From positions 1 through 38,106 of the forward strand of contig JASHPN010000399.1 of the NCBI GenBank assembly GCA_030038175.1: a stretch of DNA of 38,106 nucleotides. Direction: 5' to 3'. Origin of the DNA: Verrucomicrobiia bacterium (GTDB lineage: Bacteria; Verrucomicrobiota; Verrucomicrobiia; Limisphaerales; UBA11358). The notes below the pieces were generated by a model that was not told the DNA's origin, ran no database searches, and saw only the letters and a program-made list of their open reading frames with translations. The number at the start of each line of letters is the position of its first letter. The stretch's first letter is position 1. Of this stretch, positions 1 to 38,106 are shown piece by piece. A program made the position numbers and the translations under genes.

Positions 1-684
1 GCTTTCCAAATGCGGTCCGGTCAAAAAATCGCGCCTTACAAAATCATATTCCACGTCTTCGGCGCGCCATTTTTCAAGCAGTTTGCCCGCGTCTATCTTC
101 AGTGTATTGGGGCGGGCAAAGGTCTTTGGCGGCGTATTGTTCCATTCCAGCAGTTCGCGCGTGCGCTCGGGGCCAAACCGCTTTCGCCATCGATCCACCA
201 GCCATTCCGGATGCGAATGCCCGATCGCCGGATTGGACGTTTTCAAATCCGCCAGGGCGCGCCGGGTCGCCTCAAATTCCCGCAGGCAGCCGCGGAGCAC
301 GGCGTTTACAAAACCCGCCTTTGGGCCGTACCCTTCCCGTTTGGCCAGTTCCACTGTCTCGTGAACGGCGGCGTGCGGCGGAATGCGGTCGAGCCAGAAA
401 ATCTGGTAAAGGCCCAGGCGTATCAGGTTTTGCAAGGCCGGCTTTTGCTGGCGTCCGGCGGTTTTTTTCGCAATCAGCCAATCCAGCGCTGCACGTTGGC
501 GGACCACCCCATAGACAAGCTCCTGGCAAAGGCCCCGGTCGGACGGGGACATTTTTCGGTCGCCGGCTTGCTCTTTAGAGGCTGGATTAAGGGCCTTTTC
601 CAGCAGATTTTCAGTAAATTCGCCATTTTCCCGCCGGGCCTGCAAAACCTGTAACGCGATTTGTCTTGGATTTTTCCCGTTCAC
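1..684 (-). CDS. rsmB: 16S rRNA (cytosine-C5) methyltransferase RsmB, N-terminal part (cut by window edge)
   Basis: Not in the ORF track because the frame runs off the window start. Translating the minus strand from a GTG at 684 gives NPRQIALQVLQARRENGEF, then SDRGLCQELVYGVVRQR, LIRLGLYQIFWLDRIPPHAAV, FVNAVLRGCLRE and SHPEWLVDRWRKRFG. This is the NusB-like RNA-binding domain of the RsmB/Sun family followed by the linker into the Rossmann methyltransferase domain, which lies outside the window. Family members methylate C967 of 16S rRNA using S-adenosylmethionine. 228 codons are visible without a stop. The start is uncertain: GTG codons at 687 and 684 are adjacent and neither has a clear ribosome binding site. 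The gene is divergent from the GreA-like gene, with about 47 bases between them. Confidence 0.88.
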   Translation of the reverse strand, partial: MNGKNPRQIALQVLQARRENGEFTENLLEKALNPASKEQAGDRKMSPSDRGLCQELVYGVVRQRAALDWLIAKKTAGRQQKPALQNLIRLGLYQIFWLDRIPPHAAVHETVELAKREGYGPKAGFVNAVLRGCLREFEATRRALADLKTSNPAIGHSHPEWLVDRWRKRFGPERTRELLEWNNTPPKTFARPNTLKIDAGKLLEKWRAEDVEYDFVRRDFLTGPHLES

Positions 685-731
685 CACCTTTAATAATGTC
701 ACTCATTTTCGGAGACGCGAGTTAAAACGTT

Positions 732-2621
732 ATGAAACAGGAATTTGAAAAATTAGCGGCCGCGGGTAAAATCGAACCCCGTCATATCCAGCAACTCGTA
801 TTGTTGACGGAAAGCGGCTGCTGCGTTCACCGGAGTTGGGGTTTTGGCAAAATCAAGGCGGTGGACACTGTGTTCGCCCGGTTCACGATCGATTTTCCCG
901 GCAAACCCGGCCACACGATGGACCTCGCGTTCGCCGCCGAGAATCTCAAAGCCATCCCCAAAAATCATATTTTGGCCCGCAAAGTCAATGACCTGGAAGC
1001 CGTGCGCCAAATGGCCGCCCACCATCTTGATTTGGTCCAATTGGTCCTCAACAGCTTCGGCGGAAAGGCGACGGTGGACCAGATCCATCAGGTCCTGGTG
1101 CCCGACGTCATTAGCGATGACTGGAGAAAATGGTGGGAAGTGGCCCGCCGCGAGATGAAGAAGGACGGCCACTACGTCGTACCGGTCAAAAAGACCGATC
1201 CGATCGTTTACCAGGCCCAGGAAACCACGCCGGCAAATCGCGCCCGCGCCGATTTTCGGGCCGCTAAAGGCTTGAAAGCCCGGGTCGCGATTGTGACCGA
1301 GATCCTTAAAATTGTTTCCGAATTGCCGGACAAGGCCGCCGTGGCCGGCGACATTATTTCCGCGTTAAACGCGGACATCGCCTCTTACCAGCGCACGCAA
1401 CCTGCGGTCGCCCTGGAAGCGATATTTGCCCGTGACGATTTGCGCGAGGCCGCCGGCTTGCCGCCGGCCGATGGTGAAGTGACCGCTTCGCAGATCTGGC
1501 GCCAGGATGGCATCAAGTTCGGCGCGCTGCTGGACACCGTGCCGGCCGCCAAACATCATCGCGCCCTCGAGTCGTTCAAGCAGGCAAACTCCGACCAGTG
1601 GCAGGAGATTTTGCGCAACTCGCTCAACCTGGTTTCCGCCAAACTGGCGAAGGAATTTGCCGCCATGCTCGTTCGCGAAGGCAAACTCGGTTTGCTCAAG
1701 GAAACGCTCGCCCGCCTGATTAGCCAGCATTCCGCCGGAAGCGAATTGCTGCTCTGGTTTGGGCGCGAGCGCAACGAGGATTTCGTGGATATCCTCGGTC
1801 CGGAGGTCTTCCGCGCCATGCTGACCGCCATGGAACGCGACCAGTTCGCCGAGAAACGCTCCAATCGGCTCCGCGACTTTATCCTCGAAGACCAGGAGCT
1901 GATCGGCGAATTGACCGCCAGCGCCGATATTGAAGTCATCAAAGATCTGATGCGCGCGCTGCAGCTTTCGCCCGTGTTTGACGACATGGACAAGCGGTCG
2001 CTCCTGGCCCGCCTCGTCAAAGCGCATCCCGCCGTCCAATCGCTCGTCAGCGGCGAACAGACCCGGCAGGATACATCGCTTTTGGTGTCCTGGGAAAGCC
2101 TGGAACGGCGCCGCGTGGAATACGAAGATCTCGTCCAGAAAAAAATCCCCGCCAATTCCAAGGAAATTGCCGTCGCCCGCAGTTACGGCGATTTGCGCGA
2201 AAACCACGAATACAAAGCCGCCAAGGAAATGCAAAAAGTCCTCATGCGCCGCAAAGACGAATTGGAGAACCAACTCGCCCGCGCGCGCGGGTCGGATTTT
2301 TCAAATGCGAAAACCGACGTCGCCGGCATTGGCACGATCGTGGAAACCACGGATTTGGCAACCAGCCACCGCGAGTCCTTTACCATCCTCGGCGCCTGGG
2401 ATTCCGACCCGGACAAAGGCATCATCAGTTATCTTTCGCCGGTGGGCGCCTCGCTGCTCAATCACAAGGCGGGTGACGAAGTGGAATTTGAACTGCACGG
2501 CGCAAAACACCGCCATCGCGTCGAAAAAATCGAAGCGTGGAAATCGGCGGCCCCGGCGGAGGCGCCCGCCGCCGAATCGCCGGCTCCGTCGCCCGAGCCG
2601 CCTGCGTCAACATCTGCGTGA
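732..2621 (+). CDS. greA: GreA/GreB-type transcription elongation factor with very long N-terminal extension
   Basis: 629 residues, about four times the usual 158 of GreA. The last 150 or so residues are a recognisable GreA: IAVARSYGDLRENHEYKAAK is the coiled-coil tip with the acidic D and E that reach into the RNA polymerase secondary channel, followed by a helical RKDELENQLARAR segment and the FKBP-like C-terminal domain (ILGAWDSDPDKGIISYLSP...GDEVEF). The first 450 or so residues have no motif I can name beyond a short basic SH3-like-looking start (SWGFGKIKAVD). Long GreA forms are known in Chlamydiae, so a PVC-wide architecture is likely. The expected role is rescue of backtracked RNA polymerase; the role of the N-terminal region is unknown. 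The tail is Ala/Pro-rich. Confidence 0.9.
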   Translation: MKQEFEKLAAAGKIEPRHIQQLVLLTESGCCVHRSWGFGKIKAVDTVFARFTIDFPGKPGHTMDLAFAAENLKAIPKNHILARKVNDLEAVRQMAAHHLDLVQLVLNSFGGKATVDQIHQVLVPDVISDDWRKWWEVARREMKKDGHYVVPVKKTDPIVYQAQETTPANRARADFRAAKGLKARVAIVTEILKIVSELPDKAAVAGDIISALNADIASYQRTQPAVALEAIFARDDLREAAGLPPADGEVTASQIWRQDGIKFGALLDTVPAAKHHRALESFKQANSDQWQEILRNSLNLVSAKLAKEFAAMLVREGKLGLLKETLARLISQHSAGSELLLWFGRERNEDFVDILGPEVFRAMLTAMERDQFAEKRSNRLRDFILEDQELIGELTASADIEVIKDLMRALQLSPVFDDMDKRSLLARLVKAHPAVQSLVSGEQTRQDTSLLVSWESLERRRVEYEDLVQKKIPANSKEIAVARSYGDLRENHEYKAAKEMQKVLMRRKDELENQLARARGSDFSNAKTDVAGIGTIVETTDLATSHRESFTILGAWDSDPDKGIISYLSPVGASLLNHKAGDEVEFELHGAKHRHRVEKIEAWKSAAPAEAPAAESPAPSPEPPASTSA

Positions 2622-2646
2622 CCGATTTCCGGCACACAGGGAAAAT

Positions 2647-2708
2647 GATTGCGGATTGCGGATCTCGGATTGCGGATTAAATCTTCCGATGCGGGATATT
2701 CCGCAATC
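2647..2708. repeat. GATTGCGGAT direct repeats with inverted copy
   Basis: GATTGCGGAT occurs at 2647-2656, 2654-2663 and 2668-2677. An inverted copy TCCGCAATC at 2700-2708 pairs perfectly over 9 bases with 2668-2676. It lies between the convergent GreA-like and DUF5069 genes, so the transcript can fold into a hairpin on either strand and may stop transcription from both sides, although no T-run follows. It may also be a copy of a genome-wide spacer repeat. Confidence 0.6.
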
Positions 2709-2718
2709 GGCAATGGCT

Positions 2719-3168
2719 TCAGGGTTTTCCCCCAAAGCTGACGTAATCGTCCACATCCAGCAGGTCGAAAAACGTGAAAATGTCCTCGCGTTTGGGCGCG
2801 GATTTCGATTGCAGTTCGTTGAAATAACCGCGCGTCTCGGTGTCCCCCGGCGCGCGTTGTTCAGCCGCGTGGGCAAAGGCCGCAATTTCAATTGGCGAGC
2901 GCCGGAATCTGGCATTCTTGTCAATCCATTCCATCATTTCACTGTCGCTCTTGTTCGCTGCCAATTCTTTTTTCAACGCTTCGGGGTCAATTCCCACAAA
3001 GTCCAGAAAGCGCATGTCCATAGGACAGGCGTAATGATATTCGCCATTTTTTCCAGCGAGGGTAGCGCGGCCTTTGTCGAGGCAGCGGGGAAGAATGGGG
3101 TAGCCGCCAAGCTTCACCCGCGCGCTACGCGGCGGATGTTGGGTCAAATCGGGAGCATTGTATGTCAT
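2719..3168 (-). CDS. DUF5069 domain-containing protein
   Basis: 149 residues. The pattern DLTQHPPRSARVKLGGYPIL, LPRCLDKGRATLAGK, GEYHYACPMDMRFLDFVGID is characteristic of DUF5069, a small cytoplasmic family of unknown function common in Verrucomicrobiota and Planctomycetota. The rest is mainly helical and charged, ending in FFDLLDVDDYVSFGGKP. No catalytic residues are established for the family. It is convergent with the GreA-like gene and divergent from psd. No function is proposed. Confidence 0.85.
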   Translation of the reverse strand: MTYNAPDLTQHPPRSARVKLGGYPILPRCLDKGRATLAGKNGEYHYACPMDMRFLDFVGIDPEALKKELAANKSDSEMMEWIDKNARFRRSPIEIAAFAHAAEQRAPGDTETRGYFNELQSKSAPKREDIFTFFDLLDVDDYVSFGGKP

Positions 3169-3253
3169 CGTTATTCCTTTCGTTTTTAACAGTCACAAGT
3201 TGCACCGAAAATGCCGAATTGCAAGCGCGTCGAAAAATTTTTATCGTGAGGGC

Positions 3254-3940
3254 GTGAAACATTCCGGGAAAGCCATGCTCGCCGCGCTCAAGCTCATCAT
3301 TCTGGGGCTTGTCACGGTCATTGTGCTGCTTATTGTCGCCTGGCTCGCGACGCATATCGCCGCCTTCATCCTCGAATTTTACGGTGCGCTTTTCGGTCTG
3401 TGGCTGCTCTTTGCGCTTTTTACCCTCTATTTTTTCCGCGATCCCGAGGCTTTGACGCCCACCGGCCCAAATCTCGTCGTCTCACCGGCGCACGGCAAGG
3501 TGGACGTCATTGACACGGTCACCGAACCCGATGTCATGGGTGGTGAATGCAAGCGCATTTCCATCTTTCTTTCTGTCATTGATATCCACGTCCAGAACGC
3601 GCCCGTTACCGGCCGGATCGCCTTATTCAAGCATACGCCCGGCCAATATCTCAGCGCCACCCGCAGCAATTGCGCCCAGTTCAACGAAAACGTGCTGGTG
3701 GGAATAGATTCCGTGGAACCGCGCGGCGAAAAGATCGGCCTGCGATTGATCGCCGGCCTGATTGCCCGGCGCATTGTGCCGTGGATTTCGCAAAATGATC
3801 CGGTGCAGCGGGGCGAACGCATCAGCCTTATCCAATTTGGCTCCCGCGTGGAAGTGTATCTGCCCATTCGCGCCAAAATCAAAGTGGCCCTGGGCCAGAG
3901 AGTGGTCGGCGGCGAAACCGTCCTGGCTTCATTTGATTAA
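3254..3940 (+). CDS. psd: Phosphatidylserine decarboxylase proenzyme (short type)
   Basis: Makes phosphatidylethanolamine from phosphatidylserine at the inner membrane. A hydrophobic N-terminus with two membrane segments (LIILGLVTVIVLLIVAWLA and a second around FYGALFGLWLLFALFTLYFF) is followed by FFRDPEA, VVSPAHGKVDVID, ISIFLSVIDIHVQNAPVTG, the helix LIAGLIARRIVPW, and FGSRVEVYLP, where the family cleaves itself between G and S to form the pyruvoyl group. The length of about 228 residues fits the short Psd type. The ORF track starts at 3158, but those first 32 residues overlap the divergent DUF5069 gene and look non-coding. I chose the GTG at 3254, preceded by GTGAGGG; the ATG at 3275 is an alternative. 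pssA follows after 5 bases. Confidence 0.92.
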   Translation: MKHSGKAMLAALKLIILGLVTVIVLLIVAWLATHIAAFILEFYGALFGLWLLFALFTLYFFRDPEALTPTGPNLVVSPAHGKVDVIDTVTEPDVMGGECKRISIFLSVIDIHVQNAPVTGRIALFKHTPGQYLSATRSNCAQFNENVLVGIDSVEPRGEKIGLRLIAGLIARRIVPWISQNDPVQRGERISLIQFGSRVEVYLPIRAKIKVALGQRVVGGETVLASFD

Positions 3941-3945
3941 CCGTT

Positions 3946-4788
3946 ATGGATGACCCGGCCAAAAACCCGCCCGAAAATTCGGAAGAAAAGCTGAAGATTT
4001 ATTTCCTGCCCAACCTTCTGACGGCGGGCAATTTGTTCTGCGGCTTTGTCGCGCTCACCAAAATCGTGGACGCCGATCCGTATTCGGAAGATTATTTCAA
4101 CCAAATCAAAATGGCGCTGGCGTTCATTTTGCTGGCCTGTATTTTTGATTTGCTCGATGGCCGCGTGGCGCGGATGGGCGGCGTGGAAAGCCCCTTCGGG
4201 CGCGAATTTGATTCGCTGGCGGATTTGATTTCCTTTGGCGTGGCCCCGGCGTTTCTGGTCCAGCGGGTGGTGCTGGCCGATGTGTTTGGCCAATACCGTT
4301 CCATCAGTTGGTTCATCGCGTCCATTTATTTGCTCTGTGGCGCGTTTCGGCTGGCGCGATTCAATTGCCTGGCCATTATGGGCGGCAGCGGGAGCAAGGA
4401 TTTTCTCGGGTTTCCAATTCCCTCCGCGGCGGGCCTGGTGGCGTCCCTGACGCTGCTGATCATCCATCTCAACACCAAAGGAAGAAGCCTGGGCCCCGGA
4501 AACTACGTCATTGCGGCCGTCCTGGTTTTTCTCTCGGCCATGATGGTCAGCACCGTCCGCTATCCGAGTTTCAAAACGCTCGGCCTGCGCTCCACCAGCA
4601 CGTTTGCCAAGGCCATTGGCGCGGCGATCTTTATCGGCGCACTTTTCATTCTGCGCGAGAAGATCCTTTATTATGTTCTTCCCGCGTTTTTCACGCTGTA
4701 TCTCATTTATGGATTTGTGCGTCCCAGCCTGTCACGCGCCTGGCGCAGGGAAATCGAGGAGGAAGACGACGAGCACGAGACCAGTTGA
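3946..4788 (+). CDS. pssA: CDP-diacylglycerol--serine O-phosphatidyltransferase
   Basis: Integral membrane CDP-alcohol phosphotransferase of 280 residues that makes phosphatidylserine, the substrate of the Psd encoded just upstream. The full family signature is visible: DGRVARMGGVESPFGREFD followed by SLAD, i.e. DG-x2-AR-x8-G-x3-D-x3-D with every catalytic residue present. It begins after FLPNLLTAGNLFCGF, the usual first membrane helix. Several further hydrophobic helices follow, and the tail is strongly acidic (EIEEEDDEHE). With psd it forms a two-step phosphatidylethanolamine operon. The start is the ATG 5 bases after the psd stop. Confidence 0.95.
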   Translation: MDDPAKNPPENSEEKLKIYFLPNLLTAGNLFCGFVALTKIVDADPYSEDYFNQIKMALAFILLACIFDLLDGRVARMGGVESPFGREFDSLADLISFGVAPAFLVQRVVLADVFGQYRSISWFIASIYLLCGAFRLARFNCLAIMGGSGSKDFLGFPIPSAAGLVASLTLLIIHLNTKGRSLGPGNYVIAAVLVFLSAMMVSTVRYPSFKTLGLRSTSTFAKAIGAAIFIGALFILREKILYYVLPAFFTLYLIYGFVRPSLSRAWRREIEEEDDEHETS

Positions 4789-4794
4789 GCGCCG

Positions 4795-5505
4795 ATGCCT
4801 GAACTTTCCCCCATTTTCCTTGCCGTGCTTACGGGCTTTGTTGCCGGCATGTTGCTCTCCATGCCCGTAGGGCCTGTCAACCTGACGATTATCAACGAAG
4901 GCGCGCGAAAAGGGTTTTTCTGGGCCGCCCTAATCGGTCTGGGCGCCGCGTCAATGGAAACCATCTATTGTTTCATTGCTTTCACGGGGTTTTCCTCTTT
5001 ATTTGGCAGCCCAATTGTCAAAGCCTCTATGGAAGTGTTCAGCTTCGCATTTTTTTTGTTCCTCGGCATAAGATTTTTGACGGTCAAAACAATCAAGCCA
5101 CAAACCACGATTGGGGTTGCCGCTGAAAAAATAGGGTCACGCCTGGACCAAAAATTTCATCCCCACTCAGCCTTCATGATCGGCTTCATCCGCGTCTTTG
5201 GCAATTTCGGCGTCCTTTTATTTTGGATTGGCCTGGCGGCTTACCTGATGTCCCACCAGGCTTTTTTTACAAACCAGGAATTTGTGGCCGACAACCTCCG
5301 GGCAAAAGTTGCATGCGTCGTGGGTGTTTGGTTCGGCGCCAATCTCATTTTCTGTCTGCTCAGTTTTGGGGTATCACGAGGCAAAGGCCAGTTCAACGAA
5401 TCCACGCTTTGGCGGATGCAGGTCATTTCCGGAATTTGCCTGCTGGCAATTGGCATCTTCGACGGCATCCACATCGGGTGGCAACTGGCCCGGCACAGGA
5501 TGTGA
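4795..5505 (+). CDS. LysE/RhtB-family amino-acid exporter
   Basis: 236 residues with about six hydrophobic helices. The N-terminal FVAGMLLSMPVGPVNLTIIN followed by EGARKGF is the conserved first-helix motif of LysE-type translocators, which export amino acids or related small molecules across the inner membrane. The central HPHSAFMIGFIRVFGNFGV and the C-terminal helix LLAIGIFDGIHIG agree with this. It starts 6 bases after the pssA stop and is probably co-transcribed with psd-pssA. Substrate unknown; a link to serine or aminophospholipid metabolism is speculation from position only. Confidence 0.82.
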   Translation: MPELSPIFLAVLTGFVAGMLLSMPVGPVNLTIINEGARKGFFWAALIGLGAASMETIYCFIAFTGFSSLFGSPIVKASMEVFSFAFFLFLGIRFLTVKTIKPQTTIGVAAEKIGSRLDQKFHPHSAFMIGFIRVFGNFGVLLFWIGLAAYLMSHQAFFTNQEFVADNLRAKVACVVGVWFGANLIFCLLSFGVSRGKGQFNESTLWRMQVISGICLLAIGIFDGIHIGWQLARHRM

Positions 5506-5512
5506 CTGGATT

Positions 5513-5860
5513 ATGGCTCAACTGGATCGAATTAATGAGGCTGCCGTTCCGCAAAGCAAAATTGAAAATTATTTACTTAACCCGGAACATCCAATCGGGG
5601 CGGGAAAGGCGAAGTTCTTTGTTCATTTCGGATTTTGCCGTGAAAACCGGGGTGTCCTGGCAGATGCTTTGCGCCGACATCTGCAGGAAAACGCCGTAGC
5701 GAGTTCGTTGTCTGATACTGATGGAATGTAATACGTTGTGGAGGGGCCGTTGGAGACTCCGTCGGGACGACGTCCACGTGTGAGATCCGTCTGGTTGGTC
5801 GAGGCGGATGGACTTGCGCCACGCTTCATCAGCGCGTATCCTTTAGCTGATGATCGCTGA
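5513..5860 (+). pseudogene. DUF6883-like gene interrupted by an in-frame TAA
   Basis: From the ATG at 5513 the frame reads KIENYLLNPEHPIGAGKAKFF and GVLADALRRHLQENAV, then SDTDGM, meets TAA at 5729-5731, and continues in the same frame as YVVEGPLETPSGRRPRVRSVW and PRFISAYPLADDR to TGA at 5858-5860. The two halves together match the DUF6883 family (YLL.p.HP.G..KA.FF, then YG.KY...G.L..P.GR, then PRFVTAYP). The TAA sits where the family usually has Lys before Y, consistent with one substitution of AAA or AAG. No frameshift is needed. Either a recent pseudogene or a readthrough gene; sequencing error is also possible. The final stop overlaps the next gene. Confidence 0.75.
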
Positions 5861-6086
5861 ACTCGATTGCGTTGCGTTGAACGTTAATCTCCCCGAACAC
5901 GGCCTTGCGGTGGATGACGTGGGGGCGGTCGTGCATGTTTTTAATAGCGGTCGCGCTTACATGGTTGAATTTACGACGTATGATGGCGATACGGTTGCGC
6001 TCGTCAAACTTCCGGCGGAACAAGTTCGGCGCCTTGCACCGAATGAAATCCATCATGCCCGACCCGACGAAATGGCCAGCCACTAA
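5850..6086 (+). CDS. DUF4926 domain-containing protein
   Basis: 78 residues beginning MIAELDCVALNVNLPEHGLA, then DDVGAVVHVFNSGRAYMVEF and DTVALVKLPAEQVRRLAP. This matches DUF4926, a small beta-rich family of unknown function. Its ATG lies inside the last codons of the DUF6883-like frame (overlap 5850-5860), the arrangement expected of translationally coupled pairs. DUF6883 and DUF4926 genes are often neighbours, and a toxin-antitoxin-like relationship can be imagined but is not shown. This partner is intact although the upstream one is interrupted. Confidence 0.82.
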   Translation: MIAELDCVALNVNLPEHGLAVDDVGAVVHVFNSGRAYMVEFTTYDGDTVALVKLPAEQVRRLAPNEIHHARPDEMASH

Positions 6087-6169
6087 GTTCCCGGGACATG
6101 TGGGCTTGTCCGTGCACTTAAATTTCCGACTGCGTATGTTTTTCATAACGTCGTCACTTTAATATATAT

Positions 6170-7273
6170 ATGCTCAAAGCCGGAATCGTCGGTCTTCCCA
6201 ACGTGGGAAAATCCACCCTGTTCAACGCCGTCACGCGCACCCGCAAAGCAGAGGCGGCCAATTATCCCTTTTGCACCATTGACCCCAACGTCGGCGTTGT
6301 CACCGTGCCTGATGCGCGGCTCGAACCCCTCGCCAAAATCGCCAAAACTCAAACGATCATCCCCGCCGCCGTCGAATTTGTGGACATCGCCGGCCTCGTC
6401 AAGGGCGCTTCCCAGGGCGAAGGCCTCGGCAATAAATTCCTTTCCCACATCCGCGAAGTGGATGCCATCGTCCAGGTCGTGCGCTGCTTCGAGGACCCGG
6501 ATATCCATCACGTGACCGGCAGCGTGGACCCCGTGCGCGACATCGAAATCATCAATACTGAACTGGCCGTCGCCGATCTCGACAACGTCAAAAAGCGGCG
6601 CGAAAAAGTCGCCAAGGACGTCAAACGCGGCGATAAAATCGCCGTCGCCGAAGACGCCGTTCTTTCCAAACTGGAAGCGGCCCTGGATGCCGGCAAACTC
6701 GCCCTGACCGTTGAATTGACGCCCGAGGAACGGCACGTCGCCAAAAGCTTCTTTCTCCTTACCGACAAGCCGACCATTTTCGCCTGCAACGTCAAAGAAA
6801 ATGAATTAGCGGGGGCCGATAAAAATCCGTTCGTTCAAAAAGTGTCCGACTACGTCAAGCAGCATCTGGCCTGCGAAGCCGTCGTCATCAGCGCGCAAAT
6901 CGAGAGCGACCTCAGCGATTTATCTCCGGATGAAGCCGCGCAATTTCTCAAGGAGTTGGGGGTAAACGAATCCGGCGTGGGCGCGCTCATCCGCGCCACG
7001 TATCATCTTCTGGGCTTGCGCACCTATTTCACCGCCGGCGAAAAGGAAGTCCGCGCGTGGACCATCCATGTGGGCGATACCGCGCCCAAAGCCGCGGGAG
7101 TCATTCATTCGGATTTCGAGCGCGGCTTCATCAAAGCCGAGACCGTGGCCTATGATGATCTTATCAATTGTGGGTCCATTGCGGCCGCTCGCGACCGCGG
7201 CCTCTACCGCATGGAAGGCAAGGAATACGTGGTGAAAGACGGAGATGTCATGTTGTTCAAGTTTAATGTGTAA
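6170..7273 (+). CDS. ychF: Redox-regulated ATPase YchF (Obg-like)
   Basis: 367 residues, the normal YchF length. [18 protein letters not shown] is the P-loop, [15 protein letters not shown] the switch I region, [20 protein letters not shown] the G3/switch II region, and NVKENE stands at the nucleotide-specificity position where YchF has NxxE in place of NKxD, which favours ATP. A helical coiled-coil domain follows around residues 130-200, and the TGS-like C-terminus is complete ([31 protein letters not shown]). Binds ribosomes and is linked to stress responses. It stands alone. The upstream TTTAATATATATATG places a -10-like box almost on the start codon. Confidence 0.96.
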
Positions 7274-7310
7274 TTCGTTTAATGTCCGAATTGCATTGAT
7301 AGACTATGCC

Positions 7311-7775
7311 TCACCGGCGGTTCCTGGATTTCTGCTTTTTGCTTTTCTTGTTTCGCTTTTTCGGCGCGCTTTCGTTCCGCATGGACGGAGTAATAGTGAG
7401 CCCCACCAAAATGCCTTCCGGACTGAGAAGGCGTGTCACGGTTTGCCCCCATGGCTCGATCCGTCCTTCAACCAAAAGCTTGCAGCCTTTGGCTTTCAGT
7501 TCTTTCGACGCAGCGGCAACATCTTCGACGTCAAATTCCAGCCAGGACGTCGGAGCGGGCACATCATCGGGCCATTTATCCACGCCAAAGCACGACTGAG
7601 CCGCCTGTGAAAGCGGCCACAAGGCAAAATGTTTAACGCCATTGAGCTTGCCGGTGTGGACGTATCCATTCGGTTCTACCTCAAAAGACACGCCCAGCCG
7701 GTCTCGATAGAAAGCAATGCTTTCCTTCGAGTCAACCGTAATCGGCCCAAAGCCTACAGCAAACAGAACTTTCAT
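7311..7775 (-). CDS. VOC-family (glyoxalase/bleomycin-resistance fold) protein with basic tail
   Basis: 154 residues. GPITVDSKESIAFYRDRLGV and SWLEFDVEDVAAASKELKAK, ending in LLSPEGILVGLTIT, are typical of single vicinal-oxygen-chelate domain proteins. Members bind a metal and act on, or sequester, small molecules; the substrate cannot be read from the sequence. The last 20 residues are almost purely basic (KKRNKKSKKQKSRNRR), which is unusual for the family and suggests nucleic-acid binding or a disordered tail. It lies 24 bases downstream of the rhodanese gene on the same strand and is probably co-transcribed. Confidence 0.8.
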   Translation of the reverse strand: MKVLFAVGFGPITVDSKESIAFYRDRLGVSFEVEPNGYVHTGKLNGVKHFALWPLSQAAQSCFGVDKWPDDVPAPTSWLEFDVEDVAAASKELKAKGCKLLVEGRIEPWGQTVTRLLSPEGILVGLTITPSMRNESAPKKRNKKSKKQKSRNRR

Positions 7776-7799
7776 ACGTGTCCTTTTTAATTTTCCGCG

Positions 7800-8336
7800 T
7801 CACCCGACGCGGTACCGCCTCACCTTCGGATCCACCTCTTGCGCCCACGCGTCAATGCCGCCGCGCAAACATCGCACATTTTGCAATCCGTGCCCGATAA
7901 AATATGCCGCCGCGTCCAGCCCGTTTTTTCCCTGATGATCCACCACCACGATCGGCTCCGTGTTCGACCCGCTTGCCATTAAACCGCGCATCACGTCCTG
8001 TGACAGAAGCGCCGAGCCGGCGATGTGCACCGCCTCAAACTCCTCGCGCGAGCGCACGTCCACCAGCTTTACCGATTTATCCCGCTCCAACAGCCCCGCC
8101 AGATCCTTTGGTTCGATCAGAATCTTTGCGTCCTGCTCGTGGCTTTCCCTGATATGCGCCATGACTTCGGTTGTGTTCAGGTTGCCATTGCGCGCGCACA
8201 CTTGCGCCAGGGTTTCGTCCGGGCTGAATCCGCAACTGCTGCATCCGCCGATATGATAACGCCGGAACAACGCCCTTTGCGCGCCCGGATAGACCTCCAG
8301 CACTTCGCGCATCGCCGATTCAGGAGTGATGCTCAT
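7800..8336 (-). CDS. DUF1858-rhodanese protein lacking the catalytic cysteine
   Basis: An N-terminal segment with VYPGAQRALFRRYHIGGCSS and CGFSPDETLAQVC resembles DUF1858/ScdA-N domains with conserved Cys. From about residue 85 a rhodanese fold follows: VKLVDVRSREEFEAVHIAGS, then IVVVDHQGKNGLDAAAYFIG and RCLRGGIDAWAQEVD. In active rhodaneses a Cys opens the loop after the central strand (V-Y-C-x-x-G); here it is Asp (V-D-H-Q-G), so classical sulfur transfer from a persulfide is unlikely. The ORF track starts at a GTG at 8372; I prefer the ATG at 8336 (MSITPESAMREV), where DUF1858 homology begins. The VOC gene follows. Confidence 0.8.
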   Translation of the reverse strand: MSITPESAMREVLEVYPGAQRALFRRYHIGGCSSCGFSPDETLAQVCARNGNLNTTEVMAHIRESHEQDAKILIEPKDLAGLLERDKSVKLVDVRSREEFEAVHIAGSALLSQDVMRGLMASGSNTEPIVVVDHQGKNGLDAAAYFIGHGLQNVRCLRGGIDAWAQEVDPKVRRYRVG

Positions 8337-8468
8337 CACCCCATTTTCGCCGCAAACGCGCAACGACGCCACCGATTTTTTAGCGCCAAATTCCTTATGC
8401 TTTTAGGTTATAGTGACCCAAGAAAGATGGTATTTTCCGAGTCGCGTTTAGCAAGGTACGGTGATTGC

Positions 8469-9557
8469 ATGACGGAAACTTTAAAGATGAATGAGCCGGT
8501 CACGGAAAAACGTGAAGAACCCAAAATGCGGCGCCAGGCGCTCCAACTCGGGGCGGACAGTTTCGCCGCCAAGACCAATGACGTCAGCGCGTCGGACAGC
8601 ATCCGCAATCTGGTTCGGCGCATTGAACTGGCCGACCAGGCGGGCCTGGACGTTTTTGGCGTCGGCGAACATCATCGCAAGGAATATCTCGATTCCGCGC
8701 CCTCTTTGATCCTGGCCGCAGCCGCCACTCGAACGCGACGCATTCGCCTGAGCAGTGCAGTCACTGTTTTAAGCGCAGCGGACCCCGTCCGCGTGTTTCA
8801 ACAATTTGCCACGCTTGATTTGCTTTCGGAAGGACGCGCAGAAATGGTCGTTGGCCGCGGCTCGTTCGTTGAGTCATTTCCTTTGTTTGGTTTGAAGCTC
8901 GAAGATTACGACGACGTCTTTGCGGAAAAATTGGATTTACTCCTGAAGTTGCGGGAAAACGAATTTGTCCATTGGTCGGGGAAATTTCGCCCCGCGCTGA
9001 CCGGACAGGGCGTCTATCCGCGCCCGATCCAGAATCCACTGCCGATTTGGGTGGGCGTGGGCGGTACGCCGGAATCGTTCGCCCGCGCCGGAATGCTGGG
9101 ATTGCCGCTCATGGTTGCGATCATTGGCGGCGAGACGCGGCGGTTTCGTCCGCTGGTGGACCTTTACCGGGAATACGGCCGGCGCGCCGGGCATTCGCCG
9201 GAGAAATTGAAAGTGGGCGTCCATGCCGTCGGCTACGTCGCTGACACCACCCAAAAGGCGATTGACGATTTCTTCCCGGGTTACGCGAAGACGTTTACGA
9301 AGATCGGCAAGGAGCGCGGCTGGCCGCCGGTTACGCGCGCTCAATTTGACGCGCTGCGGGGCGAGCACGGCTCCTTTCTGGTCGGCAATCCGGAGGAAGT
9401 CGCCGAAAAGCTCTTGCGCCACAGCGACGCGCTGGGCGGAATCTCGCGGCTGACGTTCCAAATGGACGTCGCGGAATTGTCGCAACTGAACTTTCTGCGC
9501 GGCATCGAACTGCTGGGGACAAAAGTCGCGCCCATTGTGCGCAAGGAAACGGCGTGA
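8469..9557 (+). CDS. LLM-class (luciferase-like) flavin-dependent oxidoreductase
   Basis: 362 residues. The TIM-barrel signatures of bacterial-luciferase-like monooxygenases are clear: IELADQAGLDVFGVGEHHRK, SSAVTVLSAADPVRVFQQFA, LDLLSEGRAEMVVGRGSF, YPRPIQNPLPIWVGVGGTPE and FLVGNPEEVAEKLL. These enzymes use reduced FMN (or F420) and oxygen; the substrate is unknown. The ORF track extends to 8025, but that extension is antisense to the rhodanese gene. I chose the ATG at 8469; the ATG at 8427 is possible. Monocistronic in appearance. Confidence 0.9.
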   Translation: MTETLKMNEPVTEKREEPKMRRQALQLGADSFAAKTNDVSASDSIRNLVRRIELADQAGLDVFGVGEHHRKEYLDSAPSLILAAAATRTRRIRLSSAVTVLSAADPVRVFQQFATLDLLSEGRAEMVVGRGSFVESFPLFGLKLEDYDDVFAEKLDLLLKLRENEFVHWSGKFRPALTGQGVYPRPIQNPLPIWVGVGGTPESFARAGMLGLPLMVAIIGGETRRFRPLVDLYREYGRRAGHSPEKLKVGVHAVGYVADTTQKAIDDFFPGYAKTFTKIGKERGWPPVTRAQFDALRGEHGSFLVGNPEEVAEKLLRHSDALGGISRLTFQMDVAELSQLNFLRGIELLGTKVAPIVRKETA

Positions 9558-9578
9558 AGCCGATTCAGCCGCGCATGA

Positions 9579-10523
9579 TTAGTGACCGCTGACCATTGGA
9601 TGCGCACCGGCGCCCACGCCATACCACTCATTAATCAGCGCCGCCAGGTCATTCATTACCCGGCGTTTCCGGCCCATCGTCCAGAGACCCTCCACGTGCA
9701 ATCGCATTTGACGGACAGTTCCATCTTCCGTGCGCACATGCAAAATCACATGAGCGATGCCCGCCAGGGCGGTTGTGCTGCGGCCATGCGCCCGCCGCTC
9801 GATTTGGACGATGTGATCGCGCGCCAGGTCAAATTGTTCCACGTCCCCGCGAAACGCCAGCCGTTCCGGCGTCACCCACAGCGCGCCCATGTCCTCTTCG
9901 ATCGCCCCAAATTGTTTTTTCGCCCCCGGGTCCGCATTTGAAACGCCGATCAAGGTCGCGCCTTTCAATTGCTCTGCCGCAATGCCCATCGTTTTCAGCC
10001 GCCGGGCAATTACCAGCCTTTCCACCGGCGACCAGATCAGCACCCACAATTGCAGCATCTGAACGCCAATCAAAACCCCGATCACCGGCAAAATATCCGC
10101 CTGGACGCCGATCAGGCCCAACGCCCGCAGGAATGGCGACAACAATCCTGCCACCATAAACCCGATGCCCAACCCGAGGGTCAGCAGGACCAGGATATTG
10201 GCGAAAAAAACTTTTACTTTCACTGAAGACCAGACCGGCCGCTGATAATTAAACGTGAGACAACAAGTGAGGATGGCAATTAAATATCCCACCACCCCCG
10301 GCGCCAGGAACAATGCGCCCACAAAGAAAAGAATGAACATGCGAACGATGGCCGGCGCCGACTCGGCCGCAGAGTTTTCGGGCCGCTGAGTTTGATATCC
10401 CGGGTGGATGGCGCACCAGTATCCGATGCCGCTGAAGAAAATGATGACCCCCAACATCATCGCCCATTTCAGGACGATGCGCGGCGTCGAAACCGGTTTG
10501 GCTGGTTCCATAGGCTTGTGCAA
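9579..10523 (-). CDS. Membrane protein with four helices and a soluble C-terminal domain
   Basis: 314 residues, not recognised as a named family. Four hydrophobic stretches are visible in the first 180 residues (about 18-38, 60-88, 105-130 and 140-165). The last 130 residues are soluble, with LKGATLIGVSNADPGAKKQF, ALWVTPERLAFRGDVEQFDL and HVILHVRTEDGTVRQMRLHV; the alternating strand pattern and the 'value stored then used' layout resemble PH-like or GRAM-like domains. It is divergent from sufD with about 118 bases between them. Role unknown. Confidence 0.7.
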   Translation of the reverse strand: MHKPMEPAKPVSTPRIVLKWAMMLGVIIFFSGIGYWCAIHPGYQTQRPENSAAESAPAIVRMFILFFVGALFLAPGVVGYLIAILTCCLTFNYQRPVWSSVKVKVFFANILVLLTLGLGIGFMVAGLLSPFLRALGLIGVQADILPVIGVLIGVQMLQLWVLIWSPVERLVIARRLKTMGIAAEQLKGATLIGVSNADPGAKKQFGAIEEDMGALWVTPERLAFRGDVEQFDLARDHIVQIERRAHGRSTTALAGIAHVILHVRTEDGTVRQMRLHVEGLWTMGRKRRVMNDLAALINEWYGVGAGAHPMVSGH

Positions 10524-10641
10524 TCCATCGACGGAGTGCGTTCATGATTCCCCTTGCGCGCCAAAATGCAATCGTAAACTATACGTTTTCTTTGGTCAAA
10601 TATTTCTGTTTTCTTCATTCTTTTTCTGTATCCTTTAGAAG

Positions 10642-11964
10642 ATGATGACGAACCATCCCAACGAGTCGCGGGTAATTGAATCGTTTCGGAAGGCCCCTGC
10701 GCCCTCTGGACAGCCTAAATGGCTGGCGCCTCTGCGCACCGCCGGCCTTGCGAATTTTACCGAACTGGGCTTTCCCACGCTCCGCGACGAGGACTGGCGG
10801 TTCACCAACGTCGCGCCCATCGCCGGATTGCCGTTTACCCCCGCCCGTCCGGTGATCGTCAATGGCGCGGAAAGCAAAATCCTAGGCGCCGCCCCGTTTT
10901 CCCAATTGCCCGGCTGCCGGCTCGTCTTCGTCAATGGCTTCTTTTCGCCGGAATTGTCGCGGCTGACCGCTCTTCCCGGCGGCGTCAGGGTCGAGAGCAT
11001 TTCCCGGGCGCTGGGCGCCGACGCGGCTCTCATTGAAAAGCACCTCGGCAAATATGCCCGCACGGCCGACAATGCCTTTGCAGCTCTTAACCAGGCCTTT
11101 TTCGCGGACGGCGCGTTCATTTCCATTCCCGATGGCGTCGCATTGGCCGAACCCGTTCAACTCGTTTATATCTCGTCAGCCAAAGAGAACGGCGAAACCT
11201 TCCAGCCGCGCAATCTCGTCATCGCCGGCGCGAACAGCAAGGCCACCATCGTGGAAAGCTATTTGTGCACGCGCAACGCCGCCTATTTTACCAATGCTGT
11301 CACCGAAATTATCGCCGGCGACAACGCGGTGCTCGAGCACTTGAAATTCCAGGACGAAGCCGCCACCGCATTTCATATGGCGACGCTTGCCGGCGAATTT
11401 GGCCGCGCGTGCAATGTGACTCTTCATTCCTTTGCGCTGGGCGCAAAGCTTTCGCGCAATAACATCCGCACCCGCCTGGCCGGCGAAGGGCTCGAGTGCA
11501 TCCTGAATGGGCTCTACCTCACCCGGGATGAACAATTGGCGGACCATCACATGGTGGTCGAGCACGCGCAGCCGCATTGCGCCAGCCACGAATATTTCAA
11601 CGGCATCCTGGACGACAAATCCAAAGGCGTGTTTCATGGCCGCATTTACGTCCATCCCATCGCGCAAAAGACCGACGCCAAACAGACTAACAAAAACCTT
11701 TTGCTCTCCGACGACGCCACCGCGGACACCAAGCCGCAGTTGGAAATTTACGCCGATGACGTCAAATGCACGCACGGCGCGACCGTGGGGCAATTGAATG
11801 AGGAAAGCATTTTCTACCTGCGCGCCCGGGGCATTCCCCAGGCCACCGCCCGGAGGATGCTGATTCACGCGTTTGCCGGGGAAATCGTCGAACGCATCCG
11901 GTGCGAACCCGTTCGCGAAGAACTGGACAAACTCGTCTGGGACCGGCTGGAAAACAGGCTTTGA
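10642..11964 (+). CDS. sufD: Fe-S cluster assembly protein SufD
   Basis: 440 residues. The N-terminal part has GFPTLRDEDWRFTNVAPIAG (the family's P..ke.WryT motif), and the C-terminal beta-helix core ends in CTHGATVGQLNEESIFYLRA followed by RGIPQATARRMLIHAFAGE, diagnostic of SufB/SufD. The modest length, and the absence of the extra N-terminal Cys segment of SufB, point to SufD, which works with SufB and the ATPase SufC in building [Fe-S] clusters. Neither sufB nor sufC is adjacent: the upstream gene is divergent and sufU lies downstream. Two ATGs occur in tandem at 10642 and 10645. Confidence 0.93.
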   Translation: MMTNHPNESRVIESFRKAPAPSGQPKWLAPLRTAGLANFTELGFPTLRDEDWRFTNVAPIAGLPFTPARPVIVNGAESKILGAAPFSQLPGCRLVFVNGFFSPELSRLTALPGGVRVESISRALGADAALIEKHLGKYARTADNAFAALNQAFFADGAFISIPDGVALAEPVQLVYISSAKENGETFQPRNLVIAGANSKATIVESYLCTRNAAYFTNAVTEIIAGDNAVLEHLKFQDEAATAFHMATLAGEFGRACNVTLHSFALGAKLSRNNIRTRLAGEGLECILNGLYLTRDEQLADHHMVVEHAQPHCASHEYFNGILDDKSKGVFHGRIYVHPIAQKTDAKQTNKNLLLSDDATADTKPQLEIYADDVKCTHGATVGQLNEESIFYLRARGIPQATARRMLIHAFAGEIVERIRCEPVREELDKLVWDRLENRL

Positions 11965-12035
11965 ACGGTTTTGAGGGAGAAAGCCGGGTCCGCGACGCTC
12001 TGGCTTAAATTCCCAGCCTGGAGTAGAATGCCAGC

Positions 12036-12491
12036 ATGTTCGACGACATCAATGACCTCTATCAGCAGGTCATCCTTGATCATTGCAAAAAGCCGCGCAA
12101 TTTCCATGAAATGGCGCAAGCAACGTGCTCCGCTCAAGGCCATAACCCCCTCTGCGGGGACCAGCTCAAACTCTTTCTTTCGCTCGAGGGCGATAAGATT
12201 TCCGATGTCAGCTTTGTCGGCTCAGGGTGCTGCATTTCCAAGGCCTCGGCCTCCCTGCTCACGGAATTTGCCAAAGGCAAAACCAGGGCGGACGTGGAAA
12301 CGATGTTTGAGCGCGTTCACGAAATGGTGACGACCGGCAAAGTGCTGGGCGACGTCGGCAAACTTGCGGTCTTTGCCGGCGTCCACAAATATCCCGCCCG
12401 GGTCAAATGCGCCATTCTTTCGTGGCACGCCCTGATGGCCGCCCTCAAAGGCGATCAAAAACCGGTCACCACCGAGAACGAACAGGCCTGA
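12036..12491 (+). CDS. sufU: SufU-type Fe-S assembly / sulfur-transfer protein
   Basis: 151 residues. Three conserved cysteines sit in the expected contexts: NPLCGDQLKL, VGSGCCISKASASLLTEF and YPARVKCAILSWHAL. The insertion between the second and third regions separates SufU from classical IscU. In Gram-positive bacteria SufU is a zinc protein that takes sulfur from the desulfurase SufS; here sufS is not in the window. It is preceded by GGAG 12 bases before the ATG, and its stop is 3 bases from the GTG start of hemG, so it is part of the sufD-sufU-hemG-hemH transcription unit. Confidence 0.92.
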   Translation: MFDDINDLYQQVILDHCKKPRNFHEMAQATCSAQGHNPLCGDQLKLFLSLEGDKISDVSFVGSGCCISKASASLLTEFAKGKTRADVETMFERVHEMVTTGKVLGDVGKLAVFAGVHKYPARVKCAILSWHALMAALKGDQKPVTTENEQA

Positions 12492-12494
12492 GCC

Positions 12495-13859
12495 GTGAAA
12501 TCCGTCGCGATCATCGGCGCGGGCATTACCGGTTTGACCACGGCCTTTTGCCTCAAGCGCAAAGGCATTCCGGTGACGCTCTATGAAGCCGGCGCGCGGG
12601 CGGGTGGCGTCATTGAATCCGTGCGCCGGGAAGGGTTCCTGGCCGAGTCCGGCCCCAACACCATTCTTGAAACGTCGCCGGAAGTTTCCCAACTCATCGC
12701 CGATTTGAATTTGCAATCGCGCCGTCTTTACACGGACCCGGGCGCGGAAGCCCGATACGTTGTGCGGGCCGGGCGGCCGGTCGCGATGCCCTCGTCCCAA
12801 CTCGGCCTCTTCACGTCCCCGTTGTTGAGCGTCCGGGCGAAACTGGCGCTGTTGCGGGAGCCCTTTGTGCCGCGGCGGCGCGATGGCAGGGAGGAGAGCG
12901 TGGCGGACTTTGTGGCACGCCGTTTGAATGCGGAATTTCTCGAACGCCTTGTGGACGCGCTGGTGGCCGGGATTTACGCGGGCGATCCGCGCCGGCTCTC
13001 CGTGCAACAGGCGTTGCCCCGGCTGGCGCAGCTCGAAACCCAATATGGTTCGCTCATCAAGGGACAAATTCGCGGCGCGCGCGAACGGCGGAAATCCGGG
13101 CAGACGGCCCGGGACCGCGCCCCAAAATTCTCTTTTGACGAAGGATTGCAAGTGCTGCCGGACACGCTGGCCACGCAACTGGGCAGTGCGCTGAAACTCA
13201 ATGCCCCGGTCGGGCGTCTCGCCAAAAATGGAAACGTCTGGCGTGTCAGCGCCGCCGGTGGCGAAGGAGATTACGCCGCGGTGATTTATTGCGGCACGGC
13301 CTTTCGGCTGGCGGAATTGCAGGTGGCAGCGCCCGCGCCGGTGGATTTGTCGCTCTTCGCGCAAATCCGCTACGCGCCCGTGGCGAGCGTCGTCCTGGGT
13401 TTTCGGCAGGCGGACGTGGCGCACCGCTGCCAGGGATTTGGAATGCTCATCCCGGGAATGGAAGGGTTCAAAATTCTCGGAACGATTTTTTCCTCGGCGC
13501 TTTTTCCGAATCGCGCGCCGGCCGGCCATGTCTTGCTGTCCAGCTACCTGGGGGGCGAACGTCATCCGGAACTGGCCGCGCTTCCGGCGGAGGAACTGAC
13601 ACGGCTGACGCGGGAAGATTTGCGCGCGCTGCTTGGCGCGAATGGCAGCCCGGTCTTTCAACATACCGCGCTTTATCCCAGGGCCATTCCCCAATACAAT
13701 CTTGGTTACGGGCAATTCAAAGATTTGATGAACCAAATCGAGTCCACGGCGCCCGGCCTGTTTTTCGCCGGCCATTTTCGCGACGGCGTTTCGCTGGGCG
13801 ACTCCATTACCGCCGGCTGCAAGATGGCCGGCCGCGTTGAGAAATTTTTATTCCAATGA
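12495..13859 (+). CDS. hemG: Protoporphyrinogen oxidase (oxygen-dependent type, HemG/HemY)
   Basis: 454 residues. The N-terminal VAIIGAGITGLTTAFCLKRK is the FAD dinucleotide-binding loop, followed by LYEAGARAGGVIESV and FLAESGPNTIL. The C-terminal end GLFFAGHFRDGVSLGDSITA followed by G is the second FAD-contact motif of this family. It oxidises protoporphyrinogen IX (or coproporphyrinogen III in the coproporphyrin-dependent route) at the membrane; which substrate is used cannot be told here. The start is GTG. The gene is followed by hemH with a 4-base ATGA overlap, indicating translational coupling of consecutive heme steps. Confidence 0.92.
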   Translation: MKSVAIIGAGITGLTTAFCLKRKGIPVTLYEAGARAGGVIESVRREGFLAESGPNTILETSPEVSQLIADLNLQSRRLYTDPGAEARYVVRAGRPVAMPSSQLGLFTSPLLSVRAKLALLREPFVPRRRDGREESVADFVARRLNAEFLERLVDALVAGIYAGDPRRLSVQQALPRLAQLETQYGSLIKGQIRGARERRKSGQTARDRAPKFSFDEGLQVLPDTLATQLGSALKLNAPVGRLAKNGNVWRVSAAGGEGDYAAVIYCGTAFRLAELQVAAPAPVDLSLFAQIRYAPVASVVLGFRQADVAHRCQGFGMLIPGMEGFKILGTIFSSALFPNRAPAGHVLLSSYLGGERHPELAALPAEELTRLTREDLRALLGANGSPVFQHTALYPRAIPQYNLGYGQFKDLMNQIESTAPGLFFAGHFRDGVSLGDSITAGCKMAGRVEKFLFQ

Positions 13860-14869
13860 ACAAAGGCATCCTGTTGGTCAACCTCGGTTCGCCGGATTCC
13901 ACCACCGTCGGCGATGTCCGGCGTTATTTGCGCGAATTTCTGATGGACGGGCGGGTTTTGGATGCGCCGTGGCCGGTCCGTTTTTGCGTCGTTCATTTTG
14001 GAATCCTGCCCTCGCGTCCCAAAGCAACGGCGCACGCCTACGAAAAGATATGGACGCCGGAAGGCTCGCCCCTGATCGTGACCAGCCGGCGGGTGCAACA
14101 GAAATTGCAGGCGGTGGTGAACGTTCCGGTGGAACTGGCCATGCGTTATCAAAATCCGTCCATTGAGAGCGCACTCCGGAACCTGCGCGGCCTCCAGGTG
14201 GATGATTTGCTCCTGATTCCGCTCTTTCCGCATTACGCGATGTCCAGTTATGAATCGGCGGTCGCGCGCGTGCAGGAGGTGGCGGAGCAGGTATCGCCCG
14301 GAATGAAAGTGACCGTCCAGCCGCCCTGGTACGATCTGCCCGATTACATCGCGGCCCTCGTGGCGAGCGCGGAAAAGGATTTAAAGGGCGGTTACGATCA
14401 TTTGCTGTTTAGTTTTCACGGAATACCGGAGCGGCATTTGCGGAAATCCGACCCCTCCCATAGCCACTGCCTGGCCAGCCCCAATTGTTGCGAGGGGTCC
14501 GGCCCGGCGCACGCGACCTGTTACCGCGCGCAATGTTTCAAAACCGTCGCGGCCTTCGTCGCGAGGGCAAATGTGCCGCCCGACCGCTATTCGGTTTCAT
14601 TTCAGTCGCGCCTGGGAAAAGACCCATGGTTGAAGCCCTACACGGATTATGTGCTGGCCGAATTGCCGAAGCGCGGCGTGAAAAAACTCCTGGTCATCTG
14701 CCCGGCATTTGTCTCGGATTGCCTTGAAACCATTGAAGAAATCGGCCTGCGCGGCCGGGACACGTTCATGGAAGCCGGCGGCAAAGAATTTGCGCAAATA
14801 CCATGCCTGAACGAACATCCCGCCTGGATTTCCACCCTGGAAAGAATGGCGCGCGGTTTTCTTTCCTGA
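13856..14869 (+). CDS. hemH: Ferrochelatase with internal cysteine-rich insertion
   Basis: 337 residues. GILLVNLGSPDSTTVGDVRR opens the family, and LLFSFHGIPERHL carries the metal-ligand His. SFQSRLGKDPWLKPYTDYVL and VSDCLETIEEIGLRG with the conserved Glu residues complete the active site. It inserts iron into the porphyrin made by the upstream HemG. Just after the active-site His lies a cysteine-rich segment (HCLASPNCCEGS, then HATCYRAQCF) with six Cys in about 25 residues. Some bacterial ferrochelatases bind a [2Fe-2S] cluster through an internal Cys group; this insertion fits that class. Coupling to suf genes in the same operon agrees. Confidence 0.95.
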   Translation: MNKGILLVNLGSPDSTTVGDVRRYLREFLMDGRVLDAPWPVRFCVVHFGILPSRPKATAHAYEKIWTPEGSPLIVTSRRVQQKLQAVVNVPVELAMRYQNPSIESALRNLRGLQVDDLLLIPLFPHYAMSSYESAVARVQEVAEQVSPGMKVTVQPPWYDLPDYIAALVASAEKDLKGGYDHLLFSFHGIPERHLRKSDPSHSHCLASPNCCEGSGPAHATCYRAQCFKTVAAFVARANVPPDRYSVSFQSRLGKDPWLKPYTDYVLAELPKRGVKKLLVICPAFVSDCLETIEEIGLRGRDTFMEAGGKEFAQIPCLNEHPAWISTLERMARGFLS

Positions 14870-14870
14870 A

Positions 14871-15905
14871 CTATTCGACCGCTTGCGCGTCGTGATTCGT
14901 TTCGATTTTGGAACTGCGTCCGGCGCGCTCGGCCCTCGCCTCTTTATAGCATTCGGGACAAATGCCGTGGGTGAAGACGGCGTCCGAGTGCTCGGAAATG
15001 TAGGCTTCCACCTGCTGCCAGTAGCCCTGATCGTCCCGAATGCGCTTGCAACTGGCGCAAATCGGAAGCAACCCCGCCAGAGTCTTGGCGCAGCTCAGCG
15101 CCTCCGTAAGTTCCTGGATTAATTTGAGCCGCTCGTTTTCCTGCCGCTTTCTGAAGGTGATGTCCCGCCCAATCACGGAAGCGCCGCTGATTTTATTTTC
15201 GCCGTTCTTCATGGGCGATATCGTAACCGAAACCGGAACCTGCATTCCGCCCTTGCGGACCCGTGTCGTTTCGGAACGGCCCACGTGGTCGCCACGCTTG
15301 ATCCGCTCCATAGTGTCAATCAGTTCATCCAACCGCTCGTCGGGATACAAAATGGACACGTTGCGCCCGATAATCTCACCCGCGCGAAAGCCATAGACGC
15401 GTTCGGCCGACCGGTTCCAACTGACCACCGTGCCGTCCAGTTTGACGCCGTAGATCGCGTCGTCGCTGGATTCGACAATGTTGGCCAGAAAGCGCACCAG
15501 GATTTCGGCGTGCGCGCGGGCGCGGCGCGTCTGGGCCGATTCGATTTCGCGTTCGACCGCCGGGACCAGCCGCGACAGGTTCGATTTGACCAGATAATCG
15601 CTGGCGCCGGCCTTCATCATGGCAACGGCGGTTTCTTCGCCAAAAACGCCGGAAATGATAATGAAAGGGACATCGGAGTTTTTCTCGCGAACGATTTTGA
15701 GGGCATCCGGGCCGCTGAACTGGGGCATGACGTAATCCGAGAGAATCACGTCCCACGCATGCCGGGGAAGCGCAGCCCGCAATTCCTCGGCCGTCTGGAC
15801 CCGCTCAGACAATGGCTCGTACCCGCCCTCTTTTAACCGTTCCAATAGAAGTGCCGCATCGTTTTCCGAATCTTCTATCACCAAAATATGTAGTAATCTT
15901 CCCAT
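14871..15905 (-). CDS. Response regulator with PAS domain and CxxC...CPxC C-terminal motif
   Basis: 344 residues from the ATG at 15905 (the ORF track uses a TTG slightly upstream). Receiver domain: ILVIEDSENDAALL, then VILSDYVMPQFSG with the phospho-acceptor Asp, and ASDYLVKSNL with the conserved Lys. PAS domain at about 135-255: ESSDDAIYGVKLDGTVVSWN, GFRAGEIIGRN and VIGRDITFRKRQE. After a short coiled coil comes LLPICASCKRIRDDQGYWQQ, then FTHGICPECYKE. The last block recurs at the C-termini of signalling proteins and may bind metal. No kinase, GGDEF or DNA-binding output is present, so it probably signals through a partner protein. Convergent with hemH. Confidence 0.9.
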   Translation of the reverse strand: MGRLLHILVIEDSENDAALLLERLKEGGYEPLSERVQTAEELRAALPRHAWDVILSDYVMPQFSGPDALKIVREKNSDVPFIIISGVFGEETAVAMMKAGASDYLVKSNLSRLVPAVEREIESAQTRRARAHAEILVRFLANIVESSDDAIYGVKLDGTVVSWNRSAERVYGFRAGEIIGRNVSILYPDERLDELIDTMERIKRGDHVGRSETTRVRKGGMQVPVSVTISPMKNGENKISGASVIGRDITFRKRQENERLKLIQELTEALSCAKTLAGLLPICASCKRIRDDQGYWQQVEAYISEHSDAVFTHGICPECYKEARAERAGRSSKIETNHDAQAVE

Positions 15906-16030
15906 AACGTCTAAATGCCATTGCAAATTGCAGCGAAATACCCGCCGTATGTATGTTTTAGCAAATACCGTTCCCGCAAATAGTTCCAGACAAACTTTGA
16001 TATTTTTTCATCAGCAGCTAAACTGGAAGT

Positions 16031-16210
16031 GTGGAAATTTCAGAAACCATCTCGTGCCCGTTTTGCGGGCAATTCAATGAAATCGGACTCGACACCAGTC
16101 TGGACCGGCAGACTTTTATCACCGATTGCGAGGTCTGTTGCCGGCCATTCGAAGTCACCGCCGAATGCGAGGCTGGTGAAATTCTGAACTTGGAGACCAT
16201 TGCAAATTGA
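16031..16210 (+). CDS. CPXCG-motif cysteine-rich mini-protein
   Basis: Missed by the ORF track because it has only 59 residues. From the GTG at 16031: ETISCPFCGQFNEIGLDTSL, then FITDCEVCCRPFEVTAECE, ending in TIAN. The pattern CPxCG...E...D.S...Q.f..DCevCCrP is the family of small CPXCG-motif proteins found in many bacteria; the two Cys pairs suggest a zinc knuckle. Function not known to me. It is 15 bases upstream of the TMEM14-like gene and on the same strand as carB, so the three may form one transcript. AACTGGAAG stands ahead of the start. Confidence 0.85.
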   Translation: MEISETISCPFCGQFNEIGLDTSLDRQTFITDCEVCCRPFEVTAECEAGEILNLETIAN

Positions 16211-16225
16211 GGCAGGCTTTGCATC

Positions 16226-16537
16226 ATGCAATTTGAGAATGCAGTATTCTGGATTTATATTGTGCTGCTGCTGATCGGCGGGCTCATCGGCTTTTTTAAA
16301 GCCCACAGCAAGATTTCCCTGACCACCTCGGCAGTAGCCGCCGCCCTTTTGATTTTGACCCGTATCGGAATTTTTGAACCTTCCTTCGGGCGCAAACTGG
16401 CGGACGTCATCATGGTGATTCTTCTGATTGTATTCGCCATTCGTTTGGGGAAAACCAAAAAATTCATTCCCAGCGGTTTGATGCTCATCCTCACCGTCGT
16501 GGTGCTCGCACTGTTGAATTTTAATAGAACCTGGTAA
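16226..16537 (+). CDS. TMEM14-like small membrane protein
   Basis: 103 residues with about four hydrophobic helices. The helix-1 stretch IYIVLLLIGGLIGFFKAHSK, followed by SLTTSAVAAALLIL, and the GKTKKFIPSGLMLILTVVVL end give the layout of the TMEM14 (UPF0136) family (GG.iGy.kagS..SL..G...g...R..kt.KfmPaGlm). Bacterial members have no settled role; eukaryotic homologues are linked to heme or lipid transport in mitochondria. It lies between the CPXCG gene and carB, 3 bases before carB, which suggests co-transcription without implying a shared function. Confidence 0.82.
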   Translation: MQFENAVFWIYIVLLLIGGLIGFFKAHSKISLTTSAVAAALLILTRIGIFEPSFGRKLADVIMVILLIVFAIRLGKTKKFIPSGLMLILTVVVLALLNFNRTW

Positions 16538-16540
16538 TTC

Positions 16541-18061
16541 ATGCCTAAAAGAAACGACATCCATTCCGTCCTCATCATCGGCGCCGGCCCCATTATCATC
16601 GGCCAGGCCTGCGAATTTGATTATTCAGGCACACAGGCCTGCAAAGCGCTCAAAGAGGAGGGCTATCGCGTGGTGCTGGTCAATTCAAACCCCGCCACCA
16701 TCATGACCGACCCGGAATTTGCCGACCGCACCTACATTGAGCCGATCACGCCCGAGACCCTCGAAAAAATCATCGTGCGGGAAAAAGACGCCGTGCAGAA
16801 GTCTCTCGCCAAAAACGGCAAGGGAAAGGCGAATAAACTGGTTTTGCTTCCGACCCTGGGCGGCCAAACGGCCCTCAACACGGCCATGTCCCTCCATCGT
16901 TCCGGCATTCTGCAAAAACATGGCGTTGAAATGATTGGCGCCAAGCCCGAGGCCATCCACAAAGGCGAAGACCGCGAGGCTTTCAAGCAGTTGATGCTCT
17001 CCATCGGCCTGGACGTCCCCATTTCCGGCACCGCGCACGACATGAACGAAGCGCGGGCCGTCGCCGAGAAAATCGGCCGCTTTCCGCTCATCATCCGGCC
17101 CGCCTTCACCCTGGGTGGCACCGGCGGCGGCATTGCCTATAATCGCGACGAATTTGAGGAAATTGCCCGGCGCGGAATGGACCTTTCCCCGGTTTCTGAA
17201 ATTCTCGTTGAGGAATCTCTGCTGGGCTGGAAGGAATATGAAATGGAAGTGATGCGGGACAAGGCCGACAATTGCGTCATTATCTGCTCCATCGAAAACT
17301 TTGACCCGATGGGCGTGCATACCGGCGACAGCATCACCGTCGCCCCCATTCAAACGCTCACGGACAAGGAATACCAAATTATGCGGGACCAAAGTTTTGC
17401 CGTGATTCGGGCGGTCGGTGTGGAAACGGGCGGTTCGAACATCCAGTTTGGCGTCAATCCCGAAAATGGCCGGATGGTCATCATCGAAATGAACCCGCGC
17501 GTGTCCCGAAGCTCGGCCCTGGCGTCGAAGGCCACCGGTTTTCCCATCGCAAAAATCGCCGCAAAACTGGCCGTCGGTTATCTGCTCGATGAAATCAAAA
17601 ACGATATTACCCGCGAAACCCCGGCCAGTTTTGAGCCGACCATAGATTATGTCGTCACGAAAATTCCGCGGTTTGCCTTTGAGAAATTTCCGCAGGCCGA
17701 CCCGACGCTAACCACGCAGATGAAGAGCGTGGGTGAAGCCATGGCGATTGGCCGGACATTCAAGGAAAGCCTTCAGAAATGCCTGCGTTCGCTGGAAATC
17801 GGCCGGGCCGGCCTGGGCGGGGACGGCAAACCCTGGCGCGTCGGCGCCGACGTCTATGGTGACCGGGACATTTTGCCGCGCGATCTGATCTCGCGGAAGC
17901 TGTCGGTCCCCAATGCCGAGCGGATCTTTTTCATTCGCCACGCCTTGCGGGCCGGTTTCAGCATCGAGGAGATTTTCAATCTTACGAAGATTGACCCCTG
18001 GTTTTTGGCTCAGATCAAGGAAATCGTGGATTTTGAAGAAGAACTGGCGTCGGTCGGATGA
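16541..18061 (+). CDS. carB: Carbamoyl phosphate synthase large chain, N-terminal half (split CarB1)
   Basis: 506 residues that align with the first half of the usual 1070-residue Car[61 protein letters not shown] and [20 protein letters not shown] are the carboxyphosphate-domain ATP-grasp motifs. The oligomerisation region begins ([20 protein letters not shown]) and the frame stops at FEEELASVG with TGA at 18061. No continuation is visible in any frame; a toxin gene on the other strand begins 4 bases later. Split carB genes with a break near this position are known in methanogens and Aquifex, so a natural split is likely, with carB2 elsewhere. Truncation by arrival of the toxin-antitoxin module is the alternative. 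Confidence 0.92.
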
Positions 18062-18065
18062 ATAC

Positions 18066-18443
18066 TTAATTCAGAACGGTTACTCCATATTCCTCAAACC
18101 GTTCGTCTGCAGTCACGACGGCCAAGTCATTTAACTTCGCCGTTGCGATGATAAGCCGGTCAAATGGATCATCATGAACCGGCGGCAATTTCGACGCCGC
18201 AATGCAAACATCCAGTTCAAGTGGAAGAATGGTCAGTCCGTGATGTTCCGTAATCTTCCCAAGCCATTCCTCAATTGGAAGCGGAAGTTCCAGTTTGCCG
18301 TTGGCCGCTTTGAGCCCGATTTCAAAACCGCTGATGGCTGAAACATAGACGATTGGAACCTCATTGATCTTTTTCAGCACAGAGCGGCTCAATTGTTTGC
18401 TGCCGGCGGCCAGCCAAAGCAAAGCGCAAGTATCAAGAATCAT
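18066..18443 (-). CDS. vapC: PIN-domain toxin (VapC-type), module 1
   Basis: 125 residues from the ATG at 18443. PIN acidic residues are in place: MILDTCALLWL (first Asp), SAISGFEIGLKA (Glu), HDDPFDRLIIATAKLND (Asp) and VTADERF (Asp). Family toxins are magnesium-dependent ribonucleases. The ATG overlaps the antitoxin stop as ATGA, so I reject the track's start 6 codons upstream. The gene ends 4 bases past the carB1 stop, in convergent orientation. Confidence 0.92.
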   Translation of the reverse strand: MILDTCALLWLAAGSKQLSRSVLKKINEVPIVYVSAISGFEIGLKAANGKLELPLPIEEWLGKITEHHGLTILPLELDVCIAASKLPPVHDDPFDRLIIATAKLNDLAVVTADERFEEYGVTVLN

Positions 18444-18673
18444 CGGAACTTCTTTGGCCACTCTGTCTCGGAGGCCGGTTCAATGGGATTGTACTGGATG
18501 CGGATCCGGCTCAACTCGGGATGCACTCTTAACCGGTTCGCGCACTTGTGGGGAACCAGGTCGGCAACAGGCTCGCCGTTCCGGCAGATGATAAACGATC
18601 CGCCGGCAGTCTCCACTGCGGCAAGGAGACTTGAAAAATTGGTTTTGGCTTCATGCACGTTGACCGTCTTCAT
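18440..18673 (-). CDS. Phd/YefM-type antitoxin, module 1
   Basis: 77 residues from the ATG at 18673; the track's M is a TTG two codons upstream. MKTVNVHEAKTNFSSLLAAV and GGSFIICRNGEPVADLVPHK form the Phd/YefM N-terminal DNA-binding fold. The C-terminus (HPELSRIRIQYNPIEP, WPKKF) should wrap around the PIN toxin. It is encoded first, as in most type II modules, and probably autoregulates through the repeats in its promoter. The start codon falls about where transcription should begin, so the mRNA may be leaderless. Confidence 0.9.
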   Translation of the reverse strand: MKTVNVHEAKTNFSSLLAAVETAGGSFIICRNGEPVADLVPHKCANRLRVHPELSRIRIQYNPIEPASETEWPKKFR

Positions 18674-18679
18674 AAGCAA

Positions 18680-18708
18680 ACGTTAGTCCAGCTAGTCCAC
18701 TGAGTCAA
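18680..18708 (-). promoter_or_regulatory. Antitoxin promoter with direct repeats in the spacer
   Basis: On the minus strand: TTGACT (18708-18703), a 17-base spacer, TAACGT (18685-18680). Two copies of TGGACTA (18699-18693 and 18690-18684), 9 bases apart, lie in the spacer and touch the -10 box, the expected place for an autorepressor site. The predicted +1 falls at about 18673, the A of the antitoxin ATG. Confidence 0.65.
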
Positions 18709-18735
18709 CATTTTCCATCCGCAGGGGCGCCTATA

Positions 18736-19521
18736 TCAAACTGCTTTACCCACCGTTCCACACAACGGCACAATTCGAATCGCACGGTCGTTCAGGTTCG
18801 TCGTGGCGGCATAACGGCGCCAAAGCCACGCCGCGACGACTGAATTGCGGGCCTGAATTAATGCGACTGTCTCCGGAAAAATGACATTCATTGATTCGAT
18901 TTCCGACGCACTCGGCTCGTTTGAACTATTTTCCTCTGAATCAATAGGATCCTCCCGACCGGCGTCCAGTTCATCATCGGGATTTGGCGGCGGGGCCGGC
19001 AAGGAAAGAACATTGAGAAGGAAGAAAAACTTTTTGTCCGTCCAGTTCAGGCCCGAGCGGATGTCCTCCGGCACGTCCGATTGGAGTGTGCCAATGCTGA
19101 AGCTGAATTTGTCCGGGCGAACCGCCTGGTCCACGTCCACCCAATAGCCTTGCTCGAAATCGTCCATGGGCGTGGATTCCACGAGGGATCCCGCCTCGTC
19201 CAGGATCTTTGGCCAATTCAGGGGCAAATTCGCCGACTCGGTCACTAATTGGCCAACCACCGGCGCGACATGCATTTTTCGCATAACAATTTCCCTGGGG
19301 TTTTCTCCCTCCGGTTGTGCCCGCAACGCGGCGTCAAAAAGCTTTTGGGCTTCGTCCGGCGATTCAGCAAAAACAAGCGCGCTGGAAGAAGCATCCCAAA
19401 TTTGAATGGAATCGCGCGGACCGGATCGTCCACTGCTCTCGCGAACCTGAGTGCAGGTGTAGATGCCCGTCACGTGATGTGCAACAATGGCCACGAGCAA
19501 TTCTTGCGATTTCAGGCTCAA
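18736..19521 (-). CDS. Hypothetical protein
   Basis: 261 residues, not recognised. No signal peptide and no membrane helix. Visible features: an N-terminal alternating strand/helix region (ELLVAIVAHHVTGIYTCTQV, SIQIWDASSSALVFAESPDE), a Trp-rich middle (NLPLNWPKILDEAG, FEQGYWVDVDQAV), a strongly acidic low-complexity stretch near residues 180-215 (DELDAGREDPIDSEENSSNE), and a helical C-terminus with NSVVAAWLWRRYAA. The first residues are uncertain because the track start is TTG. It lies alone between module 1 and pgl. Codon use looks like that of its neighbours. Confidence 0.5.
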   Translation of the reverse strand: MSLKSQELLVAIVAHHVTGIYTCTQVRESSGRSGPRDSIQIWDASSSALVFAESPDEAQKLFDAALRAQPEGENPREIVMRKMHVAPVVGQLVTESANLPLNWPKILDEAGSLVESTPMDDFEQGYWVDVDQAVRPDKFSFSIGTLQSDVPEDIRSGLNWTDKKFFFLLNVLSLPAPPPNPDDELDAGREDPIDSEENSSNEPSASEIESMNVIFPETVALIQARNSVVAAWLWRRYAATTNLNDRAIRIVPLCGTVGKAV

Positions 19522-19669
19522 TTACAAAGCAGAAAATGTGAATAGCGGTGAATAATGCGAATAATTTTTGGTATCCAACGTGCGGGGAGCACGCAAATAT
19601 GAAGGCCATGCATCGGGAAAATGGACCAATAATATCATCCGCCGTTTCAAACCACCGGCCGATAATTCC

Positions 19670-19720
19670 CCCTCTCCCAGCCTGCCGCGCCGAAGCAGTG
19701 CGAAGGCGGGCGGGAGAGGG
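19670..19720. repeat. Palindromic spacer element
   Basis: CCCTCTCCC (19670-19678) pairs perfectly with GGGAGAGGG (19712-19720) around a GC-rich loop that also contains AGCCTGCC/AGGCGGGC. It lies about 90 bases upstream of pgl. It looks like a REP-like dispersed element; related GCGAAGGCGGG text occurs again near 33328. Confidence 0.55.
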
Positions 19721-19809
19721 CAGGGGTGAGGGAGAGTCGTTCAAACGAGAATCCCTTGCGTCTCATGAAAATCCTTCATTCGATCATATCTCCATTCGCA
19801 AGGGCGCCC

Positions 19810-20556
19810 ATGAAAAACTTTGAACTGATTTCGTTTGCCGGCCCGGATCTGTTGGCCAATGCCGCAGCCAGCGCGTGGCTGGATGAAATCGAAGCGGCTG
19901 CCCGCGCGGGCAAAACACATTGTGCCGCCCTGGCCGGCGGGCGCATCACGCAAAAATTTTACGTGGCCACGGCGGAAAAGGCGTCGGCCCGGAAAACCCC
20001 CTTCGGTCACGTCCATTTTTTTTGGTCGGATGAACGCTGCGTTCCGCCGTCAGACCCGGAAAGTAACTTTAAACTGGCGGCGGATCTTTTGTTTGCGCCA
20101 CTCAAAATCCCCAATGAACAAATCCATCGGATTCTCGGCGAATTGGCGCCGGAAAACGCAGTTATCCAGGCAAATAAGGATGCGCGAAGTTTTTGTCAGC
20201 CCGGTGATGAAAAAACCGACGGGGCGCCGGTTTTTGACCTGGTTTTTGGGGGTCTGGGCGAGGATGGCCATGTGGCTTCTCTCTTTCAAAATGCACGGTT
20301 TGAACCGCAGGAAAGTGCGAAATGCAATGATCCATTTTTCTTCGTGCCAAATTCTCCTAAACCGCCGCCGCGGCGGATTTCCTTGAATTACAACGCGTTT
20401 GCCGTTGCAACTCAGGTCTGGATCTTGGCATCAGGCAAGGGCAAAGAAGCTGCTCTGCAACAATCGCTCAGCGGAGAAGGAAAAACGCCACTGGGTCGGG
20501 TCATTGACAGTCGGCGGAAGACAAAAATTTTTGTGGACATACCGCTTCGGATGTAG
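19810..20556 (+). CDS. pgl: 6-phosphogluconolactonase
   Basis: 248 residues from the ATG at 19810, preceded by AGGG; the track's start at 19726 adds 28 residues that overlap repeat-flanking sequence. CAALAGGRITQKFYV, FFWSDERCVPPSDPESNFKL and DLVFGGLGEDGHVASLFQNA are the family motifs of the NagB-like fold, including the conserved DER and DGH. It hydrolyses 6-phosphogluconolactone in the oxidative pentose phosphate pathway. No zwf or gnd gene is nearby. The SIG-like C-terminal KTPLGRVIDSRRKTKIFVD is complete. Confidence 0.92.
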   Translation: MKNFELISFAGPDLLANAAASAWLDEIEAAARAGKTHCAALAGGRITQKFYVATAEKASARKTPFGHVHFFWSDERCVPPSDPESNFKLAADLLFAPLKIPNEQIHRILGELAPENAVIQANKDARSFCQPGDEKTDGAPVFDLVFGGLGEDGHVASLFQNARFEPQESAKCNDPFFFVPNSPKPPPRRISLNYNAFAVATQVWILASGKGKEAALQQSLSGEGKTPLGRVIDSRRKTKIFVDIPLRM

Positions 20557-20710
20557 TAATTAAGTAACCAGATGGTTATTAGCCATCATCGTTGGGGAGT
20601 TTGAAGGGATTTGGGACGAAATTTCGCGGTATTCGCGGTAAAAACAATTTGAAAAAAGTTTGAACCGAATGAATGTTTGTGACGTCTTAATTAGTGAACG
20701 ATTTGAATTT

Positions 20711-20866
20711 CGCTGTCCGTTTAGGGTTGGCAGAGAGGTTTTGCTCGCGGCGCGGCTCGGACAGCGACCCCCAAGTTGGTCGCGTCGCCCTTCTGAGCGC
20801 CGTAGTGACGGCGTATAAACCTCATCACTAAGAGAGGCCGGACGAAAGTCCGGCCTTTCGTTTTGT
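20711..20866 (+). ncRNA. Candidate structured RNA with four stems, ending in a terminator
   Basis: No gene lies between pgl and accA (20557-20896). From 20711 the plus strand can form CGCTGTCCG/CGGACAGCG (20711-20719 with 20758-20766), GCGACC/GGTCGC (20764-20769 with 20778-20783), CGCCG/CGGCG (20798-20802 with 20809-20813), and a final 9-base terminator stem. The first two stems share 20764-20766, so they may alternate, as in a switch. I do not recognise a known riboswitch or sRNA class. It may be an attenuating leader of accA, a free sRNA, or a dispersed repeat that happens to be structured. Confidence 0.4.
20835..20864 (+). terminator. Rho-independent terminator upstream of accA
   Basis: AGGCCGGAC (20835-20843), loop GAAA, GTCCGGCCT (20848-20856), then TTCGTTTT. 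A perfect 9-pair GC-rich stem closed by a stable GNRA-type tetraloop and followed by T-rich DNA on the plus strand. It ends transcripts coming from pgl or from the candidate RNA about 33 bases before accA begins. Confidence 0.85.
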
Positions 20867-20896
20867 CCGGAGATCGGGTATAACAACAGGAACATT

Positions 20897-21898
20897 ATGA
20901 AACATCAGCTCGATTTCGAAAAACCGATCATCGAACTGCAGAATAAACTGAATGATTTGCGGCAGCATCCCGAAAAGCATTCTTTAGGCGTCAGTTTTGA
21001 GGAGGAAATCCAGCTAATTGAGAAAAAACTGGAAGAGACGCGCCGGCACATTTTCTCCAACTTGACGCCGTGGCAGCGCGTGCAATTGGCCCGGCACCCT
21101 CACCGCCCCTACACCCTGGATTACCTCAAACTCGCCTTTTCGGATTTTCAGGAATTGCATGGCGACCGCTGTTTTGCCGAAGACCGCGCCATGGTCGGCG
21201 GGTTTGCGCGCCTCGGAGGCCATCGTGTGGCGGTGATTGGCACGCAAAAAGGCCGTGACACAAAGGAAAACATTTTGAGGAATTTCGGTTCGGCCCACCC
21301 TGAAGGATATCGCAAGGCGCTGCGTCTCATGCGCCTGGCAAACAAGTTCTCCCTCCCTATTATCACTTTGATTGACACCCCCGGGGCGTTTCCGGGAGTG
21401 GCAGCCGAAGAACGGCATGTGGCGGAGGCCATTGCGGTTAACCTGCGCGAAATGATGCTTTTGGAAGTGCCCATTATCGCCGTCGTCATCGGAGAAGGCG
21501 GAAGCGGCGGCGCCGTGGGTATCGGCGTGGCTGACCGGGTTTTGATCCTCGAAAACGCGTATTATTCGGTCATCTCGCCGGAAGGTTGCGCCGCAATTTT
21601 ATGGAAAGACCGCGCCGCCGCTCCCAAAGCCGCCGCCGCCCTCAAGATTACCGCGCGCGATTTGCATGGTCTCAAGCTCGTGGACGAAATCGTTTCCGAA
21701 CCTCCGGGCGGCGCACACACCAACCCGGCCGCCGCCGCCGAGAATTTAAAAGCGCATTGCCTGAAACATCTTGAGGAACTCCTCGCCCTGCCCGCTGCCA
21801 AACGTCTCAAACAACGGTACGAAAAGTTCCGCGCCTGCGGTCATTTTGCCGAAAAAACCAGCGTTCCGGCAGACGAAGTGCCCCAGGCAGCCGCCTGA
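20897..21898 (+). CDS. accA: Acetyl-CoA carboxylase carboxyltransferase subunit alpha
   Basis: 333 residues. [20 protein letters not shown] opens the family. [59 protein letters not shown] and [20 protein letters not shown] are the crotonase-like core, with the oxyanion-hole glycines. It transfers carboxyl from biotin to acetyl-CoA together with AccD (not in the window), giving malonyl-CoA for fatty acid synthesis. The start is supported by AGGA 6 bases before the ATG. A TATAAC box at 20879-20884 lies just after the upstream terminator, so accA probably has its own promoter. manA follows after 4 bases. Confidence 0.96.
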
Positions 21899-21902
21899 TC
21901 CT

Positions 21903-22877
21903 GTGGTTTATCCCTTCGTTTTCCATCCCCTTTTCAAGGAGCGCGTCTGGGGCGGACGCGAGTTGCAAACGCTTTTCAAAAAGAATTTGCCTCCCGGCCG
22001 GCCCATCGGCGAATCCTGGGAAATTTCCGATCGTCTCCGCGATGAAAGCGTGGTTGCCAATGGGCCGTTGGCCGGGAAAACCCTGCGATGGTTGATGGGA
22101 AATTGCTCGCGGGAAATCCTGGGTGATGCCCGCCCGGCGGCCGAAAATCGTTTCCCCTTCCTTTGCAAAATCCTGGACGCGCGGGACAAATTGTCGCTGC
22201 AGGTCCATCCGCCCCCGGCCCGGGCCGCCGAATTGAACGGTGAACCCAAAACCGAAATGTGGTTCATTGCCGACGCCGCGCCGAACGCGGAATTGTTCGT
22301 CGGACTGAAGCGCGGCGTCACGCGCGCCGAATTTGAAAAACGCATCGCGGACGGCACGGTGGCGGACTGCTTCCACCGCGTGCCGGTCCGCGCCGGAGAC
22401 GCGATGTTTTTACCCAGCGGCCGCGTTCACGCCATCGGCGCAGGGCTGGTTATTTTTGAGATCCAACAAAATTCCGACACGACCTATCGGGTTTTTGACT
22501 GGAACCGCGTGGGACTGGACGGCAAGCCGCGCCAGCTTCACATAGCCCAATCGCTGGCCAGCATTGATTTCAACGATTTTGAACCGAAAACGGTTTCCGC
22601 ACCGTTTTCCGGGGATGATCGCGTCAAGTCCGCGCCCATCGTGCGCGACCCGTTGTTTAATGTGGACTGCGTGACCATCGCGGAGGGTGCGCGCCATCGC
22701 CTGGCGGACGGGAAATTGCGAATTGTCGCCGCAGTGCGGGGGAAACTGGATGTGCAAAGCGGGTCGGATGTCGTGCCATTGGCCGCCGGCCAATTTTGCC
22801 TTCTTCCCGCGGGCCTGCAAGACACTGTACTGGTGGCCATCACTGACGCCGAGTTTCTCCGGGTCGAGGCCAATTAG
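21903..22877 (+). CDS. manA: Mannose-6-phosphate isomerase, class I type
   Basis: 324 residues from the GTG at 21903; the track's extension to 21771 overlaps accA in another frame. FHPLFKERVWGGRELQTLF opens the protein. FLCKILDARDKLSLQVHPPP carries the Gln and His zinc ligands, EPKTEMWFIAD the Glu, and LPSGRVHAIGAGLVIFEIQQ the second His, followed by NSDTTYRVFDWNR. It interconverts mannose-6-phosphate and fructose-6-phosphate. It begins 4 bases after the accA stop and its stop overlaps the convergent panC stop. Confidence 0.93.
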   Translation: MVYPFVFHPLFKERVWGGRELQTLFKKNLPPGRPIGESWEISDRLRDESVVANGPLAGKTLRWLMGNCSREILGDARPAAENRFPFLCKILDARDKLSLQVHPPPARAAELNGEPKTEMWFIADAAPNAELFVGLKRGVTRAEFEKRIADGTVADCFHRVPVRAGDAMFLPSGRVHAIGAGLVIFEIQQNSDTTYRVFDWNRVGLDGKPRQLHIAQSLASIDFNDFEPKTVSAPFSGDDRVKSAPIVRDPLFNVDCVTIAEGARHRLADGKLRIVAAVRGKLDVQSGSDVVPLAAGQFCLLPAGLQDTVLVAITDAEFLRVEAN

Positions 22878-23749
22878 AGCGTTTCATTATCAATCAGACG
22901 CGTCTTCCCGACCACCACGGCCAGCGCCATCCGGACACCCGTTGAAACGTCCGCAACCGGCGCGAGTGTCTCCGGCTCAAAGAATTCGACATAATCCAGC
23001 CGGGCATCCGGTTCGCTTTCAATCAATTTCCTGGTGTCCGCTTTGAGCCGGGCCGCTGAAATCTTCTTCGATCTTTTCAAAGCCGCGTGCGCTGCGTCCA
23101 TCGCGCGCCGGAGGACCGTTGCCTGCCGGCGCAAGTCGCCCTCCAGATATTTGTTGCGCGAACTCATCGCCAGACCGTCTGCCTCCCGCACCGTGGGCGC
23201 GACGATCACGCGGACCGGAAAATTCAGGTCCCGCACCATGCGCCGGATAATGGTTGCCTGCTGAAAATCCTTTTGGCCAAACACCGCAACATCCGGCAGC
23301 ACAAGATTGAACAGTTTGGCCACCACCGTCGTGACGCCCCGAAAATGCGCCGGCCGTGAAACCCCTTCCATTGCTTTTGACAGCTTCTCTTCAACCACAT
23401 ACGTGCTGAATAAAGTTGCTTCGCCGCCCGTCGATCCTGCCGGATACATTTCGCCATCGGTGGGCGCGAACACAACATCCACGCCTTCTTTCCGCAGCAT
23501 GGCGCAATCGCGTTTTAAATCGCGCGGATACTTTGAAAAATCCTCCGCGGGCGCGAACTGGGTTGGGTTGACGTAGATGCTGACGGTTACCTTGCCCTTT
23601 TTGCCGACGCGCTTGCGCGCCTCGCGCACGAGGCTCAAATGTCCTTCATGCAGATAACCCATCGTCGGCACCAGGCCCACATGCGCACCGTCCCGATGCC
23701 ATTTCTTTGTCAGCCGCTGCATCGCCGCAATGGATGAAACAATTTTCAC
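22874..23749 (-). CDS. panC: Pantothenate synthetase
   Basis: 291 residues. VGLVPTMGYLHEGHLSLVRE contains the HEGH (HIGH-like) nucleotide-binding motif. VSIYVNPTQFAPAEDFSKYP, LFNLVLPDVAVFGQKDFQQA and READGLAMSSRNKYL (the KMSKS-like region) complete the active site. It joins pantoate and beta-alanine using ATP, in coenzyme A synthesis. No panB or panD is nearby. The TAA on the minus strand shares bases with the manA TAG on the plus strand (22874-22877). Upstream is toxin-antitoxin module 2, divergent. Confidence 0.96.
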   Translation of the reverse strand: MKIVSSIAAMQRLTKKWHRDGAHVGLVPTMGYLHEGHLSLVREARKRVGKKGKVTVSIYVNPTQFAPAEDFSKYPRDLKRDCAMLRKEGVDVVFAPTDGEMYPAGSTGGEATLFSTYVVEEKLSKAMEGVSRPAHFRGVTTVVAKLFNLVLPDVAVFGQKDFQQATIIRRMVRDLNFPVRVIVAPTVREADGLAMSSRNKYLEGDLRRQATVLRRAMDAAHAALKRSKKISAARLKADTRKLIESEPDARLDYVEFFEPETLAPVADVSTGVRMALAVVVGKTRLIDNETL

Positions 23750-23790
23750 GGGAACAAAATTAATGGCGAAATAACCGTGCTAAAAGGAAA

Positions 23791-23828
23791 TTGCTTGAAT
23801 TTCGCCGTGAAGTAAGATAGCGTCTTAC
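23791..23828 (+). promoter_or_regulatory. Promoter and palindromic operator of toxin-antitoxin module 2
   Basis: TTGCTT (23791-23796), 16-base spacer, TAAGAT (23813-23818). A perfect inverted repeat GTAAGA-TAGCG-TCTTAC (23812-23828) covers the -10 box and ends one base before the antitoxin ATG. Binding of the AbrB-like antitoxin here would block RNA polymerase. No ribosome binding site is visible and +1 should fall 3-5 bases before the ATG. Confidence 0.65.
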
Positions 23829-23829
23829 C

Positions 23830-24063
23830 ATGACAACGGTTTTGAGCAGCAAAGGGCAAATCGTGATACCTGCTGCGATTCGCCAAAGGCACCAGTTTCG
23901 CATCGGCGATAAACTCCTGATTGAGGAACGGGATGATGAAATCGTGCTAAAAAAGGCTCGCCGCACCCGAAAGAAAACGCTCGCTCAGTGGATGCTCGAC
24001 TGCCCGGTTGATGATTTCAAAATTGAGCGTCTTCGTGACGGGCCAAAAAATATTAAACTTTGA
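23830..24063 (+). CDS. vapB: AbrB/MazE-fold antitoxin (VapB-type), module 2
   Basis: 77 residues. MTTVLSSKGQIVIPAAIRQR and FRIGDKLLIEERDDEIVLKK are the swapped-hairpin AbrB/SpoVT DNA-binding domain. The C-terminal segment (TLAQWMLDCPVDDFKIERLR) should bind the PIN toxin. Its TGA overlaps the toxin ATG (TGATG), so the two are translated together. The palindrome just upstream of the start is the likely binding site of this protein. Confidence 0.93.
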   Translation: MTTVLSSKGQIVIPAAIRQRHQFRIGDKLLIEERDDEIVLKKARRTRKKTLAQWMLDCPVDDFKIERLRDGPKNIKL

Positions 24064-24473
24064 TGTTCCTGGCCGATACTGATTTGATTTCCGAGCCGCG
24101 GCTAATATCACCGCACCCCAGGGTGATGGAGTGGCTGCAAGCTCACGATGATGAGCTGTTCTTGAGCGCAATTTCGATTGGTGAAATCCGGAAGGGTATT
24201 GAACTGTATCCGGACAGCCGAAAAAAAGCCGAATTATCCGAGTGGTTCGACGGCTTGTTGGACGATTTTGAAGACTGTATTCTTGGTTATTCCCTGGAGG
24301 AAGCGATGATTTGGGGAATGCTATACGTCAAAGCGCAAAAAGCCGGCCGCAAGCCTCCCGGCTTCGATAGCCTGAACGCCGCCATCGCATTGCGAAATGA
24401 CCTGACTCTGGTCACGCGCAACGAAAACGATTATGCGGGCATGAATATTAAAATCCTGAATCCCTGGAAATGA
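24063..24473 (+). CDS. vapC: PIN-domain toxin (VapC/FitB-type), module 2
   Basis: 136 residues from the ATG at 24063; the track starts one codon earlier at a TTG. MFLADTDLISEPRL (first Asp) and LSAISIGEIRKGIELY (Glu) are as in FitB-like PIN toxins. GRKPPGFDSLNAAIALRN has the later Asp and VTRNENDYAGMNIKILNPW the C-terminal region, with Asn where some members have Asp. Probable RNase held by the antitoxin encoded upstream. Unrelated in sequence to module 1 beyond the shared PIN fold. Confidence 0.92.
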   Translation: MFLADTDLISEPRLISPHPRVMEWLQAHDDELFLSAISIGEIRKGIELYPDSRKKAELSEWFDGLLDDFEDCILGYSLEEAMIWGMLYVKAQKAGRKPPGFDSLNAAIALRNDLTLVTRNENDYAGMNIKILNPWK

Positions 24474-24502
24474 TCGGGACCGACCTGCTGGCTAAAATTG
24501 AA

Positions 24503-24532
24503 AAGACGCGAAGACTCTCGCCTTCGCGTCTT
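24503..24532. terminator. Hairpin between convergent vapC and glutaredoxin genes
   Basis: AAGACGCGAAG (24503-24513) pairs perfectly over 11 bases with CTTCGCGTCTT (24522-24532). It lies 30 bases after the vapC stop and 41 bases before the end of the glutaredoxin gene. T-runs are weak on both sides, so it may act as a bidirectional terminator or only as a 3' stabilising hairpin. Confidence 0.6.
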
Positions 24533-24572
24533 GAAAACCTTTAATTAGCGTCAATTCGCGAAATTCGCGGAT

Positions 24573-24914
24573 TCACCTCTGCCCAAAGTTCACCGGCGCG
24601 TTTTGCGGCATCTCATGGGCGCAGGGCTGGTTGATGGGCGCGTCGGGCGCGCGATTGTTTTGCGTTACGACATTGTTGGCCAGCATCCAGGCTTCAACTT
24701 CCTCGCCGCTCACGTCGGCGAGCATGCGGCCGTTGATTTCAACGCAGGGACTTAACATCTGGCCGCTCTTTTCGATCATTTCCTGCCGCTGCAAGGGGTC
24801 GTTGATGATGTCGCGGTCTTCGTATTCCAGCTCGTATTTGCGAAGCACGGCGCGCACGCCCTGGCTCCAGCCGCAGGTCGGTTTCAAATAAGCGATAATT
24901 TTTGGTTTGCTCAT
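24573..24914 (-). CDS. Glutaredoxin-like protein with CGWS motif
   Basis: 113 residues from the ATG at 24914; the track adds 14 residues. KIIAYLKPTCGWSQGVRAVL, EYEDRDIINDPLQRQEM, QMLSPCVEINGRMLADVSGE and VEAWM give a thioredoxin-fold glutaredoxin. The active site is C-G-W-S, so only one Cys is present, as in monothiol members, which bind Fe-S clusters with glutathione or act as redox switches. The cis-Pro (SPCVEI) is in place, with an extra Cys next to it. The C-terminal 30 residues (NNRAPDAPINQPCAHEMPQN) are low-complexity and not part of the fold. Confidence 0.85.
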   Translation of the reverse strand: MSKPKIIAYLKPTCGWSQGVRAVLRKYELEYEDRDIINDPLQRQEMIEKSGQMLSPCVEINGRMLADVSGEEVEAWMLANNVVTQNNRAPDAPINQPCAHEMPQNAPVNFGQR

Positions 24915-25018
24915 AATCTTGTAAAAATTGTCTTTTCGATAACAATAGAATGCCATAGCGGCATGCCGGGCGCAAATGTTTTAGCCACGACCAGCCAATG
25001 GGAAAAATTCTCGGTTTT

Positions 25019-27901
25019 TCACGTTCCGCGCGCTTCTCGCCTCGACAAACGAATCGGCGATTCATTGAATTGATAACTTCCCGCGTTCACCAGGCAACAA
25101 ACAGACGAATCTTCACCCGAAACGGCCAGCACTCCCGGATCGGTGATCCCGGGTTTTGGAGGCCAAAGTTCTCTTCCGGATTCCGTGACGATAAAATCGC
25201 CGTTAGTCAGTTTGGGAACATAGACGGAAGCCCGTGTGTTGGGGGGAACCATCACCGAAAGATCAAACGCTCCGTCCGCTTTCTTTTCCCACCGTGTCTT
25301 AATGAGTCCTTTCACCGTGGGAACTGTGCCTTCGGCGAAAGTGAGGCCGCTCGTATCGGGCCGGATATCAAACGTGGCAAATCCCCCGCTGGTGGGTTGA
25401 ATGCCGCTGATATATTTCAGAAAGAGATAGCCCGGGTAGGCGGTCCAGGCGTGGTTCACTTCTCCCCGGCCGGGAACGAAGCTTTCGCCATTGGCCTGGT
25501 TCCCCTCCAGCATGAAACGATAGCGTTCCAGGTCGCGAACCACCAAAGCCCCTCCACCCGCATTCAACATCCCGCTGTAAAACGCGTCACCGCCGTAGCC
25601 GCCGAGATTTGGTCGTCCCGCTCTTTCCATCGCGGCGAGAACCGCCGGTTTGGCCGCCTCCGGAACAAGGTCAAAACGCATTGCCCATGCCGAGGCCAGC
25701 GGAAACATTTCTTTGCGATCCGTGCTGGCAAGATAAAACGTGCCGTTAAAAAGACGCGAGTTGATGCCGGCTTTGACTGCCTCAGCCTGCCGCAGATAAT
25801 CGTAACTTTGATTCTTCTCTCCCAACACGGCGGAAATATGGGAGGCGATGCAAAGGTTTTCATAATACTGGCAGGCCGTGGCAATGTTGTAACCGCCGCC
25901 GGGCATGTTGCCGCCGGCGTATTCGGAAATGCGCCAGCCGGGAGGATCGATTAACTTTGTCTCCGGATCCTGATAGCGCCTGAGCCATTCCATAAAGCGC
26001 GCCAGGCGCGGCGCCATCTCTCGGAGGAGTGTTTCATCTCCGGAAAACAGGTACTGTTGCCAAAGCAACATGGGCCAATACATGGACCATTCCGGTATGC
26101 AACGCGATCGCTGCGCCGGGCAGCAGGCCGGGAAATCTCCGTTTGGCAATTGTTCGGCGGCATAATCCCGGACAATTTTATCCAGCATCATGGTATCGCG
26201 ATCATTGTAGAGCAGCACATTCCCGATGTTCCAGCTGTCGGCCGTCCATTGCGACTGCTCGCGGTTGGCGTCCACGCTGATTATTCCCTGTTGGACGTTT
26301 TGCCGCGCGCTTCGCTCGCACATTTTATAAATTTGATTGAGTAAATCGCTGGAACAGCGGAAGCGCCCGGCCACGTCAGCGTCGCTGTAAGCCCAAATTC
26401 CCCGCACATCCGCCGTCTGCAAAACGCCGGCATAACCTGTAATTCTGATGACTTCAAAGGACGTGTGCCGTCCGAAATCCGGCTTCCAGGTTTCCTCGCC
26501 GCCGCGGCAGTGATATTCGTCCCAGCCGGCGGGATATTGTTCTCCGGCCATTTGAAAATATTCCAGGCGCACGACATCGCCCGGATGGTTTGCATGCATC
26601 GTCAACTTGGGCCAGCCGTTGATGCATCGCCCGAAGTCCACGAGCCATGCCCCGTTTGTTGCTGTAAGATTGACCGGTTTAAGCTCGGCCTGTTCGTGTT
26701 CCATCGGCGCCACTTGGGCAAATAGATGATAATTGGACAGGCCCATCACCGTAGCGGGCGCCCAGCCGGAATCGTCAAAATCTGCTTTCTGCCAGCCCGC
26801 CGGTTCACGGCGCGCGTCGAATTGGATAGCCGGACGATTAGTCGAACCGGTGGCTCCGCCATAATTCTCAAAGGTTGTGTGAACATCGGTCCTGACGACC
26901 ACGGTGGCCGATGCCAGGCGCGGATCGTCCAAATCGCTGGCGGCCACAGTTCCCGTGCTCGTTGGACGGAGTCCTGGCCGGGTCCGTCTCCGCCGTCCGG
27001 CGCTGGAGCTGAAATACATCGCGTTGGTTTCGATAAATCCCGTGCGCGCCAGAACTTTCCAGGAACTATCGCTGGCAATCGTGGCCGACGAGCCGTCCGG
27101 GTACGAAAGCCGCGCTTCGAGCAAAAACGCCGGCCGGCCAATCACGCCGCCGTTATTCCAAATGCCCTGCCAATGTCCGATGGCCGCAAACACATTCGTC
27201 CCGGTTTCGATCAGTTTGGTGATGTCATAGGCATTATATTGCCCGTGAAAATACGGATCACATCGGGCCGGTCCCTGGCCGAGAAGCCGGCCGTTGCAAT
27301 ACAGCTCATATTCGTCGTGCGCGGTGACATAGACCTTGGCCAACCCGGGCCTCTGGCCAACTACGAATGTTTTTCGAAAATAAGCAAAGTTGTTCAAATT
27401 CGTGGTTCCATCCCAGATATATTGCGCCGTCCAATCGTTGCGGTTGAGCCCGGTATCAAAATAAGCCGAAAAGCTATAAGGACCGGGCCGGCCATCCTGG
27501 TTCCAGATTCTCACCTTCCACCAAAATCGGGTTGCTGCGGGCAATGCTTTGCCCGTGTACGGAACGGAAGCAGATTGGTCCGAGGCCACCTTGCCGCTGT
27601 CCCACCAAATGGATGGCGAAACCGCCGAAGCGTCCGGACGGTTCGAAGAGATAACGATTTGATAAGCCGTCTGTCTCTCTTGCCGGCCACTGTCCGGAGA
27701 CATCCAGGTAAACCGCGGCGTGTCTCGATCAATGGCCGCCGGATGATTCACGCCATTAACGAGAAGCCCCACCGGAGCCGGCGGCTTCGGATACGGGTTT
27801 TGTGGAAGGGTCGCGTGGCCAACCTGGCTGGAAAGGGCAATGCCGTTCAGAAAAAGCGCAGCCAGGACAAAATGGCGGCTGAGGCGTGCCGTTAAATTCA
27901 T
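25019..27901 (-). CDS. Secreted alpha-L-rhamnosidase, GH78 family
   Basis: 960 residues from the ATG at 27901 (the track's extension to 28051 overlaps the Mrp gene). A signal peptide is visible (LSRHFVLAALFLNGIALSSQ). Domains in order: fibronectin-like start (PVGLLVNGVNHPAAIDRDTP, PRFTWMSPDS, WKVRIWNQDGRPGPYS), rhamnosidase N-terminal domain with the lectin-like strands (YVTAHDEYELYCNGRLLGQG), a beta-sandwich, the (alpha/alpha)6 catalytic barrel from about residue 500 (ISVDANREQSQWTADSWNIG has the family's D...RE....W..D acidic motif), and a C-terminal beta domain (GLIKTRWEKKADGAFDLSVM). Cleaves terminal rhamnose from plant or microbial glycans outside the cytoplasm. It shows no neighbouring rhamnose genes. 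Confidence 0.93.
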   Translation of the reverse strand: MNLTARLSRHFVLAALFLNGIALSSQVGHATLPQNPYPKPPAPVGLLVNGVNHPAAIDRDTPRFTWMSPDSGRQERQTAYQIVISSNRPDASAVSPSIWWDSGKVASDQSASVPYTGKALPAATRFWWKVRIWNQDGRPGPYSFSAYFDTGLNRNDWTAQYIWDGTTNLNNFAYFRKTFVVGQRPGLAKVYVTAHDEYELYCNGRLLGQGPARCDPYFHGQYNAYDITKLIETGTNVFAAIGHWQGIWNNGGVIGRPAFLLEARLSYPDGSSATIASDSSWKVLARTGFIETNAMYFSSSAGRRRRTRPGLRPTSTGTVAASDLDDPRLASATVVVRTDVHTTFENYGGATGSTNRPAIQFDARREPAGWQKADFDDSGWAPATVMGLSNYHLFAQVAPMEHEQAELKPVNLTATNGAWLVDFGRCINGWPKLTMHANHPGDVVRLEYFQMAGEQYPAGWDEYHCRGGEETWKPDFGRHTSFEVIRITGYAGVLQTADVRGIWAYSDADVAGRFRCSSDLLNQIYKMCERSARQNVQQGIISVDANREQSQWTADSWNIGNVLLYNDRDTMMLDKIVRDYAAEQLPNGDFPACCPAQRSRCIPEWSMYWPMLLWQQYLFSGDETLLREMAPRLARFMEWLRRYQDPETKLIDPPGWRISEYAGGNMPGGGYNIATACQYYENLCIASHISAVLGEKNQSYDYLRQAEAVKAGINSRLFNGTFYLASTDRKEMFPLASAWAMRFDLVPEAAKPAVLAAMERAGRPNLGGYGGDAFYSGMLNAGGGALVVRDLERYRFMLEGNQANGESFVPGRGEVNHAWTAYPGYLFLKYISGIQPTSGGFATFDIRPDTSGLTFAEGTVPTVKGLIKTRWEKKADGAFDLSVMVPPNTRASVYVPKLTNGDFIVTESGRELWPPKPGITDPGVLAVSGEDSSVCCLVNAGSYQFNESPIRLSRREARGT

Positions 27902-27908
27902 ACCGGGC

Positions 27909-28958
27909 TTACTTGTCCGACAATTCTTTTTGAATCCGTCCGGCGATTTCAATAAAGGCCTTTCCCGCGGGATGATTCGGCGCGGAAACCACGATGGGCA
28001 TCCCGGCGTCGCCGCCTTCGCGGATTTCAGTGAAAATCGGCACTTCGCCAAGAAATGTCAGGGCCTGCCGCGATGCTTCCTGTTTTCCGCCGCCGTGCCC
28101 GAAAATTTCTACGCGCTCCCCGTTCGGCGTGGTAAAATAACTCATGTTCTCAACAATCCCCAATATCGGCACATTGACCTTTTGAAACATCGCCACCCCT
28201 TTACGCACGACTCCCAGGGACGCTTCCTGCGGAGTAGTCACAATGATCCCGCCGTGCAAAGGGACCGTTTGGCAAAGTGAAAGTTGCGCATCCCCCGTTC
28301 CCGGCGGCAAATCCACCAGCAGAAAATCCAGTTCGCCCCATTCAACCGCGTGTAAAAACTGCTGGATTGTCTTGGTAATCATCGGTCCACGCCAGATGAC
28401 CGGCTGGTCATCGTCCAGCAGCAGGCCGATGCTCATGACTTTTACGCCATGTCCAACGGGCGGAACGAGTTGTTCCGCCGGACTGACCGCAGGTTTCTCA
28501 TGAACCCCCATCATCAAAGGAATGCTGGGACCGTAAATATCGCAATCCAACAGGCCGGTTTTTGCGCCTAAATGTTGCAAAGCGCACGCCAGATTGGCCG
28601 CGCACGTGGATTTGCCCACGCCGCCTTTGCCGCTGGCCACGGCGATGACCCGTTTAACGCCTGGAACCCGCGCCTGGTTGGCAAAGGGATTGGTCGTTCC
28701 CGGCGCCGGACCGGCTGCGGGGACTTTTATTTCAACGTGGACCCGCTGGACCCCGGGCAAATCTTTTAGCGCCAGCTCGGCATCCGTCCGGATCTGCTGC
28801 GCTGCTTCGCCATTGGCGGAAGGCAGTTGCAGCGAGACGCTCACCGCGCCGTTTGCGGCGGAAATCTCCTTCACCAGCCCAAACGAGACAATATCGCGCG
28901 AATAACCGGGATATCTGACCGTCTTGAGCGCATCCAAAATCGTTTCTTGCGAAAGCAT
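27909..28958 (-). CDS. Mrp/ApbC-type P-loop ATPase (Fe-S carrier family)
   Basis: 349 residues. An N-terminal MIP18/DUF59 domain (ILDALKTVRYPGYSRDIVSF) is followed by VIAVASGKGGVGKSTCAANL (deviant Walker A), LLDCDIYGPSIPLMMGV, FLLVDLPPGTGDAQLSLCQT and GIVENMSYFTTPNGERVEIF. Mrp proteins normally have a CxxC in this last block that holds a [4Fe-4S] cluster at the dimer interface; here the segment reads TTPNGE with no Cys. The rest is complete (IFGHGGGKQEASR, GDAGMPIVVSAPNHPAGKAF). So either a variant class or a member whose ligands lie elsewhere. It ends 8 bases before the rhamnosidase start, on the same strand. Confidence 0.93.
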   Translation of the reverse strand: MLSQETILDALKTVRYPGYSRDIVSFGLVKEISAANGAVSVSLQLPSANGEAAQQIRTDAELALKDLPGVQRVHVEIKVPAAGPAPGTTNPFANQARVPGVKRVIAVASGKGGVGKSTCAANLACALQHLGAKTGLLDCDIYGPSIPLMMGVHEKPAVSPAEQLVPPVGHGVKVMSIGLLLDDDQPVIWRGPMITKTIQQFLHAVEWGELDFLLVDLPPGTGDAQLSLCQTVPLHGGIIVTTPQEASLGVVRKGVAMFQKVNVPILGIVENMSYFTTPNGERVEIFGHGGGKQEASRQALTFLGEVPIFTEIREGGDAGMPIVVSAPNHPAGKAFIEIAGRIQKELSDK

Positions 28959-29153
28959 CCGGCAACCAAAATGCCACTCATGCAGGCGGACGCCAATTCT
29001 ATTTCACCATGAGAATTGCAATGTCTTTTTGCAAATCGCCCGGCATTGCCATGACCATGATTCGAGTTCCTTTGCAAAATTCAATGATTGAACGCGGCAT
29101 TTCTTATGCTGGAGGTTCGCCACACATATTAAAGGCACAAATCCGGCGATACT

Positions 29154-29336
29154 ATGACAAAACAAGAGACGCAATCAGCGGAAGACCTGGACCGCATCGA
29201 ACAGGTAAATTTACAGCACAACATCAACATTTTTGAAATTAAAGCAGATGTGTGGGAAGCGCCCCCCCTGGTCGCGCCGATACTCGTTCATCACCAGATG
29301 ATCCACCGTCAGCAGTATTACACCGGCGACGCCTGA
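29154..29336 (+). CDS. Possible small acidic protein
   Basis: 60 codons: TKQETQSAEDLDRIEQVNLQ, then INIFEIKADVWEAPPLVAPI and HHQMIHRQQYYTGDA. Not recognised. No good ribosome binding site (AAAGG is about 20 bases upstream). The amphipathic, non-repetitive composition is reasonable for a real protein, and no other gene explains 28959-29402. The rest of that stretch shows no clear ORF or RNA; a rival 75-codon frame (29009-29236) looks less protein-like. Confidence 0.3.
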   Translation: MTKQETQSAEDLDRIEQVNLQHNINIFEIKADVWEAPPLVAPILVHHQMIHRQQYYTGDA

Positions 29337-29354
29337 CTTATGCGCGGGGAGCAT

Positions 29355-29390
29355 ACGCGCCCGCGCGTGTGCCCGAACGCGCCCGCGCGT
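29355..29390. repeat. Direct repeat ACGCGCCCGCGCGT x2
   Basis: Two perfect 14-base copies at 29355-29368 and 29377-29390, 22 bases apart. Each copy is itself nearly self-complementary (ACGCG...CGCGT), so the two arms can fold singly or with one another. It lies 13 bases beyond the stop of solute-binding gene 1 and may act as its terminator on the minus strand, without a T-run. Confidence 0.55.
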
Positions 29391-29402
29391 TCGAGAATCT
29401 GG

Positions 29403-31424
29403 TTACTTCTTAAAATAAAGCTCTTCCGCGTTCCATGTGACTTGATAATAGCTCAGCGCGGTTGGGCGCACGTTTCCGATGTCCGGCCGGATGGCCGCGT
29501 AATAAATAGGCGTAACGGTAAAGATCAGCGGTTGTTCGTCGGCCATAATCTCCTGGACTTCATTGAAATCCTTTTCGCGCGCGGCCAGGTCGAGCGTTTG
29601 CATTTGCGCGTCCATCAAATAATCCATCCGCGCTTCCCAGGAGGTTGAAGGAGTTTTCTGTTGGGGAAACCAATAATGGTCATAACCGCTGGATTTGAGG
29701 TTATTCATCAATCCGTAAGGGTCCGTTCCGGTGTCGGAATAATTGCCCATCAAAACGCACTCATAATCGAACGTGTCGTCAATTTTGGTAATGAGCGTGT
29801 CGAAATTGATTGGCTGGAAGATAACCTGGAGGCCGAGTTTTTGAAGTTCCGAAGTAATCAGAACGCAGGTCTTAATCCGCTCGTTGTTCTCGATGTCGGT
29901 ATTGAAAACAAAAACGATTTTATTGCCGTTGGAATCGGTCAAAAACGCGTCGCCATTTCGCCTTTCGATCCCGATTTCTTTCAACAGTTCCAGCGCCTTC
30001 GCCGGGTCATAGGGATAGGTCTTTGTTTTGGGATCATACCAATTCTGATAGCCGGAGGTCATCAATCCGTATTGCGGAACGCCGCGATCGTCGTCAACGG
30101 CCTTGAGAATCGCGTTGCGGTCAATCGCATAGGAGACCGCCTGGCGAAATTTTTCGTTGCGAAACCATTTTAATTTGACCGGGTCCACGTAAGGTTTTCC
30201 CGTGTGAGGATTAATGCTGGTGTTTTCGTTGAACCAAAAAAACGTGGTCATCAGTCCGATACCCGGTTCGAGGAGATTGATTTTGCCTTGAGCGGAAGCG
30301 GCCTTGAACTCGTCGTAATCGTACGGATAAATGGAATCAACCGCGTCGCTTTCACCGGCCAAAAAATTGAGATCCTGCGCGTTATAATCCGGCACGGTGG
30401 AAAAGATGATTTCATCAAAATAGGGAAGCCGCGTGCCGTTTGTGTCCACTTCAATGAAGTAGGGATTGCGTTGCAGCACGGCGTATTGGCCCTGTTTATA
30501 TTCCTTAAGGCAATACGGCCCCTCACCCACGATGTCAGCCGGCTTCCAATCCACTCCATAAGCCGCCGGGAAACTGGCATTCGCATATTTCGCCAGAACG
30601 TGTTTGGGGTAGATCGGTACCGTGCTGGCAAACGCCTGCAAAAAAGGCGCGAAGACTTCCGGAGTGACGACTTGAACCGTCAGGTCATCGAGCTTGCTCA
30701 CCACAAACTTTTTGCCATCCACAATAAATTCGTCCCGCACCCAGTTCGGGATTTCCGGGTTATAGATGATATCGTTCCACGTAAAGACCACATCGTCGGC
30801 CGTGAGCGGCGACCCATCGCTCCAATAGAGGTTCTTTCGCAGTTTAAACGTCCAGGTTTTGCCGTCGGGCGAATTGGTCCAGGATTCCGCCAGGGCCGGT
30901 TTGACCGTCTGGGTGGGCACGTCGAAGTTCAGCAGCCCCCAAAACATGAACCGTCCGATATAGCGCGAGGCCAATTCGTCGGCCACGAGATAATTAAAAG
31001 TTTTTGGTTCGCGAAGTTCGCACACGACAAACCGGCCGCCGCGATTGCCCGGCGGACAATTAACCACCACCGGCGGATCCGGAAGCGGATAGTTTGCCTC
31101 AGGTTTTTGCGGAGAAGTCGATTGCCTGCCGCACCCCGCCACGCAAAACGCCGCCATCAATAATACTGCGTGGAAAACCCACTTTACCGGCGAAAATTTT
31201 TCGGCGCAGCCGCAAACTGAAAACCCCGGAGGGGTGACGGAAAGTAGCCCGGGGTAAGCGAGTCTTCGAGCGCCACCCCGGGTCTGTGACGTCCCATATT
31301 CCGCCGCTAATTGCGAAGCCGCGCGATAGCGCGAGTCTGATCTGCGGTAAAATTCATAAACGCCGTCCCGTTCCGCCGAAGGCACAAAGGCACAGCGGTC
31401 AAAGATCCTCTGGATTTTTAACAT
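29403..31424 (-). CDS. ABC solute-binding lipoprotein (SBP_bac_5, peptide type), paralogue 1; start uncertain
   Basis: Extracytoplasmic family-5 binding protein, probably for oligopeptides. VFHAVLLMAAFCVAGCGRQS is a lipoprotein signal with the lipobox Cys at about 31133. Then YPLPDPPVVVNCPPG, SWTNSPDGKTWTFKLRKNLY followed by WSDGSPLTADDVVFTWND, and RNPYFIEVDTNGTRLPYFDE, ending WNAEELYFKK. It is a close paralogue of the two genes upstream of it. No NTG start lies at a normal distance before the lipobox: upstream the frame runs through repeat-like DNA to an ATG at 31424. Another ATG (31157) would leave only 8 residues of signal. So the N-terminus shown is provisional and may be repeat-derived. 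Confidence 0.82.
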   Translation of the reverse strand: MLKIQRIFDRCAFVPSAERDGVYEFYRRSDSRYRAASQLAAEYGTSQTRGGARRLAYPGLLSVTPPGFSVCGCAEKFSPVKWVFHAVLLMAAFCVAGCGRQSTSPQKPEANYPLPDPPVVVNCPPGNRGGRFVVCELREPKTFNYLVADELASRYIGRFMFWGLLNFDVPTQTVKPALAESWTNSPDGKTWTFKLRKNLYWSDGSPLTADDVVFTWNDIIYNPEIPNWVRDEFIVDGKKFVVSKLDDLTVQVVTPEVFAPFLQAFASTVPIYPKHVLAKYANASFPAAYGVDWKPADIVGEGPYCLKEYKQGQYAVLQRNPYFIEVDTNGTRLPYFDEIIFSTVPDYNAQDLNFLAGESDAVDSIYPYDYDEFKAASAQGKINLLEPGIGLMTTFFWFNENTSINPHTGKPYVDPVKLKWFRNEKFRQAVSYAIDRNAILKAVDDDRGVPQYGLMTSGYQNWYDPKTKTYPYDPAKALELLKEIGIERRNGDAFLTDSNGNKIVFVFNTDIENNERIKTCVLITSELQKLGLQVIFQPINFDTLITKIDDTFDYECVLMGNYSDTGTDPYGLMNNLKSSGYDHYWFPQQKTPSTSWEARMDYLMDAQMQTLDLAAREKDFNEVQEIMADEQPLIFTVTPIYYAAIRPDIGNVRPTALSYYQVTWNAEELYFKK
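31205..31310. repeat. GC-rich palindromic element at the 5' end of paralogue 1
   Basis: CCCCGGAGGGG occurs at 31224-31234, and CCCGGGGT (31248-31255) pairs perfectly with ACCCCGGG (31275-31282). Its composition differs from the flanking coding DNA and it lies exactly where paralogue 1 should have its start codon and leader. Probably a dispersed repeat that replaced the original 5' region. Genome-wide copy number is not known to me. Confidence 0.5.
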
Positions 31425-31450
31425 ATTTTTCTCTGCGCCTCGATTGCCAA

Positions 31451-33271
31451 TTATTTTTTATAGTACAATTCTTCCGCATTCCAGGTGGCAATATTGCCGC
31501 CCAACGCCGCTGGCCGCACGTTGCCGACATCCGAACGGATCGCCGCGTACAAATCGGGAATGACCAGAAAGATCATGGGTTGTTGTTCGGCGAGGATTTT
31601 CTGGACTTCATCGTAATCTTTTACGCGCTCCGCCATGTCCAGCGTTTCACTCTGGGCATCCATCAAATAATCAATCCGGGCTTCCCACGGTGTTGAAGGC
31701 GTCTTTTCGCGCGGGAACCATTCATGCGTATAACCGCTCGATTGCAGGATATTCATATTGTCGCAGGGATCGGCAACCTGCTGTGGGCCCATGGTGATCA
31801 GGGCGCAATCGTAATTGAAAGTATCGTCCAGCCTCGACATGAGCGTATTAAACTCAATCGGTTGAAAAATGACTTTCATCCCGAGTTTTTGCAGGTCAGC
31901 CGCAATGAGCACCCCGGTTTTTTCTTTCGAACTGTTGCCGGTATTGGTGTTGAGCACAAATTCAATTCGGTGCCCGCCGGCGTCAGTCAAAAAAGTATCG
32001 CCATTCCGCCTTTCGATTCCGATTTCCTTCAATAACTCAAGGGCCATTTGAGGGTCGTAGGGATAGGTTCTGGTATTCGGGTCGTACCATTGTTTGTCGC
32101 CCGGAGTTTCCGGCCCGAACTCAGGCAGCCCGCGGCCCGAATAGACCGATTGGAGGATGGCCTGGCGGTTTATTCCACAGGAAACAGCCTGCCGAAACTT
32201 CGCATTTCGAAACCATTGCAATTTAACCGGATCCACATACGGCTTGCCGTTCTGATCCATGTTGGTGTTCTGGTTGAAACACAAAAAGCGCATTTCCAGG
32301 CCGACGCCCGGATCAAGAAAATTGAATTTGCCCTGGTCCGCCCCCGACTTGAAGGTGTCATACGCGTAAGGATAAATCCATTCATCCACGTCGCCTTCCC
32401 CGCTTAAAAAGCGCAGCGACATGGCGTCAAAGTCGGGCACGACTGGAAAGATCAGATCGTCAAAGTAAGGCAGGCGGGTCCCGTTGGTGTCCACTTCGAG
32501 AAAATAAGGATTCCGTTCCAGAATCGTGTATTGCGCGGCCTTATATTCTTTCAAACAATACGGACCGCTGCCGACGATGTCTGCCGGTTTCCAATTGACG
32601 CTATACGCCGACTCAAAGGCTCCATCGGCGACCGATTTTTCCAAAATATGCTTTGGCAAAATTTTGGTGGTCCCAAATTCGGACAAAAACGGCGCATAAA
32701 CTTCCGGCGTCTCCACCTGGACCGTCAAATCATCCACTTTGCTGACCTTGAATGGCTTGCCATTGATGATGAACATGTCACGCGTGACATTATTGATGGC
32801 GGGGTTGAAAATAACGTCATTCCAGGTAAACACCACGTCATCCGCCGTCAGCGGCGCCCCGTCGCTCCAACGCAGGTTTTTCCGCAAACGTAACGTCCAT
32901 GTTTTGCCGTCAGGCGAATTGGTCCAGAAATCCGCCAAACCGGGTTCCACCGTCTGGTTCTGCTGATCAAAATTCAGCAGCCCCCAAAACATGAACCGGA
33001 TAATCTCATAGGAGGACTGCTCGTTTTGAGTAATCGGATTGAAGGTCTTGGGATCGCCAATCTCGCTGATAATAAACTTTCCCCCGCGGATCCCTGGCTG
33101 GCAATTCGCCACCACCGGCGGGTCCGGAAGCGGATAATTTGCCGCCGGCTTGGGCGATGAAGCCGATTGCCTGCCGCATCCGGCCAGGCAACCCGCCGCC
33201 ATCAGCAATAAAACTGCGTAAAAAGTCCCCTTTCTTTTTGAAAATACCTTGGGACCCTGAACCTTCGCCAC
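31451..33271 (-). CDS. ABC solute-binding lipoprotein (SBP_bac_5), paralogue 2
   Basis: 606 residues from the GTG at 33271: MAKVQGPKVFSKRKGTFYAV, then LLLMAAGCLAGCGRQSA with a good lipobox. The mature part follows the same plan as its neighbours: YPLPDPPVVANCQPGIRGGK, SWT-like TNSPDGKTWTLRLRKNLRWS, ADDVVFTWNDVIFNPAIN, NPYFLEVDTNGTRLPYFDDL, ending WNAEELYYKK. The ORF track's start at 33589 adds 106 residues through repeat-containing spacer; I reject it. AAGGA stands 11 bases before the GTG. Lies between paralogues 1 and 3, all on the minus strand. Confidence 0.9.
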   Translation of the reverse strand: MAKVQGPKVFSKRKGTFYAVLLLMAAGCLAGCGRQSASSPKPAANYPLPDPPVVANCQPGIRGGKFIISEIGDPKTFNPITQNEQSSYEIIRFMFWGLLNFDQQNQTVEPGLADFWTNSPDGKTWTLRLRKNLRWSDGAPLTADDVVFTWNDVIFNPAINNVTRDMFIINGKPFKVSKVDDLTVQVETPEVYAPFLSEFGTTKILPKHILEKSVADGAFESAYSVNWKPADIVGSGPYCLKEYKAAQYTILERNPYFLEVDTNGTRLPYFDDLIFPVVPDFDAMSLRFLSGEGDVDEWIYPYAYDTFKSGADQGKFNFLDPGVGLEMRFLCFNQNTNMDQNGKPYVDPVKLQWFRNAKFRQAVSCGINRQAILQSVYSGRGLPEFGPETPGDKQWYDPNTRTYPYDPQMALELLKEIGIERRNGDTFLTDAGGHRIEFVLNTNTGNSSKEKTGVLIAADLQKLGMKVIFQPIEFNTLMSRLDDTFNYDCALITMGPQQVADPCDNMNILQSSGYTHEWFPREKTPSTPWEARIDYLMDAQSETLDMAERVKDYDEVQKILAEQQPMIFLVIPDLYAAIRSDVGNVRPAALGGNIATWNAEELYYKK

Positions 33272-33545
33272 CGCGCCTGCGTTCCTTATTGCGTAGGAGC
33301 CGACGCCCGCCGCGCCATAGCCTGGCGAAGGCGGGTGAGGAGGCTCTGACTGATCTGGTCCATGATCTCTCGATTGCGCTTGCGTTTTGGAGTGCGGCGG
33401 CAAGCAAAGCGCGACGCCGCTTTTGAACGACATGCGCTCTTTGAGAACGAATTTGTCGGCGGACGAGCAGCAGCATTCCAAAGCGGCGTCACAGCCACCG
33501 CGGTCCAGGACCTTCGGCGATCCAATCGGCTTATTGAAAAATCGA
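33272..33545. repeat. Repeat-rich spacer between paralogues 2 and 3
   Basis: No gene supported. It holds GCGTAGGAGCCGACG (33291-33305) and GTGAGGAGGCTCTGACT (33335-33351), which occur joined as one block at 37933-37963. Between them is a palindromic insert (CCCGCCGCGCCA...GCGAAGGCGG). Downstream is a second repeat-like block, GGAGTGCGGCGGCAAGCAAA followed by GCGCGACGCCGC. Open frames across it reflect GC content. Confidence 0.6.
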
Positions 33546-33560
33546 AATTTCACTGCCGAT

Positions 33561-35366
33561 TTATTTTTCGAAATAAAGCTCCTCGGCATTCCAGGTCGCG
33601 GGCGAATCGCTCAAGACCGTCGCGCGCACATTGCCGATTTTGGGATTGATTGCCGCGTACGTGTTCGGCGTTATCGTAAAGACAAGGGGCTGCTGTTCGG
33701 CAATGATTTCCTGGACTTCGTCGTAGTCCTTTTTTCTTTGGTTTTCATCAAGCGTTTGCATTTGGTCGTTCATTAAATCATCCATCCGCGCCTCCCACGG
33801 CGTCGAAGGCGTCTTTTCCTCGGGGAACCATTCGTGCGTAAAACCGCTGGATTCGATCACGTTCATACCGCTGCTGGGGTCGGCCAAACCTCCGGAACCC
33901 AATGCGCCCAAAATACAATCAAAATCGAAGGTGTCGGATAATTTGTCCTCCAACGAATTAAATTCAACGGGTTGGAAAATGACTTTGATTCCGAGCTTCT
34001 GCAAATCTTTCGTGATCAATAGCGCCTGACTTTCCGCCGAAGAACTGCCGGTCATGGAATTCATGACAAACTCGATCCTGTTTCCGTCTGAGTCGGTCAA
34101 ATTATCGTTGCCGTTCCGTTTTTCAATCCCGATTTCCTTCAACAACTCCAGCGCCTTTTGCGGGTTGTAAGGATAAGTCGCGATTTTTGGGTCAAACCAC
34201 TTTTTGTTCGCCGGCGACTCCATGCCATAGGACGGAATTGCCCGGCCGAAATAGATGGACCGGACCATCTCCTGGCGGTCAATCGCATATGAAATGGCCT
34301 GGCGGAATTTGGTGTTGCGGAACCATTTCAACTTCGCCGGATCCACGTCGGGTTTGCCCGTTTTGGCGTTCACATTCGTGTTTTCATTGAAACACAGAAA
34401 TTCCCTCATCACGCCCACACCCGGCTCCAGCAATGTGCACTTTCCCTGGGCTTCCGCGGCTTTGAACGAGTCGTATTGTGATGGTATAACCTCGTCATCC
34501 ACGTCGCTCTCACCGCTGAGCATGCGCAAAGACATCGCGTTAAAACTTGGGACGACGGTGAAAATAACGTCGTCAAAGTAAGGCAGGCGCGTGCCGTTGG
34601 TGTCCACTTCCAGAAAATACGGATTTCGTTCAGCAATGGTGTATTGGGCGGTCTTGTATTCTTTCAGGCGATACGGGCCGCACCCAACAACTTGTGCGGG
34701 ATCCGAATTAACGCTGTAGGCCGAGGTGAAAGTTCCGTCGGCCACGGACTTTTCAAGAATATGTTTCGGGATGATTGGGACATTTCCAAAGGTCACTAAA
34801 AACGGAGCATAGACCTGCGGGGTGACCACTTGAACGGTTAAATCGTCCAATTTGCTGATCGTAAACTTCTTGCCGTTGATGATAAACTGGTCGCGTGTGA
34901 CATTATCAATCTTTGGGTTATAAATAACGTCATTCCACGTGAACACCACGTCATCGGCCGTGAGCGGCGCGCCGTCGCTCCAACGCAGATTTTTTCGCAA
35001 TCGCAACGTCCACGTTTTGCCGTCGGGCGAGTTGGTCCAGAAATCGGCAAGCCCTGGCTCGATCGTTTGGTTTTGCTGATCAAAATTGAGCAGCCCCCAA
35101 AATAGAAACCGGTTAATGTCAATGGAAGACTGTTCATTCTCGGTGATCGGATTGAAGGTTTTGGGGTCGCCGATTTCGCTGATGATAAACCGTCCGCCGC
35201 GGATCCCCGCATGGCAATTGGCCACCACGGGCGGATCAGGCAGTGGATAGTTCGTCGCCGAGTTTTCCGATACAGCGGTTCCGGACTTTGAACCGCAACC
35301 GGAGAGACAAAACGCCGCGGCGCCGAAAACGGCCACCGCCTGGAGCAGCTTCATATTCATCCTCAT
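33561..35366 (-). CDS. ABC solute-binding lipoprotein (SBP_bac_5), paralogue 3
   Basis: 601 residues from the ATG at 35366 (MRMNMKLLQAVAVFGAAAFC, then LSGCGSKSG with the lipobox). ATGs at 35360 and 35354 are in frame; the last is best placed after AGGA. It is the only one of the three with a normal ATG start and an undisturbed upstream region. YPLPDPPVVANCHAGIRGGR, TNSPDGKTWTLRLRKNLRWS, RNPYFLEVDTNGTRLPYFDD and the final WNAEELYFEK match the paralogues. It faces oppB across a 96-base divergent promoter region, so it is probably the original member of the array. Confidence 0.92.
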   Translation of the reverse strand: MRMNMKLLQAVAVFGAAAFCLSGCGSKSGTAVSENSATNYPLPDPPVVANCHAGIRGGRFIISEIGDPKTFNPITENEQSSIDINRFLFWGLLNFDQQNQTIEPGLADFWTNSPDGKTWTLRLRKNLRWSDGAPLTADDVVFTWNDVIYNPKIDNVTRDQFIINGKKFTISKLDDLTVQVVTPQVYAPFLVTFGNVPIIPKHILEKSVADGTFTSAYSVNSDPAQVVGCGPYRLKEYKTAQYTIAERNPYFLEVDTNGTRLPYFDDVIFTVVPSFNAMSLRMLSGESDVDDEVIPSQYDSFKAAEAQGKCTLLEPGVGVMREFLCFNENTNVNAKTGKPDVDPAKLKWFRNTKFRQAISYAIDRQEMVRSIYFGRAIPSYGMESPANKKWFDPKIATYPYNPQKALELLKEIGIEKRNGNDNLTDSDGNRIEFVMNSMTGSSSAESQALLITKDLQKLGIKVIFQPVEFNSLEDKLSDTFDFDCILGALGSGGLADPSSGMNVIESSGFTHEWFPEEKTPSTPWEARMDDLMNDQMQTLDENQRKKDYDEVQEIIAEQQPLVFTITPNTYAAINPKIGNVRATVLSDSPATWNAEELYFEK

Positions 35367-35450
35367 CGCGAAAACAGTCGCCTTTTCGGCCCTAAATGTC
35401 GAGTCTTTGGTTTTAACTCGCGCATACTGTCTTTTCTGCCAAAATTGCGC

Positions 35451-35456
35451 GATAAT
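35451..35456 (+). promoter_or_regulatory. -10 box of oppB
   Basis: GATAAT, five of six matches to TATAAT, 6 bases before the oppB ATG (35463). The predicted +1 is on the start codon, so the mRNA would be leaderless; no ribosome binding site is present. The -35 region is weak (CTGTCT with an 18-base spacer). Confidence 0.5.
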
Positions 35457-35462
35457 TTTGCG

Positions 35463-36428
35463 ATGTGGCAATATATCTTAAAGCGGCTTCTGCATATGAT
35501 TCCGCTTTTGCTGGGCGTGTCGTTGCTGACGTTTCTGCTCATGGCCCTTTCGCCCGGGAATTATTTTACGGCCCTCCAGCAGAATCCCCAGATTTCGCCC
35601 CAAACCATTGCGCAACTCAAGGCGGAGTTTCATCTCGATAAGGCCTGGTACGTGCAATACATCTTCTGGCTCAAAAATGTGTTGTGCGGAAATTTCGGTT
35701 ATTCCATGGCCTATAAAATCTCCGCGACCTCCCTCATTATGGCGCGACTTTGGAATACGTTCGTCCTCGCTTTTTGCGCGCTCATTATTGCGTGGGGCAT
35801 CGCGATACCGCTGGGCATCTGGGCCGCCGTCAAGAAAGGTTCATGGGTGGACCATGCCTGCTCTTTGTTTGCGTTCGTGGGTTTGTCGGTGCCCGATGTC
35901 CTGCTTTCGCTCCTGGCCTTGTGGTTTGCCGCCTCAACCGGCTGGTTTCCCGTGGGCGGGGCGGAAAGCCCGCTCTACGATTTCATGACTCCATCCCAAC
36001 AATTCTGGGACCACGTGCATCATCTCATCCTCCCGGCGATCGTCCTGGCCGCCTCGGACCTGGCCGGCATCATGCGCCGGATGCGGTCGTGCCTGCTCGA
36101 TACGTTGCGCGCCGAATACGTCACCGCCGCGCGGGCGCGCGGCCTGGGAGAAGGCTGGGTCGTGTATAAACACGCGCTCCGCAATGCCATCAACCCGCTG
36201 CTCACGATTTTTGGTTATTCGCTGGCCTCCCTGCTCAGCGGGGCTTTCATCGTGGAAAATATCATGGCCTGGCCGGGCCTGGGACGGCTCACGATTGAGG
36301 CGTTTTTTGCGAAAGATTCCTACCTGGTGGTGGATACCGTGGTCATGGCCACCGCGCTGCTGGTGATGGGCAATTTCATTGCGGACTTGCTGCTGGCATG
36401 GACCGATCCCCGAATCCGTCTCAAATAG
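35463..36428 (+). CDS. oppB: ABC transporter permease, OppB/DppB type
   Basis: 321 residues from the ATG at 35463 (MWQYILKRLLHMIPLLLGVS, the standard family start; the track adds 6 residues). Six hydrophobic helices are visible. The cytoplasmic EAA loop is EYVTAARARGLGEGWVVYKH followed by ALRNAINPLLTIFG, which contacts the ATPase. LLSGAFIVENIMAWPGLGRL is the usual penultimate motif. It forms the inner-membrane channel with OppC and should serve the three binding lipoproteins encoded divergently. The ATPase genes (oppD, oppF) are absent from the window and oppC is followed by a minus-strand gene. Confidence 0.95.
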   Translation: MWQYILKRLLHMIPLLLGVSLLTFLLMALSPGNYFTALQQNPQISPQTIAQLKAEFHLDKAWYVQYIFWLKNVLCGNFGYSMAYKISATSLIMARLWNTFVLAFCALIIAWGIAIPLGIWAAVKKGSWVDHACSLFAFVGLSVPDVLLSLLALWFAASTGWFPVGGAESPLYDFMTPSQQFWDHVHHLILPAIVLAASDLAGIMRRMRSCLLDTLRAEYVTAARARGLGEGWVVYKHALRNAINPLLTIFGYSLASLLSGAFIVENIMAWPGLGRLTIEAFFAKDSYLVVDTVVMATALLVMGNFIADLLLAWTDPRIRLK

Positions 36429-36438
36429 CCATATAACC

Positions 36439-37527
36439 ATGGAAACCGCCCAGCCCACTCCCGTCATCGTCATGCAGCCGGCCCTGTCGCCGTGGCGATT
36501 GTTTTGGCAGCGGCTGAAACATCGGAAGATCGCCATGACCGGTGCGTGGATCCTGGCGGTGCTTTACACGGTCGCCATTTTTGCCGGATTCATCTCGCCC
36601 TATCGGTACGATACGATCCACGACAACGCCTTTTTTCATCCCCCGGTTTGGCCGGCCTTTCACGGTTTGCGCCTGGCCGTGCCGCGTTCGCAAACGCTGC
36701 CGGGAGAATTTGCCTATCGGAACGTGCGGAGCGATACCAAACCGCTTCATTTTTTTGTTCGCGGCGGCGAGTATAAATTATTCGGTGTGATTCCGTGTTC
36801 AGTCCATTTGTTTGGCACGGGGGACGATAATTATCCGGTTTACCTCTTCGGCGCGGACCAATTCGGGCGGGACATTTTTTCGCGATTGCTTTACGGCTCG
36901 CAGATTTCGCTTTCGATCGGCATTGTGGGTATTTTGCTCTCATTCAGTGTGGGCATGATCGTCGGCGGCATTGCGGGCTATTTTGCCGGGCCGACGGACA
37001 CCGTCATCATGCGCCTGTGCGAACTGATTATGTCCATCCCGGCGCTGTATCTCATTATTTCGCTGCGCAACACGTTTCCGCCGGGCATGAGTTCTTCACA
37101 GGTGTATGCGATGATCGTAGTGATTTTAAGTTTCATCGGCTGGGCGAGCATGGCGCGGGTGATTCGCGGCATGGCCCTTTCGCTGCGGGAACAGCAATTC
37201 GTCCTGGCGGCGCGGGCGCTGGGGCAATCGCATTTGAAAGTCATTGTGCGGCACGTGCTGCCCAACACATTTTCCTATGTCATTGTGGCCGCGACCCTGA
37301 GCGTGCCGTATTACATCCTGGGCGAGGTAGTCCTCAGCTTTTTGGGCGTGGGAATCCAGGAACCGCAGGCGAGCTGGGGCAACATGTTGACGGCCGCGCA
37401 AAACACCGAATATTTGAAAAATTATCCATGGCTGCTCGCGCCGGGCGCGGCGATTTTTGTCACGGTCCTGGCCTTTAACTTTCTCGGGGACGGTCTAAGA
37501 GACGCGGCCGATACAAAGTCGGATTAG
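36439..37527 (+). CDS. oppC: ABC transporter permease, OppC/DppC type, with enlarged periplasmic loop
   Basis: 362 residues from the ATG at 36439, 10 bases after the oppB stop. The first helix (MTGAWILAVLYTVAIFAGFI) is followed by about 100 residues of periplasmic loop (YDTIHDNAFFHPPVWPAFHG ... KPLHFFVRGGEYKLFG) before YLFGADQFGRDIFSRLLYGS, where most OppC proteins need only 25-30. This resembles YejE-like permeases. The EAA loop is REQQFVLAARALGQSHLKVI followed by VRHVLPN, and VVLSFLGVGIQEPQASWGNM completes the family end. Co-transcribed with oppB. The loop may dock a binding protein. Confidence 0.95.
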   Translation: METAQPTPVIVMQPALSPWRLFWQRLKHRKIAMTGAWILAVLYTVAIFAGFISPYRYDTIHDNAFFHPPVWPAFHGLRLAVPRSQTLPGEFAYRNVRSDTKPLHFFVRGGEYKLFGVIPCSVHLFGTGDDNYPVYLFGADQFGRDIFSRLLYGSQISLSIGIVGILLSFSVGMIVGGIAGYFAGPTDTVIMRLCELIMSIPALYLIISLRNTFPPGMSSSQVYAMIVVILSFIGWASMARVIRGMALSLREQQFVLAARALGQSHLKVIVRHVLPNTFSYVIVAATLSVPYYILGEVVLSFLGVGIQEPQASWGNMLTAAQNTEYLKNYPWLLAPGAAIFVTVLAFNFLGDGLRDAADTKSD

Positions 37528-37723
37528 GTGCGGCTTGTCGGGACTTGCGCCCCAGCAACCGCCAGCCGGCAAAGAGCAGCAAGCCAATGGTGATCAAGGC
37601 CATGACGCCCGGCTCAGGCACCGCGTCCGGGTCCGTAGGATCCGGAAATCCCGTCGTATCAGCATGGGCCGATAAAGAAAGCCCGATGACGAGCGCGGCC
37701 ATCCACCATTTAGCAGTTCTCAT
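37475..37723 (-). CDS. Small PEP-CTERM sorting-domain protein
   Basis: 82 residues. Signal peptide WWMAALVIGLSLSAHA, a very short mature stretch of about 15 residues (DTTGFPDPTDPDA), then VPEPGVMALITIGLLLFAGW followed by RLLGRKSRQ: the Pro-Glu-Pro motif, one membrane helix and a basic cluster that exosortase/EpsH recognises. The tail continues about 20 residues beyond the basic cluster, longer than usual. Its last 53 bases overlap the 3' end of oppC on the opposite strand. With so little mature protein it may be a surface peptide or a remnant of a longer protein. Confidence 0.82.
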   Translation of the reverse strand: MRTAKWWMAALVIGLSLSAHADTTGFPDPTDPDAVPEPGVMALITIGLLLFAGWRLLGRKSRQAAPNPTLYRPRLLDRPRES

Positions 37724-37758
37724 ATAGAAACAGGTCTCACAATAAGCTGCCTCAAACT

Positions 37759-37794
37759 ATGCATTTTTGGGACGCCTGAATGCATATTTGGGAC
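37759..37794. repeat. Two-copy direct repeat ATGCATNTTTGGGAC
   Basis: ATGCATTTTTGGGAC (37759-37773) and ATGCATATTTGGGAC (37780-37794) differ at one of 15 bases and start 21 bases apart, two turns of the DNA helix. Located 36-71 bases upstream of the PEP-CTERM gene. This spacing suits tandem binding of a regulator on one face of the DNA. Confidence 0.5.
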
Positions 37795-37932
37795 AGAAAC
37801 TAAGCGCTTCCAGGCAAAATGTCAATCCATCTCAAGATTGGGCGCATCCACAAACTGTTCTTGACCGCATCCTTTCGAAATTCTCATGCCTCGGGGCGAT
37901 GAACCCTAGCCACTGCGCTTGCGCCCTCCAGT

Positions 37933-37963
37933 GCGCAGGAGCCGACGTGAGGAGGCTCTGACT
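37933..37963. repeat. Second copy of the GGAGCCGACG...GGAGGCTCTGACT repeat
   Basis: GCGCAGGAGCCGACGTGAGG followed by AGGCTCTGACT; GAGCC and GGCTC pair as a hairpin. The same text, split by an insert, is found at 33291-33351. The rest of 37724-38106 shows no supported gene; the 64-codon plus-strand frame over it reads repeat DNA. Confidence 0.6.
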
Positions 37964-38106
37964 TAAAGCCGGTTCATGGAGAGAGAGTCGCTCCAGCGCG
38001 TTCCCTGCCGAAATCAAGAACCGTGCGTGGATGCACCCTCTGCTTTAACTGCTCCCACTTTCGTCTTGCCATGGTCCGGATTTTATTGTTACATTTTTGT
38101 TTCAAA

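Follow-up and report, generated by a model that had tools for sequence, protein, structure and literature searches.

Several described RNA systems come close to the RNA presented here. RybB and MicA are sigma-E/AlgU-dependent sRNAs, short, mostly unstructured and Hfq-bound, and antisense sRNAs of the sigma-E type are usually simpler than this RNA, with seeds in open ends and not inside a double pseudoknot. The Qrr sRNAs depend on sigma-54 and Hfq, and the pseudoknotted riboswitch aptamers include preQ1-II/III, SAM-II and c-di-GMP-II. The locus compared with them lies in the window, by which we mean the whole stretch of 38,106 nucleotides that was analysed, between the genes pgl and accA. The pgl stop at 20556 and the accA ATG at 20897 indeed leave the 340 gene-free bases that a sequence-only reading of this DNA had counted; a minus-strand ORF at 20560-20895 had no Pfam match. 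On comparative sequence evidence, these bases ahead of accA encode a predicted free-standing RNA of about 155 nt with two pseudoknots. The flanking genes, the promoter elements and the RNA core were located as follows.

19726-20556, plus strand: pgl, 6-phosphogluconolactonase (PF01182, 168 bits), the usual upstream neighbour
20659-20665, plus strand: -35-like element TTTGAAC, preceded by an A-rich tract and containing the ECF/AlgU-type GAACNN
20684-20689, plus strand: -10-like element GTCTTA, from the aligned upstream regions
20706-20859, plus strand: conserved RNA core, 154 nt, covariance-model match 1-152/152
20897-21898, plus strand: accA, acetyl-CoA carboxylase subunit alpha (PF03255, 468 bits), a frequent downstream neighbour

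The stretch folded better than its own shuffles (z = -3.5, 0/200). RNAalifold, applied to the alignment, missed both pseudoknots; in its prediction, the 5' strand of P1 formed part of a weak local hairpin that showed no compensatory changes. The structure derived by hand was tested in its place. It consists of the following elements.

20710-20719, plus strand: P1 5' strand, pairing with 20758-20767 inside the P2 loop (H-type pseudoknot 1)
20720-20734, plus strand: loop L1, near-invariant (T)AGGGTTGGCANA
20735-20741, plus strand: PB 5' strand of a long-range helix with 20817-20823, which pins the two pseudoknots together
20747-20756, plus strand: P2 5' strand, pairing with 20779-20788
20758-20767, plus strand: P1 3' strand, from order-wide covariation
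20779-20788, plus strand: P2 3' strand, from order-wide covariation
20789-20797, plus strand: P2-P3 joining segment, with near-invariant TTCTGAG at 20791-20797
20798-20813, plus strand: P3 hairpin (20798-20802 / 20809-20813)
20804-20808, plus strand: PC 5' strand in the P3 loop, pairing with 20825-20829 (H-type pseudoknot 2)
20817-20823, plus strand: PB 3' strand, from order-wide covariation
20825-20829, plus strand: PC 3' strand, from order-wide covariation
20835-20856, plus strand: intrinsic terminator hairpin (20835-20843 / 20848-20856, loop GAAA)

The six helices were derived by eye from a first, structure-blind MAFFT alignment of 52 copies and then counted: 98% of the cells were paired and 27 of the 46 pairs had changed on both sides, whereas pairing fell to 31-50% when the partners were slid by one to three columns. 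Pairing was then counted order-wide, on 84 distinct sequences aligned from covariance-model matches. Here 96.5% of the cells were paired, against 33-49% in the slid controls, and compensatory changes occurred in 42 of the 46 pairs. This alignment was fitted to P2 (99.6% paired, compensatory changes in 9/10 pairs), PB (95%, 7/7), P3 (97%, 3/5) and the terminator helix (97.5%, 9/9), so that the counts for these four lean towards the structure. The aligning model did not include P1 and PC, whose covariation was therefore not built in; still, P1 was paired in 92% of the cells with compensatory changes in all ten pairs, and PC in 98.6% with changes in four of five. Since both pair although the model did not contain them, the fold is best described as two H-type pseudoknots tied by PB. 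The comparison thus shows a predicted architecture in which two H-type pseudoknots, P1/P2 and P3/PC, are joined by a pinning helix and followed by an intrinsic terminator, and which is kept across Limisphaerales.

The first stem of the sequence-only reading (20711-20719 / 20758-20766) was found again as P1 and is conserved. Its second stem, GCGACC / GGTCGC (20764-20769 / 20778-20783), does exist in the sequence, but it is not conserved: order-wide, 55% of its cells were paired, as in shuffles, and its 3' strand belongs to the fully conserved P2. The idea that the two stems compete as a switching leader did not hold up, the shared bases being the P1 3' strand beside a chance local hairpin.

Two segments stayed unpaired and nearly invariant. 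In L1, with the invariant loop sequence AGGGUUGGCA, positions G19-T23, G25, A27 and A29 were conserved to at least 95% order-wide; in the joining segment (UUCUGAG), positions 87-92 reached 98-100% and position 86 reached 75%. A complementarity between C26-G30 and U86-G90 was considered and then dropped because position 28 varies and its partner does not.

To determine the distribution, we used a covariance model restricted to the nested helices (P2, PB, P3 and terminator). It placed 20706-20859 (175.6 bits, E 5e-39 in the own genome) in an RNA family present in 144 of 293 sampled Limisphaerales genomes, 65 of 118 genera and 33 families. Within the genus, BLASTN with the stretch found it in 34 of 36 genomes, the own one included, and it also hit several other families of the order. 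Of the named records with the invariant L1 motif, almost all were metagenome-assembled genomes of Verrucomicrobia subdivision 3 / Limisphaerales, an order of soil and freshwater Verrucomicrobia. There is no credible member outside this order: samples of 388 and 384 genomes from elsewhere gave only chance-level matches of E 2.9e-4 and 8.2e-4. The family is new and previously uncatalogued. As the sequence-only reading had supposed, it falls into no named class: Rfam 15 gave no match to the window at gathering, with nothing but sub-threshold noise up to E 10, and among eight diverse members only neighbouring tRNAs were matched. Literature searches found the RNA described nowhere, the 2017 list of 224 motifs being excluded through Rfam only.

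Upstream of the RNA copies, TTGAAC and RTCT recurred at fixed spacing. TTGAAC was present in 101 of 131 aligned upstream regions (5.6 expected), and GAACNN-N16/17-TCNNA in 70 of 131 (about 0.8 expected), compared with 2 of 131 downstream control regions. The AlgU consensus is GAACTT-N16/17-TCtgA (PMC10651043); GAAC, TC and the spacing are kept in the RNA promoter, whereas the TT of GAACTT is not conserved. By this consensus match, the elements form a candidate stress-type promoter of the ECF (AlgU/sigma-E) pattern, from which the transcript would start near 20695. The own genome held six sites of TTTGAAC-N16/18-RTCTNA and the reversed control none. It encodes many sigma-70 region 4 proteins, a count that includes LuxR-type regulators; the motif was looked for before an ECF sigma gene and not found there. 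Elsewhere in this genome, the same promoter motif (GAAC/TCT) immediately precedes a transaldolase gene (L241, G000:C351:22589-22619) and also a gene resembling a polysaccharide chain-length regulator (L240, G000:C228:11600-11629); co-regulation of these two genes is possible.

At the other end, the perfect terminator with a GNRA cap noticed in the sequence-only reading is present as GGCCGGAC-GAAA-GTCCGGCC (20836-20855), with an 8-bp stem; its U-run, TTTCGTTTTG, is broken in the window. The RNA thus has what is expected of a free-standing gene, its own terminator and its own promoter, the latter at the level of sequence conservation. Together they strongly suggest transcription from an ECF-pattern promoter to a dedicated terminator, independently of pgl and accA.

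The gene neighbourhood offers an argument for a different reading, a cis-acting accA leader, riboswitch or attenuator, in which the terminator decides on read-through into accA. On the same strand, pgl lay upstream in 72 and accA downstream in 67 of the 131 copies placed, numbers that are lower bounds because some other copies lie near contig ends. The distance to accA was most often 50-90 nt, and the structured loops would suit an aptamer. The 38-nt spacer of the window (20860-20896) furthermore lacks the accA promoter motif described below, so read-through into accA may occur at this one copy. However, 64 of 131 copies had no downstream accA match, some of them near contig ends; where the downstream gene could be called, it was convergent, facing the RNA, in 38 of 61 cases, and the neighbours of copies without accA contained no large family. 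Where accA does follow, it usually has a promoter motif of its own after the terminator, TTG[AC]...TAAAAT (TTGA/TAAAAT-like), found in 42 of 67 linked loci against 2.1 expected. This motif differs from the RNA promoter and ends about 9 nt before the ATG, a position that suggests a near-leaderless accA mRNA in the relatives. We saw no conserved pairing that could act as an antiterminator by overlapping the terminator, the supposed switching stem lacks conservation, and every tandem copy has its own promoter motif and terminator. We therefore turn down the attenuation of accA put forward from the sequence and hold a leader function to be very improbable; its other suggestion, a free sRNA, gained support from the same promoter motif, terminator and tandem copies.

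The tandem arrays comprise three copies in G012 and two in G032 (L033:3115-3762, L034:3249-3641); they are flanked by a glutathione-peroxidase gene on one side and a convergent alpha/beta-hydrolase gene on the other. The own genome holds three copies in all. The second is 93% identical by BLASTN. The third (L228:2684-2818; G000:C221:22183-22317, minus strand) is strongly diverged, keeps P1, P2, PB and P3 by compensatory changes, has no terminator and follows a LuxR-type HTH gene at a distance of about 60 nt. Syntenic copies evolve slowly and extra copies are mostly on longer branches, many of them without promoter motif; in six extra copies (L028, L039, L042, L043, L044, L051) the RNA fold was intact and no promoter motif was recognisable. 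As the own genome has two further copies and a single genome may hold as many as five, a dispersed REP- or MITE-like repeat folding by chance might be considered, the very outcome, if devoid of compensatory changes, that the sequence-only reading had named as speaking against it. Yet the copies are few, synteny is kept over many families, the promoter motif is conserved, compensatory changes are abundant (42 of the 46 pairs), and the RNA occurred in none of the phages, plasmids and IMG/VR viral contigs searched. We give such a repeat next to no probability.

A trans-acting regulator is more probable than an accA switch because the RNA is free-standing, with its own promoter and terminator, order-wide. 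We consider it likely that it is a stand-alone, trans-acting structured RNA, probably ECF-sigma-driven, that presents invariant loops to a putative partner. The RNA would be produced as part of a stress response controlled by an ECF sigma factor, and it would end at its own terminator, apart from pgl and accA transcription; a rigid pseudoknot scaffold would present the single-stranded L1 and joining segment to the partner, and the RNA would act in trans. Some observations count against this stand-alone reading, namely the extra copies without promoter motif, the imperfect U-run of the window, the absence of the motif before an ECF sigma gene, and the long-lived pgl/accA synteny, a possible sign of a connection with these two genes.

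The ECF-type promoter motif, the terminator, the multiple and tandem copies and the unpaired invariant segments would also fit a trans-acting antisense sRNA that uses L1 or the joining segment as a seed for many mRNAs, as enteric sigma-E sRNAs do. Sites complementary to L1, the segment tested as seed, were however not enriched in the genome (93 with up to two mismatches, 129 in the reversed control), and Hfq was not detected, with no PF17209 match in the own, 92%-complete genome. The invariant segments moreover sit in a double pseudoknot, unlike the usual open-end seeds. An antisense function is a serious contender but, all in all, unlikely. Since no Hfq was found and L1-complementary sites were not enriched, we favour a protein over a broad antisense seed, and think that the stand-alone RNA more probably has a protein or a protein complex as its putative partner than a large set of mRNAs. 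In having two pseudoknots and loops that hardly vary, the RNA also resembles aptamer and ribozyme cores, and a free-standing ribozyme or metabolite sensor, tied to no downstream gene, would be conceivable. No known ribozyme or riboswitch family in Rfam 15 matched, no conserved cleavage context was identified, and to our knowledge free-standing RNA sensors are rare; we regard a catalytic or sensing function as quite improbable.

With the stand-alone RNA, a phylum for which our literature searches found little regulatory-RNA work gains a whole RNA family whose pseudoknotted architecture is well determined. Its promoter motif, terminator, invariant loops and covariance model offer handles for testing the ECF-sigma stress responses of these bacteria.

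Compared with the systems introduced above, the new RNA shares H-type pseudoknots and invariant loop bases with preQ1-II/III, SAM-II and c-di-GMP-II aptamers, but has no consistent downstream gene, expression platform or Rfam match. Like the Qrr sRNAs, it occurs in several copies, each tandem one with promoter and terminator, although no sequence or structural relation to Qrr was shown. With RybB and MicA it has in common the GAACNN-N16/17-TCTnA promoter pattern and an intrinsic terminator; it differs from them by its conserved double pseudoknot and by a genome in which Hfq went undetected. 6S RNA is likewise free-standing, structured, of similar length and kept at one main conserved locus, but it forms an open-centre rod without pseudoknots, whereas the new RNA has two. 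Identity with 6S RNA was rejected: the own genome has a separate 6S gene (RF00013, C187:9577-9757, 62.7 bits), the folds differ, and neither sequence nor structure matched. Tentatively, and with more doubt than confidence, one may go further and see here a new, order-wide class of bacterial regulatory RNA that binds a specific protein or ligand through its pinned double-pseudoknot core and executes an ECF-sigma stress response, apparently without Hfq. If this were true, its role would be comparable in weight to that of 6S or CsrB RNA, with an unrelated fold.
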